From the NCBI GenBank assembly GCA_028345295.1, contig JAOMDA010000002.1, positions 62,001 through 126,000 on the forward strand: DNA of 64,000 nt. The letters are read 5' to 3'. Within the stretch, counting starts at the first letter, position 1. Every line of letters begins with the position of its first letter. A program made the translations under genes and the position numbers. The notes beneath the pieces are model-generated. The model worked only from the letters and a program-made list of their open reading frames with translations, was not told the DNA's origin and did no database searches. Of the stretch, positions 1-64,000 are shown in pieces. Origin of the DNA: Candidatus Nitrosopelagicus sp. GTDB lineage: Archaea > Thermoproteota > Nitrososphaeria > Nitrososphaerales > Nitrosopumilaceae.

Positions 1-177
1 TCTTTCTTCCAATGTTCCTAGAACTTCATAAATCTTTGAATAAGGAACACCCGAACTCTGGCTAAGTTCTGATGCATTTAATTCTCCACCTTTTAGTAAT
101 GCAGTATAAGTTTTGATCTCATAACTTGTCAGACCAATCTTTTCAAGTGACTTTTTTGTCTTATCTGAGATACTCAT
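1..177 (-). CDS. TrmB-like / winged-helix transcriptional regulator (N-terminal part, truncated by window edge)
   Basis: Reverse-strand translation MSISDKTKKSLEKIGLTSYEIKTYTALLKGGELNASELSQSSGVPYSKIYEVLGTLEER matches the TrmB wHTH pattern. Confidence 0.8.
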   Translation of the reverse strand, partial: MSISDKTKKSLEKIGLTSYEIKTYTALLKGGELNASELSQSSGVPYSKIYEVLGTLEER

Positions 178-288
178 GCGATCAATTCCTAATTTTGATA
201 TTTATATTGCATATATACCCATTACCCATTTCATCTGGTGGAGAGTAGGAATTGGATTATATAGTAAGTTTGAAAAATTTTGTTATAC

Positions 289-1956
289 ATGGCTCTAATT
301 CAGATATCCAATCAGTCTACTAAGGTAAAGGGAAAGAAATCTACTATTAGATTTACACAAAGTATTTGCCCAGACTGTAACATGATTCTGGACGCTGAAG
401 TTTTTGAAAGAAATAACCAAGTCTTCATGTCTAAGATTTGCCCAACACATGGTGAAACTGAAGAATTGTATTTTGGCTCATATGATATGTACAAGAAATT
501 TAGTACATACTGGGTTGATGGAAAAGGTGCACATTCACCAAATGTAATAATGGAAGACAAATGTTCTTGTCCAAACAACTGTGGTCTTTGTTCTAATCAT
601 TTATCTCATAGTGGTCTTGCAAATATGATAGTCACAAACAGATGTGATCTTACATGTTGGTATTGTTTCTTTTATGTTAAGAAAGGTCTTGAAGGTGCAT
701 ACATGTATGAACCAGAACTTGATCAGGTAAGAGCAATGATGAAGACTCTAAGATCAGAAAGACCAATCCCAGGAAACTCTATGCAGATTACTGGTGGTGA
801 ACCAATGCTTAGAGAAGACATTAGTGATGTTATTAAAATTATGAAAGAAGAAGGTGTTGAACATATTCAAATGAATACAAATGGAATTAGACACGCAATG
901 GATCCAGAAGCTGCGCGTGATGTTAGAATGGCTGGATGTAACAATTTGTATCTTAGTTTTGATGGTGTAACTGCAAGAACTAATCCAAAGAATCATTGGG
1001 AAATTCCTTACGCACTTGATAGTTGTAGAAAAACTGGAACAACTGTTGTTTTTGTTCCAACAGTAATCAAATCAATTAATGATCATGAATTAGGTGGAAT
1101 AATTAGATATGCACAAAAGAACTTAGATGTAGTTCATGCAGTAAACTTTCAACCAGTATCACTTACTGGAAGAATGGGAAAAACTGAACGTGATAAATAT
1201 AGAATTACAATTCCAGATTGTATTCAAAGAATTGAAGAGCAGACAGAAGGTCAAGTTACAGTTGATGATTGGTATCCAGTACCAAGTTGCATGCCACTAA
1301 CAAATGTTATTGAAGCATTTTCAAGTAAACCAAAATATGAATTATCAATCCACTTTGCATGTGGTGCAGGAAGTTATGTCTTCCAGGATGAAAACACAAA
1401 GAAACTTGTCCCAATGACTAGATTCTGTGATATTCAAGGAATGTTAGAATTGTTTGAAGATAAATCAGAACAAATTCGTTCTGGTGCAAACAAGTACTTT
1501 ACAATGTTAGAAGTTGTAAGAAAACTCAAAGGATTTATTGATAGATCAAAGCAACCAGCAGGATTGGATCTAGCCAAAATGTTTGGAAATATACTCATGA
1601 AACGTTCTTTTGATGCTGTAGGTTCATGGCATGTCAAGGGTTTATTCTTAGGTATGATGCACTTTCAAGACAAATACAATGAAGATTTAGAAAGATTGCA
1701 AAGATGTGATATTCATTATGTTACTCCTGATCTTAGGATAATTCCTTTCTGTGCATTTAATGTAATTCCAGAATGGTATAGAGACAGAATTCAAAAGAAA
1801 TATTCCATTACAGTAGAAGAATGGGAAGAAAGAGAAGGTGTTACACTCGAAGATGGTCTTTACAGAGGCCTCATGAGAAGAGGCGCTGGTGACGAATTAG
1901 CAGCTGGATGTGCAAAAAGTGAAATGTTCCATCAAGCAGAACAAGCAACAATGTAA
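289..1956 (+). CDS. Radical SAM protein, tetraether lipid synthase (Tes)-like
   Basis: N-terminal rubredoxin/Zn-ribbon-like CPDC...CPTHG, CxCPNNCGLC, radical SAM CDLTCWYC (CX3CX2C), TGGEP, extra C-terminal Cys; no B12 domain. ATG at 289 preferred over TTG at 280. Confidence 0.75.
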   Translation: MALIQISNQSTKVKGKKSTIRFTQSICPDCNMILDAEVFERNNQVFMSKICPTHGETEELYFGSYDMYKKFSTYWVDGKGAHSPNVIMEDKCSCPNNCGLCSNHLSHSGLANMIVTNRCDLTCWYCFFYVKKGLEGAYMYEPELDQVRAMMKTLRSERPIPGNSMQITGGEPMLREDISDVIKIMKEEGVEHIQMNTNGIRHAMDPEAARDVRMAGCNNLYLSFDGVTARTNPKNHWEIPYALDSCRKTGTTVVFVPTVIKSINDHELGGIIRYAQKNLDVVHAVNFQPVSLTGRMGKTERDKYRITIPDCIQRIEEQTEGQVTVDDWYPVPSCMPLTNVIEAFSSKPKYELSIHFACGAGSYVFQDENTKKLVPMTRFCDIQGMLELFEDKSEQIRSGANKYFTMLEVVRKLKGFIDRSKQPAGLDLAKMFGNILMKRSFDAVGSWHVKGLFLGMMHFQDKYNEDLERLQRCDIHYVTPDLRIIPFCAFNVIPEWYRDRIQKKYSITVEEWEEREGVTLEDGLYRGLMRRGAGDELAAGCAKSEMFHQAEQATM

Positions 1957-2005
1957 TTAGATTTTTAAAAAGATTCAAGTTAGTGATTTTCAGTTAATAT
2001 AAGAT

Positions 2006-3061
2006 ATGAGCTCAAACACAAATCCACCTTTGAGAACAGTTGAATGGAAAAATAACAAAGTTCGTATGATTGATCAAACAAAACTGCCAAACGAATTTGT
2101 CTATGTTGAATATAATGATTTTAATCAAGTTGCAGATGCAATTAGAAATCTTGTAGTCCGTGGAGCACCTGCAATAGGGGTTTCTGGCGCATTTGGATTA
2201 GCATTAGCATCAATGCAAAGTGATGCAGTAACCAAAGATGATCTACTTGTATATCTTGAACAAGCTCATGAAATTTTACTTGAAACAAGACCTACTGCAG
2301 TCAATCTGAAATGGGGATTAGATCAAATAATGAAGATTGCACAACAAGGTGAAAACGTTGAACAAATAAAATCTTCAGTAATTGAGGAAGCAAAAAGATT
2401 AGCAGAAGAAGATGTAAAAATTAACATGTCGATGGGAAAGTATGGTTCTGAATTATTTGCTAATAATGATACTGTAATGACACATTGTAATGCTGGTGCA
2501 TTAGCAACAGTTGGATATGGAACTGCATTAGGAGTGATTCGAGCAACTAAAGAAAGTGGAAAAAATATTAAAGTTATTGCAACTGAGACAAGACCAATCC
2601 AACAAGGTTCAAGATTAACTGCATTTGAACTAAAGCATGATGGTATAGATGTCAGTCTAATTCCTGATACTGCAGTTGGTTACATAATGGCAAATAATCT
2701 GGTAAACAAAATTGTAGTTGGTGCTGATAGAATTTTGAGAACCGGCCATGTTTTTAATAAAATTGGGACATATCAAGTTGCTACTATGGCTAAACAGCAT
2801 AATATTCCATTTTATGTTGCTGCACCACTATCTACTTTTGATCTAAAAAGTAATCCTGATGAAGTGGTTATAGAACAAAGAAAGGCATCTGAAGTTACTG
2901 GTATTGGTGATAAAAAGACTGCACCTGATGATATCAATGTTATAAATCCAGCATTTGATATGACTCCACCAGAACTAATATCTGGAATAATTACAGAAAA
3001 AGGAATAGTAAAGGCTCCATTTGATGATTCTATCAAAAAGTTATTTGAAGCTAATTTATAG
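2006..3061 (+). CDS. mtnA: S-methyl-5-thioribose-1-phosphate isomerase / aIF2B-like family
   Basis: LRTVEWKNNKVRMIDQTKLP, RNLVVRGAPAIGVSGAFGLAL, THCNAGALATVGYGTALGV motifs. Confidence 0.88.
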   Translation: MSSNTNPPLRTVEWKNNKVRMIDQTKLPNEFVYVEYNDFNQVADAIRNLVVRGAPAIGVSGAFGLALASMQSDAVTKDDLLVYLEQAHEILLETRPTAVNLKWGLDQIMKIAQQGENVEQIKSSVIEEAKRLAEEDVKINMSMGKYGSELFANNDTVMTHCNAGALATVGYGTALGVIRATKESGKNIKVIATETRPIQQGSRLTAFELKHDGIDVSLIPDTAVGYIMANNLVNKIVVGADRILRTGHVFNKIGTYQVATMAKQHNIPFYVAAPLSTFDLKSNPDEVVIEQRKASEVTGIGDKKTAPDDINVINPAFDMTPPELISGIITEKGIVKAPFDDSIKKLFEANL

Positions 3062-3094
3062 AAAGTTTTTATCTCTACTGTATTTTTTTAGCAT

Positions 3095-3736
3095 ATGGAA
3101 CCAGTAAGTGAAGACCAAGTTAGAAATTCTTTGAAACAATGTATGGATCCTGAAGTACCTCTAAGTATTGTTGATATGGGTTTAATCTATGGCATTGATA
3201 TTTCTGAAAATAATGATGTTAATATCCAAATGACTATGACTACCCAAGGTTGTCCTTTACATGAAACAATGGTTGATGATGTTAAACGGTATACAAAGAA
3301 AGTTTCAGGAGTAAATAGTGTTAATGTTGACATTGTTTGGGATCCTCCTTGGACAATGGATAAAATGTCAGATGAAGCAAAAGCAATGATGAAAAAAATG
3401 GGCTCACAAAGTACCCCTGCTCCAATTGACTATGAAATTGCATTACCTCAGGGAGTAGGAAATTTAGTTAAACAGGAAGATGGTTCAATGGTATTAGCTA
3501 ACGAACACGAACAGGGTTTTATGGTTAATCAGGCTATTATTGACTTTTGGAAATCTTGTGACGGTAATCGTAAAGTCACAGAGTTAGTTGATCTCTTTGC
3601 TCAACAAACTGGATTACAACGAACTCAGGTTGAAAAAGAAGTGATGCAATTAATTAAACAACTCCATGAAGGAGGATTACTCGTAATTCAAAATCAAACA
3701 GATACCCCAAACGTCGAGTTTAAAAAATCAAATTAA
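3095..3736 (+). CDS. DUF59/MIP18 (Fe-S assembly-type) domain fused to PqqD-like domain
   Basis: N-terminal DPEVPLSIVDMGLIYGI...TTQGCPLHETM (DUF59); C-terminal EHEQGFMVNQAIIDFWKSCDGNRKVTELVDLF...VEKEVMQLIKQLHEGGLL (PqqD-like). Confidence 0.75.
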   Translation: MEPVSEDQVRNSLKQCMDPEVPLSIVDMGLIYGIDISENNDVNIQMTMTTQGCPLHETMVDDVKRYTKKVSGVNSVNVDIVWDPPWTMDKMSDEAKAMMKKMGSQSTPAPIDYEIALPQGVGNLVKQEDGSMVLANEHEQGFMVNQAIIDFWKSCDGNRKVTELVDLFAQQTGLQRTQVEKEVMQLIKQLHEGGLLVIQNQTDTPNVEFKKSN

Positions 3737-3972
3737 ATTTCTTTTATTTCTGTAATTGTAGCTTGCACTGAATCCATTTTTACAATTGCTCGTTTTTCAT
3801 TCCATCCTAAAGCAACATACCAGTCACCAGCATCATCATCATATTTGGTTTCAAGTGTTTCAATATCAGATGCCTGCACTTTGTAATTTTTGATAATTCC
3901 TGATATTGCTAATGATATTGCATCTTTTTCAGTTTTGAGTCGTCTATCCATTAACCCAATTCCAGGAGACAT
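3733..3972 (-). CDS. Conserved hypothetical small protein
   Basis: 79-aa intact ORF between genes, convergent with the upstream gene. Confidence 0.6.
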   Translation of the reverse strand: MSPGIGLMDRRLKTEKDAISLAISGIIKNYKVQASDIETLETKYDDDAGDWYVALGWNEKRAIVKMDSVQATITEIKEI

Positions 3973-4019
3973 AGAAAACGTTCAAAATTATATCTAATAT
4001 ACTTGATTATGTATCCGAA

Positions 4020-4094
4020 AGGGCCCGTAGGGATTCGAACCCTAGACCTGTTGGTCCGAAGCCAACCGCTCTATCCAGGCTGAGCTACGGGTCC
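4020..4094 (-). tRNA. tRNA-Arg (TCG)
   Basis: Cloverleaf GGACCCGTAGCTCAGCCTGGATAGAGCGGTTGGCTTCGGACCAACAGGTCTAGGGTTCGAATCCCTACGGGCCC; anticodon loop CTTCGGA. Confidence 0.93.
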
Positions 4095-4136
4095 AAAAAA
4101 ATAAGCATTTAACCTGTCTAAATATCTGTCTTAATT

Positions 4137-5309
4137 ATGAAAGTATCAAAAAAAGTAGCAGGTGTTGAGTATGCAATCAGAGATATTGTTTCAGCTGCTA
4201 GAGATATTGAACAACAAGGAAAATCTGTAGATTATCTGAATATAGGTGATCCTGTGCAATTTGGTTATCAGCCACCTGAAAATGTAAAACAGGCATTAAT
4301 TGATGCAGTGAACAACGGAAATAATTTCTATACTCAGTCTGAGGGTCTTCCAGAGTTGTTAGATGCGATTGCACAAAAGGAAAATTCTAAGGGACTTTCA
4401 ATTGGTCCGGAAAATATTCTAGTTACAAACGGTGTATCTGAAGGATTAGACATGGTAATATCATCAATTGTAGAGGAAGGAGATGAAGTTTTGTTACCAG
4501 GTCCATATTATCCACCTTATGCATCATATGTGAGATTGCATGGTGGGAAACCAATTGAATTTGCAGTTGACCTAAAAAATTCTAGACCAGACATTGATGA
4601 CATTAAAGCAAAGATTTCATCAAAGACTGTCGCTATCTGTTTAATTAGTCCAAATAATCCAACTGGTTTAATTTTTGATGAGAAGTCACTAAAACAGATT
4701 GTTGATATTGCAAATGAACATAATTTCTATTTAATATGTGATGAAATTTATGATAAGATAATTTTTGATCAAGAATTTATAGGAATCGGTAAAGTTGCAG
4801 GAGACTCACCAGTTATCATTCTAAACGGTTTTTCAAAAGTACATCTAATGTCTGGTTGGCGAATTGGTTATATTGCATTTAATGATTCTAAAGAACTTGA
4901 ACCAATTCGAGAAAACCTCCCAAAGTTAGCAAGAGTTAGAATTTCTACTAACTTACCAGTACAATATGCTGCATTGGAATCACTACGTGGACCACAAGAT
5001 TATATTACAAAATTTGTTTCAGAAATAAAAACACATAGAGATTATGTGGTAAAAAGACTCAATGCCATGAATAACATTTCATGTTCTAATCCACAAGGAG
5101 CATTTTATGCATTTCCAAAAATTGAAAATAATAAATTCGCTTCTGATAAGGAATTTGTATTAGAATTACTCAGACAGAAAGGCGTGTTAACAGTTCATGG
5201 TTCTGGATTTGGTGCTCAATATGGCAGTGGTCATTTTAGAGTGGTTTATCTTCCCAATATGGAAATTTTAGAGTCTGCTATGAACAAAATTGAAGATTTT
5301 GTTCGTTAA
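4137..5309 (+). CDS. Pyridoxal-phosphate aminotransferase class I/II (aspartate/alanine type)
   Basis: NPTGLIFDE, CDEIYDKIIFD, NGFSKVHLMSGWRIGY (PLP Lys) motifs. Confidence 0.9.
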   Translation: MKVSKKVAGVEYAIRDIVSAARDIEQQGKSVDYLNIGDPVQFGYQPPENVKQALIDAVNNGNNFYTQSEGLPELLDAIAQKENSKGLSIGPENILVTNGVSEGLDMVISSIVEEGDEVLLPGPYYPPYASYVRLHGGKPIEFAVDLKNSRPDIDDIKAKISSKTVAICLISPNNPTGLIFDEKSLKQIVDIANEHNFYLICDEIYDKIIFDQEFIGIGKVAGDSPVIILNGFSKVHLMSGWRIGYIAFNDSKELEPIRENLPKLARVRISTNLPVQYAALESLRGPQDYITKFVSEIKTHRDYVVKRLNAMNNISCSNPQGAFYAFPKIENNKFASDKEFVLELLRQKGVLTVHGSGFGAQYGSGHFRVVYLPNMEILESAMNKIEDFVR

Positions 5310-5707
5310 TACTTCCAAACTGAAAATTCTTTTGGCGTAATCTCAATAATACAATCAGTATCATCTAGGATCTCTTTTGCAGATTTGCCTTCCAGTGATT
5401 TAAAATATCGTAAAAGTATCTTTTTTGCTAGTCTAGAAACAGTTGTTTTTTCCTTAATCAATTTTGCATTACCTTTTCCCATTACCCCAACGATATTTGG
5501 TGCATGAACACCTACATCCACACAAAAGCTAATTTTTTTATGATTTTTTACATTTTTTACTTTTTCAGTTTTGGTGTTTGTTCCAATGAAAATTTTTTTG
5601 TTCATATACATATACCAAACTGGAACAATGTGAGGCATGCCTGTTTTATTCACAGTTGCCAAATGCAGAATCTTCTGATTCTTTAGAAATTCATCTTTTT
5701 TTGACAT
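5306..5707 (-). CDS. Pyridoxamine 5'-phosphate oxidase-like (FMN/F420-binding split-barrel) protein
   Basis: FLKNQKILHLATVNKTGMPHIVPVWYMYMNKKIFIGT motif; start chosen at MSKKDEF. Confidence 0.8.
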   Translation of the reverse strand: MSKKDEFLKNQKILHLATVNKTGMPHIVPVWYMYMNKKIFIGTNTKTEKVKNVKNHKKISFCVDVGVHAPNIVGVMGKGNAKLIKEKTTVSRLAKKILLRYFKSLEGKSAKEILDDTDCIIEITPKEFSVWKY

Positions 5708-5927
5708 TAGATTTTCTGAACCCCATTCCAATCATAAAACAACCAAATACAATCATTGCTAAAGAGATTTTTTCATTAGTTATATCTGGTCCAACCAAAA
5801 AATCATAAACAAACTCTGGACTCCATATAATTATATTTTGAACTAACACAATTAATGCCATAATAATGAAAAGTAACCCCATTGCAGTAAACCAATTACG
5901 ACCACGACGTGGATATTCAGTACTCAT
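5691..5927 (-). CDS. Small two-TM membrane protein
   Basis: Two hydrophobic segments; intact ORF immediately upstream of the PPOX gene. Confidence 0.6.
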   Translation of the reverse strand: MSTEYPRRGRNWFTAMGLLFIIMALIVLVQNIIIWSPEFVYDFLVGPDITNEKISLAMIVFGCFMIGMGFRKSNVKKR

Positions 5928-5950
5928 AAAAACACTAGATTTTTCAGGAC

Positions 5951-6622
5951 TTAAATTATTTTAATACCAGGATTTTTCATCTTATTGCGAATCATTGCAT
6001 TAAGTAGAAGTGGTGTTGACATTTCAACTAAGTATGCTAGTGTTCCTGGACCAAGATAAAGTGGCCGTAATCCTTCAATTTCATTAATTAAATTATTTAC
6101 TATCTCAACTGATTCTTTACTATCACCTGCAACAAAAATATCATAATCCAAAGTTAATGTTGGATTAACAAGTTTTTTTTCAGAAATAACATGAAATGCT
6201 GAAACCAATTTTGTTTTATCTTTCATATATTTTTCAACTATTTGATGCGAAAATGGTTTGTTCTCTTTTATTGCAACACATTCAAAACCTACATCAGTTT
6301 TTGTCATTGGTACTATTGGTGATATTACAATGCAATTATCATTAATTTCAGGTAAGATCTGTGAACAAATTGAATCGATATTACCATATGGAATAGATAA
6401 GATTAAGATTTGTGATTCTTTGGCTACTGAAACATTATCATTACCTGTAATCTTTCCACTAATATCACCATATGCTTCTTTTGCAAGATTAGTATATTCT
6501 GATGCAGATGATGAAGCACGTTCTGCATCTCGTGAACCTATGATAACTTCATGATTCTTAGACCATCTTAATGCAAAGCCTTTACCCATTCCACCAGTTC
6601 CACCAATAATTCCAATTTTCAT
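5951..6622 (-). CDS. npdG: NADPH-dependent F420 reductase-like
   Basis: MKIGIIGGTGGMGKGFALRWSKNHEVIIGSRD dinucleotide-binding motif and full-length FNO-like sequence. Confidence 0.85.
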   Translation of the reverse strand: MKIGIIGGTGGMGKGFALRWSKNHEVIIGSRDAERASSSASEYTNLAKEAYGDISGKITGNDNVSVAKESQILILSIPYGNIDSICSQILPEINDNCIVISPIVPMTKTDVGFECVAIKENKPFSHQIVEKYMKDKTKLVSAFHVISEKKLVNPTLTLDYDIFVAGDSKESVEIVNNLINEIEGLRPLYLGPGTLAYLVEMSTPLLLNAMIRNKMKNPGIKII

Positions 6623-6682
6623 GAATTCGTTCTAACAATGTTATTATTATCTCTATATGAAAAATTAAAAAGATTCAAAAAA

Positions 6683-7300
6683 ATGATAATATTTCTAAGA
6701 CATGGACAAGCGGAGAATAATACAAAAAAAATTTTAGCTGGGCGTACACCAGGTGTTAACCTAACTGAAGAGGGAAAAAAACAGGCTGAACAAGCTGGAA
6801 AAATGTTACAATCACTTAATGTCTCTGCAATTTATTCTAGTCCGATTGATAGAGCTGTTCAGACTGCTGAAATAATAAAAAAACATTGCAATATTGAATT
6901 TAAAACTGACGATAGATTAATCGAATTGAATATGGGCCAATTTACCATGATGCCTTATCAAGAAATTTTCAATAAATATGGAAATGTTTTTTTAAAATTT
7001 TATAGTGGTTCAGAAGAAGTCAGTGAAAATGGTGTTGAAACATTTACCGAAGTAAAAAAGCGAATTAACGAGATGGTGAATTTTGTTATAAATAAACATA
7101 AGAATGAGAATGTTGTCTTAGTAACTCATATGGATCCTATTAAAGCAATGATCGGTCGAGTGCTAAAATTAAAGCCTGAAGTTTTATTTGAATTGATTAT
7201 TGCTAATGCATCGCTTTCAATTATCAAAAACCACGATCAAAACTTTTACTTGACTGCAATTAATGCAATGCATCCTGAGCGATTTCATGAATCGTTTTAA
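6683..7300 (+). CDS. Histidine phosphatase (phosphoglycerate mutase-like) family
   Basis: IIFLRHGQAENN (RHG), VLVTHMDP motifs; start at MIIFLRHG. Confidence 0.85.
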   Translation: MIIFLRHGQAENNTKKILAGRTPGVNLTEEGKKQAEQAGKMLQSLNVSAIYSSPIDRAVQTAEIIKKHCNIEFKTDDRLIELNMGQFTMMPYQEIFNKYGNVFLKFYSGSEEVSENGVETFTEVKKRINEMVNFVINKHKNENVVLVTHMDPIKAMIGRVLKLKPEVLFELIIANASLSIIKNHDQNFYLTAINAMHPERFHESF

Positions 7301-7357
7301 GGAATCTTCCAAACCCTTAAATACATTTTTCAGCCCACGCAAAAACAACCGGTAATA

Positions 7358-7621
7358 ATGAAAGCAATAATTGGATTAGGAATGGTATTAGGTCTTTTGA
7401 TGATATTACCAGCAATTCAGTATGCATTAGCAGCAGGTGACGAGCCTGGAGAATATTTGGATAGACGAGTTGAGATTTGGGGTTTATTTTATAGATTAAT
7501 GATTGTGGCATTTACTGTTGGAACAGTAGTTTCTGGAATGATAGTTTGGCTTGTTTTAAGATTTAGAGAATCAAACCCAAAGGCAAACCCAACATCATAT
7601 GAGGAGTCTGGAACGTGGTAA
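7358..7621 (+). CDS. Cytochrome oxidase subunit II N-terminal fragment (signal + TM1)
   Basis: RRVEIWGLFYRLMIVAFTVGTVVSGMIVWLVLRFRESNP resembles CoxII TM1; first gene of oxidase cluster. Confidence 0.75.
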   Translation: MKAIIGLGMVLGLLMILPAIQYALAAGDEPGEYLDRRVEIWGLFYRLMIVAFTVGTVVSGMIVWLVLRFRESNPKANPTSYEESGTW

Positions 7622-7622
7622 A

Positions 7623-8054
7623 ATGAGTGGACATTCTTCTTGGCCCGAATGGGTTTACATCGGTGTTGTTGTTGCATTGCTATGTTATGTTGGTGCAGAA
7701 GCTTGGAATATTGAAAGAATTGTAGAACATGTACCAGCAGATGCTGAAATAATTAAAGTTACAGGTCAGCAGTGGTTATGGACTTTTGAACATGAGGATG
7801 GAACAAAAGAGATAGGAGAATTACATCTTGAAAAAGGAAAAGCCTACAAGTTTGAGATAACATCAAAAGATGTTATACATTCATTTAATATTCATGATTA
7901 TGTTGTATTGTTGGATGCTGTTCCTGGAAGAGTTAATACAGTATGGTTTTCACCAACTGAAGCAGGTGAATATGATATTCAATGTAGAGAGTACTGTGGA
8001 TTGATTCATTACAACATGCGTGGAACACTCATTGTGGAGGATAAAGGAGCGTGA
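7623..8054 (+). CDS. coxB: Cytochrome oxidase subunit II C-terminal part (TM2 + CuA domain)
   Basis: GQQWLWTFEHEDG, CREYCGLIHYNM (CuA CX3CX3HX2M). Confidence 0.93.
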   Translation: MSGHSSWPEWVYIGVVVALLCYVGAEAWNIERIVEHVPADAEIIKVTGQQWLWTFEHEDGTKEIGELHLEKGKAYKFEITSKDVIHSFNIHDYVVLLDAVPGRVNTVWFSPTEAGEYDIQCREYCGLIHYNMRGTLIVEDKGA

Positions 8055-8060
8055 TTTGAT

Positions 8061-9587
8061 ATGGTATTAGAACTACATAAACCAAGACCGATTTGGCAGA
8101 TAATGTTCTCTACACATCATACTGATGTAGGATTACTGTATCTTATCACATCACTAGCTTTCATGTTTATGGGTGGTGCACTGGCTCTTATTCTTAGATT
8201 AGAACTGTTTGCACCAGGAACTCAGGTAATTGCTGACTCTATGACGTATAACAGAATCTTTACTGTTCATGGAACAACTCTGATATTCTTATTCATATTA
8301 CCATCTGCATCTGCATTTGGAAATTATCTTGTGCCAATCATGGTTAGATACAAAGATATGGCATATCCAAAACTTAACGCAATTGCATTCTGGATGATTC
8401 CACCAGCTGGTGCATTAATCTGGCTAGGATTTGCGGATTTTACATGGTATGCATATCCAACATATTCTGTAATTAGTGCACCAGGTCCAGCAGCAGACAT
8501 GTGGATTTTTGGTCTGAAAATACTTGGTGTCTCTTCAATACTAGGTTCGATTAATTTTATTGTTACAATCATGAAATGTAAGCATCCTGATTTACCACTT
8601 AGCAAGATGCCGCTTTTAGCATGGGCATATCTTACATCTTCACTAATCACTGTTGTTGCAGTTCCAACATTTGCAGCTGCGCTCTTGATGCTATTAACAG
8701 ACAGATTGGGTGCATCTGGATTCTTTAATCCATTAATGGGAGGCGATCCGATTGCATATCAACATCTGTTCTGGTTCACATTTCATCCAGAAGTTTACAT
8801 TCTGGTTATACCGGCAATTGGATTCATGTATGAGATATTTCCGCGTTTTTCAAGAAAACCAATATTTAGCCATGGATCTGGTGTAACAGCATTTGTTCTT
8901 TTGGCTTTAGTAGGATTTGCGTCATGGGCACATCATATGTATGCAACAGGAATGTCATTTACTGAAAAGACTGTTTTCATGGTAGGTACATTGGCAGCGG
9001 TTCCAGCATCAGCAATGCACACTTTCAACTTTTTGGCAACAATGTGGGGTGGAAGGATCAAATTTGCAACTCCAATTATGTGGGCTGTTGGAGGAATAGC
9101 ATTATTCTTCTCTGCAGGAGCAGGTGGTGTTGTAAACAGTGCAATGCCTTTGGACTTTATCACTCATGATTCTTACTGGGTAGTTGGACATTTCCATCTC
9201 TTCGTAATGGGAACAATTCTGTTTGGAACTGTAGGTTTTGTGTACTACATGTTCCCATACATAACAGGACGAATGTACAACGAGATGTGGGGAAAAGTTC
9301 ACTTCATACTGTCATTTGTTGGTACAGTTATGGTATTCTTCACACAACACATTCTTGGACTGTTTGGCATGCCAAGAAGAATCTACGACTATCCACCTAT
9401 CCCAGAGTGGGTTCAGATGAACATTATAATCTCAATTGGCGCTTTTATCATTGGAATAAGTATGGCAATATTCCTTGCAAACTTGATTTACAGTTCTGCC
9501 AAAGGCAAACCAGCTGACATGGATGATCCATTTGGTCTTGGCGGAAAATATTATTACCCATATCAGGCGAAGAATCCACATCATTGA
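8061..9587 (+). CDS. coxA: Heme-copper (aa3-type) oxidase subunit I
   Basis: HGTTLIFLFILP, FWFTFHPEVYILVIPAIG, HHMYATGM, HDSYWVVGHFHLFVMG motifs. Confidence 0.97.
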   Translation: MVLELHKPRPIWQIMFSTHHTDVGLLYLITSLAFMFMGGALALILRLELFAPGTQVIADSMTYNRIFTVHGTTLIFLFILPSASAFGNYLVPIMVRYKDMAYPKLNAIAFWMIPPAGALIWLGFADFTWYAYPTYSVISAPGPAADMWIFGLKILGVSSILGSINFIVTIMKCKHPDLPLSKMPLLAWAYLTSSLITVVAVPTFAAALLMLLTDRLGASGFFNPLMGGDPIAYQHLFWFTFHPEVYILVIPAIGFMYEIFPRFSRKPIFSHGSGVTAFVLLALVGFASWAHHMYATGMSFTEKTVFMVGTLAAVPASAMHTFNFLATMWGGRIKFATPIMWAVGGIALFFSAGAGGVVNSAMPLDFITHDSYWVVGHFHLFVMGTILFGTVGFVYYMFPYITGRMYNEMWGKVHFILSFVGTVMVFFTQHILGLFGMPRRIYDYPPIPEWVQMNIIISIGAFIIGISMAIFLANLIYSSAKGKPADMDDPFGLGGKYYYPYQAKNPHH

Positions 9588-9596
9588 GGAATTGAA

Positions 9597-10568
9597 ATGG
9601 CACAACTAGAACAACAAGATCCAATTTACAGAACCTCCCCTGAGAGGACTGTTAAAATGATGGTGATAATGCTAGGAATCTGTATTGCAGGAGGCGGAAT
9701 ATTCTTTGGAATGTGGGATTATTGGATTTCAATGCCACCTGCTGCTGGAAACTTAGAAGCCACAACAGGAGATCATGGTGGTGCAGCAAGTGGTCCTGTT
9801 ACATCAACAGGAGTAGAAATTCCTGTATCTCTATCATTTGTTGAGAGTAGTGACTTTAGAACATTAGCGTTTAATGCCTTACCTGGTGAATCAGGTAATA
9901 ATCCAACTATTACAGCAAATGTTGGAGATAAAATTGTATTTGATGTGATTAATGATGGAGTATCTTTTCATGCATTTGGTGTGACAGCAGCAGAAGAAGG
10001 GTTTGAGGGAATTTTCCCAGGGAGTGAAATTGCAGCTGCAACAAACCCACTAAAAGCGGGAGAGAGTGGAGTTTCCGAATTTGTACCATCTGAACCAGGA
10101 ACTTACTATTACATCTGTACTGTTCCAGGACATAGAATGCAGGGTATGGTAGGAGAAATTATAGTTAGTGCACCTGGTGCAAAAGCAGAGGCTGCAGCCC
10201 CAACAGGAGTTAGCCACGATCTTACTTTAGATTTTGTCGAGAGTAGTGATTTTAGAACATTAGCGTTTAACGCATTACCAGGAGAACCTGGAAGTAATCC
10301 TGAAATTCGTGTAAACTCTGGTGATGAAGTAACAATTACAACTGTTAATGCCGGAAAATCTTTCCATGCATTTGGTGTTGTTTCAAACCCAGATGACTTT
10401 AACAGTGTTATTTTTGATTCTGCAATTGCTGCAGCAACTAACCCTCTAAAACCTGGTGAATCTGGCTCAGTAACATTCTTGGCAGGTGCACCAGGAACTT
10501 ACTATTACATCTGTACAGTTCCAGGACATGCATTACAAGGTATGCAGGGTTCATTTATTGTAGAGTAA
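9597..10568 (+). CDS. Membrane-anchored protein with two tandem type-1 copper (plastocyanin-like) domains
   Basis: N-terminal TM; two repeats each with SFHAFGV...YYYICTVPGHxxQGM (His-Cys-His-Met ligands). Confidence 0.93.
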   Translation: MAQLEQQDPIYRTSPERTVKMMVIMLGICIAGGGIFFGMWDYWISMPPAAGNLEATTGDHGGAASGPVTSTGVEIPVSLSFVESSDFRTLAFNALPGESGNNPTITANVGDKIVFDVINDGVSFHAFGVTAAEEGFEGIFPGSEIAAATNPLKAGESGVSEFVPSEPGTYYYICTVPGHRMQGMVGEIIVSAPGAKAEAAAPTGVSHDLTLDFVESSDFRTLAFNALPGEPGSNPEIRVNSGDEVTITTVNAGKSFHAFGVVSNPDDFNSVIFDSAIAAATNPLKPGESGSVTFLAGAPGTYYYICTVPGHALQGMQGSFIVE

Positions 10569-10569
10569 T

Positions 10570-11013
10570 TTGATTCTAAAATATCTGGCATTAGCATCTC
10601 TTGTAATACTATACTCACTGATGTTTGTAGGCGGATACATTTCTGCAGCAGGATTAGGTTTGACATGTCCTGAATGGCCTTTATGTCCAAATGGAATTAT
10701 GCCTGATGATGAATATTTCATAGAATGGGTTCATAGAACAGTTGCAGCAACAACAGGTGTCTTTATTTTAGCTACCACAATTGGTGCTTGGATAAACAAG
10801 GACGCAGGAAGAAAAATTAAATTTACAAGTGCATTTGCAAGTGCACTTGTAGTTACACAGATAACTCTAGGTGCAATAGTAATTGACACTAAACTACATG
10901 CTGTATTAGTGGCAATACACCTAGGAATTGGAATCTTACTCTTTGCAATGGTTTTGCTAACAGTTTTGTTTGCATTTAGGCTAGGAAAACCTGTTTTACA
11001 TACTAATGCTTAG
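10570..11013 (+). CDS. Compact (4-TM) CtaA/Cox15-like heme A synthase
   Basis: GLTCPEWPLCPN Cys pair, EWVHRTVA heme-ligand-like His, second His in KLHAVLVAIHLG; TTG start. Confidence 0.75.
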   Translation: MILKYLALASLVILYSLMFVGGYISAAGLGLTCPEWPLCPNGIMPDDEYFIEWVHRTVAATTGVFILATTIGAWINKDAGRKIKFTSAFASALVVTQITLGAIVIDTKLHAVLVAIHLGIGILLFAMVLLTVLFAFRLGKPVLHTNA

Positions 11014-11527
11014 AAATTCGTTTTAGTATTCTAGGAATAAAAATTATCCCCATTATTCCAGCAAAAATTAATCCACCTGTTGCTATTGCACCAATGAAGA
11101 TATATCCAAATGGTGATTGTGTACTAATGTTAAATGTAAATGTCAATGGATTTCCATAATCCATTGGATCATAAAGATCAACTCTAAAGATATGATTTCC
11201 TGAATCTATGAAGACAAAATCAGTTGTAAAATGTGCACCATTAATTGATTGTGGTCTTATTGCATCAATCTGCTCTTCGTTGAAGAAAATTCTAATTCCC
11301 ACTGTGAAATCATCGACCTCATTATAATCCAGATCTGTAACTCTGATTAGAACCTGCGATTTTTCACCGATTTGTGGAAACTCTGGTTGTGTTGCGATCT
11401 GAATTCTGTATTCTCCTAGAGTTTCCTCAGATGAATTAAAAAGTGAATGTGCATTAGCATCTAAAATTATAGGCACACCAGAAAAAATGAAAAAAGATAA
11501 AATGAAAACTTTGAAAATTTGTTTCAA
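11003..11527 (-). CDS. Secreted/membrane-anchored hypothetical protein (Ig-like ectodomain, C-terminal TM)
   Basis: Signal peptide, beta-rich ectodomain, terminal TM IFIGAIATGGLIFAGIMGIIF. Confidence 0.65.
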   Translation of the reverse strand: MKQIFKVFILSFFIFSGVPIILDANAHSLFNSSEETLGEYRIQIATQPEFPQIGEKSQVLIRVTDLDYNEVDDFTVGIRIFFNEEQIDAIRPQSINGAHFTTDFVFIDSGNHIFRVDLYDPMDYGNPLTFTFNISTQSPFGYIFIGAIATGGLIFAGIMGIIFIPRILKRISKH

Positions 11528-11623
11528 TCACTTTAAATCTTCATCGATCAATATATTATAATTCGTAAATTACTTCTAGAAATTGTCAAAAGCTTTAAAT
11601 TCATATCAACAAGAGTTTGAATC

Positions 11624-12223
11624 GTGACTATAGTAAAAAAATCCATAGACATTAAAGCCCCAATTGATACCGTCTTTACTTACTTTGCAAGACCAGAACA
11701 TGTTTCTGATCAAATGTCTGAGAAAGGTGTTGGAATGACTGTTATTCCAATGGACATCAAAGCAGGAATGGGTGTAGGTACAACCTTTAGAGTTATTGGT
11801 GATTTTAGTGGAAAAAGACTAGAGTGGGATTGTGAAACAACTGAATTTGTAAGAGAGGAAAGAATCTCTGCAAAAATGATCAAAGGTAAATTCAAAAGAT
11901 GGGAAATTACAACCGAGTTTAAGTCACTCTCTGATAATCTCACAAATGTTAGTATGACTGTTAACTATGAAATGCCATTGGGTCCATTAGGCGGAATTCT
12001 TGACAAAGTTAAGTTTGCAAAATCTGCTGAAAACGGATTGGAGACGGCACTTTTCAAAGTTAGAGGTCTTTTGGAAGGAAATGGCTCAATTCCAGTGTAT
12101 ATCACACTAGATGCATATCAGAAACTTCTTGCTGAGAAGAAAAAAATGAACAACGTTCCAGTTTCTACTGTTCTTACTTCGATTCTGGAAAAATATGAAA
12201 GCATAGAAGAAATTAAGAATTAA
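11624..12223 (+). CDS. SRPBCC/polyketide cyclase-type protein with C-terminal extension
   Basis: KSIDIKAPIDTVFTYFARPEHVSD pattern; GTG start preceded by TATA-like ctttaaatt. Confidence 0.7.
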   Translation: MTIVKKSIDIKAPIDTVFTYFARPEHVSDQMSEKGVGMTVIPMDIKAGMGVGTTFRVIGDFSGKRLEWDCETTEFVREERISAKMIKGKFKRWEITTEFKSLSDNLTNVSMTVNYEMPLGPLGGILDKVKFAKSAENGLETALFKVRGLLEGNGSIPVYITLDAYQKLLAEKKKMNNVPVSTVLTSILEKYESIEEIKN

Positions 12224-12273
12224 TTTTCAAAAATCCCAAGTTTAATAACGATAGTATTTTTTTATTTCTTTGT

Positions 12274-12347
12274 GGGTCTATAGCGCAGCCAGGTAGCGCA
12301 CCGGACTCTTAATCCGGCTGTCATGGGTTCGAATCCCATTAGACCCG
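12274..12347 (+). tRNA. tRNA-Lys (CTT)
   Basis: GGGTCTATAGCGCAGCCAGGTAGCGCACCGGACTCTTAATCCGGCTGTCATGGGTTCGAATCCCATTAGACCCG cloverleaf, anticodon CTT. Confidence 0.95.
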
Positions 12348-12355
12348 CTTTTATT

Positions 12356-12913
12356 TTATAATTTTTTTAATAAGGTAAATCTTGTTTGAACTTGTCCATA
12401 ATCTTCATGCAAGTCTACATCACTAACCAATTTTATTTTATAGTTTAACCATTTTTCTCCCATATTTCGAAATTTATGATTTTCATCAATCTGTTTTTCA
12501 GTTTTTTCATATTTCTCACAATGCATTATCCATCTTTTAGATACCCTAAAAATTTCTGAAATTCCTTGTTTTAAGATATCATCATCTAGATAATTCATTA
12601 ATCCATGTGTAAATACAAAATCTATTGAGGAATCTTCAAATGGTAATTTAGATATGTCTCCTTTTTGAAAATTTACATTTGAAATTTTTTCTTTTGCAAT
12701 TTCTAATGCATGTTCATTTAGATCAATCCCATGTAATTGGAATGAATCTGGAAATAATCTTAAATCAATTCCTGTACCACAACCTATCTCTAAAATACTC
12801 TGTACTCCTGGTAAAGAACTAGCTAAATCTCTAACATACTTTGAAAATTCTTCATTATACCTTGATTCATTTTCATCTGCATACTTATTCCAAAACTCAG
12901 TATCATATTTCAT
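12356..12913 (-). CDS. Class I SAM-dependent methyltransferase
   Basis: SILEIGCGTGIDLRLFP motif I and FQKGDISKLPFEDSSIDFVF. Confidence 0.88.
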   Translation of the reverse strand: MKYDTEFWNKYADENESRYNEEFSKYVRDLASSLPGVQSILEIGCGTGIDLRLFPDSFQLHGIDLNEHALEIAKEKISNVNFQKGDISKLPFEDSSIDFVFTHGLMNYLDDDILKQGISEIFRVSKRWIMHCEKYEKTEKQIDENHKFRNMGEKWLNYKIKLVSDVDLHEDYGQVQTRFTLLKKL

Positions 12914-12922
12914 AATAATTAC

Positions 12923-13093
12923 CTAATCTTGGTGCTTACATCCACAAGGAACAAGTTTAGTATCAAAAGTACAGTCATGTGGTCCTTCTGAACTTCCATC
13001 AATTGGAATTTCTTTCATACAATCTTTGTGTTTTCCTTTCTTACAAAACCAACAGATTTGTGGATTTGTTCCTGGTGATGAGCACGATTCCAT
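12923..13093 (-). CDS. 56-aa Cys-rich small protein (putative zinc-binding); not in ORF track
   Basis: Manual translation MESCSSPGTNPQICWFCKKGKHKDCMKEIPIDGSSEGPHDCTFDTKLVPCGCKHQD*; 7 Cys; upstream of methyltransferase. Confidence 0.7.
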   Translation of the reverse strand: MESCSSPGTNPQICWFCKKGKHKDCMKEIPIDGSSEGPHDCTFDTKLVPCGCKHQD

Positions 13094-13129
13094 ATCTTCT
13101 TTAATTATTTTACCGTTAAAAAATTAATC

Positions 13130-14044
13130 TCACAAAAATTTGAGCCATTTAAGGAATCTCTTATCCTGTCCCATTACTACATCCATGAATGATTTCTGTA
13201 ATTCCTTTGTTACAGGACCAATTTTGCCTGTTCCAATTTTTTTATTGTTAATTTTAGTTACGGATTTTACTTCTGCTGCAGTACCAGTCATGAATATTTC
13301 ATCAGCTGAAAACAAGTTGTTTATTGTAATGTCCTTTTGAATAACTTTTTTTCCATTAACCTTGAGTAGTTTGATTACACTATCTCTGGTTATTCCATCA
13401 AGTATGTCAGCATCTAATGGAGGTGTAGTTATTTTTCCATTTTTCAGCACAAAAATATTTTCGGCACTTCCTTCAGCAATTTTTCCATTATTATTTAGCA
13501 TTATTGCTTCATCATATCCACTGTTTAATGCCTCCATTCTAGCTAATGCAGCATTAGAGTAGTTTGCTGCAGACTTTGCTTGCATTGGTTGTGATTTTGA
13601 ATCAATTCTTACCCATTTTGAAATTTTGCATTTTGCACCTGAAAACTTTCCTGCCTTTGATTCACCCATTTTCCATTCCCAACATGCTATTGAAACATCT
13701 ACTCTATTTTGTATTGGTGTTAATCCCATTGTACCATATCCATAATATGCAAGTGGTCTGATGTAACACTCTTTTAATTTACTAGCCTTAACAGTTTTAA
13801 TTATAGCATCTGAAATTTTCTTCTTTGAATAAGGAATTTTCATAGAATATAATCTTGCAGAATTAAATAATCTGTTTACATGTTCAGGTAATCGAAATAT
13901 TGCAGAACCATTGGGAGTATCATAACATCTTATTCCTTCAAAGATTGATGTGGAATAATGTAATGCATGGGTAAGAACATGAACTTTGGCATTTTTAAAA
14001 GGAACTAATTTTCCATTCATCCAAATTTTTCCCACTTCTTTCAT
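13130..14044 (-). CDS. ilvE: Branched-chain amino acid aminotransferase
   Basis: VHVLTHALHYSTSIFEGIRCY, NNNGKIAEGSAENIFVLKNG motifs. Confidence 0.93.
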   Translation of the reverse strand: MKEVGKIWMNGKLVPFKNAKVHVLTHALHYSTSIFEGIRCYDTPNGSAIFRLPEHVNRLFNSARLYSMKIPYSKKKISDAIIKTVKASKLKECYIRPLAYYGYGTMGLTPIQNRVDVSIACWEWKMGESKAGKFSGAKCKISKWVRIDSKSQPMQAKSAANYSNAALARMEALNSGYDEAIMLNNNGKIAEGSAENIFVLKNGKITTPPLDADILDGITRDSVIKLLKVNGKKVIQKDITINNLFSADEIFMTGTAAEVKSVTKINNKKIGTGKIGPVTKELQKSFMDVVMGQDKRFLKWLKFL

Positions 14045-14159
14045 GTGATAAAAATATCAGGTCGTAATTTAAACAATTATTGAATTCTATTCAAACCACA
14101 AAAATTTGAGCGTGGAAAATATACTCAATATAGATCAGATTAAATAACGAATATGATCT

Positions 14160-14255
14160 ATGATAATTAAGCGTGTTTTGGGTAACGCCGGACTAATTCT
14201 AGACGATGGTCCAAGAACAAACCCAGAATGGCACTACTGGTCTAATGACCTTTAG
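14160..14255 (+). other. Possible 31-aa microprotein ORF or ncRNA
   Basis: ATG...TAG: MIIKRVLGNAGLILDDGPRTNPEWHYWSNDL; locally higher GC than flanking intergenic DNA. Confidence 0.35.
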
Positions 14256-14269
14256 CGCCATGACGTTAA

Positions 14270-15691
14270 TTAAATAAATTTAATTTTTGACCTTTCTGAA
14301 TGTATGGCTGCAATTCCTTTTGCAACGTTATCATCAGAATCTTCTATCACAATAATTATTCTTGAAGTTTCTTCTTGTGCATCAAGATTCAAAATGTTCA
14401 AACCAGCATCACCAACTTTGGAACTTGCTTTTGACGCAATCTGCTGAACTCTCCACATCTCATCACCAATTAGTGTAATTACTCCTCTTTGGTATGAAAT
14501 ATTGGCTAGTGCATCAAAACTAAGAATATATTTCTCATTTCTATTTACATAATCCCCATCAAGAAATAGAATTCTGGCAAACTCCATTCCATCTTTTGTA
14601 AAAGGTGATAAAATGATGAATTCGCTATATCGTTTTTCTTGTTCTAATGATTCTAGTAAATTTTTTGCGCTAGATGATTCAATTCGTAATATGGCACAAT
14701 TTTTCTTCCCCGTTACTATCTTCAAGGGATGACCATTTTGTTCACTTGGCTTTCTCTGAATTCTAGTAATCTGTTCTGGTTTGTTCATATCTGTGACTAT
14801 AACTTGCATGTCCACTCCATTTTCAACAATTTCTTTGATTGCAATTGGATCAATGATTTTCATTCCAAACATACCTGCCAATCTTGCCTCATTATATGAT
14901 AGATCGCTGATTTGCTCTAATTCATCTTGCACAATTTTTGGATCTGCTGAGACCACAGAACTATCTTTTTCCAGATCAATCACCGTGTCGTATTTTTTAT
15001 GAAATAGAATTCCTATATCAGCAGCTGTTCTATCAGAACCACCTCTTTCATACGTAGTAATAATTCCGTCTTCTGTTTTACCAATAAATCCACCAATTGA
15101 CACAACGTCATTTTGTTTAACCAAATCTTCTAATTTTTCTGTGTGTTTATTAGATTGAGCAAAAACAAAGTTTGTTGATTCTATATTATTGTCTGTGATT
15201 ATAGGCCAATCATCTAGTGAAATTGACTCGGATTTTATTCCATTACTTTTTAGAACAAAATTTAGTACATGAGACATCAAAACTTCGCCAGAATATGCAA
15301 GTGCTTTTGCTCTAATTTCATCTTCAAATTTATCAAGTGCCCTTGCATCTTCCAAGGATTTCAAAGACATCTCTAACATATCACTAATTTTTGCTCTACA
15401 TTCCTCTTTGTAATCATTATTTACCATTTCAAGAATATGCGAATATGTTTCTGAAACAAGATTGAAATCAACATTCTGGACATCTTTATTTTCTCCACCC
15501 AGACCTAGTATTACATCTGTAAGCGAGGTTTTTTGACCATTAATTGTAGTTAGTGGTGCTGAACAGACAACTATGACCTTCGAGTCTTCTTTCAAATGTC
15601 TTATTCTTTCCAGTATGGTAGGCAATCCTTCACCATTAATTCCTATTGCACTTCCACCAAACTTTACGACGATTAGTTTTTCCATATCCAA
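14270..15691 (-). CDS. lysC: Aspartate kinase
   Basis: IVVKFGGSAIG start, TTYERGGSDRTAADIG, C-terminal ACT-like region. Confidence 0.93.
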   Translation of the reverse strand: MDMEKLIVVKFGGSAIGINGEGLPTILERIRHLKEDSKVIVVCSAPLTTINGQKTSLTDVILGLGGENKDVQNVDFNLVSETYSHILEMVNNDYKEECRAKISDMLEMSLKSLEDARALDKFEDEIRAKALAYSGEVLMSHVLNFVLKSNGIKSESISLDDWPIITDNNIESTNFVFAQSNKHTEKLEDLVKQNDVVSIGGFIGKTEDGIITTYERGGSDRTAADIGILFHKKYDTVIDLEKDSSVVSADPKIVQDELEQISDLSYNEARLAGMFGMKIIDPIAIKEIVENGVDMQVIVTDMNKPEQITRIQRKPSEQNGHPLKIVTGKKNCAILRIESSSAKNLLESLEQEKRYSEFIILSPFTKDGMEFARILFLDGDYVNRNEKYILSFDALANISYQRGVITLIGDEMWRVQQIASKASSKVGDAGLNILNLDAQEETSRIIIVIEDSDDNVAKGIAAIHSERSKIKFI

Positions 15692-15772
15692 AATTGAACC
15701 AGTATGGATGATTTAATTCTATTTTTTGTCTTTATCAAAGGTTTAAATGGTTTTTAACAAGAAATTTTCAAA

Positions 15773-15847
15773 GGGCTCGTAGTCTAGCTCGGTTATGACG
15801 TCGCCCTTACACGGCGAAGATCCGGTGTTCAAATCACCGCGGGCCCA
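15773..15847 (+). tRNA. tRNA-Val (TAC)
   Basis: GGGCTCGTAGTCTAGCTCGGTTATGACGTCGCCCTTACACGGCGAAGATCCGGTGTTCAAATCACCGCGGGCCCA; anticodon loop CTTACAC. Confidence 0.94.
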
Positions 15848-15908
15848 CTTCACCACTGTAATATTTTTTAGTCTCAATTTACGATGTATAGTATTGACTG
15901 AATTGAGT

Positions 15909-16145
15909 ATGAATGAAAAAATGATTCTTATTCAGTATGCAATTCAGAAGTATGAAAATGAAGAAGAATTGCTTGAAAAATTACAGAATGTTTTGCCTGA
16001 AAAAGATATTCAGCGAAGTTTAGATACTCTTATTGGAACACAGCGTGTAAGAAGAATAGGTCCAGAAGTTTTACAAAATAATGAAAGTCATACTGAATTA
16101 CCAGATTTACCAGACAACATCAAAGAACTCTTGGAAAAAATTTAA
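15909..16145 (+). CDS. Small conserved hypothetical protein
   Basis: MNEKMILIQYAIQKYENEEELLEKLQ...; start moved downstream of the tRNA. Confidence 0.55.
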   Translation: MNEKMILIQYAIQKYENEEELLEKLQNVLPEKDIQRSLDTLIGTQRVRRIGPEVLQNNESHTELPDLPDNIKELLEKI

Positions 16146-16147
16146 TT

Positions 16148-17029
16148 TTAAAAACCACGTAGTCCTTCTGGCCTAACTACTTCTGGATGCTCTTTCATCC
16201 AAGTAATTTTATCTAACATTGCTTGTTTGTCTTCTGGAAACGTCCCTGCAATATTATATGCATTTGAACCATGATTAGCACGAAAAACTACTTTATCATT
16301 TACATTAATTTCTGTAACCAGTTCTTCAAGTTCATCTATTGCTTCTGAATCTGAAATTCGAATAAATTCTTCATCAAATTTTGTCAAAAATTCATCTTTT
16401 ATTCCATTTTCTAAATAAAGTGTAAGTGCACCAACATAATCTGGTTTTACTTCACTAATCACTTTGGCAGTTTCTCTTGCATTTTCACTTGAATATTTAC
16501 TACCACCTATTCCTAGTATGACCATACATGATAATGTGAATCCAGCATCTTTTGCTTTCTTGCATGATTTGATTATTGTTTTTGCCGTTGCACCTTTTGT
16601 AACTTTCTTTAGAAGAATGTCAGAACCAGTTTCGATTCCAAGATATAGCATGTTTAGTCCAGCTTTCTTCATAGCATCTAATTCTTCAGGAGTTTTTTTG
16701 AGAAGATTCATTGGCATTGCATAACAAGAGACACGTTCAAGATTTGAAAATTTTTCATAGATATACTTGACAATTTGTATCATGTATTCTGTATCAAGGT
16801 TCAATGCATCTCCGTCTGCAAGAAAAATTTTTGTAGTATCTGGAAGCATTTTTGACATCATGTCAATTTCACCTTTTACCTCTTCCCAGCTTCTTTCAGA
16901 ATAATCCTTACTCCGATACATATCACAAAATGAGCATTCATTAAATGAACATCCAAGTGTTACCTGAAATATCAATGATTTTGCTTCTGACGGTGGCCTG
17001 TAAAGAGGTGCATCATAATTAAGCATCAT
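16148..17029 (-). CDS. Radical SAM protein (CX4CX2C variant)
   Basis: FQVTLGCSFNECSFCDMYRSK; YLGIETGSD. Confidence 0.88.
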   Translation of the reverse strand: MMLNYDAPLYRPPSEAKSLIFQVTLGCSFNECSFCDMYRSKDYSERSWEEVKGEIDMMSKMLPDTTKIFLADGDALNLDTEYMIQIVKYIYEKFSNLERVSCYAMPMNLLKKTPEELDAMKKAGLNMLYLGIETGSDILLKKVTKGATAKTIIKSCKKAKDAGFTLSCMVILGIGGSKYSSENARETAKVISEVKPDYVGALTLYLENGIKDEFLTKFDEEFIRISDSEAIDELEELVTEINVNDKVVFRANHGSNAYNIAGTFPEDKQAMLDKITWMKEHPEVVRPEGLRGF

Positions 17030-17062
17030 ACTTGTTGTAATACAAATTGTAATTTATCGTTT

Positions 17063-17560
17063 TTGAAGAAAAAACTAGAATATATGGTCAAATTCAAGAG
17101 AGTTATGAATAGCGAACGCCTACAATACTTGAAACTTAACAAAAACATATTCCTAGCTTTTCTTGTTTCAATGACAGTCTCTGCATTGGGGGCGAATTAT
17201 TTTGCAGACCAAATTGAACTATTGAATAGTACAATCACATTAATGATTGATCATTCTGTCTACTATGCTGTATTTGGAACTCTTTTCTATTTAGATAATA
17301 AGAAAAAATACATTCTAGAAAATGGAAAAATTAACAGATTATTATTAAAATCAGATTTATTAAAAATTGTTCTTTCATTTGGTAGTAGTGAAATAATCTA
17401 TTCAATTGTTAGATGGGGAGTACAATACGAATTGTTAATATTGAATTATGATGCATATATGGCGTCAGTAATATCTCACATTTTAGCAGCAATAGTATTT
17501 TTTATTGTAATAAATCTTGGAGTAAACTTTACAAAATTATTTAAAAATAAAAATCGATAA
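17063..17560 (+). CDS. Hypothetical multi-TM membrane protein
   Basis: Four hydrophobic segments. Confidence 0.6.
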   Translation: MKKKLEYMVKFKRVMNSERLQYLKLNKNIFLAFLVSMTVSALGANYFADQIELLNSTITLMIDHSVYYAVFGTLFYLDNKKKYILENGKINRLLLKSDLLKIVLSFGSSEIIYSIVRWGVQYELLILNYDAYMASVISHILAAIVFFIVINLGVNFTKLFKNKNR

Positions 17561-17584
17561 TAAATAAACTTCTGTTAATTCCAA

Positions 17585-18328
17585 TTAGAATAATTTGTAA
17601 TCAGATACAATTGTAAAAATAATATTTGCACCAATGAGACAAGTTACACCAGAAATTCCATATTTCATGTATCGTACAGTCTGTTTCATTTTTGAGGATA
17701 ATATGAAGGGCAATCCTATAATTCCACTGATAACTGCCATTCCAATTATACTACCAATTCCAAATAAAACCAAAAAATACATCATCGTCTCAAAACCCAT
17801 AAACACCGATGCAGTTAATGCTACAAGACTTCCACTACCAGCTATTCCATGAATGCTACCGATGATGAATGATCTATGGTCATGTTTGTGATCCTTAGTA
17901 TGATTGTGTGTATGAACATGTGAAATACCATCTTCATGTGTATGAGGATGAATATGGCTTTGCCCTAGAATATTCTTATTCCTGATTGTAAAAATACCCA
18001 AGGCAATTAGCATAACTCCAACAATTAATTCTGCTCCAATAAAGAATTCATTGCCTATGGTTAATGAGAGTCCTGCAATTAAAACTCCAATAATTATGAT
18101 GCTTGATGTGTGCCCAAATCCCCATATCATTCCTCTCCATGAAGACATGGCAGTAAGATTTCTTAGAGATTGTTTTTTTGTAAGACTTGATTTTCCAGAT
18201 ACGATTTGAGTTGACATTGCACTAATATGGTCTGGTTCAAATGCATGAATTAATCCAACCATAGCCCCAGCTGCCAAAATTAAAAAATGATTTTGAGTTT
18301 GAAATAATTCTATGAAAAAATCAAACAT
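17585..18328 (-). CDS. NicO-type nickel/cobalt permease with His-rich loop
   Basis: GLIHAFEPDHISAMSTQ (HxxxxDH), second motif HGIAGSGSLVAL, loop HIHPHTHEDGISHVHTHNHTKDHKHDH. Confidence 0.85.
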   Translation of the reverse strand: MFDFFIELFQTQNHFLILAAGAMVGLIHAFEPDHISAMSTQIVSGKSSLTKKQSLRNLTAMSSWRGMIWGFGHTSSIIIIGVLIAGLSLTIGNEFFIGAELIVGVMLIALGIFTIRNKNILGQSHIHPHTHEDGISHVHTHNHTKDHKHDHRSFIIGSIHGIAGSGSLVALTASVFMGFETMMYFLVLFGIGSIIGMAVISGIIGLPFILSSKMKQTVRYMKYGISGVTCLIGANIIFTIVSDYKLF

Positions 18329-19443
18329 TAGTCTCTCTTTGGAATTTCTGCACGAGGATTTCCAAAATTATATGTGTTACCTTTACCACGATAATCTTTT
18401 GGTCTAACTGGATCTCCTTCATCTAATCCTCTTTTTGTTAATGATAATCCTGCAAGAAGTTCTACTACCAATCTTTGTCCTAATCCTGATGTAATTCCGC
18501 CATTATACGAGCTTGAATCACTAACATCGTACGCAGGTGCAATCTCTACCAAATCCATTGCAAATCTATCTGGATCAAATGATTTGGATAGTTGTCGTAT
18601 CATCCTTATTCCTTCTCTAGATGTCAAACCATTTGGTTCAGGCTCTCCAGTACCAGGGGCATAAGCAGGATCAAAAGAGTCAATGTCCCAACTAAGATAT
18701 ACTCCATCAGTTCCATCGTTGGCTCTGTCAGCAATTTCTTTTGCAATATAATCAATTCCTAATTCTTCTACATCTAACATTGTAAACCATTGGAAATCTT
18801 GGTCAGACATCCATTTGTACAAATCTCGACCTGGCCAATATCCTCTTGGACCTACCAATGAATAGTTTTTACCTTTCATACATCCCATTTCCATAATTCT
18901 TCTGATATGCGCGCCGTGGTCATACTTGAAACCAGTTAATCCTTGTGGGGCACAATCTGCGTGAGTATCAAAATGAATCATACCTATGTTTTTGAATTTC
19001 TTTGCAAAGGCTCTTACATTTGCATATGTAATTGAATGGTCTCCTCCAAGCATAACTGGTATTCCGTCAGCCTCAAGTACCTCTTTGACTTTTAGAGTCA
19101 TTCTCTTATGAGATTCAATTACATCTCCAGGTGAGACTATTACATCTCCATAATCTACAGTTCGAAAAGTTCCAAATGGGTCTGCACCAGTTTCAATATT
19201 AAATCGTTCAAATGGAGGAGACGGAACAGTAGATGCCGCTCTAATTGCTCTAGGACCATATCGTGCTCCAGGACGTATAGTAGTACCAAAATCAAATGGT
19301 TCTCCGATGATTGCAACATCTGGGTTTGCTTCAACTAATTCTTTGTGATTTTTCACCAAAGGAAGATGCAAAAATGTGTTAATTCCTACAAACGGAGCAA
19401 CATCTGCACCATTAAAATCATCTCCATAAAATTCCATACCCAT
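18328..19443 (-). CDS. Ureohydrolase (arginase/agmatinase/guanidinase superfamily)
   Basis: GGDHSITYAN, MIHFDTHADCA, SWDIDSFDPAYAPGTGEPEPNGLT Mn/Ni-ligand motifs; start at MGMEFYGDD. Confidence 0.93.
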   Translation of the reverse strand: MGMEFYGDDFNGADVAPFVGINTFLHLPLVKNHKELVEANPDVAIIGEPFDFGTTIRPGARYGPRAIRAASTVPSPPFERFNIETGADPFGTFRTVDYGDVIVSPGDVIESHKRMTLKVKEVLEADGIPVMLGGDHSITYANVRAFAKKFKNIGMIHFDTHADCAPQGLTGFKYDHGAHIRRIMEMGCMKGKNYSLVGPRGYWPGRDLYKWMSDQDFQWFTMLDVEELGIDYIAKEIADRANDGTDGVYLSWDIDSFDPAYAPGTGEPEPNGLTSREGIRMIRQLSKSFDPDRFAMDLVEIAPAYDVSDSSSYNGGITSGLGQRLVVELLAGLSLTKRGLDEGDPVRPKDYRGKGNTYNFGNPRAEIPKRD

Positions 19444-19568
19444 GACCAAAACTGGTCTAGCTTTAATTATAAAGAGTCTAAGTATAATACGAATTTTTAT
19501 GGAAATAGTTGTTATAACAAGTCTACAACGATCATTAAACATAATAATAATGTTCAACATTAAAAACC

Positions 19569-20807
19569 ATGATTTTTCAAAGAACAGAAAATGCATGGCA
19601 TTTTATCAATAAAGGTTTGGAATCCATGAATTATGAACAATATGAAAAAGCAATTCCAAAATTCAATAAAGCTATTTCCTTAGAACCCCACAATCATGTT
19701 GCTCAATTACATAAAGGAAGATCACTTTATAAAATTGGATATTATCAAAATGCATTACAATGTTTTAATACAATCTTGAAATCAGATCCTAAAAACTTGG
19801 ATGCATTACTTAATCAGGGTTTAACATTTCAAAAAATGGAAAAATTTCCACAAGCCATTGTCTCTTTTAAAAAACTACTTGAAATAGACTCACAAAATCT
19901 TGATGCATTAATTTCACTAGGATTATGTTTTAGTAAATTAGGCAAGAATGAGGATGCACTAAAACTTATTGACGACGCATTATCAATAAATCCAAAAAAC
20001 CCATCTGCATTATACAACAAAAGCCTAATTCTGGGAAGATTAAACCAAAATTCCGATTCACTATCTTTCCTTAATCAGGCCATTGAAGAAGATTCAAACC
20101 AATCTGCTAGATTATTTGAAAAAGGACAAGAATTAACAAAGCAAAAAAAACACGAAAAAGCAATCAGATATTATACACGTGCCTTAGAAATTGATAATAA
20201 AAATATCAAAGCATTAGTTGCCAAAGGCTGGACCCTTGATTATGCAGGTTTCTCTAGTAAAGATGTCATCCATTATTATGATGAGGCAATCAAAATTGAT
20301 CCACATTATTCTGATGCCTGGTTCAACAAAGGATTGTTACTTGATAGGACTAGATTACACAAAAAAGCCATAGAGTGCTTTGATGAGATTTTATCTTACG
20401 ATCCTGAAAATGTAAGGGCATTGTACTGCAAGGGTGCCTCACATGCGGCATTGAAACAATTTGGGAAAGGAAGATTTTGCTGTGAAGCTGCTTTATCAAT
20501 TGAGCCAAAAAATGTTTTTGCACTATGTACTATGGTTTGGTGTTTGCAACATTCAAAGAAATATGAAGAGGCATTAAAATTCTGTGATATTGCTTTGGAA
20601 ATAAATCCAAATTATGTTTATGCCTTGAGCTATAAAGGCAAATTACTATTTTTACTTAAGAAATTTTCTGAATCCTTAGAATATTACGAAAAGGCATTAA
20701 AAATTGAGCCAGATAATCAAACTGCTCTTTTTCATAAATTCAAGGTAGAAGCTGAGCTGGAAAATAGTAAAAAAGAATCATTAGTAAAAAAATTCATGAA
20801 ATTTTAA
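19569..20807 (+). CDS. TPR-repeat protein
   Basis: At least 10 tandem 34-aa TPR units (ALxxKGxxLxxxGxYxxAxxxFxxALxIDPxN). Confidence 0.92.
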   Translation: MIFQRTENAWHFINKGLESMNYEQYEKAIPKFNKAISLEPHNHVAQLHKGRSLYKIGYYQNALQCFNTILKSDPKNLDALLNQGLTFQKMEKFPQAIVSFKKLLEIDSQNLDALISLGLCFSKLGKNEDALKLIDDALSINPKNPSALYNKSLILGRLNQNSDSLSFLNQAIEEDSNQSARLFEKGQELTKQKKHEKAIRYYTRALEIDNKNIKALVAKGWTLDYAGFSSKDVIHYYDEAIKIDPHYSDAWFNKGLLLDRTRLHKKAIECFDEILSYDPENVRALYCKGASHAALKQFGKGRFCCEAALSIEPKNVFALCTMVWCLQHSKKYEEALKFCDIALEINPNYVYALSYKGKLLFLLKKFSESLEYYEKALKIEPDNQTALFHKFKVEAELENSKKESLVKKFMKF

Positions 20808-20869
20808 TATGTATCAAGTATTCGTACAATACTTAGAATTCTTTAATACTAATTTTGGTAAAAAATAAT

Positions 20870-21121
20870 ATGGATCCTGTTAGTTCTCCAGATGAAATAT
20901 TTGCTGCATCTAAACGTGTAATTGATACCTTATACGGTGATGTATCTGATTTCAAAATAAATGAAACATTTCAAAAACCTGAAAAAGGACCTAGAGAATC
21001 ATGGGATGTTCAAGTTAATTTCATGATAGACGGACTAAAATATACTGTAGATTTGGATATTGAAGAAAAAAGTGGTCGTGTAGTATATGCCCAATTAATT
21101 GATACAATGACTCCTCTCTGA
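20870..21121 (+). CDS. Small conserved hypothetical protein
   Basis: MDPVSSPDEIFAASKRVIDTLYGD...; ATG after AT-rich promoter. Confidence 0.6.
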   Translation: MDPVSSPDEIFAASKRVIDTLYGDVSDFKINETFQKPEKGPRESWDVQVNFMIDGLKYTVDLDIEEKSGRVVYAQLIDTMTPL

Positions 21122-21136
21122 TCTTTAGATTTCTTA

Positions 21137-21655
21137 TTAAACAGTCAATACAGCTCTTGCTGTTCTAACCTTTTCAATAATCTCTGAAATAAATCCATCC
21201 ACAAATTGTTCAAAATTCACAGTTTTGTATTTTGCAGTAGTTTTTCTCCGTTTTTTGTATTCATCACGTAACCATTTAAAATCACTCTCATTCATTTTTA
21301 ATGCATTATTTTCTAAATCATTTTTTGATTCAATCATGTTGACAAGAAAATAACTCACAAATCTAGTAAAACACTTGACATTATACAACTCCAGATATTC
21401 CTCTTTATTTTCTTCATAACTGTTTTTTAGCCATTCTTTGATGTCTGATCTGATGGTGATTGTGTTATACCGCCCTGTTAAATCTAGTCTTAACTTATGA
21501 GTGTGTATTGTATATCGCCCTGCCTTGACCTCATTCATCATAATAATGAGCGTACTAGGAAGAAACATTCCCAGATAGTTTCTATCTGTCGTCTGTTGTA
21601 ATTTATGCATCACCGCTGGTTTGACTCCAATCGTAGAATAGCCTTTTCCTGGCAT
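21137..21655 (-). CDS. Hypothetical protein, N-terminus loosely ribbon-helix-helix-like
   Basis: GKGYSTIGVKPAVMHKLQQTTDR start; charged helical remainder. Confidence 0.5.
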   Translation of the reverse strand: MPGKGYSTIGVKPAVMHKLQQTTDRNYLGMFLPSTLIIMMNEVKAGRYTIHTHKLRLDLTGRYNTITIRSDIKEWLKNSYEENKEEYLELYNVKCFTRFVSYFLVNMIESKNDLENNALKMNESDFKWLRDEYKKRRKTTAKYKTVNFEQFVDGFISEIIEKVRTARAVLTV

Positions 21656-21693
21656 GACTTTATGCCTCCAGCCTGTTCATAATATTTTGCATC

Positions 21694-21876
21694 TCATGAA
21701 ACTTTGACCTCATTTTTTTTTAATTCCTTGATCAATCTAATAGCTACCCACATCGTTCCCATAGCTATAATTCCAATTCCTAATCCATTTAGAAATGAGT
21801 CAGAATTACCAGCTTGGTTTACACCCAATCCTAAAATTATCAGGGTTACTGCAATTGCATATTGTTTATCCATCAT
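21694..21876 (-). CDS. Small two-TM protein
   Basis: YAIAVTLIILGLGVNQAG and GLGIGIIAMGTMWVAIRLI hydrophobic segments. Confidence 0.5.
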   Translation of the reverse strand: MMDKQYAIAVTLIILGLGVNQAGNSDSFLNGLGIGIIAMGTMWVAIRLIKELKKNEVKVS

Positions 21877-21945
21877 GTGTGTAGAACTTGATAACTAATA
21901 AAATTTTCAGACTTTTACCAAAAAATTAGATCTAATTTAAAATGT

Positions 21946-21985
21946 GTAAACTACGTAAAATTTTGTTCGTAATAACGTAGTTTAC
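21946..21985. promoter_or_regulatory. Perfect 11-bp inverted repeat upstream of SSS transporter promoter
   Basis: GTAAACTACGT-18nt-ACGTAGTTTAC, about 15 bp upstream of TATA-like ctttatatc. Confidence 0.6.
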
Positions 21986-22041
21986 TAGAATTTTTCAATC
22001 TTTATATCATATTGATCACTTTAATATTCAATTTGGTAGAG

Positions 22042-23658
22042 ATGGACGGATTTGCAGCTGCAGTTGCGGTATTTATTGTTATTACAATTGTCGTTGGCGT
22101 TTTTGCAGGCAAACTTGTTCAGAAAAGTGGTAAACGATTAATTGTTGCAGGAAAAAGTTTGCCTCTATTTATGGTGGGAACCATGCTTGCTGCACAAGCA
22201 GTTGATGGAAATTCAACGTTAGGAAATATTGCCCTTGTCTTTGAGTTTGGATTTTGGGCTGGTGCAGTTATTCCAATTGGACTGGGAATATGTCTATTGC
22301 TTGTAGGTGCATTTTATGCAAAACCTCTAAACAAAATGTCAATGATAACATTACCTGATTTCTATTTCAGACGATATGGTAATGGTGCAGAGGGCATTTC
22401 TAGCATATTAATGATAGTCAGTTTCTTAATACTTGTTGCAGGAAATCTGGCTGCATGTGGATTTATTTTGGAAATTGTTTTTGGTATTGAGTATTTCTAT
22501 GGAATTGCTATTGCCGCAGTTGTTGTTGTAGTATACACTGTTGCAGGAGGTCTGTTTGCGTCTGCATACACGAATCTGTTTCAAGTATATCTGGCCATAG
22601 GATCGTTCTGGGCTGCATTCATTTTCTTCTTAGGAGGCTTTGCAGATACACCTTGGGATGTAATTTACAATAATGCACCGGCAGGATTCATGGATCTTTC
22701 AGGATTATTTGATGTTGCTAATGGGGCTCTGCTTAACTGGGGTGCTATATTTGCGCTGGGCTTGGGAGATATTATCGCGTTAGATTTCATGGAAAGGGTA
22801 TTTGCTGCCAAAAATCCAAAAACTGCACGAAGAGGTGCATTAATGGGTGGTGCATTAACAATGTTTACTGTGGTTCCAACTAGCATGTTGGGCATTGTTG
22901 CATTCTTCTATTTGCCTGCAGACACATTACCTGATCTAGCAATGCCTTTACTTGCTACTCAACATATGCCGTTTGCCATTGGCGCAGGAATCTTGATGGG
23001 TGTTGTAGGTGCATCAATGTCAACTGCAAGTGGTGGATTATTGGCCATTTCAAGTGTTATTTCTAGGAATCTTATGCAGAGAATTATCCGAAGACGGTGG
23101 ATGAACAAACCTAATTGGAGTGACAATAAGTTACTTAACACAACTCGTGTCGTAATAGTTCCAATGATGGTAATTGGAACCGCAATTGGTTATTTTGTTC
23201 CAGCACCAGGAGTTTATCTCATTTTAGCATTTGATATAATGTTTGCAGGTGCATTTGTTCCGTTAACATTAGGACTTTTCTGGAAGAAGGCAAATATGCC
23301 TGCAACTATCGCCGCATTACTTGTAGGATCCATATTACGATTACAATTCTTCTGGACTATGCCAGAAGAATGGTGGGGACTCGATACAATGATTCCTCCA
23401 ATAGTTTCATTAATTGTGTTTGTTGGAGTTGCATACGGTACACAACACAAGTATCCAGGAAAAGCTAGACATGATGTTAGAGATTATGTACCACCAGAAG
23501 AAGATGTGATTGCTGGAGAAGATTTGAAACACTTTGGTGATGGAACCCAAGCCATGGGTGGAGGTCAAAGTGATTCAGACTCACCTGACAATTCTGACAA
23601 TTCTGATCTAGCGGAATATGAAAAAGATTATCTCGAGAGAATGAAGAAACAAGAATGA
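22042..23658 (+). CDS. Sodium:solute symporter (SSS) family transporter
   Basis: 13ish TM segments; GNSTLGNIA, YTVAGGLFASAYTNLFQ SSS signatures; alternative TTG start at 22012. Confidence 0.88.
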   Translation: MDGFAAAVAVFIVITIVVGVFAGKLVQKSGKRLIVAGKSLPLFMVGTMLAAQAVDGNSTLGNIALVFEFGFWAGAVIPIGLGICLLLVGAFYAKPLNKMSMITLPDFYFRRYGNGAEGISSILMIVSFLILVAGNLAACGFILEIVFGIEYFYGIAIAAVVVVVYTVAGGLFASAYTNLFQVYLAIGSFWAAFIFFLGGFADTPWDVIYNNAPAGFMDLSGLFDVANGALLNWGAIFALGLGDIIALDFMERVFAAKNPKTARRGALMGGALTMFTVVPTSMLGIVAFFYLPADTLPDLAMPLLATQHMPFAIGAGILMGVVGASMSTASGGLLAISSVISRNLMQRIIRRRWMNKPNWSDNKLLNTTRVVIVPMMVIGTAIGYFVPAPGVYLILAFDIMFAGAFVPLTLGLFWKKANMPATIAALLVGSILRLQFFWTMPEEWWGLDTMIPPIVSLIVFVGVAYGTQHKYPGKARHDVRDYVPPEEDVIAGEDLKHFGDGTQAMGGGQSDSDSPDNSDNSDLAEYEKDYLERMKKQE

Positions 23659-23731
23659 AACCAAATGGTGTGATCGTTTATTTGCGATCTATCACTTCAA
23701 ATATTTTTAAATAGATAGGTGAAAAAATACC

Positions 23732-25420
23732 ATGAAATATCCTGGATTATTAGATGATGATATATCTCGTGTTGGAACCAATGAAGCACAAATGTACAAT
23801 CTGCTCTCTGGTACGGTAGTTGCTGATCTAGTTAAAACATGTCTTGGTCCTCGAGGAATGTCAAAAATGTATATCGATATACTTGGAGAAGACACTTTGA
23901 CAAAGCACGGTGGTGCATTTTTAAGAAAAGTAGACGTTGACCATCCTGCCGCAAAATCTGTTATTGATGCAGTAAATACTGTTGATACTCATGTGGGCGA
24001 TGGTACTTCATCTGTGGCTATTTTGATGGGTAGTCTATTGGGTAATGCCAAAAAATTACTAAATTTGGGGATCCCAACTTCAACCATAGTTAGAGGATAT
24101 GAAATGGGTCTTGATTTGACCTTGGACACTTTAGACGAAATTAAAATAAAACAAAATAATGACAATTTGGAAAAAATGAGGGAATTATTAATCACCTGTA
24201 TTACTGGAAAGACAATTTTTGATTTACAAGAAGATCAAGGGAAAATAGTTGATATGATTATTGAGGCGGTACTTGATGTTGCAGACTTGAAGAACAATCA
24301 TTTTGCAATTGACGATATTAAAATTGAAGACAAGATTGGAAATATAACTGAAATCCAACTGATTAAGGGTACTCTGATTGATAAAACAATAGATAGTTCT
24401 GCAATGCCAAAATGCATCAATGATGCAAAAATTCTCTTAATCAATGAACCATTAGAAACAATGAAAACTAGATACGAATCAGAAATTGAGATTACATCTC
24501 CTGAACAAATGAGCCAATTTCTTGTTCAAGAAAATAATGATCTTGATCATCTTGTACAGAATATTGTTAATTCTGGTGCCAATGTAGTAATTTCTAGAAA
24601 AGGCGTAAGTGATTTCGTTCAAGAATCTCTTGCAAAAAAAGGTATAATCTCAATGAGACGTGTAAAGTACAATGATTTATGGTGGTTAGAAAAAGCGGTT
24701 AATGCCAAAACTTGTGAAAGTATTGAAAAAATATCTTCTCATGAATTAGGCTTTGCAAGAAAAATATACGAAAAAACTGTAGGTGGTGATCCAATGGTAT
24801 TTGTAGAAGGTAAATCCCCAAAATCTGTTACAATATTGTTAAGAGCAAATTCAAAACGATATCTAGATGAACTTCATAGAAATATTCTAAATGCATTTCA
24901 TGTACTGCAAAATTTCATTGAGAATCCATTTGTTGTTTGTGGTGCAGGTTCTGTAGAAGGACTTTTGTCACAGAAAATTAAAGAGCAATCTGTAACTATT
25001 GATGGCAAAGAGCAGTTAGCAGTTGACAAATTTGCTGACTCAATCCTAGAAATCCCACTAACTTTAGCCAGAAATGTAGGAATGGATGTTTTAGACACAA
25101 AAACACGCCTACAAGCAAAATTTGCAAACTCTAATGGGAAAACAAGATGGTATGGAATCAACTCAGAAACAAGAAATATCTCTGATATGTCATCATCGAA
25201 AATCATTGAAACAGTGGCTGTGAAACAACAAGTCTTCAAAACTGCCGTCGAAGCAACAAATTTGATTCTAAGTGTAAATGACGTCTTCATGAAAAACATA
25301 ATTGACAATACACATTGTCATGTTGATGGAGTAGTTCACGCTCATCATGATCCAGGAAAAAACCATAATCATTTTGAACAAGAAGGATTAGAACAAAGAC
25401 AAATGCATCAATATTACTGA
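23732..25420 (+). CDS. Divergent group II chaperonin (thermosome-like) paralog with His-rich C-terminus
   Basis: CLGPRGMSKMYIDILG, VGDGTSSVAILMGSLL retained; NDG, catalytic DA and GGG motifs altered; tail HCHVDGVVHAHHDPGKNHNH. Confidence 0.9.
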   Translation: MKYPGLLDDDISRVGTNEAQMYNLLSGTVVADLVKTCLGPRGMSKMYIDILGEDTLTKHGGAFLRKVDVDHPAAKSVIDAVNTVDTHVGDGTSSVAILMGSLLGNAKKLLNLGIPTSTIVRGYEMGLDLTLDTLDEIKIKQNNDNLEKMRELLITCITGKTIFDLQEDQGKIVDMIIEAVLDVADLKNNHFAIDDIKIEDKIGNITEIQLIKGTLIDKTIDSSAMPKCINDAKILLINEPLETMKTRYESEIEITSPEQMSQFLVQENNDLDHLVQNIVNSGANVVISRKGVSDFVQESLAKKGIISMRRVKYNDLWWLEKAVNAKTCESIEKISSHELGFARKIYEKTVGGDPMVFVEGKSPKSVTILLRANSKRYLDELHRNILNAFHVLQNFIENPFVVCGAGSVEGLLSQKIKEQSVTIDGKEQLAVDKFADSILEIPLTLARNVGMDVLDTKTRLQAKFANSNGKTRWYGINSETRNISDMSSSKIIETVAVKQQVFKTAVEATNLILSVNDVFMKNIIDNTHCHVDGVVHAHHDPGKNHNHFEQEGLEQRQMHQYY

Positions 25421-25449
25421 ATTAAAAATCCAACTTGAACTTGTTAGAA

Positions 25450-25680
25450 TTAAGATATGTCTAAATTTTGATTTGTTGTATGAAGTAAATCATATTGTGA
25501 ATGACTTTGGATTTCATCACTAAACATTATGTCAATATCCAATTCTTTATTTTCTCCTGATTCATCAGACGAATCAAATCCAAAATAAAATATCAGATTA
25601 ATAATTACAAACATTATCGCAATCATGATTAACCTGGTTTTCATAGATAGACTTTTTTTAGGATTTTCTCTATTTGCCAT
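25450..25680 (-). CDS. Small single-TM hypothetical protein
   Basis: TRLIMIAIMFVIINLIFYFGF segment. Confidence 0.5.
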   Translation of the reverse strand: MANRENPKKSLSMKTRLIMIAIMFVIINLIFYFGFDSSDESGENKELDIDIMFSDEIQSHSQYDLLHTTNQNLDIS

Positions 25681-25728
25681 CCTGAATATGTAGCGTTGTT
25701 TTATTTATGTATAATTATTTTCTTGGGA

Positions 25729-26052
25729 TCAGATTCTGTTAATCTTGAAATCTTTCTTTGGTTGTTGTGCAGACATTAGGATTTGTTTTAGTTGCTCATC
25801 AGTTATCTGACCTGGCGCTTTTCCTTGTGCTGCCAAACCAAGTAGATAATTCTCCACTAAATTTGCAAGTTCTGGTTTTACCATTTTGACATTGTTTAGC
25901 CGCAATCTAGCTTCAGAACTAAGAAGTTGTTTCAACAACATTTCTTTTTTTGCGTTAAATTGATCCTCAGCATGTTCATTTCCTTCATGACTATGGGTGG
26001 TACCATCAGCATGTGTATGGGTGGTACCATCAGCATGTGTATGTTCATCCAT
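25729..26052 (-). CDS. PDCD5-family DNA-binding protein with His-rich N-terminal repeat extension
   Basis: LLKQLLSSEARLRLNNVKMVKPELANLVENYLLGLAAQGKAPGQITDEQLKQIL; N-term MDEHTHADGTTHTHADGTTHSHEGNEH. Confidence 0.85.
   Translation of the reverse strand: MDEHTHADGTTHTHADGTTHSHEGNEHAEDQFNAKKEMLLKQLLSSEARLRLNNVKMVKPELANLVENYLLGLAAQGKAPGQITDEQLKQILMSAQQPKKDFKINRI
25993..26040. repeat. Two identical 24-bp tandem units inside PDCD5-like gene
   Basis: atgggtggtaccatcagcatgtgt x2. Confidence 0.95.
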
Positions 26053-26104
26053 AGTTTTTGTAATAAAATAAAACATTAAAATCTATACTTCATATTTTGA
26101 CCAT

Positions 26105-27211
26105 ATGGATCATCATAATTTTGAAGGAAAAGAGATTCCACACATTAAACTTGATTCTAAAATGACAATCAAAGAACTTGTTGAGATCTATGCAAGTTCA
26201 GGTTTTAATGGCAGACAATTAGGCGAGGCTGCAAAATTATATTCAAAAATGATTCATGATGATGCAACTATCTGCCTAACTGTTGCAGGCGCATTGACAC
26301 CAGTAGGATTTGGTGGAATAATTAAGACATTATTAGACAAAGGATTTGTTGACTGGATTGTAACTACCGGCGCAAATGTATATCATGAAGATCACTTCGC
26401 ATGGGGGTTTCCTATAAAACAGGGACATTCTGAAGTGGATGACAATATTCTATACGATAAGGAAATTGTGCGCATTCGTGATGTTTATCTAAAATTTTAT
26501 GAAACATTAGAAATGGAAGATCAGGTAATTCAGAAAATTTTTCAGGATAAAATTGTAGATAAACCATTTACAACTGCTGAATTTTGTAATGTTTTAGGTA
26601 GTATAACCAAAAAAAAGGCAAAATACCCAGAAAAAAGTTTTGTTGCAACTGCATATGACCTTGATGTTCCAGTCTATATCTCAACACTAAAGGATTCATC
26701 ATTAGCATTAAACTTGGCAATTCATAGATTGAAAGATCAACAATATAATCTTGATTTTGTTAGGGAAATAATAGAACAGGCAGCAATTGTGTATAATTCA
26801 AAAAAATCTGGTATTCTGGAATTAGGTGGAGGTGTTCCAAAAAATACTGCACAACAAACAGGTCCTCTTTTAGATCAGATTCTTAGAAAAGAACATGGCG
26901 GTCAAGATTACATAATTCAGATAACTGATGCTAGACCTGATACAGGTGGATTATCTGGTGCAACACTTCAAGAAGGAAAAAGTTGGGGAAAGGTACATGA
27001 TTCTCATGAAGATCTTATTACAGTTTATACAGACGCAACAATAGCATTTCCTATTTTAGCATTGTATGCATTAAGTAATGAAGAACCAAGAAAACCAAAA
27101 AGATTATACAAAAATCTAGACAAATACTATAAATCTCTTCAAGATTCTGCTGTTAATGTTCCAGATAAATTTGCAGAATTATTAAAAAAATCAGAAATTA
27201 ATTTAGATTAA
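26105..27211 (+). CDS. Deoxyhypusine synthase-like family protein (DHSL / homospermidine synthase-like type)
   Basis: VTTGANVYHEDHF, LGGGVPKN, SGATLQEGKSWGKV. Confidence 0.82.
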   Translation: MDHHNFEGKEIPHIKLDSKMTIKELVEIYASSGFNGRQLGEAAKLYSKMIHDDATICLTVAGALTPVGFGGIIKTLLDKGFVDWIVTTGANVYHEDHFAWGFPIKQGHSEVDDNILYDKEIVRIRDVYLKFYETLEMEDQVIQKIFQDKIVDKPFTTAEFCNVLGSITKKKAKYPEKSFVATAYDLDVPVYISTLKDSSLALNLAIHRLKDQQYNLDFVREIIEQAAIVYNSKKSGILELGGGVPKNTAQQTGPLLDQILRKEHGGQDYIIQITDARPDTGGLSGATLQEGKSWGKVHDSHEDLITVYTDATIAFPILALYALSNEEPRKPKRLYKNLDKYYKSLQDSAVNVPDKFAELLKKSEINLD

Positions 27212-27286
27212 TATTTTTATGTTTATGGTAAATTACATATTTCAAAATTTGAATAACCGAAGCATTAAATGAGATAATAACTTGTT

Positions 27287-28234
27287 TTGAATATGATAGA
27301 ACCTGGAAGACCTGTAAAAGACATTTCAATTAGCAAGGATTCTGAAATCAATCAAATTTTCCAAGAAATGGCTGAATCAGGAGGTTTTGAGTCTAGAAAT
27401 ATCACAGAAGGCTTGGAAATACTTTCTAGTATGATTGAAAATCAAGACTGCCTAAAATTTTTATCTTTTATTGGCGCAATAATCTCCACCGGATTCCGAG
27501 GAATAATCAAAGATATGATTAAGAAAAAATGGTTTGATGTTGTTTTTACAACATGTGGTGCACTAGATCATGACATTGCAAGACATTTTTCTAATTACAA
27601 AGAAGGTTCATTTTCTATGGATGATAAAATACTTGCAGAACAAGACATGCACAGGCTTGGAAATATAATTGTGCCATTAGAAAGTTATGGTCCTATAATT
27701 GAAGAAAAAGTACAAAGTGTTCTAGAACAAGTCTATAAAACTGGAAAAAAAGAAATGTCTACAGCTGACATTACAAAAGAACTTGGCAAGATCATGGGTG
27801 AAGATTCATTTCTTTATTGGGCATACAAAAATGACATCAAAGTAATTGTACCTGGAATAATGGATGGTGCAGTAGGGAGTCAAATCTGGATGTTCTCACA
27901 GAAGCATGCAGATTTTAAATTAAACCTCATTGACGATGCAAATTTTATTTCAGGTCTTGTCTTTAAAGCAAAACAATCAGGTGCATTACTTTTAGGCGGT
28001 GGTGTTCCAAAACATCATGCACTTTGGTGGAATCAATATCGTGATGGATTAGATTATGCAGTGTACATAACCACAGCACAAGAATTTGATGGAAGTTCTA
28101 GTGGTGCATTGGTTAAAGAAGCTATTTCATGGGGAAAAGTTACACAGGATGCAAAGCAAACAACAATTCATGCAGAAATCACTACAGTATTCCCATTTAT
28201 TTTCAAAGCATTGTTAAATAGATTAGAGAAATAG
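27287..28234 (+). CDS. dys: Deoxyhypusine synthase
   Basis: TTCGALDHDIARHFSNY, LGGGVPKHH, SGALVKEAISWGKV (catalytic Lys). Confidence 0.85.
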   Translation: MNMIEPGRPVKDISISKDSEINQIFQEMAESGGFESRNITEGLEILSSMIENQDCLKFLSFIGAIISTGFRGIIKDMIKKKWFDVVFTTCGALDHDIARHFSNYKEGSFSMDDKILAEQDMHRLGNIIVPLESYGPIIEEKVQSVLEQVYKTGKKEMSTADITKELGKIMGEDSFLYWAYKNDIKVIVPGIMDGAVGSQIWMFSQKHADFKLNLIDDANFISGLVFKAKQSGALLLGGGVPKHHALWWNQYRDGLDYAVYITTAQEFDGSSSGALVKEAISWGKVTQDAKQTTIHAEITTVFPFIFKALLNRLEK

Positions 28235-28235
28235 T

Positions 28236-28592
28236 ATGGTAAGAAACATCTATGTAGATGGTTCAGGTGGAGCAAAATCAGGATACGGTTTCTTTGTAAA
28301 AGAAACTGGTGAATCTTTCTTTGAAGAAAAACTTGGGATTACAAATAACCAAGCAGAGTATCTTGCAATAATTTCTGCATTAAAGAAAAATGAAAATTTT
28401 GATGATGAAATTACAATTTTCAGTGACTCAAAAAATACAGTAAATCAACTCAATCATGAATTTGCCATAAATAATGAGCAATTACGCACTTTTGCACGTG
28501 AGGCTTGGGCACTAATGGCCAAATTTTCTCATCTAACAATAAAGTGGGTTCCAAGAAGTGAAAATTTAGCAGGAAAAATGCTTGGTAGTTAA
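28236..28592 (+). CDS. RNase HI-like protein
   Basis: IYVDGSGGAKSGYGF, TNNQAEYLAIISAL, IFSDSKNTVNQL. Confidence 0.88.
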   Translation: MVRNIYVDGSGGAKSGYGFFVKETGESFFEEKLGITNNQAEYLAIISALKKNENFDDEITIFSDSKNTVNQLNHEFAINNEQLRTFAREAWALMAKFSHLTIKWVPRSENLAGKMLGS

Positions 28593-28641
28593 AGTGTGAA
28601 TAGCTTTAATTATAGAAAATACTTGGATCAGAAATCATACC

Positions 28642-30744
28642 ATGGCTGAATCTGTTTTCCTTTCCCCAAAATCTATTGCTGTTATCGGTGCTTCTGACAA
28701 AGAAGGCAGTGTAGGTCGTGCAATTACCTCAAATATTATGAAAGGTTATACGGGTACAGTTTTTCCTATTAGCCCAACAAGAGATACAGTATTTGATCAA
28801 AAAGCATACAAAAGCGTCTTAGACGTTCCAGATGAAATTGATTTGGCTGTTATAATTACAAAAAATACCATAGTTCCAACTGTATTAGAAGAATGTGGTA
28901 AAAAGAAAATTCAAGGAGCTATTGTCATCACTGCTGGTTTCAAGGAAGTAGATGAAGAAGGCAAAAAATTGGAAGAACAACTAAAAGACATAGCAAAAAA
29001 ATACAACTTGCAAGTAATTGGACCAAACTGTCTAGGTGTTATGAATCTAGATCCACAAACAATGATGAATTCAACTTTCCTCAAAATAACTCCAAAATCT
29101 GGTGAAATCGCTCTTGTATCTCAAAGTGGAGCAATATGTGCAGCATTAGTTGAGGATGCAAGTGCACAAGGAATTGGTTTTTCTGCAGTTATTAGTATGG
29201 GAAACAAAGCAGATATGACAGAAATAGATGTACTAAAAATGCTTGCTGAACATGAGCAAACAAAAGTTATTGTCATGTATCTTGAAGATATGGGTAACGG
29301 ACAAGAGTTTCTTAAAGTCTGTAAACAAATTACAAAACTAAATGCAGTAAAGAAACCAGTTTTAGTTTTAAAATCAGGTAGGAGTCCTGAAGGTGCAAAA
29401 GCAGCAATGTCTCATACTGGTGCTTTAATGGGATCAGATGAAATCTATGATGCATTACTACAACAATCTGGTGCAATTAGGGTTGACACTATGGAAGAAT
29501 TATTTGATTATGCTACAGCATTCTCAAAGCAGCCACTTCCTATAGAAGGAGATCTTGTAATTGTATCGAACGCTGGTGGACCAGCAATTATTTCAACTGA
29601 TTCATGCTCAAAACTTGGAATTAAAATGGCAAAGATTGAAGAGATTCGTCCAAAAATTGATGCAGTAATTCCTCCATGGGGAAGTTCAAGAAACCCTGTT
29701 GATATTGTAGGTGATGCAGATTTTAATAGATTTGAAAATGTGCTAAATGAAGTTTTACAGCACAAAAATGTTGGTTCTGTAATCTCAATGTGTACACCCT
29801 CTGCTACTCTTGATTATGATAAACTTGCTGAAGTGATTGTTAAGATGTCAAAAAAATACAAAAAAACAATGCTTGCAAGCTTGATGGGTCTTGATGAAGG
29901 AATTACAAATAGAGAAATACTTGCTGCAGGGGATGTTCCTTACTATACATATGCAGAAGGTTCTATACGTGCACTAAAAGCCATGCTTAGGTTTGTAGAT
30001 TGGGTCAAATCACCAGATGGAAATATTACAAAATTTGAAGTTGATAAGGATAAAGCTCAAAGCATTTTTGATAAAGTAAAGGAAGAAGGAAGAACTAATC
30101 TTCTGGAAGATGAAGGAAGAGAAATCTTAGATGCATATGGATTTCCACTTCCACAAAGCGTTGTTGCAACCACAGAAGACGAAGCTGTTGCTGCTGCAAA
30201 TAAAATAGGATATCCAATTGTAATGAAGATCTCATCTCCACAAATTGTTCATAAATCAGATGCTGGTGGTGTAAAAGTTAATCTCACAAATGACGACGAG
30301 ACTCGTGATGGTTTCAAAACAATAATGGATAATGCAAGAAAATATGATAGTAACGCGGACATAAAAGGAGTTTTGATTGTTGAAATGGTAAAGGGCGGAA
30401 AAGAGATGATTATTGGATCAAAACTTGAACCTGGAATGGGTCCTGTAGTTATGCTCGGTATGGGTGGAATCTATGTTGAAATTTTGAAAGATGTAACCTT
30501 TAGACTTGCACCACTAACTGACCAAGAAGCAAATGATATGATTTCCTCTATTAAAACTAAAAAATTGTTAGATGGAGTTAGAGGAGAAGAGCCTTCTGAT
30601 ATCAATAAACTCTCTGAATGTATTCAACGATTATCACAACTTGTTAGTGATTTCAAAGAAATCAAAGAATTAGACATGAATCCAGTACTGGTAATGGAAA
30701 AAGGACAAGGTTGTAAAATTCTAGATGTGCGGATAGGCATATAA
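28642..30744 (+). CDS. ADP-forming acyl-CoA synthetase (4-hydroxybutyryl-CoA synthetase of thaumarchaeal HP/HB cycle)
   Basis: Full-length ACD: SIAVIGASDKEGSVG, GPNCLGVMN, SHTGALMGSDE, C-terminal ATP-grasp; adjacent to 4-HB-CoA dehydratase. Confidence 0.88.
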   Translation: MAESVFLSPKSIAVIGASDKEGSVGRAITSNIMKGYTGTVFPISPTRDTVFDQKAYKSVLDVPDEIDLAVIITKNTIVPTVLEECGKKKIQGAIVITAGFKEVDEEGKKLEEQLKDIAKKYNLQVIGPNCLGVMNLDPQTMMNSTFLKITPKSGEIALVSQSGAICAALVEDASAQGIGFSAVISMGNKADMTEIDVLKMLAEHEQTKVIVMYLEDMGNGQEFLKVCKQITKLNAVKKPVLVLKSGRSPEGAKAAMSHTGALMGSDEIYDALLQQSGAIRVDTMEELFDYATAFSKQPLPIEGDLVIVSNAGGPAIISTDSCSKLGIKMAKIEEIRPKIDAVIPPWGSSRNPVDIVGDADFNRFENVLNEVLQHKNVGSVISMCTPSATLDYDKLAEVIVKMSKKYKKTMLASLMGLDEGITNREILAAGDVPYYTYAEGSIRALKAMLRFVDWVKSPDGNITKFEVDKDKAQSIFDKVKEEGRTNLLEDEGREILDAYGFPLPQSVVATTEDEAVAAANKIGYPIVMKISSPQIVHKSDAGGVKVNLTNDDETRDGFKTIMDNARKYDSNADIKGVLIVEMVKGGKEMIIGSKLEPGMGPVVMLGMGGIYVEILKDVTFRLAPLTDQEANDMISSIKTKKLLDGVRGEEPSDINKLSECIQRLSQLVSDFKEIKELDMNPVLVMEKGQGCKILDVRIGI

Positions 30745-30806
30745 AATTAGGCAAAGCTATAACGGAAACTCTTTAATTATTTATAACATGATGTCGTACT
30801 GTAGTT

Positions 30807-32330
30807 ATGCAAAAAACAGTTAGACCAATAAGAACAGGCGAAGAATACATTGAAAGTTTACGTGGTCGCGATCTCAAAGTCTATCTCTTTGGTGAATTAG
30901 TAAAAGAACCTGTTGATCACCCAATAATTAGACCTTCAATCAATGCAGTTGCAAAAACATATGATCTTGCAGTAGAAGAAGAGGAACTTGCATTCCCAAA
31001 ATCATCAATTTCTGGAGAACATGTAAATCGCTTCTTGCATATTGCTGAAAGCGCACAAGATTTAGTTTTACAAAATAAAATGCAGCGAAAATTGGGCCAG
31101 CTTACTGGTACTTGCTTTCAGAGATGCGTTGGAATGGATGCATTAAATTCGTTACATTCTACAACATTTGAAATTGACGAAAAACATGGAACAAAATATC
31201 ATGATAGACTACTAGAATTTATCAAAAAGGTACAACATGAGAACTTGGTTATTGGTGGTGCAATGACTGATGTTAAAGGAGATAGAAGTCTTGCACCAAG
31301 TGAACAAGAAGATCCTGATTTGTTTGTGCATATTGTAAAAAGGGATGAAAAAGGAGTTTACATTACTGGCGCTAAAGCACATCAAACTGGTACAATTAAC
31401 TCACATTGGATGATTGTAATGCCAACCATGCGATTACAAGAAAATGATAAAGATTACGCAATTGTTGGTGCAATTCCTGTAGATGCTCCTGGCATCAAGT
31501 ATATCTATGGTAGACAGTCGTGTGATACTCGTAGTATGGAACCAGGAGACATAGACGTAGGTAACTCTGAATATGGTGGACAAGAAACTATGGTTATTCT
31601 TGATAATGTATTCATTCCAAATGAATTAATCTTCATGGATGGGGAATACGATTTTGCAGCAATGCTAGTTGAAAGATTCACATGTTATCACAGAAGAAGT
31701 TATGTTTGTAAAACTGGTTTGGGTGATGTGTTAATTGGTGCAGCAGCTGCAGTAGCAGATTACAATGGAGTACCAAAAGTATCACATATTAAAGATAAAA
31801 TTATTGAGATGACACATCTTAACGAGTCAATTTATGCTGCAGGAATATCTTCATCATATCAAGCTCAGAAAATGAAATCAGGTGTTTTCTTGAACGATGA
31901 CATGCTAGCAAATGTATGTAAGCATAATGTAACACGTTTTCCATATGAAATTGGTAGACTTGCACAGGATATTGCAGGTGGTTTACTAGTAACACTACCA
32001 TCAGAGGCTGAATTAAGAAGTCCTGAGACTGGTCCTATACTAAAAAAATATCTCAAAGCAAAGTCAGGAGCTGAAGTTGAAAATAGAATGCGAGTTTTGC
32101 GTCTAATTGAAAACATGACAATGGGCAGAAACGCAGTTGGTTATTTGACTGAATCAATGCATGGTGCAGGTTCTCCTCAAGCACAAAGAATACAGATTGC
32201 GCGTCAAATGCAATTAGGATATAAGAAAAAACTAGCTAAAGATTTAGCAAAAGTTAAGGGAGAAAACGAAGAAATCAAGGAAAGTTCTGAATATTTTCAA
32301 CGCGTCTTCAAATTAGATAATAGAGAATAA
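30807..32330 (+). CDS. 4-hydroxybutyryl-CoA dehydratase (vinylacetyl-CoA delta-isomerase family)
   Basis: TGEEYIESLRGRDLKVYLFGELV; HpaB/AbfD family with Cys/His Fe-S ligands region. Confidence 0.93.
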   Translation: MQKTVRPIRTGEEYIESLRGRDLKVYLFGELVKEPVDHPIIRPSINAVAKTYDLAVEEEELAFPKSSISGEHVNRFLHIAESAQDLVLQNKMQRKLGQLTGTCFQRCVGMDALNSLHSTTFEIDEKHGTKYHDRLLEFIKKVQHENLVIGGAMTDVKGDRSLAPSEQEDPDLFVHIVKRDEKGVYITGAKAHQTGTINSHWMIVMPTMRLQENDKDYAIVGAIPVDAPGIKYIYGRQSCDTRSMEPGDIDVGNSEYGGQETMVILDNVFIPNELIFMDGEYDFAAMLVERFTCYHRRSYVCKTGLGDVLIGAAAAVADYNGVPKVSHIKDKIIEMTHLNESIYAAGISSSYQAQKMKSGVFLNDDMLANVCKHNVTRFPYEIGRLAQDIAGGLLVTLPSEAELRSPETGPILKKYLKAKSGAEVENRMRVLRLIENMTMGRNAVGYLTESMHGAGSPQAQRIQIARQMQLGYKKKLAKDLAKVKGENEEIKESSEYFQRVFKLDNRE

Positions 32331-32331
32331 A

Positions 32332-33099
32332 CTATCTTTCATCTTCAGATTTTGTATCGTTAGAATTATCCATCTCAGATTCATGTGGTTCATCTGTTTT
32401 TTCTACGTATTCTTTATCTACACCAATATCTGGAATCTCATTATTTTCTGATTCTGTCTCATCTTTTTTTTCTACGTATTCTTTATCTACACCAATATCT
32501 GGAATCTCATTATTTTCTGATTCTGTCTCATCTTTTTTGGCAGTATGTGAAAATGTAATTTCTTCTTTCTTTTTTGCAAAATGTCTCATTACCATAACGC
32601 CAATAATAATTGCAATTATGATATAATTGACTGGAGGTTGTAATATCTTAGTAATATATCCTACTTGTGGAACTGTGTATTCAACTATTCCAATGTATTC
32701 TTTTTCAGTAATGGGAAAATCTATGCCTTGAATTGAACTAGGATTATTATCTCCTCTTGTTCTAACAATCTTTGGGTCATCTTCCATTATTAGATCAACT
32801 CTATGGACAATCACCCTTTCTTCACCGCCTGGTTCCCCATTCAGATATTTTTCATATTTTGCTGGAGAGAAAAACACAATGATATCACCTCTTTTAATAT
32901 CTTCAAATGGTATATTTCCTCGAACTACTATAACATCATAAACCTCAAGTGTTGGAATCATACTTCCACTAGAAACAACATAAAATGGATTTGCTGTACC
33001 GAAAATAAGTTGTAAACCTACCCAAATAACTAGTACTACAATTCCTACAATAATTATATCTTTAATAATTTTCTTTGAACCCAAATTATGATTCGTCAT
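32332..33099 (-). CDS. Archaeal signal peptidase I with repetitive acidic C-terminal tail
   Basis: VSSGSMIPTLEVYDVIVV, KRGDIIVF, VIVHRVD, TRGDNN boxes. Confidence 0.9.
   Translation of the reverse strand: MTNHNLGSKKIIKDIIIVGIVVLVIWVGLQLIFGTANPFYVVSSGSMIPTLEVYDVIVVRGNIPFEDIKRGDIIVFFSPAKYEKYLNGEPGGEERVIVHRVDLIMEDDPKIVRTRGDNNPSSIQGIDFPITEKEYIGIVEYTVPQVGYITKILQPPVNYIIIAIIIGVMVMRHFAKKKEEITFSHTAKKDETESENNEIPDIGVDKEYVEKKDETESENNEIPDIGVDKEYVEKTDEPHESEMDNSNDTKSEDER
32401..32538. repeat. Two copies of a 69-bp in-frame tandem repeat (23-aa unit)
   Basis: Encodes KKDETESENNEIPDIGVDKEYVE twice, with apparently identical DNA. Confidence 0.95.
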
Positions 33100-33132
33100 T
33101 AAGTTAGTAAGATAAATCTTACCTGTAGAAAT

Positions 33133-33897
33133 CTATAATTGTGTTCCACACATCTCACAGAATTTAGAATCAGGCTTATTATCAAAATTACAATCAGAAC
33201 ATCTTGCTCCTTCTCCTACTTTTGCTGTTGATACTTGAGCCACATTTTTATCATTTTTTCCTAAAAATATTACTTCACCTACAGTACCAATCCTAGCCCA
33301 GTTTACACTTACATCATTTCCTTCCTTATCAGAAATTACAAGAATTAATGTTTGTGTTGAATCAACACCAACTTGTTTTGCAATTCCAATCTTTTTTGCA
33401 TTTTCATCAAAAACTTCCATTCCCATAATCGATCTAAAAGTTGAATCAACTGGATTTGTTTGACTAATAATCTCATTCTGAACTGATGTATCAGTTTCTG
33501 TAAAATTAGTAAAGTCTGATAATGATGATTCCTGATTTTCTTCAATTGGATTTGCTAAACCTACTTCTAATTGTTCATCAGTTTTTTTAAATTCTCTATA
33601 TTCGGCAATTGTACCACTACATTCATTGCAAGTGTATGTTCCTCTTTCAACTAGAATTAAATTCTCAGCAACTTCTTCATTCGGATTCTCAAATTCAATA
33701 TTTGGACTTCCATCAAATTCTCTTTCACAACTATTGCAGGAATATTTTGATATTTGCTCAGAGTTTAATCTTCCAATAGGTGCCAAAAAAAGATCTGGGC
33801 CTCCTAGATTTCCCTTACTTTGCTGTTGATCAGTAACTTTAGCCATAACAAATCCACCAGAACCTCTAAGTTTTTTCAATCGTAGTTCCGAACTCAT
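33133..33897 (-). CDS. Zinc-ribbon protein with PRC-barrel-like middle domain
   Basis: CNSC...CNEC, C-terminal CSDCNFDNKPDSKFCEMCGTQL; MGMEVFDENAKKIGIAKQVGVD PRC-like. Confidence 0.7.
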   Translation of the reverse strand: MSSELRLKKLRGSGGFVMAKVTDQQQSKGNLGGPDLFLAPIGRLNSEQISKYSCNSCEREFDGSPNIEFENPNEEVAENLILVERGTYTCNECSGTIAEYREFKKTDEQLEVGLANPIEENQESSLSDFTNFTETDTSVQNEIISQTNPVDSTFRSIMGMEVFDENAKKIGIAKQVGVDSTQTLILVISDKEGNDVSVNWARIGTVGEVIFLGKNDKNVAQVSTAKVGEGARCSDCNFDNKPDSKFCEMCGTQL

Positions 33898-34020
33898 GTT
33901 CTCAATAAATTATTTTGGTCATTTAAGTATATTTTTAAAAGAATTTGAATTTTAAATTAACATCATTGTAGAATTATGTGAACATTTTTACATATGCATA
34001 TATGACAATTTCTGATTATC

Positions 34021-34353
34021 ATGGGAATTACACAGATATCTGATGCAAAAACATGGGAAACCGATGTAATAAGTTCTGATAAACCTGTCTTTGTGGACTT
34101 TTGGGCGGAATGGTGTGGACCTTGTAGAATGGTTGGACCTGTAGTAGAAGAACTTGCAGGTGACTATGAGGGAAGAGTAAATTTCGTAAAAGTAAATGTT
34201 GATCAGGCTAGTGAACTAGCCTCAAAATACAATGTGTTCAGCATTCCAACTCTTATTCTACTAAATAGGGGTGAAATAATTGCCCAGCAAGTTGGTGCAG
34301 GTTCAAAAGAAACTTATCAAAACATGATTGATAGAGCACTAGAAAAAATTTAG
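34021..34353 (+). CDS. trxA: Thioredoxin
   Basis: FVDFWAEWCGPCRMVGP. Confidence 0.95.
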   Translation: MGITQISDAKTWETDVISSDKPVFVDFWAEWCGPCRMVGPVVEELAGDYEGRVNFVKVNVDQASELASKYNVFSIPTLILLNRGEIIAQQVGAGSKETYQNMIDRALEKI

Positions 34354-34415
34354 GCTCTACTAATTTTCTTCTTTTTATTCTAAACTATTAATATTACAAT
34401 TATCCAGTTTAGTTT

Positions 34416-34943
34416 ATGTCACTAGGAGAAATTGATACATTAAATCTCACTTTCGAAAAGCTACAAGCATTATTTGACGAATCTCAAGGATATTATGAGT
34501 CGTTTCTTGATGCAAATAATTTGTACAAGGCAGGAAAACTTTCAGACAAAGAGTTCTTTCAAAAATTAGGTGACTATACAGTTGCTTATTCTGCATTGGA
34601 GTTTTTAGGAATCAAAACACTAATGGAAATGAAAAAAACACTTGATAAGGTTGCAAGTGGATCTTCTACTGGTACACAATCTCCTGGCTTAATGCCTGGA
34701 ATGGGACAACCTGGAATGATGCCAGGTATGAATCCAAGTGCACGTGTTGGTACTGCAGATAATCCTGTTGGAGGACCTCCTTCTATAATGTCTGCACCTG
34801 ATGCATTTAATCAACCCGGAACTCTACCATCTCCTGATCCTTCTTTATTACCTCAAAAAGAAACTAGTGGAAATTGTACTTCATGTGGTGCAGGCTTAAG
34901 ACCTAATGCAAAATTCTGTACCAAATGTGGTACCAAACTGTAA
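34416..34943 (+). CDS. Hypothetical protein with PGM-rich linker and C-terminal zinc ribbon
   Basis: C-term CTSCGAGLRPNAKFCTKCGTKL. Confidence 0.7.
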   Translation: MSLGEIDTLNLTFEKLQALFDESQGYYESFLDANNLYKAGKLSDKEFFQKLGDYTVAYSALEFLGIKTLMEMKKTLDKVASGSSTGTQSPGLMPGMGQPGMMPGMNPSARVGTADNPVGGPPSIMSAPDAFNQPGTLPSPDPSLLPQKETSGNCTSCGAGLRPNAKFCTKCGTKL

Positions 34944-34947
34944 TTTT

Positions 34948-35313
34948 CTAAATTAAATTAGTTCCACATTCTCTGCAAAATTTAGCTGAGGAAGAATTCT
35001 TTCCACCACACTCTGGACAAAATTGTTCTGAATCTGATGAATCATCAGAATTGGCACTACCATACAATCCACTTCCTAATACAGCACCAGTTGGAACATA
35101 TTTTTCATCATCAATAATTTCAACTGGAGCAAAATCTTTTTCTTCAATATATGTTAATAATCTAGGAATACCATCATCTTTGTTCTCCGGATCTGGTACC
35201 ATATCCCCTAACCAAAATGAAAACCGCATCAAAGTTAATTCTGGTGTAGAAAATGCAAGTGTGTGACTTGACATGTAATCATTTGCAGCTTCTTTTCCAT
35301 TGAATACTTTCAT
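34948..35313 (-). CDS. Hypothetical protein with C-terminal zinc ribbon
   Basis: CPECGGKNSSSAKFCRECGTNLI. Confidence 0.7.
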   Translation of the reverse strand: MKVFNGKEAANDYMSSHTLAFSTPELTLMRFSFWLGDMVPDPENKDDGIPRLLTYIEEKDFAPVEIIDDEKYVPTGAVLGSGLYGSANSDDSSDSEQFCPECGGKNSSSAKFCRECGTNLI

Positions 35314-35354
35314 GAATTAATTGTTTTATGTTTATGTATAATGTTTTCGAGAAA

Positions 35355-35426
35355 TGGACCGAGAGGGAATCGAACCCTCGACATCCACGTTGCGAACGTG
35401 GCATTATACCCCTAAACCATCGGCCC
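35355..35426 (-). tRNA. tRNA-Ala (CGC)
   Basis: GGGCCGATGGTTTAGGGGTATAATGCCACGTTCGCAACGTGGATGTCGAGGGTTCGATTCCCTCTCGGTCC; G3:U70 and anticodon CGC. Confidence 0.94.
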
Positions 35427-35499
35427 TAACTTTTATGATTTTTATTGAATGTATATTCATTTACTCAACTAATATAATGATAAAATCATCATAATAATT

Positions 35500-36888
35500 A
35501 TGACATATGATACTGTTATAGTAGACTCACATGTTGTACATCAATCAGGAATAATAGAGAAGAATATTGTAATTGATGAGGGTAAAATTGTAGCATTTAC
35601 AACAGACATTCCATCATGTGACAAAAAAATTAATGCTATGGATTTAGTTAGCATTCCAGGTTTGATTGATACACATATGCACTATGGTGTTTATTCTCCA
35701 ATTGAAAGAGCTGCTACAACAGAATCCCATGCTGCAGCAATTGGTGGAGTAACTACAATGATGAGAATGTTACGATTAGATGGTTCATTCAGTACTAATC
35801 TTGAACAACAACTTAAGGCAAGTTCTGATTCACATTATGTTGATTACGCAATTCATGCATCAATCTTTAATCAAGATCAAATTGAAGAAATGAAGTTATG
35901 TGTTGAAAAAGGAATTACATCTTTCAAGCTCTACATGAATCTTGGTGGTGAAATTGGACATGTTTACATGGAAATGAAACCAGGAGAAACAAAACTAATT
36001 GAATCACATGTTGAAGTAAATGATAACGTTCTTGAAAATGTTGTTAAAAATGCATCAAAATTAAAATGTCCTGTATTAGTTCATGCAGAAGATTATCAAG
36101 AATGTGAATGTGGTATCAAAACTGCAAAAGAAAAGAACCGTGATGGATTAAATGCTTGGTCTGAAAGTCGTTCACCTGATTCTGAAGTAAAATCAATTAA
36201 AAAAATTTCTGAATACGCAAGAAAATATGATTCAGTAATTTACTTTGTTCATATTGGCTCCACAAGTGCATTAGAACAAATAAGAACTGAAAGGCAAAGT
36301 GGAACAAAAATTTTTGTGGAAACCTGTCCTCATTATCTTACTTTATCACATGAAACACAAAAGGGATATCTTGCTAAAGTTATGCCGCCAATCAGAACTC
36401 AAAATGATGTTAATTCCGTATGGGAAGCAATTAATCAAAATCAAATTAATACAATAGGAACTGATCATGTAGCTAATCAATTAAAACTAAAAACTGATGG
36501 TGATAGTGTTTGGGATGCACTAGCTGGTTTTCCTGGAGTAGGAACACTTTTGCCAATCTTGCTTAGTGAGGGTGTTAACAAGAACAAACTTTCTCTAAAT
36601 CAGTTAATCGAACTGACAAGTTTTAATGCATCAAAAATATTTGGTATGACCTCTAAGGGCAGTATTGAAATTGGTTATGATGCTGATATTGCCATTATAG
36701 ATATGAAAAAAGAACAAAAAGTAGACCCTTTTCTTTTTGGCGGTTTTTCTGATTATCTGGTTTATGATGGTTGGAATCTCAAAGGCTGGCCAGTGAAAAC
36801 AATTGTTAGAGGTGAAACAATATCTGAAGACTTTGAAGTTATTGGTAGACGTGGATTTGGGAAATTAGTACCTAGAACTCTAAGTTAA
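35500..36888 (+). CDS. Dihydroorotase/dihydropyrimidinase-type cyclic amidohydrolase
   Basis: SIPGLIDTHMHYG, carbamylated Lys region SFKLYMN, VHAED, GTDHV metal ligands. Confidence 0.85.
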   Translation: MTYDTVIVDSHVVHQSGIIEKNIVIDEGKIVAFTTDIPSCDKKINAMDLVSIPGLIDTHMHYGVYSPIERAATTESHAAAIGGVTTMMRMLRLDGSFSTNLEQQLKASSDSHYVDYAIHASIFNQDQIEEMKLCVEKGITSFKLYMNLGGEIGHVYMEMKPGETKLIESHVEVNDNVLENVVKNASKLKCPVLVHAEDYQECECGIKTAKEKNRDGLNAWSESRSPDSEVKSIKKISEYARKYDSVIYFVHIGSTSALEQIRTERQSGTKIFVETCPHYLTLSHETQKGYLAKVMPPIRTQNDVNSVWEAINQNQINTIGTDHVANQLKLKTDGDSVWDALAGFPGVGTLLPILLSEGVNKNKLSLNQLIELTSFNASKIFGMTSKGSIEIGYDADIAIIDMKKEQKVDPFLFGGFSDYLVYDGWNLKGWPVKTIVRGETISEDFEVIGRRGFGKLVPRTLS

Positions 36889-37557
36889 GATATCAAATTT
36901 ACCGTTGAACTTTGCTCTGTAAATTACATCTGGTTTTTTTGTAAATATTCCAACTTCTAAAACACCTGGAATTTGCAGAATTTTTTGTTGTAAAGATTTT
37001 GGATTTTTTATCTCACCAAAATCACAATCCAAAATTATATTTCCATTTTCTGTTACAAATGGATATCCTCTATCAAGAGAACGTAGAACAGATTCTCCAC
37101 CGATTTTAGAAATATTTTTTTGAACAATATTTCTTGCCAGTGGATGAATTTCTACTGGAACAGATCTGTTAAAATTATTGACAAATTTTGTTTTATCTGC
37201 TATAATTACTACTTTTTTTGCTAAAGACATTAAGATATTTTCTCGGAGTAATGCACCACCACCACCTTTTATCAAAAATTTATTTCTATCAATTTGATCT
37301 GCACCATCAAACACTACATCAATGTATTCAACTTGATCGGTTTCAATTAATGGAAGATTGCCTTCTTCAGCCACTAATTTGATTTGCGTTGATGTAGGCA
37401 CACATTTAATTTTAAAATTTTTTGTCTTTACAAATTTTGATAGTGTTTTTACAAAAGTAGAAGCAGCTCTACCGCTACCAAGTCCAATTACATAATCATC
37501 TTTGATAAATTTCAATGCATCTATAGACAATGCCTTAATGGCATTATCAAATGACAT
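36880..37557 (-). CDS. rpiA: Ribose-5-phosphate isomerase A
   Basis: GLGSGRAASTFV, DGADQID, KGGGGALLREN. Confidence 0.95.
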   Translation of the reverse strand: MSFDNAIKALSIDALKFIKDDYVIGLGSGRAASTFVKTLSKFVKTKNFKIKCVPTSTQIKLVAEEGNLPLIETDQVEYIDVVFDGADQIDRNKFLIKGGGGALLRENILMSLAKKVVIIADKTKFVNNFNRSVPVEIHPLARNIVQKNISKIGGESVLRSLDRGYPFVTENGNIILDCDFGEIKNPKSLQQKILQIPGVLEVGIFTKKPDVIYRAKFNGKFDILT

Positions 37558-38393
37558 TAATCCACCTCAGCATTGTCCAACTGAGACATTGTTTTCATTA
37601 TCTTAGATTTAATTGCATCTAAATCGTCATCCTCATCATCAATCTCAGGTTCATCTGGAAGTTGTACTGTTTGTTTTGGTTTTTCTTCTTTAACTTCGTT
37701 AGAAATATGTGGTTTAACTTCATTTGGAATTATTGTTTTTTCTTCTGGAACATCTATTCTAGGTTTTTTAGGTGGTGGTGTAATAACATCACTATCTAAC
37801 TGCGCTAACATTTGATCATATTTTGTTTGTTTAAAGGAATCCAGTTTTGGAACAGAAGTTAATGTTGTAATTTCAAATTTCTTTTGAGGCTCTTTATTTT
37901 CTGTTTGTGTAGTTTCTATTTCTGATATTATATTAGAATTAATTTTATTTATTTCTAGATTTTTTTGTGGTATTTTTTGTTGCTGTGTATATTTTACTTG
38001 AGTTTTAGTTTCTTTTATTGCTATAGAGTCTTTTTCATTTTGGCTTACTTGAATTTTTGATGTTAATTCGTATAATCTCTGATCCAGTTGTGATAATTTT
38101 TGATCCATTAGTGTGATTAAACCTTCTCCTAACGGTCCTAGATCTGGATGTTTACTTACAATTTCAAGTTTTTCTATTCTAGCAATAATTACTCCAAGCT
38201 GATGCTGATATCTTAGTAGTAGTCTATCTCGTTGTATTTTTGATAATCCTGAATCATCATCGTATAATCTAGAAATTGTCTTTGTTAGAATATCCCTTTC
38301 AATTTCTAATGCATGTAATTGATTTTGAACATGCGTATTGGCACCAATCTTTGGCTGCTGATTATTTTTTAATGAAAAAAACTGATTTAACAT
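37557..38393 (-). CDS. Hypothetical coiled-coil protein with Pro-rich/acidic C-terminus
   Basis: Helical N-half; VITPPPKKPRIDVPEEK; acidic IDDEDDDLDAIKSKIMKTMSQLDNAEVD. Confidence 0.6.
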   Translation of the reverse strand: MLNQFFSLKNNQQPKIGANTHVQNQLHALEIERDILTKTISRLYDDDSGLSKIQRDRLLLRYQHQLGVIIARIEKLEIVSKHPDLGPLGEGLITLMDQKLSQLDQRLYELTSKIQVSQNEKDSIAIKETKTQVKYTQQQKIPQKNLEINKINSNIISEIETTQTENKEPQKKFEITTLTSVPKLDSFKQTKYDQMLAQLDSDVITPPPKKPRIDVPEEKTIIPNEVKPHISNEVKEEKPKQTVQLPDEPEIDDEDDDLDAIKSKIMKTMSQLDNAEVD

Positions 38394-38561
38394 TTAGGTG
38401 TACCATTTAATCCATGAATATCTTCTTAGTTTTGAATCAGGAAAACCACAGCTTGCACATCTTTGATGACGTTTATGAAAGGAATTTTTACCACATCTTC
38501 TACATCTAATATGAGTTTTTTTCCTTGACATTAACCCCATTGCTGGTGTTCCTCTACCCAT
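38394..38561 (-). CDS. rpl37e: 50S ribosomal protein L37e; not in ORF track
   Basis: Manual translation [55 protein letters not shown]. Confidence 0.93.
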
Positions 38562-38571
38562 AGCGATTCAC

Positions 38572-38802
38572 CTATTTTGGAGGTGGGGAGATCATAATTA
38601 CATTATCCCCACGAACAACTATGGATCCAAGAGTTTTTGTTTCGCCTTCAGAAGGGATCTCTTCTGATTGGTCGAGTAGCAGATTCATGTGTTGGTCAAA
38701 TCCTAACAAGTTTCCACGAATGGTCTTGTTACCTTTGAGCTTGATGAGGACTACCTTATTGATACTCTCATCCAATACTTTTACTGCCATATCTACGGAC
38801 AT
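38572..38802 (-). CDS. Sm-like (LSm) archaeal protein
   Basis: [32 protein letters not shown]; Sm2 [13 protein letters not shown]. Confidence 0.95.
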
Positions 38803-38879
38803 TTATTTCACTTATTGGATCACCTACTGAGGAGTATATTAAACGTTGACTGGTAAAATTTTCAACTTTGTTCGGTAAG

Positions 38880-39599
38880 TCAAGATTGACACTCTTTTGC
38901 TAGATTTCGAACAATTTCACTAAGAAATCGTTGTCCATCCTTCTTTGTTGCACCAGTTGGATCACCCCATACACCATTCTTTGTAACCTTAGGAAATCCA
39001 CCTGGTTTTGTAGCAAGTTTACCAATTTTTCTTTTTTCCATATCGCTTAAGCCATTTGTTACCAAACCTTTTTTTGCCTTTTTCATTTTCACCTTATTTG
39101 AGATAGCCAACATGAGTGATGTCTCTACAAATCCGGCATGATCGAACTGTTGCTTCATAAAATGCCAATATGAGAATTTAGAGACTTTAATACCGAATTT
39201 TTTCTTGTAGTCATTATCTTGATAAATTACGTATTGACCCATTACTCCTAAATTTCCATGATGGCCATTTAATATGATAATTCTTTTGATATGATTTTTT
39301 GTAAGTGATGTTATAATATCATCAAGTATTTTTCTAAGATTATTCACTTTTAGGCTCGTATTGAAAAGTGGCTCATGCTCCCATGATACTCCATAACTAA
39401 TGGTTGGAAAAACTATGAAACCACACTTTTTTGCTAAACGTGAGGCAATCTCTGTAACAATATCAGAATCAGTTGATATAGGCAGATGGGCTCCATGTTG
39501 CTCAATTGAGCCTACAGGAATGATTACTGTGAGTTTTTTTGATTTGATTAATTTTCTAAATTCGGGATCGTATAGCTCATTGATGTCCATTATTTTCAC
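38880..39599 (-). CDS. Creatininase-family amidohydrolase (ArfB/MftE-like)
   Basis: PVGSIEQHGAHLPISTDSDI, LNGHHGN, HAGFVETS. Confidence 0.88.
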   Translation of the reverse strand: MKIMDINELYDPEFRKLIKSKKLTVIIPVGSIEQHGAHLPISTDSDIVTEIASRLAKKCGFIVFPTISYGVSWEHEPLFNTSLKVNNLRKILDDIITSLTKNHIKRIIILNGHHGNLGVMGQYVIYQDNDYKKKFGIKVSKFSYWHFMKQQFDHAGFVETSLMLAISNKVKMKKAKKGLVTNGLSDMEKRKIGKLATKPGGFPKVTKNGVWGDPTGATKKDGQRFLSEIVRNLAKECQS

Positions 39600-40444
39600 T
39601 TATTTTTAGTGTGAACTTTTCTCCAACGTACATCTAATTTATTTGAAAGATGCATCTTTGTTGCTTTAAGCAAAGTTTCAGCCTCTAATTTTTGACCTTC
39701 ACGTTTTATTGATTCTAATGTATCTTCTGGAGTTACTTTGAATGAATCCTGGAAAATTATTGGTCCCTGATCAAGATTTTCTGTTACATAATGAGATGTA
39801 ACACCAATAATTTTCGTTCCTCTTTCAAATGCTTGTTCATATGCTAATGCACCAGGAAATGCTGGTAATAATGATGGATGAATATTGATTATACGATTTG
39901 GATATCTCCAAACAAAGTTAGGTGATAGAATTCTCATATACCTTGCAAGGACAATTAAATCAATATCATATTTTTTACAAGCTTGCAAAATTTTTGTTTC
40001 AGCTTTGTCTTGATTTCTCTCATTAATCAAAACAAATGGAATTTTTGCCTTTTTTGCAATTGATGATAGTGTTTTTTCAGTACCAACTATTACAGAAATA
40101 TTTCCTTTAATCTCTTTTTTAGATCTAGATTTCAATATTGTATTCAGACAGTGTGGTTCTTTAGTAACAAAAATTGCAATGTTTTTTTGAGAATTTGTTT
40201 CATGGTGAGTATTAACTTGCATTTTTAATTTTTTAGCAAGTTTTTGTATATCAGAATCAAACTTTTCTCTATTAATTTTTGATGTAAATGATACTTCTAG
40301 ATACATACCAAAAAGTCCTTTGATTACATTTTGGTTAACTTGTTCAAGATTACCATTCTTTTCAAATACAAAACTGGTAAAATTAGCTACAATTCCTTCT
40401 TTATCTTTACCTACAACAGTAATACCAACAAGTCTTTTTTTCAT
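39596..40444 (-). CDS. purU: Formyltetrahydrofolate deformylase (PurU-like: ACT + formyltransferase fold)
   Basis: ACT N-term VGKDKEGIVANFTSFVFEKNGNLEQVNQ; INIHPSLLPAFPGALAYEQAFERGTKIIGVTSHYVTENLDQGPII. Confidence 0.9.
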   Translation of the reverse strand: MKKRLVGITVVGKDKEGIVANFTSFVFEKNGNLEQVNQNVIKGLFGMYLEVSFTSKINREKFDSDIQKLAKKLKMQVNTHHETNSQKNIAIFVTKEPHCLNTILKSRSKKEIKGNISVIVGTEKTLSSIAKKAKIPFVLINERNQDKAETKILQACKKYDIDLIVLARYMRILSPNFVWRYPNRIINIHPSLLPAFPGALAYEQAFERGTKIIGVTSHYVTENLDQGPIIFQDSFKVTPEDTLESIKREGQKLEAETLLKATKMHLSNKLDVRWRKVHTKNK

Positions 40445-40504
40445 GGCGTCGTTGACGTATTATTACATATATGCGTAAGGTATCAGGCTCAAAATAAAAA
40501 CTGG

Positions 40505-40589
40505 TGCGGGAGGTGGGATTCGAACCCACGAACTCCTAAGAGACAGGGTCCTAAGCCCTGCGCCTTTGACCAGGCTGGGCGACTCCCGC
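40505..40589 (-). tRNA. tRNA-Leu (TAG)
   Basis: Class II tRNA GCGGGAGTCGCCCAGCCTGGTCAAAGGCGCAGGGCTTAGGACCCTGTCTCTTAGGAGTTCGTGGGTTCGAATCCCACCTCCCGC + A; anticodon TAG, long variable arm. Confidence 0.95.
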
Positions 40590-40638
40590 AAACAATTAGC
40601 AACAACAGACAAATTTATCGGTATTGGAATGATTGTAA

Positions 40639-41994
40639 ATGGGTAAATTGTTTGGCACTAATGGTGTTCGTGGAATCTTCGGTAAGGATTTCAATTTAGA
40701 GTTCATTAATGATCTAGTCTCATCAATTGCAAATCATTATCAAAGTGGGAAAATTTTGGTTGCAGTTGATGGAAGGAATTCTAGTCCTGTAATTGAAAAA
40801 ATTGTTTCATCTGCATTAAATTATTCTGGATTAGATTGCCATTTAGCCGGATTAGTTCCAACTCCATGCTTAGAGTTTGCCACAAAAAATCTTGGTTATG
40901 ATGGAGGGATAATGATCACTGCATCTCATAATCCTCCTGAATATAATGGAATTAAATCAGTAGCATCAGACGGTGTAGAAATTTCACGAGATGATGAGAA
41001 AAAAATTGAGGAAATTTATTTTAATAAAAATTGGAAAAAACCATCAAAATTTGGTGTTACAACAAATGAGGACAGAGCAATTCAAGTATACATTAATGCA
41101 ATAAAATCTCATGTGGATATACCAAAGATAATTTCCAGAAAACTCAGAATTGCTATTGATCTTGGTAACGGTGCACAAGCAATAACTGTTATTCGTTTAT
41201 GTAAAGAATTAGGATGTGATGTTTTTACGATAAATGAAAATATTGATGGTGATTTTCCTGGCAGAGGTTCAGAACCTACCCCACAAAATTTATCAGATCT
41301 TTCATCCCTAGTTAAAAAAAATCAAGCAGATATTGGAATTGCATTTGATGGAGATGGTGATCGAAGTATTATATGTGATAATGAAGGTAAAGTTATCACT
41401 GGAGATAGTTCTGCAATTCTACTATGTAATTACCTATTAGAGAAAAATCCTAATTCTACTGTAATCACTTGCTTAAATTCTGGGACAACAATTGAAAAAC
41501 TTGTATCATATACTAACTCTAAAGTAATTAGAACTAAAGTCGGAAGTGTTGAAGTTTCAAGAAGAATGGTTATTGAAAATGCGCTTATTGGATTTGAAGA
41601 AAATGGTGGTTTTATGTATGGAAAACACAACCAAGTTCGTGATGGAGCTATGACATTAGCATTAGTTCTGGATTTACTGGCAAATTCAGAAAAATCCTTA
41701 TCTGAAAATATAGAATCACTACCTATTTCATATACTACAAAAGATAAAATTTCTTGCTTAACTGATGATGCAAATAGGGTCATATCTGAACTTTTGAATG
41801 AATTTCCAGATTCAGATACATCTGATGGCATAAAAATTACTTTTGATAGCCAAAACTGGATAATGGTTAGACCAAGTGGTACAGAGCCAATTATTAGAAT
41901 TTATGCTGAATCAAGTAATCAAAAAAATCTTGATGATTTAATGTCCAAGTATATTAAAAAAATTAATTTAATCATAAACCGGCAACATATTTAA
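40639..41994 (+). CDS. glmM: Phosphoglucosamine mutase / phosphomannomutase
   Basis: FGTNGVRGIFG, TASHNPPEYNGIK (phosphoserine), DGDGDRS, RPSGTEPIIRIYAE. Confidence 0.92.
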   Translation: MGKLFGTNGVRGIFGKDFNLEFINDLVSSIANHYQSGKILVAVDGRNSSPVIEKIVSSALNYSGLDCHLAGLVPTPCLEFATKNLGYDGGIMITASHNPPEYNGIKSVASDGVEISRDDEKKIEEIYFNKNWKKPSKFGVTTNEDRAIQVYINAIKSHVDIPKIISRKLRIAIDLGNGAQAITVIRLCKELGCDVFTINENIDGDFPGRGSEPTPQNLSDLSSLVKKNQADIGIAFDGDGDRSIICDNEGKVITGDSSAILLCNYLLEKNPNSTVITCLNSGTTIEKLVSYTNSKVIRTKVGSVEVSRRMVIENALIGFEENGGFMYGKHNQVRDGAMTLALVLDLLANSEKSLSENIESLPISYTTKDKISCLTDDANRVISELLNEFPDSDTSDGIKITFDSQNWIMVRPSGTEPIIRIYAESSNQKNLDDLMSKYIKKINLIINRQHI

Positions 41995-42017
41995 GACGAG
42001 TTCAAGGCATTTTTTGA

Positions 42018-42404
42018 ATGGCTAAAGCATATTACGTCAAACATGAAACTCCAGCAGATCTTGTTAATCCAATTTTGGAGGCATTAAGAGTAGCAGCAAC
42101 TACTGGAAAAGTTAGAAAAGGTACTAATGAAGCAACCAAAGCCATTGAAAGAGGGATTAGCAAATTAATCATAATTGCTGAAGATGTTGAACCACCAGAG
42201 GTAGTTGCACATCTTCCATTAATTTGTGAAGAACAGGGTGCTGCATATGCATTTGTTCCAGATAAACAAGAGTTAGGAAAAGCACTTGGAATTGATGTAA
42301 CATCTGCTGCCGCTGCAATATTAGATGCAGGTGATGCACAACACATTATTGAAGAAGTTATTGCCTCCCTTGCAAAAGCTAAAGGTGGCGATACTGAACA
42401 ATGA
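42018..42404 (+). CDS. rpl7ae: Ribosomal protein L7Ae
   Basis: [43 protein letters not shown]. Confidence 0.97.
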
Positions 42405-42619
42405 GTCAGCAATCACAATCTGACGAACTAAGTTCTGCAGAAATTATTCAAATTGTTGGTAGAACTGGAATTGCTGGTGAAGTTATACAAGTAAGAGTTA
42501 AAATTTTAGAGGGAAAAGATAAAGGACGTGTTCTTACAAGAAATGTAAAAGGTTCTGTTAGAATGTCTGATATTATTATATTACGAGAAACTGAACGAGA
42601 AGCTAAAAAAATCCATTAG
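42401..42619 (+). CDS. rps28e: Ribosomal protein S28e
   Basis: [50 protein letters not shown]. Confidence 0.97.
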
Positions 42620-42627
42620 TGATGTAA

Positions 42628-42831
42628 ATGAGTCTTTTAGTTAAACCATGTAATTTTTGTGACAGACCTGTTGCAAAAGGTACAGGAACAATGCTTGCGT
42701 TAAACAATGGTACTGTTATGTGGTTTTGTTCATCAAAATGCAAAAAGAATATGCGTGTATTAAAGCGTGATCCAAGAAAACTAAAATGGACAAACAAATA
42801 TGTCAAAGGCGGAATTAAAGTCAAGAAGTAA
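42628..42831 (+). CDS. rpl24e: Ribosomal protein L24e
   Basis: CNFCDRPVAKGTGTMLALNNGTVMWFCSSKCKKNM. Confidence 0.96.
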   Translation: MSLLVKPCNFCDRPVAKGTGTMLALNNGTVMWFCSSKCKKNMRVLKRDPRKLKWTNKYVKGGIKVKK

Positions 42832-42832
42832 A

Positions 42833-43234
42833 TTGACTGAGCAAACTTTATTCATAGTAAAACCTGATGGTGTAAAAAGAAAATTAGTCGGTGAAATTCT
42901 ATCTAGATTTGAAAAGAAAGGATTTGTTATCATTAAATTAAAAATGTTTAGTTTTACCAAAGAACTTGCATCTGAGTTTTATTCTATACATAAAGAAAAA
43001 CCATTTTTTGACGAATTATTATCTTATATTACATCAGGACCTGTAGTAGTTGCAGTAATAGAGGGAAATAATGCTGTTATAACAACAAGACAAATGGTAG
43101 GTGCAACAAAATCGTTTGAGGCTGAACCAGGTTCTATTAGAGGAGATTTTGGTTTAGGATTTACTGAAAACATTATTCATGCTTCTGACTCTTTAGAAAG
43201 CTTTGAAAAGGAAGTGAATGTAGTATTCAAGTGA
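42833..43234 (+). CDS. ndk: Nucleoside diphosphate kinase
   Basis: TEQTLFIVKPDGVKRKLVGEILSRFEKKGF; NIIHASDS; TTG start. Confidence 0.95.
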   Translation: MTEQTLFIVKPDGVKRKLVGEILSRFEKKGFVIIKLKMFSFTKELASEFYSIHKEKPFFDELLSYITSGPVVVAVIEGNNAVITTRQMVGATKSFEAEPGSIRGDFGLGFTENIIHASDSLESFEKEVNVVFK

Positions 43235-43240
43235 TTAACG

Positions 43241-45022
43241 TTGGGGATAAGACAACCAATTGTGGCAGTATTAGGCCACGTTGATTCAGGGAAAACATCA
43301 ATCTTAGATAAGATTCGTGGAACTGGTGTACAATCTAGAGAAGCTGGTGGAATAACTCAGCATATAGGTGCAAGTTTTCTTCCAGACGAAACTATTAAAA
43401 AAATATGTGGCTCATTATATGAAAAACTAGGTCAATCTGAAACTAAAGTACCAGGAATTCTTGTTATTGATACTCCAGGACATGAAGTATTTACTAATTT
43501 AAGAGCTAGAGGTGGTTCTGCTGCAGATATAGCCATTCTAGTGGTTGATATCAATAGAGGATTACAGCCTCAAACAAATGAAAGTCTAAAAATTCTTGAA
43601 AGTAGAAAGGTTCCTTTTGTTGTTGCACTAAATAAAGTGGACATGATATCTGGTTGGCAAAAAAATGATATGCCTCTTGTGTCTCAAGCAATAAAAAGTC
43701 AGAGTACACCTGTTCAAACTATAATAGATGAACAAATTTACAATGTCGTTGGTGCTCTTTCAATTTTAGGTTATCAATCAGAGGCATTTTATCGAGTTCA
43801 GGATTTTTCTAAAGAAGTCTCAATAGTACCTATTAGTGCTAGAACAGGAGTAGGAATTCCTGAATTATTGGGGGTTTTAGTTGGTTTAACAGAACAATTT
43901 CTCAAGAAGAAATTAGAGCAAGAAGAAAAATCAACACGAGGTATAATTCTTGAAGTAAATGACGAAGTTGGGTTAGGACCTACTGCAAATATGATCTTAG
44001 TTGATGGATTTCTGAAAAAAGATGATAATATTGTTGTAGCAAAGAGAGATTCTGTTATAGTAACTAAGCCTAAGGCACTATTATTACCAAAACCATTAGA
44101 TGAAATGCGTGATCCTAGGGATAAATTCAAACCAATTGATGAAGTTCAGGCAGCAGCAGGAATTAAAATAGCATCACCAGATCTTGATGGTGTACTTCCT
44201 GGCAGTACAGTTTATGCTACATCAGATCTAATAGAAGCTGAAAAATTCAAAAAATCAATAGAATCTGAAATGAAATCAGTATTCATCAATACTGAAACGA
44301 CTGGTCTAATTTTAAAATGTGACACAATAGGTTCATTGGAAGCATTAACTGAGATGCTAAGACGCAAACAAATCCCAATTTCCAAGGCTGACATTGGTCC
44401 TGTAACACGTAGAGATGTAATGGAAGCTAAAGCAATAAAAGAAAAAGATCGACATCTTGGTGTTATCTTATCTTTTAATGTAAAGATATTTGATGACGCT
44501 GTAGTTGAATCAGAAGAAAGTTATGTTAGAATTTTTGATGATAAAATAATCTATAGCTTAATTGATGATTATTCATTATGGGTTGAACAAGATAGCGCTG
44601 ACGTTGATAGTGCAATTTTTAATGAAATGACTCCTATTGTAAAATTTACATTTCTTAAAGGTTACATCTTTAGAAATAATAATCCTGCAGTATTTGGAAT
44701 TAGAGTTGATACAGGAAAATTACGACAAAAAATTCCTTTTATGAATAAGTCTGGAAAAAAAATTGGTATAGTACACCAACTCCAAAATGATGGAAAAACT
44801 GTACCTATAGTAAAACCTGGTGAAGAAGTTGCATGTTCTGTACAAAACATAACTATTGGAAGGCAAATATCTGAAGAAGATGTTTTTTATTCACTTCCAA
44901 CACCTGATGAAGCAAAAAAGATTCTGAAAAAATATATGCACAAATTAAATTCAGAAGAATCAAAAATTTTTAATGAGATTTTAGAAATTCAAAGAAAAAT
45001 TAATCCCGTTTATGGTTATTAA
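43241..45022 (+). CDS. infB: Translation initiation factor IF-2/aIF5B
   Basis: GHVDSGKTSILDKIRGTGVQSREAGGITQHIGA, DTPGHE, NKVD. Confidence 0.97.
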   Translation: MGIRQPIVAVLGHVDSGKTSILDKIRGTGVQSREAGGITQHIGASFLPDETIKKICGSLYEKLGQSETKVPGILVIDTPGHEVFTNLRARGGSAADIAILVVDINRGLQPQTNESLKILESRKVPFVVALNKVDMISGWQKNDMPLVSQAIKSQSTPVQTIIDEQIYNVVGALSILGYQSEAFYRVQDFSKEVSIVPISARTGVGIPELLGVLVGLTEQFLKKKLEQEEKSTRGIILEVNDEVGLGPTANMILVDGFLKKDDNIVVAKRDSVIVTKPKALLLPKPLDEMRDPRDKFKPIDEVQAAAGIKIASPDLDGVLPGSTVYATSDLIEAEKFKKSIESEMKSVFINTETTGLILKCDTIGSLEALTEMLRRKQIPISKADIGPVTRRDVMEAKAIKEKDRHLGVILSFNVKIFDDAVVESEESYVRIFDDKIIYSLIDDYSLWVEQDSADVDSAIFNEMTPIVKFTFLKGYIFRNNNPAVFGIRVDTGKLRQKIPFMNKSGKKIGIVHQLQNDGKTVPIVKPGEEVACSVQNITIGRQISEEDVFYSLPTPDEAKKILKKYMHKLNSEESKIFNEILEIQRKINPVYGY

Positions 45023-45426
45023 TTTAAAGAATGTTTTTTGCAGATCATATGAATTCCAGGTTCTCCTACCGCTCCAATCATCTTGTCAATAGGTGTACCA
45101 TTTCTAAACATAATGAATGTTGGAATTGATTGAACACCAAATTTCATTGCAATATTTTGATTATTATCCACATTTACTCTTGCAAAATTAATATGCTCAT
45201 ACTTTTTGGCAAGTCTAGTAAATATAGGATGCATTGATTTGCATGGTCCACACCATTCTGCCCAAAAATCAACCAATGTTAATACATCTTTAGAAACTAT
45301 TTGTTCAAAATTGTTAATGTCTAAATCAATTACTGAGGTTTTTTCTGAAATATTTGATTGATTATGAAGCTTCAATATTTCTTCTAGTTGTTTTTTCTTG
45401 AGTTTTTCTAATTCCTCATCTACCAT
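45019..45426 (-). CDS. Thioredoxin-like protein
   Basis: LVDFWAEWCGPCKSMHP. Confidence 0.93.
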   Translation of the reverse strand: MVDEELEKLKKKQLEEILKLHNQSNISEKTSVIDLDINNFEQIVSKDVLTLVDFWAEWCGPCKSMHPIFTRLAKKYEHINFARVNVDNNQNIAMKFGVQSIPTFIMFRNGTPIDKMIGAVGEPGIHMICKKHSLN

Positions 45427-45459
45427 ATTGAATGATTCTGGTTATTTACTTAATAATTT

Positions 45460-45873
45460 TTACAAATCTAAAAGATACTTCAACCTAGTCTCGTCACCCT
45501 CATCAATTTCCATTTCATGAAATGTAGGAGATTTAATCTCTACTTTGAAACCATGTTTCTTAATATCAATATTTTCACCAAATAATTCAGCATTGATTAC
45601 AAACGGCTCTTTTTTAACATCCAACTTGAATCGTTTTATTGCAAAACCATCAGTAATTGTTAAAATTATAATTTCCTCTAGCCAATTATACAATAGATAA
45701 TCTAGATCTTTACCTTCAACAGTTATTTTTTTCTGAATATCTTCATCTATCTTTGAGTCATCAATTATTGTTTGTACAATTGATTGTCCAGCAACTTCAA
45801 ATGCTTTTGTCAAATTAGGTGCTTTAACTTCAATGAGTGCATCAGTTGAATGTTCAAGGTATTTGTAGCTCAT
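45460..45873 (-). CDS. Archease
   Basis: YKYLEHSTDALIEVKAPNLTKAFEVAGQSIV; terminal YLLDL-like. Confidence 0.9.
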   Translation of the reverse strand: MSYKYLEHSTDALIEVKAPNLTKAFEVAGQSIVQTIIDDSKIDEDIQKKITVEGKDLDYLLYNWLEEIIILTITDGFAIKRFKLDVKKEPFVINAELFGENIDIKKHGFKVEIKSPTFHEMEIDEGDETRLKYLLDL

Positions 45874-45955
45874 TTCCTTTTTTTACATTTCTGATATTAA
45901 TTAGTTCTAATTTCTATAGCAAAGCCTAAATGCATTCGTTCATTTTTTTTTGTAA

Positions 45956-47215
45956 ATGGAACTACCTAGAGGCATGAAGGATTTTGATAATAATGAATTT
46001 TCAAGAATTGAATTTGTCAGAGAAAAATTTCTAGAAACATCAGAAGTCTTTGGGTATAAACCAATGGAACCTTCTTCAATTGAATCACTTTCTACATTAG
46101 AAGCAAAAAGTGGAGAATCAATCAAGGATGATGTTTATTTTTTTACTGATAAGGGAGAACGAGAAATTGCATTAAGATTTGACTTTACCGTTGGATTAAC
46201 TCGATATGCAGTTTCTCAAAAATCTATGAAACTACCAGCAAAGATTTCTGCATTTGGTGGAGTTTGGAGATATGATGAACCACAAAAGGGAAGATACAGA
46301 TTTTTTCACCAATGGGATGTTGAGATTTTTGGCAGTGCAAATTTAGAATATGATGCCGAAATAATTGAATTCACGTCAAAGTTTTTTTCAAATCTTGGTT
46401 TAGAGAATATTATAATTGATATATCTCATAGAAAATTAGTTCAATCGTACATCAATGAAATCTTCCAAGAAGATGATCAACAAATTGTTTCTGATATGCT
46501 AAGAGCAGTTGATAAAATACAAAAAAAATCTAAACAAGAAATCATTTCTGAATATGAAAAAAAGGGATATTCACGTGATAAATTAGAAAAAATTATTGAG
46601 TTTTCGAAAATTACTGGTACACCATCTGAAATTCTAGATAAGATTGATGTTAGTTGTTTTGCTGGTTGGGATGAAATCACAGCGATTTATGATTCACTAA
46701 AAAATCGTGACATCAATAATATTCAAATTAACTTGGGAATTGTTCGTGGTTTAGATTATTACTCAGGAATTGTTTTTGAAGCATTTGATAATACTTTTGA
46801 TATAGGGGCTCTTGTAGGTGGAGGAAGATATGATAGTTTACCTGAAGCATTTGGAAGAACAGATTTTGGTGCAACAGGTGTTGCAGGTGGTGTTGAAAGA
46901 ATAATTTTAGCATTAGAAAATCAAAATTCTAAATTTAAAGAAACAGATAAACGAATTTCTGTTTTATATGTTAACGATCAAATGAAAAATCATGCAATAA
47001 AAATCGTATCGTCACTTCGTAATAAAGGAATTCTAGTGGACATTGATCTTAGTGGTAAATCATTAAAAAAACAAATGGAGCAATCTATTAATTCAAAATT
47101 TGCAGTGATAGTTGCACCAAATGAATTCTCTAATGGAATGGTAGTATTACGTAACATGTTAGACAGAACAGAAAAACAAGTCAAAGTAGAAGATTTAATG
47201 TCTGAATTTAGTTGA
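45956..47215 (+). CDS. hisS: Histidyl-tRNA synthetase
   Basis: LPRGMKDF, LRFDFTVGLTRY, GGVWRYDEPQKGRYRFFHQWDVEIFG, RGLDYYSGIVFE. Confidence 0.96.
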   Translation: MELPRGMKDFDNNEFSRIEFVREKFLETSEVFGYKPMEPSSIESLSTLEAKSGESIKDDVYFFTDKGEREIALRFDFTVGLTRYAVSQKSMKLPAKISAFGGVWRYDEPQKGRYRFFHQWDVEIFGSANLEYDAEIIEFTSKFFSNLGLENIIIDISHRKLVQSYINEIFQEDDQQIVSDMLRAVDKIQKKSKQEIISEYEKKGYSRDKLEKIIEFSKITGTPSEILDKIDVSCFAGWDEITAIYDSLKNRDINNIQINLGIVRGLDYYSGIVFEAFDNTFDIGALVGGGRYDSLPEAFGRTDFGATGVAGGVERIILALENQNSKFKETDKRISVLYVNDQMKNHAIKIVSSLRNKGILVDIDLSGKSLKKQMEQSINSKFAVIVAPNEFSNGMVVLRNMLDRTEKQVKVEDLMSEFS

Positions 47216-47873
47216 TAAATGCTCTGGTAAGCATCATTATTTCTGGTCCATTAGTTAGTGTTCCAACCACCATAGCCTTGTTATTAACCAAGATACCAGA
47301 TGAAAGAAAAGGAAGTCCACCATTAATTGTTGCGTGTTCTAGTTTTACACCTAAAATATCGCTGATTATTTTCATATCATCATCATCAGTTTCAGGATGT
47401 ATAATTCCCCCTGATTGTGATGCTGCCATAACTGCACCAACTTGATGGAAACCTGCAATTTTCTTCTGTAAAACTTCGATGTCTAGTACATCTTCAATTT
47501 TTTGAATAGATTCTTTTGGTAAACTAGGAGAGACAATTCCACCTTTATCATTTACACACATCATATTTCCAAGCGCATTAGATTTCACATCTAAAATATC
47601 TACATTTAGATCTGTTTTCCTTTTAATTATATCCAGTTCATCTTCAGAGCAAGTATTAGGTAGTAACATCCCATGATTATTCACAACCATAAATATTCCT
47701 AATAGTCTAGTATTTGCTACAGATGTTACAATATAATCAGTTTGTAGATATTCAGACAGTTTTTTTGATTTTGTAGCCGCAAATCCATTTGGAAGAAAAA
47801 CGAATTCATCGTTAACTTTTGTATAAATTCCAATATTAGGTCCTCTGTATACGTCGAATTTTATTATATCCAA
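47208..47873 (-). CDS. eif6: Translation initiation factor aIF6
   Basis: NTRLLGIFMVVNNHGMLLPNT, SNALGNMMCVNDKGGIVSP repeats. Confidence 0.95.
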   Translation of the reverse strand: MDIIKFDVYRGPNIGIYTKVNDEFVFLPNGFAATKSKKLSEYLQTDYIVTSVANTRLLGIFMVVNNHGMLLPNTCSEDELDIIKRKTDLNVDILDVKSNALGNMMCVNDKGGIVSPSLPKESIQKIEDVLDIEVLQKKIAGFHQVGAVMAASQSGGIIHPETDDDDMKIISDILGVKLEHATINGGLPFLSSGILVNNKAMVVGTLTNGPEIMMLTRAFIN

Positions 47874-47991
47874 TAATATGTTACTATTTGAAAAAGATAT
47901 GAACGTACTCTAATTTATCTAAAAACAGCGTTATAAAAAATGAATTTTAATTACTGATCGTTTAGTCTGTGCTAATTTTGTCTAGATTTAA

Positions 47992-48573
<582 letters not shown>

Positions 48574-48636
48574 AATTAATATCTAATCTTTTCTTTATTT
48601 TTCATTTTTTATCTACTAGTAGTTTGTATACCAATC

Positions 48637-49506
48637 ATGCATAAAATTGGAATAGATCTTGGTGGAACAAAAACAGAGGGTGTATTATTAGATGAAAAAT
48701 TTGAAATTATCGATAGAAAAAGATTACCGACAAATCAACAGGAAGGTTATTCGTCAATTCTTGATTTAATTAAAAATTTAGTTGATGATTTAAAACAGAA
48801 AACTGATGATAGTACATCCATAGGCATTTGCACCCCAGGTGCATTATCAAAACAATCTGGTGTGATCAAAAATAGTAATACACAATGTCTTATTGGAAAA
48901 GATCTTAGTAATGATTTAGAGAATATTTTGAAACAGAAAATTTCTATTGAGAATGATGCAAATTGTTTTGCATTAGCAGAATCAAAACTTGGTGCAGCAC
49001 AAAATTTTGATATGGTTTTTGGTGTAATATTGGGTACTGGTGTTGGTGGTGGTCTGATAATAAATGATCATATTTACAATGGTAGAACAAATATTGCTGG
49101 TGAATGGGGACATCATTGTATTTGGCCTAAAGGAAATTCTTGTTATTGTGGAAAAAGGGGGTGTGTAGAAACCTATCTCAGTGGCCCTGCTTTAGAAAAA
49201 AGATGGGAATATCTTTCAAATAAACAACAATCATTGTCTGAAATTCTTCAGAATAGTGAGGATGATTTACTCCAGAAGTGGAAAAGTGAATTTCTAGAGA
49301 ACTTTGGTTTGGCACTTGGAAATGTGATAGATATTTTAGATCCAGACGCAATTGTTTTGGGTGGAGGCTTATCTAATATTCCATTCCTGTATGATGAAGG
49401 TAAAAATTCAGTATACCAAAAAGTTTTCAGCGATCAAATTGACACTCCAATTCTAAAAAACAATCTAGGTGATTCTGCTGGAGTTTTTGGTGCGTGTATG
49501 ATATGA
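48637..49506 (+). CDS. ROK family sugar kinase
   Basis: IGIDLGGTKTEGVLLD, GTGVGGGLIIN, GEWGHHC...CYCGKRGCVETYLSG. Confidence 0.93.
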   Translation: MHKIGIDLGGTKTEGVLLDEKFEIIDRKRLPTNQQEGYSSILDLIKNLVDDLKQKTDDSTSIGICTPGALSKQSGVIKNSNTQCLIGKDLSNDLENILKQKISIENDANCFALAESKLGAAQNFDMVFGVILGTGVGGGLIINDHIYNGRTNIAGEWGHHCIWPKGNSCYCGKRGCVETYLSGPALEKRWEYLSNKQQSLSEILQNSEDDLLQKWKSEFLENFGLALGNVIDILDPDAIVLGGGLSNIPFLYDEGKNSVYQKVFSDQIDTPILKNNLGDSAGVFGACMI

Positions 49507-49510
49507 TTAT

Positions 49511-51034
49511 TTATTGTGGTTCTATTGTTGCTGGAGGTTTACTGGATATTACATAAGATACCCATGTAACTTCTTCAATTTCATTTGTAATTCTGTTACT
49601 AATTTTCTCCAAAATTCCATGTGGGAGTCTAGTCCAATCTGCGGTCATTGCATCAATAGAATCAACAATTCGTACAGTAACAATTCTTCCATATTTTCTT
49701 TCATCACCAACAACACCTACGGCTTTGTCATCTCCTACAGCAGCAAATGCCTGCCAAACTTGGTTATATAATCCGGCATCCCACAATTCTTCTTCTATGA
49801 TTTTACTTGCTTTTCTTGATATTGACAATTTTGTTGGGGTTACTTCGCCTATGACTCTTACAGACAAACCTGGTCCTGGGAATGGATGTCTATTGACTAA
49901 TTTTTCAGGAACACCAAGAATTTTTGCAACTTCTCTAACTTCATCTTTGTATAGTTCTCTTAACGGCTCTAGAATTTCCAAATTCAACCAATCTGGTAAA
50001 CCACCAACATTATGATGTGATTTAATTACAGACGCTGGTCCTTTTGAGACTCCACTCTCAATTACATCAGGATATAATGTTCCTTGTGCAAGCCATTTGA
50101 ATGGACCATTCTTTTCAGCAAAATCTGTAAAAACTCTGATGAACTCTTCACCAACAATTTTTCTCTTGTCTTCGGGATCCAAAACCCCTCTTAATTTTGA
50201 AAGAAATTTCTCTTGAGCTTCTATTTTATGAAAATTCAATGAAAAATTTTTCATAAACATATCATCAATCTCTTCTGATTCATTTAAACGCAACAAACCG
50301 TTATCAACAAAAACTCCTGTTAATCGTTCTCCTATAGCCTTGTGGATCAATAATGCTGCTACCGTTGAATCTATTCCACCACTAACACCACATAGTACGT
50401 TTCCATCAATTTTTGTTAATTCATTTACTGTTTTTTCAATAAATCCTTCCATTGTCCAGTCTTGTTTTGCGTTACAAATGTTCAAAACAAAATTCTTCAA
50501 AATCTCAGTTCCTTGTTCAGTATGAATAACCTCAGGATGAAACTGAATTCCAAATATGGTTCTATCTTTATTAGCTATAGCTGCTGCATGTGCATTACTA
50601 GTATGACCAATAATATCAAATTCGTCAGGAATTTCTTCTGCTTCATCACCATGACTCATCCATGCTCTGATTGATTCACCTAATCCCTCTAGTAGTTTAG
50701 AATTTTTGTCCATCATTAACAAAGATGATCCATATTCTTTGTTTGCTTGTTTCACTTTTCCTCCAAATTTATTAACAATTAGTTGATGACCATAACAAAT
50801 TCCAAGTATTGGCAGTTCAAAGTCAAATATTGCATTTTCTGGAAGTGGTGCATCTGAATTATAAACACTTGAAGGTCCGCCAGAAAAAATTATTCCTTTA
50901 GGTTCTTTCTTTTTTAATTCATCACTAGATATATCGTATGGAACTAATTCTGCATATACTGAAAGTTCTCTAATTCTCCTGCAAATAAGATGACTATATT
51001 GAGAACCAAAATCTAAAACAACAATTTTATCCAT
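49511..51034 (-). CDS. guaA: GMP synthase (glutamine-hydrolysing)
   Basis: VLDFGSQYSHLICRRIRE, GICYGHQL, GVSGGIDSTVAALL, FPGPGLSVRVIGE. Confidence 0.97.
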   Translation of the reverse strand: MDKIVVLDFGSQYSHLICRRIRELSVYAELVPYDISSDELKKKEPKGIIFSGGPSSVYNSDAPLPENAIFDFELPILGICYGHQLIVNKFGGKVKQANKEYGSSLLMMDKNSKLLEGLGESIRAWMSHGDEAEEIPDEFDIIGHTSNAHAAAIANKDRTIFGIQFHPEVIHTEQGTEILKNFVLNICNAKQDWTMEGFIEKTVNELTKIDGNVLCGVSGGIDSTVAALLIHKAIGERLTGVFVDNGLLRLNESEEIDDMFMKNFSLNFHKIEAQEKFLSKLRGVLDPEDKRKIVGEEFIRVFTDFAEKNGPFKWLAQGTLYPDVIESGVSKGPASVIKSHHNVGGLPDWLNLEILEPLRELYKDEVREVAKILGVPEKLVNRHPFPGPGLSVRVIGEVTPTKLSISRKASKIIEEELWDAGLYNQVWQAFAAVGDDKAVGVVGDERKYGRIVTVRIVDSIDAMTADWTRLPHGILEKISNRITNEIEEVTWVSYVISSKPPATIEPQ

Positions 51035-51038
51035 TTTA

Positions 51039-51608
51039 TCACTTTGTAGAATTTTCTATCATTCGTGTTAATGACCATGTAGCAGTATTGATAATCTCGT
51101 CAATTCTATTTTTTTCACGATAATTTTTAATAATTATCTCTCTAATCGCACTTCCATTCTTATTGATTATACAATTAATTACAGATTCCTCGTTAATTTT
51201 ACCATTTTCAACTAATTTACTGTCACTTTTTTTCATCTCACCAATAATTCGCTCAACAAAAAATGTTCTAAGTGGTGGAACTTCCGGTGTTAATCCAATT
51301 CCATCCTCTAAAATGATTGATACTTGTTCTGGTGTAATAATTGCATTAGCAATAATTTCACCATTTTTACTTTTTTTAATAGGTATTGTATTATCTGTTT
51401 TTTCTAATACTTCTGAATTAATTTTTTTATCAGAATTAGTTTTTGGTAGTTTAGATGCTTTTGTGAAACTTGAATCTTTAAGACTAGTATCTAAAATATC
51501 TAAAGTTTTTTGTAAAAATGCAATTTCTTCTTCATATTTACCTAGTTTTTCGATTATTGTCTCTTTTAGTTGTACCATGTTCTGAATTTGTTCATCAGTA
51601 TATTGCAT
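51039..51608 (-). CDS. Hypothetical protein with N-terminal coiled coil
   Basis: MVQLKETIIEKLGKYEEEIAFLQKTLDILDTSL; C-terminal conserved-looking INKNGSAIREIIIKNYREKNRIDEIINTATWSLTRMIE. Confidence 0.55.
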   Translation of the reverse strand: MQYTDEQIQNMVQLKETIIEKLGKYEEEIAFLQKTLDILDTSLKDSSFTKASKLPKTNSDKKINSEVLEKTDNTIPIKKSKNGEIIANAIITPEQVSIILEDGIGLTPEVPPLRTFFVERIIGEMKKSDSKLVENGKINEESVINCIINKNGSAIREIIIKNYREKNRIDEIINTATWSLTRMIENSTK

Positions 51609-51644
51609 ATCTGTTAGAAAACTTATTCCGTATTAAAACGCATT

Positions 51645-52385
51645 CTAATTACCTATGATATACTCAAGGTCAACCAAACTAATCTTTTTGAATCCTTTAA
51701 TTGATTCAGATGTAGTATAAAGCTCAGAATCAGATTTTTTCGCAAGCCATTCTAGTAATTTTTTACCATATTCTAGTTTTTTTAATTTAGTTTTTCGATC
51801 GATCACTTTCTTTTTTGAATATTTTCCAATTTTATTACCAAAATCCATTCCAAACAAAATTATTTTTTTTGCATTAAAACTTTCAGCCAAGAAGACGCAT
51901 CTATCACCATCAGTAAATCCACCAAAATTTTCTAACTTACCAAATTTTTTTGTTTGTGTTGTACCAATTTTATTTTGAAGTTCTGAAACAATGTCTAATT
52001 TATCATAGTTATTTCCATGTGCATGTATAATTATTGGAATTTTTGTTCTACCAATTTTTTTAATACTTGCGATATCACCATCTAGATCTGTAACTAAAAT
52101 TTGTGGCTTAATGTTGTGCTCAATTAATGCTTGAACCGCACCGTCAGCAACTACTTTAGTAATATTTTGGTATTTTTTGAGTGTTGGAATTGATCTAGAT
52201 AGCGAGGGTCCAGCCCCAATTATGAACACTGTTTGCCCGTTGATAGTTTTTTTAATATTTGATAGAGGATATCTGTTTCTAATTTTTGAATTTAATTTCT
52301 TTGCAGAAACGAGATCCTCATGTTTTCTATATCCAAACACATTTCTAATTTCACGATATCTTGTTTCCCATCCTCGTATTGTCAT
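51645..52385 (-). CDS. mptE: 6-hydroxymethyl-7,8-dihydropterin pyrophosphokinase (MptE-type, DUF115)
   Basis: VFIIGAGPSLSRSIPTL, TDLDGDI, HAHGNN, GFTDGDRCVFLAESF. Confidence 0.88.
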   Translation of the reverse strand: MTIRGWETRYREIRNVFGYRKHEDLVSAKKLNSKIRNRYPLSNIKKTINGQTVFIIGAGPSLSRSIPTLKKYQNITKVVADGAVQALIEHNIKPQILVTDLDGDIASIKKIGRTKIPIIIHAHGNNYDKLDIVSELQNKIGTTQTKKFGKLENFGGFTDGDRCVFLAESFNAKKIILFGMDFGNKIGKYSKKKVIDRKTKLKKLEYGKKLLEWLAKKSDSELYTTSESIKGFKKISLVDLEYIIGN

Positions 52386-52418
52386 AAACTCAAATTAGAT
52401 GACCTTTTCATAAATCAT

Positions 52419-53288
52419 ATGGCAAAATTAGGAAAATTATCAGTTGGAGGAAAGAATAAAACAAAAATTATGGGAATAATTAATGTTAGTCCTGAATCAT
52501 TTTTCAAAAAATCGATTAATACAACTAAATTAGAAATTTCTAAAACTGTAAAAAAAATGGAGGGTGATGGTGTAAACATTATTGATGTCGGTGGAATGTC
52601 AACTGCACCTTATCTTAAAACAATAATTTCTGAAAAAGAAGAAGAAAAACGCGTCTCAAGGGCCATAAAGATTATTCAAAATATTACAAATATTCCAATC
52701 TCTGTTGATACCTGTAGGTCAAGAGTTGCACAATCTGCATTAGAATTAGGTGTTGAAATAATCAATGATGTTTCTGGTTTAAAATTTGATAAAGACATGC
52801 CAAAAATTATAGAAAAATTCCAGCCCTCGCTAATTGTTTGTGCGTATAGTAACAAAATAGTTGGAAATAATCATGCTGTTGAAACAAAAAAATTACTTCA
52901 AGAAAGTATTATGATTACCAGAAAGGCAAAAATTTCTAGTGATAAAATTGTAGTTGATCCGGCAATTGGTTTTTTTAGAAAAAATGGTAGAGGATTTCCA
53001 TTCACAAAAATTCGTTCTAGTTGGGTTTCTAGGGATCTAGCAGTTCTACAAAATTTACGTTTTATTAAAAACAAATTTCCAGTATTAGTTTCAGTTTCTA
53101 ACAAATCATTCATAGGAGAAATTTTACAAAAAGATGATCCGGATGATCGATTGTATGGAACTATGGCTGCAGAATTGATTTCAATAATGTATGGTGCAGA
53201 CATTCTACGAACACATAATGTGAGTGCAGCAAAAGATATTTTGAAGATAGCAAAAAAAATGTTAAAAAACACTAAGAAAGGCTTATAA
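52419..53288 (+). CDS. folP: Dihydropteroate synthase-family protein
   Basis: IMGIINVSPESFFKK, IDVGGMSTAPY, ISVDTCRSRVA, IINDVSG. Confidence 0.9.
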   Translation: MAKLGKLSVGGKNKTKIMGIINVSPESFFKKSINTTKLEISKTVKKMEGDGVNIIDVGGMSTAPYLKTIISEKEEEKRVSRAIKIIQNITNIPISVDTCRSRVAQSALELGVEIINDVSGLKFDKDMPKIIEKFQPSLIVCAYSNKIVGNNHAVETKKLLQESIMITRKAKISSDKIVVDPAIGFFRKNGRGFPFTKIRSSWVSRDLAVLQNLRFIKNKFPVLVSVSNKSFIGEILQKDDPDDRLYGTMAAELISIMYGADILRTHNVSAAKDILKIAKKMLKNTKKGL

Positions 53289-53318
53289 CGGTTTTTCATT
53301 CTCTGGTATGAGGTTCAT

Positions 53319-54755
53319 TTGAGCATAAGAGAAGGAATAACGTTTGATGATGTGCTCTTGGTACCCAAATTTTCTGATATTAGTAGTAGAACACAAACTG
53401 ACTTATCAACAAAGTTATCAAAAAATATCACATTAAACATTCCACTAATCAGTGCAAACATGGATACTGTAACAGAATCAACTATGGCAGTAACTATGGC
53501 TAGACAGGGTGGAATTGGAATCATTCATCGTTTTCTAACAATTGAAGAACAAGCAAACCAGGTTCTAAAAGTGAAACGTTCTGGAAGTGTGATGATAGAA
53601 AATCCATATCAGATTAATGAGGATCAAAGTATTAGTACCGCACTTGATATTATGACTGACAAAGAAGTTTCAGGTTTGCTGGTTGTTGATTCTGAATCCA
53701 GGCTTGTTGGAATCCTCACTGAACGTGATGTATTGTTTGAATCTCTAGATTCTACAAAATTAGTTAAAGAACTAATGACAAAAGACGTCATAACCTCAAA
53801 ACATGGCATAAATGTCGATGAGGCAAAAGACATTCTAAAAAACAATAGAATTGAAAAGCTACCATTAATTGACGATGACCAAAAAATTCATGGACTTTAT
53901 ACAACTCGAGACATACTAAATACTGAAAATTATCCAATTGCATCTCATGACAGTAAAGGAAGACCACTTGTAGGTGCTGCAGTTGGAGTGAAGGGTGACT
54001 TTTTGGAAAGGACAGAAGCACTTCTAGAAGCTGACACTGATGCAATTGTAGTAGATATTGCACATGGACATAGCGAAAATGCAATCAGTACAGTGAAGAA
54101 TATCAAAAAAGCGTTTCCTGATTGTGAATTGATTGCAGGAAATGTAGCTACTGCACAAGGAACTGAAGATCTGATAAAGGCAGGAGTTGATGCTGTAAAA
54201 GTAGGTGTTGGATCTGGCTCAATTTGTATTACTAGAGTGATAACAGGTTCTGGCGTTCCTCAGTTAACAGCAGTTTTAGATTGTGCAGAAATTGGTAAGA
54301 AATACGATATTCCAATCATATCAGATGGTGGTACTAGAACCTCAGGTGATGCAACAAAAGCACTAGCAGCGGGTGCATCATCTGTGATGTTAGGAAGTAT
54401 GTTAGGTGGAACAGATGAAAGTCCAGGTTCTACTATTAGTAAAAATGGTAAACGCTTCAAAATTTACAGAGGCATGGCATCACTAGCTGCTGCAAGAGGA
54501 AGAAAATCAAAAGAAACTGGATTAGTAGATTTAGGTGACGATCTTAATGATTATGTTGCAGAAGGTGTAGAAGCATTTGTTCCATACAAGGGAACAGTAA
54601 CTGATATACTTACACAAATTACTGGAGGAATACGTTCTGGTCTTAGTTACTGTGGTGGGCATACAATTCAACAAATGCAAGAAAATGCTGAATTTATCAA
54701 AATGTCTGGGGCTGGTTTTGCTGAAAGTAAGCCACATGATGTAGATTTGATGTAG
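53319..54755 (+). CDS. guaB: IMP dehydrogenase
   Basis: GITFDDVLLVPKFSDISSRTQTDLSTKL, CBS pair, GVGSGSICITR, GMASLAA; TTG start. Confidence 0.97.
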   Translation: MSIREGITFDDVLLVPKFSDISSRTQTDLSTKLSKNITLNIPLISANMDTVTESTMAVTMARQGGIGIIHRFLTIEEQANQVLKVKRSGSVMIENPYQINEDQSISTALDIMTDKEVSGLLVVDSESRLVGILTERDVLFESLDSTKLVKELMTKDVITSKHGINVDEAKDILKNNRIEKLPLIDDDQKIHGLYTTRDILNTENYPIASHDSKGRPLVGAAVGVKGDFLERTEALLEADTDAIVVDIAHGHSENAISTVKNIKKAFPDCELIAGNVATAQGTEDLIKAGVDAVKVGVGSGSICITRVITGSGVPQLTAVLDCAEIGKKYDIPIISDGGTRTSGDATKALAAGASSVMLGSMLGGTDESPGSTISKNGKRFKIYRGMASLAAARGRKSKETGLVDLGDDLNDYVAEGVEAFVPYKGTVTDILTQITGGIRSGLSYCGGHTIQQMQENAEFIKMSGAGFAESKPHDVDLM

Positions 54756-54789
54756 CTAGTTTTTTATTGTTTTAGAATACAGTTTTTTT

Positions 54790-55260
54790 ATGTTAAATAA
54801 ATTTACTATAATTGGTCTTATAATTGGAGGTATAGTCTCAATTCTTGGTGCATCTTCAATGATTGGTTCTTTAACTAGTCCAAATGAAATACAAGAAGAT
54901 TCTGCAACATTTGGAATTGGTGGTATAGATAAAATTCAGTTTAATGCACCCAAGAATTCATCTCAGTCATTAGCTGTTACTGGAGATTCATTTGATATTA
55001 AAATCACAACACCAGATTCATCTAATGATGTAGATCAAAGTTTTAAGGATAAAGCAAGCTTCTCATGGACTTCGGCTACATCTGGTGAAATAACTATTAT
55101 AATACAAAACACTGGAAATTCTGAATTTACTGAAAATTACAAATTTGAATTAGAACGCGATCCATTATTTTTCACTTACTCTATTTTAGTAATTATTGCA
55201 GGAATTGTAATAATTGGTTTTAGTGCAGGATTTAGTGCTAGGAAACCAAAGGGTTTTTAG
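54790..55260 (+). CDS. Hypothetical membrane protein, two TMs flanking ectodomain
   Basis: N- and C-terminal hydrophobic segments. Confidence 0.6.
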   Translation: MLNKFTIIGLIIGGIVSILGASSMIGSLTSPNEIQEDSATFGIGGIDKIQFNAPKNSSQSLAVTGDSFDIKITTPDSSNDVDQSFKDKASFSWTSATSGEITIIIQNTGNSEFTENYKFELERDPLFFTYSILVIIAGIVIIGFSAGFSARKPKGF

Positions 55261-56072
55261 CTCAACGTTGCAATAGGATAAGAACCAATTACTCTTAGAA
55301 ATGAAGTACAATTTTCAATTTCTGATAGAACTTTAGTAATATCATCATTCAACTCATGACCAATAAAATCTACATAGAAATTATATTCCCATGTTTTACC
55401 AATTTTTGGTCTTGATTCTATTTTCGTTAAATTAATTTTATTCTCATAGAATATTCTAATTATTTCATATAATGTTCCAGGTTCATGTTTTATGGAAAAA
55501 ATTATAGACGTTTTGTCATTCTTTGTTTCATTAGTTTTTTCTTTTGACAATATTAAAAATCTAGTATAATTGTTCGAATCGTTTTCTATGTTTTCTTTGA
55601 TTATTGGCATGTTGTATATTGCTGCTGCATTTTTACTCGCTATGCATGCAATATTTTTGTCATTCATATCTTTTACAATTTTTACACTTCCTGCAGTATC
55701 ATAAGTCGGAACAGTTTTGCATGAACCATTTTGCAAGAAATTTCTGCATTGACCCAATGCTTGAGGATGTGAATAAACCGTCTTTACATCATCTAATTTT
55801 CCATTTCCAATCAAGCAGTGTTCAATTTTATGATATATTTCACCAATTGCATAAAGAATTGATGAGTATAATACATCGTAGCTCTCACCAACATTTCCTT
55901 CGATAGAATTCTCGACTGGTAAAATAGAATAATCTGATATTCCTGTTTCAGTATTGTCTAATACCTGTTTGAAAGTTGAGCAAGGAATAGTTGTTATTGT
56001 ATCTTTAAAAAACATCTTTGATGCACTTTCACTATATGCACCATTTTCCCCTTGAAATGAAACTTTACTCAT
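55257..56072 (-). CDS. pheA: Prephenate dehydratase
   Basis: VSFQGENGAYSESASKMFF, LPVENSIEGNVGESYDVL, YDTAGSVKIV, ESRPKIGKTWEYNFYVDF. Confidence 0.95.
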   Translation of the reverse strand: MSKVSFQGENGAYSESASKMFFKDTITTIPCSTFKQVLDNTETGISDYSILPVENSIEGNVGESYDVLYSSILYAIGEIYHKIEHCLIGNGKLDDVKTVYSHPQALGQCRNFLQNGSCKTVPTYDTAGSVKIVKDMNDKNIACIASKNAAAIYNMPIIKENIENDSNNYTRFLILSKEKTNETKNDKTSIIFSIKHEPGTLYEIIRIFYENKINLTKIESRPKIGKTWEYNFYVDFIGHELNDDITKVLSEIENCTSFLRVIGSYPIATLS

Positions 56073-56623
56073 TTAATTTCATCAAACTTTAGAAAGTTAG
56101 ATTGTTCAAAATCAGACGATAATTTACGATCATCTATCCAACTACATTCACTGCATTTAACAGCATCACGAACTTTGACTACTTTTCCAAAACATTTTCT
56201 ACATTTTGTATACAAAACTCCCAAATCATGTTCATCAATTCCAGCATGGATTGTTCCATTTACATGATTGATAATTTTTAATTTAACAATATCCTTAACT
56301 AAAGCAGCATTTTTTTTTCTCAAGTGTCTTATTGTACATATGCATTCAATATTTGATTTAGTTTCTACATCATTAACGTATTTTATTGAAACTGCCATCA
56401 TTGAACCCAGATTTGCTTCAACAGTTCCAACAATAATATCACCTATTTTTGGAACCATAGTGGATTTCTTGTTCTGTATAGAGACTAATTGCTCTGTTTT
56501 GTTTAATTCAACAGTACCAATTGAGGCAGATCTTATTGCATCTCCATCTTCAAATGTGTTTTCTCCAGGAAGATATTCCTCTATAGTTGCAACCTTCTCC
56601 CCCGGTAATCTATTTTCTGACAT
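56069..56623 (-). CDS. csl4: Exosome complex RNA-binding subunit Csl4
   Basis: LPGEKVATIEEYLPGENTFEDGDAIRSA; S1 domain; CRKC...CSEC. Confidence 0.9.
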   Translation of the reverse strand: MSENRLPGEKVATIEEYLPGENTFEDGDAIRSASIGTVELNKTEQLVSIQNKKSTMVPKIGDIIVGTVEANLGSMMAVSIKYVNDVETKSNIECICTIRHLRKKNAALVKDIVKLKIINHVNGTIHAGIDEHDLGVLYTKCRKCFGKVVKVRDAVKCSECSWIDDRKLSSDFEQSNFLKFDEIK

Positions 56624-56664
56624 CGAATAATTTTTTCTTATATGACTATTAATTGTTTTTTTTA

Positions 56665-57660
56665 TTAAAGCCAGTGTGGTATCTCAAAATAGTTGTTAAT
56701 CTCTTCGTTTCGTAATAATTTCAATAATGCTGTTGCTTGTGGTGTGGAGAGTACTGGTTTGTCAAATTGATTATCTGTAGATATTCTTGGGCATGCTACT
56801 TGAATAAATGCATCAATTCCTGTAAAATTTTTCAATCTGTCATTTGTAATATCTGTCATTGCAAACAGTTGAACTGATTTTCCTTCAAGTTCTAATTCTT
56901 TTTTAAATTTTAGGGCTGTTAATTGTGCAAATTGGCCTTCTTTCAGACCAACAATTATTCCAAAAGTTTGTGCATTTGTAGCTTTAAAAATTGTTAAAGT
57001 TGCTTTTTTCTCTAGAGTCTCAGAAAATTTAGTGACATCCCTTAATTCATTAAAATATGGATCTAGTACATATGTTGGTTTTTTTGTAGATAATGCAATA
57101 CCAGCAGCATGGAAGTTACTTTGTCCAAGAAACAGATTAGCATCAGTAGTTTCCTTAGTTTCTATTGCAGGATAAAACTCGCACCCAAAAACTTGTCCAT
57201 CATTTAACTGTCCTTTGCCTTTTCCAATTTTTACTATAATACCATTTTTTTCAAGATAGTTTTTTACGTTTTCTATTTCATGTAGATGCTGACTATCAGT
57301 AATCAGTGAAATTGTTTTGCCTTTGAATTTTTCAATACATTTAGGAAGAACTCTTTCAAAAGAAATATCATCAAAAGCGTTAATCATTATCACATTACCA
57401 TCGAATGTTTCAAGTTTGTTGGTATGACCAATGTTAAAGAGAATTTCTGCACCAAGCACTTTTGCACCATTAGAGTTAAGATCACAAGTTCCCCATGTTG
57501 TATCTGCTAAAATAAAAGCAGGAATTCCAAACTTTTCCATTATGTTTGTAGCTGTTTTTTGAACTTTAGGCAAAATGCCATCTGGACCATTAAGTGCCAC
57601 TGAAATTGGATTCCTTTCTGAAATTACTTGGAAAATCCTTTCCTCGTCAATTATTATCAT
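56665..57660 (-). CDS. dph2: Diphthamide biosynthesis enzyme Dph2
   Basis: PDGILPKVQK, DTTWGTCDLNSNGAKVLGAEILFNIGHTN, ACPRIS Cys motifs. Confidence 0.93.
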   Translation of the reverse strand: MIIIDEERIFQVISERNPISVALNGPDGILPKVQKTATNIMEKFGIPAFILADTTWGTCDLNSNGAKVLGAEILFNIGHTNKLETFDGNVIMINAFDDISFERVLPKCIEKFKGKTISLITDSQHLHEIENVKNYLEKNGIIVKIGKGKGQLNDGQVFGCEFYPAIETKETTDANLFLGQSNFHAAGIALSTKKPTYVLDPYFNELRDVTKFSETLEKKATLTIFKATNAQTFGIIVGLKEGQFAQLTALKFKKELELEGKSVQLFAMTDITNDRLKNFTGIDAFIQVACPRISTDNQFDKPVLSTPQATALLKLLRNEEINNYFEIPHWL

Positions 57661-57743
57661 TTATAGTAAAAACTTCCATTTTGAATTTAAACTAAACTAA
57701 CATTCAACAAATAACTAAAATTGAAATTATTTTTACCCTATAT

Positions 57744-59063
57744 ATGGAATCACAAGTTATGTACATAGGATTTGATGATACTGATTCACCTAAGGGTATG
57801 TGCACAACATATCTTGCATATAAAATGGTGAATTCTCTTAAAAAAGAGAAAGTAATATTTCTGGATTTTCCAAATTTGATCAGATTTAATCCAAACATTC
57901 CCTGGAAAACACGAGGAAATGGTGCAGTTGGGTTAACAATTTCAACAGATAATCCTCAAAAAATCAAGCGTATGATAAAAAAACTTGTTAAAACATATTC
58001 TGACACAAAAAATGGTGCAAATCCAGGTTTAGTGTTTTTTGAAAAAAAAGATATACCGAATGATTTTTTTCAGTTTAGTTCAAAAGCTCTTTGGAAGCTA
58101 ATTCATCGAGCAGATGCAAAAAAATTCATTTTAAAACATAATCTTGATTCATTTCATTTGGGAAATGGTCAAGGCTTAGTTGGAGCAATTGGTGTGATTG
58201 GTTACAAATTTTTTGATCAAACTTATGAATTACTAAGCTATAGAAATAGATCTAAATTTGGAACGAAACGAAAAATTGATCATACAAAAGTTAAAGAAAT
58301 GCAAGAAAAGACATTTCCACAGACGTTTAACAATTATGATAAAGAGAAAGGTCGAGTTTTAATCACTCCACATGGACCTGATCCAGTTTTTTATGGAATT
58401 AGGGGCGAAGATCCTTCATCATTAATTTCTGCATCAAAACTCATCAAACCAGAAGAAAGATTACATGGATATTTAATTTTCAAGTCAAATCAGGGAACTG
58501 GTGATCATTTAAAAAATAAAATTACACTTGAAAATTTTGAGCCGTATACCTCTGGTACAATTACTGGAATTGTTTCATCTGTACCTTCTGTAATGAAAGG
58601 TGGACATGTATTTTTTTCTATCCGCTCTGGAAATGATATTTTTAGATGTGCTGTTTACAAACCAACTAAAATTACTAATATTGCAAGAAACTTGATTATT
58701 GGTGATCGAATTCAAATTGGTGGCGGTGTAAGAAAAGCAACAAAAACTTTTCAAAGACTTGTTAACATTGAATTCATTAATGTATTAGAATTAAAAAAGA
58801 AGTTTCAATCTATCAATCCTGTATGTAAAAGATGTCAAAAAAGAATGAAGTCGAAAGGAAAAAACCAGGGTTATCAATGTGTAAAGTGTGGTAGAAAATC
58901 AAAGAATAAACAAGTCATTAAACTACCACGTTTAATTTCTAAAACATTGTATATTCCAACTGTTTCTGCTCATCGTCATCTTACAAGACCAAGACAACGA
59001 TTAGGTAATTTTAATCAAAAAAATCAATTTTCCAAGAAAATTCAATGGATTAGTGGATTTTAA
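57744..59063 (+). CDS. tiaS: tRNA(Ile2) 2-agmatinylcytidine synthetase
   Basis: YIGFDDTDSPKGMCTTYL; OB fold; zinc ribbon CKRCQKRMKSKGKNQGYQCVKCG. Confidence 0.94.
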   Translation: MESQVMYIGFDDTDSPKGMCTTYLAYKMVNSLKKEKVIFLDFPNLIRFNPNIPWKTRGNGAVGLTISTDNPQKIKRMIKKLVKTYSDTKNGANPGLVFFEKKDIPNDFFQFSSKALWKLIHRADAKKFILKHNLDSFHLGNGQGLVGAIGVIGYKFFDQTYELLSYRNRSKFGTKRKIDHTKVKEMQEKTFPQTFNNYDKEKGRVLITPHGPDPVFYGIRGEDPSSLISASKLIKPEERLHGYLIFKSNQGTGDHLKNKITLENFEPYTSGTITGIVSSVPSVMKGGHVFFSIRSGNDIFRCAVYKPTKITNIARNLIIGDRIQIGGGVRKATKTFQRLVNIEFINVLELKKKFQSINPVCKRCQKRMKSKGKNQGYQCVKCGRKSKNKQVIKLPRLISKTLYIPTVSAHRHLTRPRQRLGNFNQKNQFSKKIQWISGF

Positions 59064-59069
59064 CCTAAG

Positions 59070-59144
59070 TAGCGGGGAGTAGATTTGAACTACTGATTTT
59101 CGGGTTATGAGCCCGACGGGATGACCTGACTTCCCCACCCCGCT
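59070..59144 (-). tRNA. Initiator tRNA-Met (CAT)
   Basis: AGCGGGGTGGGGAAGTCAGGTCATCCCGTCGGGCTCATAACCCGAAAATCAGTAGTTCAAATCTACTCCCCGCT; A1:U72 and GGG:CCC anticodon stem pairs. Confidence 0.93.
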
Positions 59145-59215
59145 GACAAAAATCGTATCATGCTGTATATACGCTTTTCAAATGCACAAATTAATAATAA
59201 TATTCAATTAGATTT

Positions 59216-60322
59216 TTGATTATGAATAAAAAAATTAGAATTGCTGGGATTATTGCTGCATTATTAGTATCTGTGATAATCTTAACATCTCCTTCAAGTC
59301 CTCCTCCAATTCCAGAACCACCTCAAAATAATACAAAAAATCAATTTGTTGAAATTTTAGCTACAAATCTTGAAAAACCTTGGGCAATTGATTTGGCAGA
59401 TGAAAGAATATTCATTAGTGAAAAAGGGGGAACTATTCGAGTTATTGATTCTGGAGAATTATTAGAACGACCATTAGTAACATTGAGAACTGCTGATGTA
59501 TTTGATGGTGGGCTATTAGGAATTACACTGCATCCAGATTTTGCACAAAATCATATTCTATATGCATATTACACATACAATGAACAAGGAGAGTTATGGA
59601 ATAAAGTAATTCAAATTAAAGAATCTAATAATAAAATTGTAGAAGCAAAAACTATACTTGATAAAATTCCTGGATCATCATTTAGTAATGGGGGAATAAT
59701 CAAATTTGGTCCAGACTTGAAACTTTACATTGGTACAGGTGTAGTTTCTGATTTTACACATGAATCACAGAATCTAGAATCATTAGAAGGAAAAATTTTA
59801 AGATTAAATGATGATGGTTCTGTTCCTGATGATAATCCATTCGAAGACTCACTAGTTTATTCATATGGACATAGGAATCCAAAGGGTATGACATGGGATT
59901 CATCAGAAAATTTTTATGTTACTGAGCTTGGTCCAACAAAAAATGATGAAATTAATTTAATTGTTGCAGGAAAAAATTATGGTTGGCCTGATGTTGAGTG
60001 TTATGGAACTAACGTAGAATTTGTAAATCCTATAAAATGTTTTGATCCAAGCTTAGAACCAGGAGGAATAATTTTCTATTCTGGTGACAAATTAGGTTTA
60101 GAAAATTATATGATTTTAGCTTCCCAGAAAGCATCAAATCTTTACAAAGTAGAAGTGAATGATAATGGTGTGAGCTTGGAAGGTAGTATTTTAAGCGGTG
60201 TAGGAAGAATACGTGATGTCGCTCAAGGTCCTGAGGGCTATTTGTATGTGATTACATCAAATACAGATGGAAAAGCATTTCCAAGTGATGATGATGATAA
60301 ATTATTGAGGATAATGAAATAA
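59216..60322 (+). CDS. Secreted PQQ-dependent sugar (glucose/sorbosone) dehydrogenase-like beta-propeller
   Basis: LEKPWAIDLADERIFISEKGGTIRVI, GLLGITLHPDF, SYGHRNPKGMTWD, N-terminal signal/TM. Confidence 0.85.
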   Translation: MIMNKKIRIAGIIAALLVSVIILTSPSSPPPIPEPPQNNTKNQFVEILATNLEKPWAIDLADERIFISEKGGTIRVIDSGELLERPLVTLRTADVFDGGLLGITLHPDFAQNHILYAYYTYNEQGELWNKVIQIKESNNKIVEAKTILDKIPGSSFSNGGIIKFGPDLKLYIGTGVVSDFTHESQNLESLEGKILRLNDDGSVPDDNPFEDSLVYSYGHRNPKGMTWDSSENFYVTELGPTKNDEINLIVAGKNYGWPDVECYGTNVEFVNPIKCFDPSLEPGGIIFYSGDKLGLENYMILASQKASNLYKVEVNDNGVSLEGSILSGVGRIRDVAQGPEGYLYVITSNTDGKAFPSDDDDKLLRIMK

Positions 60323-60323
60323 T

Positions 60324-61475
60324 ATGGCAGAATCATCAATACCAAAATTCTTTGAAAAAAATCTGAAAGAGAGATTATCTATTGTAGGAGAATTTGCAAA
60401 TTTAACAAATGAGGAAATTAAGATTTTAGAATCTGCAACTGGTGGAATTGATTTTTCACAAGCAGATAAAATGATTGAAAATGCAATTGGTACATTTTCA
60501 CTACCAATTGGGATTGCTACTAATTTTAGAATTAATGAAAAAGACTATCTTATTCCTATGGTTATTGAAGAACCATCAGTAATTGCTGCATCATCAAAAG
60601 CTGCAAAAATTGCAAGAGTTAATGGTGGATTTACAGCAACAGCAGATGGTAATTTCAGTATAGGTCAGATTCAGGTTGTTAATGTTGATGTCCAGGAAAC
60701 AATTCCCAAAATTATCGCATCGTCATCTGAAATTATTGAACTGGCAAATTCAAAAAGTGAAACATTATCAAAACTTGGTAAAGGTGTAAAAGAGATTATC
60801 TGTAAGGAGGTAAAAACCGACTCTAATTCAATGCTAATTGTTGAATTAATAATTGATGTAGGGGATGCAATGGGTGCTAATGTTACAAATACAATGTGTG
60901 AAGCAGTTGCTCCACTAATTGAAAAATTAAGTAGTGGGAGAACTTTGTTACGAATACTTTCAAATTATTCAATAAAAAGAATGGTTACAGCATCTGCAGT
61001 TTTTGACAAAGATAATGTTGGCGGTGAAAAAGTGGTCGATGATATGATTTCTGCATTTCAATTTGCAAATAATGATACGTTTAGAGCTGTAACACATAAC
61101 AAAGGAGTAATGAATGGAACAATCTCAGTTGCAAACGCTACTGGTCAAGATAGCAGAGCAATAGAGGCTGCAGCGCATGCATATGCTGCAAAAAGTGGAA
61201 TGTACAGATCATTAACTGAATGGACAAAAGATGATAGTGGAAATCTGCTTGGAAAATTTGAACTTCCTTTGTCTGTAGGCATAGTAGGTGGTGTCATAAA
61301 TGATCATCCTATAGCAAAAATTTCGAAAAAAATCTTAGGCGTGAATTCTGCACAGGAGTTGGCTTGCATAATGGCCTCTGTTGGACTTGCTCAAAATTTT
61401 GCTGCAATGAGAGCACTTGTAACTGAAGGTATACAAAAAGGACATATGAAACTCCACGCACGAAAACAGGATTGA
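60324..61475 (+). CDS. hmgA: HMG-CoA reductase, class II type
   Basis: ENAIGTFSLPIGIATNFRINEKDYLIPMVIEEPSVIAA, DVGDAMGANVTNTMCE, NKGVMNG. Confidence 0.93.
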   Translation: MAESSIPKFFEKNLKERLSIVGEFANLTNEEIKILESATGGIDFSQADKMIENAIGTFSLPIGIATNFRINEKDYLIPMVIEEPSVIAASSKAAKIARVNGGFTATADGNFSIGQIQVVNVDVQETIPKIIASSSEIIELANSKSETLSKLGKGVKEIICKEVKTDSNSMLIVELIIDVGDAMGANVTNTMCEAVAPLIEKLSSGRTLLRILSNYSIKRMVTASAVFDKDNVGGEKVVDDMISAFQFANNDTFRAVTHNKGVMNGTISVANATGQDSRAIEAAAHAYAAKSGMYRSLTEWTKDDSGNLLGKFELPLSVGIVGGVINDHPIAKISKKILGVNSAQELACIMASVGLAQNFAAMRALVTEGIQKGHMKLHARKQD

Positions 61476-61515
61476 AAATTATTAACAAATTCAGTTTATA
61501 TAACCTAGGTGAACC

Positions 61516-62502
61516 ATGATAAAAATTGCATCAGTAAAATTCGCTATTCCTAAAGGAAGTCTTGAAGAAGCTACATTCAAGCTACTCGAAAATTCATGGA
61601 CAAAAGTTAACAGAAAAAGTAGAACTTATCGGGTATACCTAGATGATTCTGAAATCAAAGTAAAGATGTTAAGACCACAAGAAATTCCTAATCTTGTCTC
61701 TGATGGTCTTTATGATGTTGGTATAACTGGCAAGGACTGGATTAATGAAACAAAGTCAGACGTTGAGCCATTAGTAGACCTGGAATATGGAAAGATTAAA
61801 CTAGTCATAGCCATGCCGGACAATTACAGATACAAATCATTAGATGATATGATACTGGACTATTCTAAAAAGAAGAAAGTTCTTCGAATATCCTCAGAAT
61901 ATCTGACAAATGCTTCAAAATTCATCAAGAGTTGTAAGAGTTACAAAAAGCGGTATGGATCAAAGGACCCTATGATTGTTACACCATGGATGCGTGTTGG
62001 AACCAACAAAAATGTCCAAATTCACTTGTCATTTGGTGCAACAGAGGCAAAACCACCAGATGATGTAGATGCCATAATGGATGTTACAGAAACTGGAACC
62101 ACTCTACAGCAAAACGGACTCAAGATTACTGATGTTGTGATGGAGTCTAGTGCACACCTCATTGCCAATAAAAAATCATTGAAGGATAAGAAAAAACGTG
62201 AAAAGATTTTCGATATTGTCACTCTAATGAAAGGTGCTGTACAAGGAAGAAAGTACTTGCACTTATACATGAACATTAGAAAGACAAATTTGAAAAAATT
62301 ACTAAATGATATTCCGTCACTGAAAAAACCAACAGTTAGTCCTCTAAGTGAGGAAGGTTGGTATGGCGTAAACACTGTAATTCTCAAATCAGATTTCCAC
62401 AAATTAATTCCAAAATTACGAAAGATCGCACAGGGATTAGTGGTACATGAACCAAGACAGATTCTTGAACTTGAGGAGATAAAGCGTGACGAAGAGAATT
62501 GA
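61516..62502 (+). CDS. hisG: ATP phosphoribosyltransferase (long form)
   Basis: KFAIPKGSLEEATFKLLE, YDVGITGKDWI, DAIMDVTETGTTLQQNGL. Confidence 0.95.
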   Translation: MIKIASVKFAIPKGSLEEATFKLLENSWTKVNRKSRTYRVYLDDSEIKVKMLRPQEIPNLVSDGLYDVGITGKDWINETKSDVEPLVDLEYGKIKLVIAMPDNYRYKSLDDMILDYSKKKKVLRISSEYLTNASKFIKSCKSYKKRYGSKDPMIVTPWMRVGTNKNVQIHLSFGATEAKPPDDVDAIMDVTETGTTLQQNGLKITDVVMESSAHLIANKKSLKDKKKREKIFDIVTLMKGAVQGRKYLHLYMNIRKTNLKKLLNDIPSLKKPTVSPLSEEGWYGVNTVILKSDFHKLIPKLRKIAQGLVVHEPRQILELEEIKRDEEN

Positions 62503-63779
62503 TCAAGATATTACAGGTTCGTAACGTCGACAGTTTCGTAGAATCTAGGCGTCAGAAAACCTCCGTAAAAGATAGGAAAATTGTTCAATCAATACTTGAT
62601 GACGTTAGAAATAATGGAGATGTGGCTGTTAAGAAATACGAACAGAAATTCAATGGAAGAAAGACAACATCACTACGTGTAAGTGAGAAAGAGATCAAGG
62701 AAGCAAAATTAGGTTACCGTGAAGGAGGCTCCAGTATAGAGCTTGCAAGTATTTTACTGAATATTGTTCAACTCAGAATTAGGGAAAAATTAGATAAAAT
62801 TACAGTACAAACACCAGCTTGGGCAGCAAAACAGATTCAGTTATCGTATATTCCAATTCCTAGCGTAGGCTGTTACATTCCTGGAGGTAAGGCAAGGTAT
62901 CCAAGTTCTGCTATAATGTCTATTAAGACAGCTTCTTTAGCTGGTGTTAAGAGGATTGTTGCTGTTTCACCACCTGGTCTTGATGGAAAAATTGATCCAA
63001 TGACAATTAGAGTTGCAAAAGATTGTGGTGTAACAGAGATTTACAAAGTTGGAGGTGCACAAGCAATAGGTGCCTTGGCATATGGTACAAAATCAATACC
63101 TAAAGTTGATAAAATTGTTGGGCCTGGTGGAAAATTTGTCAGTATTGCAAAAGCAATTGTCAGTGAACAAACATCAATTGATATGATTGCAGGACCAACA
63201 GAGCTTGGAATTCTAGCAGATACAACTGCAGATCCTGAACTGGTTGCACTGGATCTTATTTCACAGGCAGAACACAGTAATGATACAATGTGTTTTGTCA
63301 TTACAACATCAAAGACTATGGCAAAACAAATTCAAAAATCACTTGAAAAATTAATTCCAGATGTAGAGAGAAGTGCAATTGTGAAACAAAGTATTTCAAA
63401 AAATGGATTCATTGCAGTATGCAGAAATCAAAATGAAATGATTGATTTGGCAAACAAGATTGCACCAGAACACATGGAATTGATGGTGAAGAATGCCAAA
63501 AGACTCTCAAAAAAGATTACTGGTCCAGGTCTAGTTCTGATTGGAAATAATACACCATCATCGGCAAGTGACTATCTTCTAGGCACAAATCACATACTTC
63601 CAACCAATGGATTTGGCAGAACTAGAGGTGGATTATCAGTATTAGATTTTCTGAAATTACAGGTTGTAGCTGAGGCTAAAAAATCATACCTCGATAGGAT
63701 ATCAGATGATCTAAAGACACTAACAGATGCTGAAGGTTTACCAAATCACTACAAGGCAGTAGAGAGGAGACTAAAATGA
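62499..63779 (+). CDS. hisD: Histidinol dehydrogenase
   Basis: SVGCYIPGGKARYPSSAIM, IDMIAGPTELGILAD, AEHSNDT; TTG start. Confidence 0.96.
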   Translation: MIKILQVRNVDSFVESRRQKTSVKDRKIVQSILDDVRNNGDVAVKKYEQKFNGRKTTSLRVSEKEIKEAKLGYREGGSSIELASILLNIVQLRIREKLDKITVQTPAWAAKQIQLSYIPIPSVGCYIPGGKARYPSSAIMSIKTASLAGVKRIVAVSPPGLDGKIDPMTIRVAKDCGVTEIYKVGGAQAIGALAYGTKSIPKVDKIVGPGGKFVSIAKAIVSEQTSIDMIAGPTELGILADTTADPELVALDLISQAEHSNDTMCFVITTSKTMAKQIQKSLEKLIPDVERSAIVKQSISKNGFIAVCRNQNEMIDLANKIAPEHMELMVKNAKRLSKKITGPGLVLIGNNTPSSASDYLLGTNHILPTNGFGRTRGGLSVLDFLKLQVVAEAKKSYLDRISDDLKTLTDAEGLPNHYKAVERRLK

Positions 63780-64000
63780 ACCGTACATTTGAAAAAAAAT
63801 TAAGTGAACTGTCAAAACTAAAGGGATATCAAAAACCGGAAAAAGCTTCAGATGCAATAAAACTTGATTCAAATGAAAACTTTGCAATCAAAAAAGAATT
63901 CCAGACAGAACTAATACGTGAGGCACAGAAACGCTGTGATGTAAGACAGTATCCATTAGGCGACGTTGAAAACCTCATTTCAGAACTTGCAAAGTATCTC
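63776..64000 (+). CDS. hisC: Histidinol-phosphate aminotransferase (truncated by window end)
   Basis: MNRTFEKKLSELSKLKGYQKPEKASDAIKLDSNENFAIKKEF; ATGA overlap with hisD. Confidence 0.9.
   Translation, partial: MNRTFEKKLSELSKLKGYQKPEKASDAIKLDSNENFAIKKEFQTELIREAQKRCDVRQYPLGDVENLISELAKYL

Follow-up and report, generated by a model that had tools for sequence, protein, structure and literature searches.

A 64,000-nucleotide stretch of the Candidatus Nitrosopelagicus sp. genome (the window) holds a ureohydrolase gene that runs directly into a gene for a putative nickel permease. What does this pair do for its host? Archaeal AmoA was found in the host genome, so the label of ammonia oxidizer stands. 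The original prediction read the pair as a candidate for a translationally coupled, Ni-dependent guanidine hydrolase module. Both genes and their TAATG overlap are indeed present on the minus strand, within a wider island (Table 1). Our analysis favors another reading, to which we give a probability of about 0.5. The island might be a module for scavenging guanidino compounds, made up of a distinct archaeal ureohydrolase, a dedicated sodium:solute symporter (SSS), and nickel-handling helpers.

TABLE 1 Island features in the window
Feature	Position	Strand	Basis
NicO/UreH-like nickel permease candidate, 247 aa, with HX4DH and His-rich loop	17585..18328	-	Motif, alignment
TAATG stop/start overlap, ureohydrolase to NicO	18326..18330	-	Minus strand reads GAGACTAATGTTTGATTTT; one base common to TAA and ATG
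Ureohydrolase (PF00491), 371 aa, with GTGEPEP (E267) and full metal ligand set; archaeal clade	18328..19443	-	Profile, alignment, tree
TPR protein, divergent neighbor	19569..20807	+	22/25 well-covered loci
Small protein, 88 aa, family of no assigned function	20855..21121	+	24/25 well-covered loci
Conserved protein, 172 aa, no assigned function; ribbon-helix-helix-like by eye only	21137..21655	-	25/25 well-covered loci
SSS, island-specific type	22012..23658	+	Profile, synteny, identity
Divergent thermosome/Cpn60-TCP1 subunit with conserved His-rich C-terminal tail	23732..25420	+	PF00118, tail alignment

The ureohydrolase and its relatives

The ureohydrolase open reading frame (ORF) is intact and matches PF00491 with 269 bits. 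Its true start is MGMEFYGD, which is kept across 29 aligned sequences. All six metal ligands (GGDH, DxHxD, and DxD) are present, as in the arginase superfamily. The metal motifs had been described as unusual, and the quoted motifs do occur. However, they hold all of the canonical ligands and are therefore ordinary as metal motifs. The odd residue is Glu267 of GTGEPEP, which is invariant in 29 sequences from ammonia-oxidizing archaea (AOA) and is also found in three haloarchaeal orthologues.

We mapped four residues that have been named in the guanidine hydrolase GdmH (PMC11410670). Three are retained, with T55, H176, and E300 of the window enzyme matching GdmH Thr105, His222, and Glu344 (Nitrospira inopinata numbering). 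The fourth, Trp313 (Trp305 in Synechocystis), is tied to guanidine specificity, and Glu267 takes its place. Therefore, by the published criterion, the enzyme is not a guanidine hydrolase. The alignment was so uniform that an AF2 model of the enzyme reached a pLDDT of just 54, so the model was discarded as a basis for comparing pocket or fold.

The nearest solved relatives are GbuA guanidinobutyrase, with the highest PDB score, and then two GdmH-type guanidine hydrolases. For a haloarchaeal orthologue, the best solved match is GdmH. In a maximum-likelihood tree of 20 sequences, the AOA and haloarchaeal enzymes form one clade (100/100), GdmH forms its own clade apart from it (100/100), and the archaeal agmatinase group is split off (97/99). 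There is no firm order among GdmH, GbuA/GpuA, PAH, and the AOA/haloarchaeal clade in this tree. A phylogeny had been proposed with the original prediction, and it separates the enzyme from agmatinase as expected but from GdmH as well. By sequence, the enzyme falls in the same region of the superfamily as GdmH and the guanidino-acid hydrolases, and its clade appears separate from the bacterial guanidino-acid hydrolases too.

The likeness to GdmH (Synechocystis Sll1077 and the N. inopinata guanidinase) covers the ureohydrolase family itself, an alignable N-terminal region, the GTGxPEPxG loop, and the Thr, His, and Glu positions. The cyanobacterial system also has linked metal genes, as the island may. 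However, besides its Glu and its separate clade, the window enzyme has extra VPSPP and SDSSSYN insertions. Its island has an SSS where GdmH has APC/ABC import and a thermosome where GdmH has HypA/HypB-type chaperones. GbuA and the guanidinopropionase GpuA lie in the same part of the tree but have Thr in GTGxP, where the window enzyme has Glu. We know of no chaperonin or urease-gamma partner for either.

The enzyme is 96% identical to the Nitrosopumilus copy, whereas its window neighbors are only about 53 to 82% identical. The pattern seems to reflect a strongly conserved enzyme more than a recent transfer of the whole island into the window genome, which the 96% figure had first brought up. 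In the window genus, the ureohydrolase was seen in just two sampled genomes (the window genome and G159), so the island is patchy inside the genus. Two genomes carry two copies at separate loci (L104/L106 and L111/L117), and the copy in one Nitrososphaera MAG has an in-frame TAG (L133:7364-8473).

The NicO junction and a urease-gamma-like gene

The overlap between the ureohydrolase and NicO genes had been taken as coupling. The common base is real, but the arrangement differs from that in most relatives. In 56 named loci, the gene directly downstream of the ureohydrolase encodes a urease-gamma-like protein of ~110 to 144 aa, and the ureohydrolase stop and the start of this gene overlap or touch in nearly all of them. 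In a close relative (L075), the first five and the last nine or so codons of the urease-gamma-like gene flank a deletion, and L083 likewise retains a truncated form. Nothing of the gene is left in the window, where the NicO ATG has taken the junction. Sequence comparison of these loci indicates that a local deletion created the overlap with NicO, which is a scar and not an ancestral arrangement, and that the ancestral coupled partner of the ureohydrolase is the urease-gamma-like gene.

The urease-gamma-like protein matches PF00547 above the cutoff. Its AF2 model (pLDDT 86) has a Foldseek probability of 1.00 to urease gamma, and a profile search with the protein also returns urease gamma subunits. 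The protein is dispensable, as its gene has been lost from the window genome and a few more. The protein was also found in two loci (L059 and L060) of the genus g41, in genomes that both have no urease. This suggests that it is more than a plain urease subunit there. It is probably a binding or assembly partner of the ureohydrolase.

Conservation of the island and the metal question

Synteny was counted in 25 named loci that were well covered, with at least 6 kb on either side. The island SSS was present in all 25, the urease-gamma-like gene in 22, the tailed thermosome in 20, NicO in 19, and UreC in 13. By this gene content, the wider island is conserved across three AOA families. It varies in places; genome f5 (L051) has the ureohydrolase, SSS, NicO, and urease, but the tailed thermosome was not found. 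Two families of no assigned function (f2 and f4) gave no convincing Pfam match, and f4 had no PDB profile match either.

Compared with a separate, longer SSS that neighbors urease in the same genome, the island SSS shows ~25% identity; its identity to the SSS that accompanies haloarchaeal ureohydrolases is ~37%. In two of three haloarchaeal loci (L072 and L073), an SSS adjoins the ureohydrolase and no urease is annotated in the fetched stretch. The third has a urease operon next door and no SSS in the fetched stretch. Thus, the SSS-ureohydrolase pair is common to two archaeal phyla. The L072 island, on Haloarcula marismortui pHMA411, adds a formamidase, an APC permease, a universal stress protein, and a divergent thermosome, which suggests a broader amide/amidine nitrogen island. 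Its chaperonin shares just 24% identity with the window thermosome, so we make no claim of orthology.

The original prediction argued that a dedicated nickel permease implies a nickel enzyme. The HX4DH motif (H28-D33-H34) and His array of NicO are invariant in 11 aligned sequences. The Pfam NicO signal is weak, with matches in 8 of the 11 and none in the window copy. The predicted synteny of NicO with the ureohydrolase holds mostly in the Nitrosopumilaceae, but most Nitrososphaeraceae loci, and the haloarchaeal loci that we looked at, have no NicO near the enzyme. A search for nickel chaperones and urease, also proposed with the original prediction, found a urease operon on another contig of the window genome but only a subthreshold HypA match. 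In many relatives, the urease operon lies inside the island itself. NicO may therefore serve urease rather than the ureohydrolase, and the step from permease to nickel enzyme is ambiguous.

Urease and the ureohydrolase often occur together. Among 401 genomes of the class, urease was found in 74 of 86 genomes with the ureohydrolase and in 66 of 315 without it (Fisher, 8e-29; shared ancestry ignored). Not every host uses the urea, however: five genomes of genus g41 have the ureohydrolase without urease, and the urea must follow another route in them. In the window genome, UreB and UreC are fused in a 710-aa ORF (contig C18; L141:6076-8208, minus strand). UreC ORFs are ~700 to 720 aa in most urease-positive genomes of the window genus and ~570 to 600 aa in most others.

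The window thermosome matches PF00118 with 431 bits, compared with 626 and 623 for the two canonical thermosomes of its genome. These have Gly/Met-rich tails with no His. In contrast, the pattern of the window tail, NTHCHVDGVVHAHHDPGKNHNHFEQEGLEQRQMHQYY, is kept in the AOA copies, whose last 75 residues hold 8 to 10 His. The tailed thermosome occurred in 77 of the 86 genomes with the ureohydrolase and in 5 of the 315 without it (shared ancestry ignored). Four of these five exceptions are on contigs broken inside or beside the island, and the fifth is on a 3.6-kb contig. When only urease-positive genomes were counted, it was found in 68/74 with the ureohydrolase and 5/66 without it (shared ancestry again ignored). 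Therefore, the tailed thermosome tracks the ureohydrolase, and urease does not explain the association. This tie strengthens a metal, and specifically a nickel, reading.

A model for the role of the thermosome, by analogy only, is Helicobacter pylori HspA, which is described as a nickel-scavenging chaperone (PMC8779794). Both are chaperonin-system proteins with a nickel-type, His-rich C-terminal tail in a nickel-enzyme context (a presumed one for the island), but HspA is a co-chaperonin (GroES) and the island protein is a group II thermosome subunit. A nickel permease and nickel chaperones with a ureohydrolase are also the layout of the nickel enzymes MefH/DmgH (MetCaCb; PMC11399263). The operon of these metformin and dimethylguanidine hydrolases consists of the ureohydrolase, a partner, nickel chaperones, a nickel permease, and urea genes. 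However, their partner is an inactive ureohydrolase paralogue, whereas that of the island is the urease-gamma-like protein, and the window enzyme is less similar in sequence to MefH/DmgH than to GbuA and GdmH. Together, the NicO-like permease, the His-rich tail, the frequent urease, and the MefH/DmgH-type layout make nickel dependence of the ureohydrolase plausible, although its sequence and first-shell ligands cannot separate nickel from manganese.

Possible roles of the island

In the scavenging module that we favor, the SSS would bring in a small compound of the guanidino or a similar amidine type, which the dinuclear ureohydrolase would split into urea and an amine. Where present, urease would convert the urea to ammonia, to be oxidized and assimilated. 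Delivery of the metal, probably nickel, and help with folding the enzyme would fall to NicO and the His-tailed thermosome. In most lineages, the urease-gamma-like protein would be translated right after the ureohydrolase and might help to fold, load, or assemble it. The substrate is probably something other than guanidine itself. A bolder version, which we regard as tentative, is a new maturation system for a nickel ureohydrolase, in which a urease-gamma paralogue is the partner, the chaperonin His tail carries or delivers nickel, and an unrecognized guanidino compound is used.

Alternatively, the island might serve urea. NicO and the tailed thermosome would then act on urease, extra urea would come from an ordinary manganese ureohydrolase acting on some internal compound, and urea would be the cargo of the SSS. 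The urease operon in the window genome, and in the island of many relatives, is consistent with this. So is an earlier report on NS-delta AOA, which described SSS-"SpeB" adjacency and read it as a urea transporter and agmatinase (PMC11131427). That is very probably the same gene pair; the accessible text of the report does not mention the urease-gamma-like protein or the tailed thermosome. Even so, we consider a urea module doubtful. The thermosome follows the ureohydrolase even within urease-positive genomes, urease in the same genome has its own long SSS, the L072 and L073 pairs have no urease annotated alongside, and genus g41 carries the island without urease. The same report's SpeB annotation would suit an agmatinase or N1-aminopropylagmatine ureohydrolase of polyamine synthesis, and the agmatinase model PRK02190 does match the enzyme, below its cutoff. 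However, every NCBIfam model scored the enzyme below cutoff (for the agmatinase model TIGR01230, 155 bits against 174), and it falls outside the archaeal agmatinase clade. Most of the AOA genomes with the enzyme hold one or more additional ureohydrolase matches, which makes a role in polyamine synthesis unlikely; in the window genome, which is 92% complete, a single ureohydrolase was seen. A patchy distribution and a dedicated symporter are also unlike housekeeping. The original prediction was right to prefer another role to that of a housekeeping agmatinase, and we think a polyamine role quite improbable.

Less probable again is the Ni-dependent guanidine hydrolase originally proposed. The GdmH-type relatives, the three retained residues, and the nearby NicO and His-tailed chaperonin speak for it. 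However, the invariant Glu in place of the key Trp, in both the AOA and the haloarchaeal sequences, and the separate clade argue against it, as do the lack of HypA over the cutoff in the window genome and of a guanidine riboswitch among the Rfam matches in the window. Furthermore, genes for degrading guanidine were not found in AOA by published genome screens (PMC11410670 and PMC12625717).

The listed proven growth substrates of ammonia oxidizers are only ammonia, urea, cyanate, and, for comammox, guanidine. Our findings suggest that many AOA feed on a guanidine-type compound by way of the island enzyme. To our knowledge, no dedicated chaperonin for a ureohydrolase has been known before, and if its link to the His-tailed thermosome is true, this would be the first. 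The urease-gamma paralogue beside the ureohydrolase is a testable new protein partnership. A conserved island that joins import to a ureohydrolase in three AOA families, and whose SSS-ureohydrolase pair extends to haloarchaea, suggests one more source of organic nitrogen for organisms that are very abundant.
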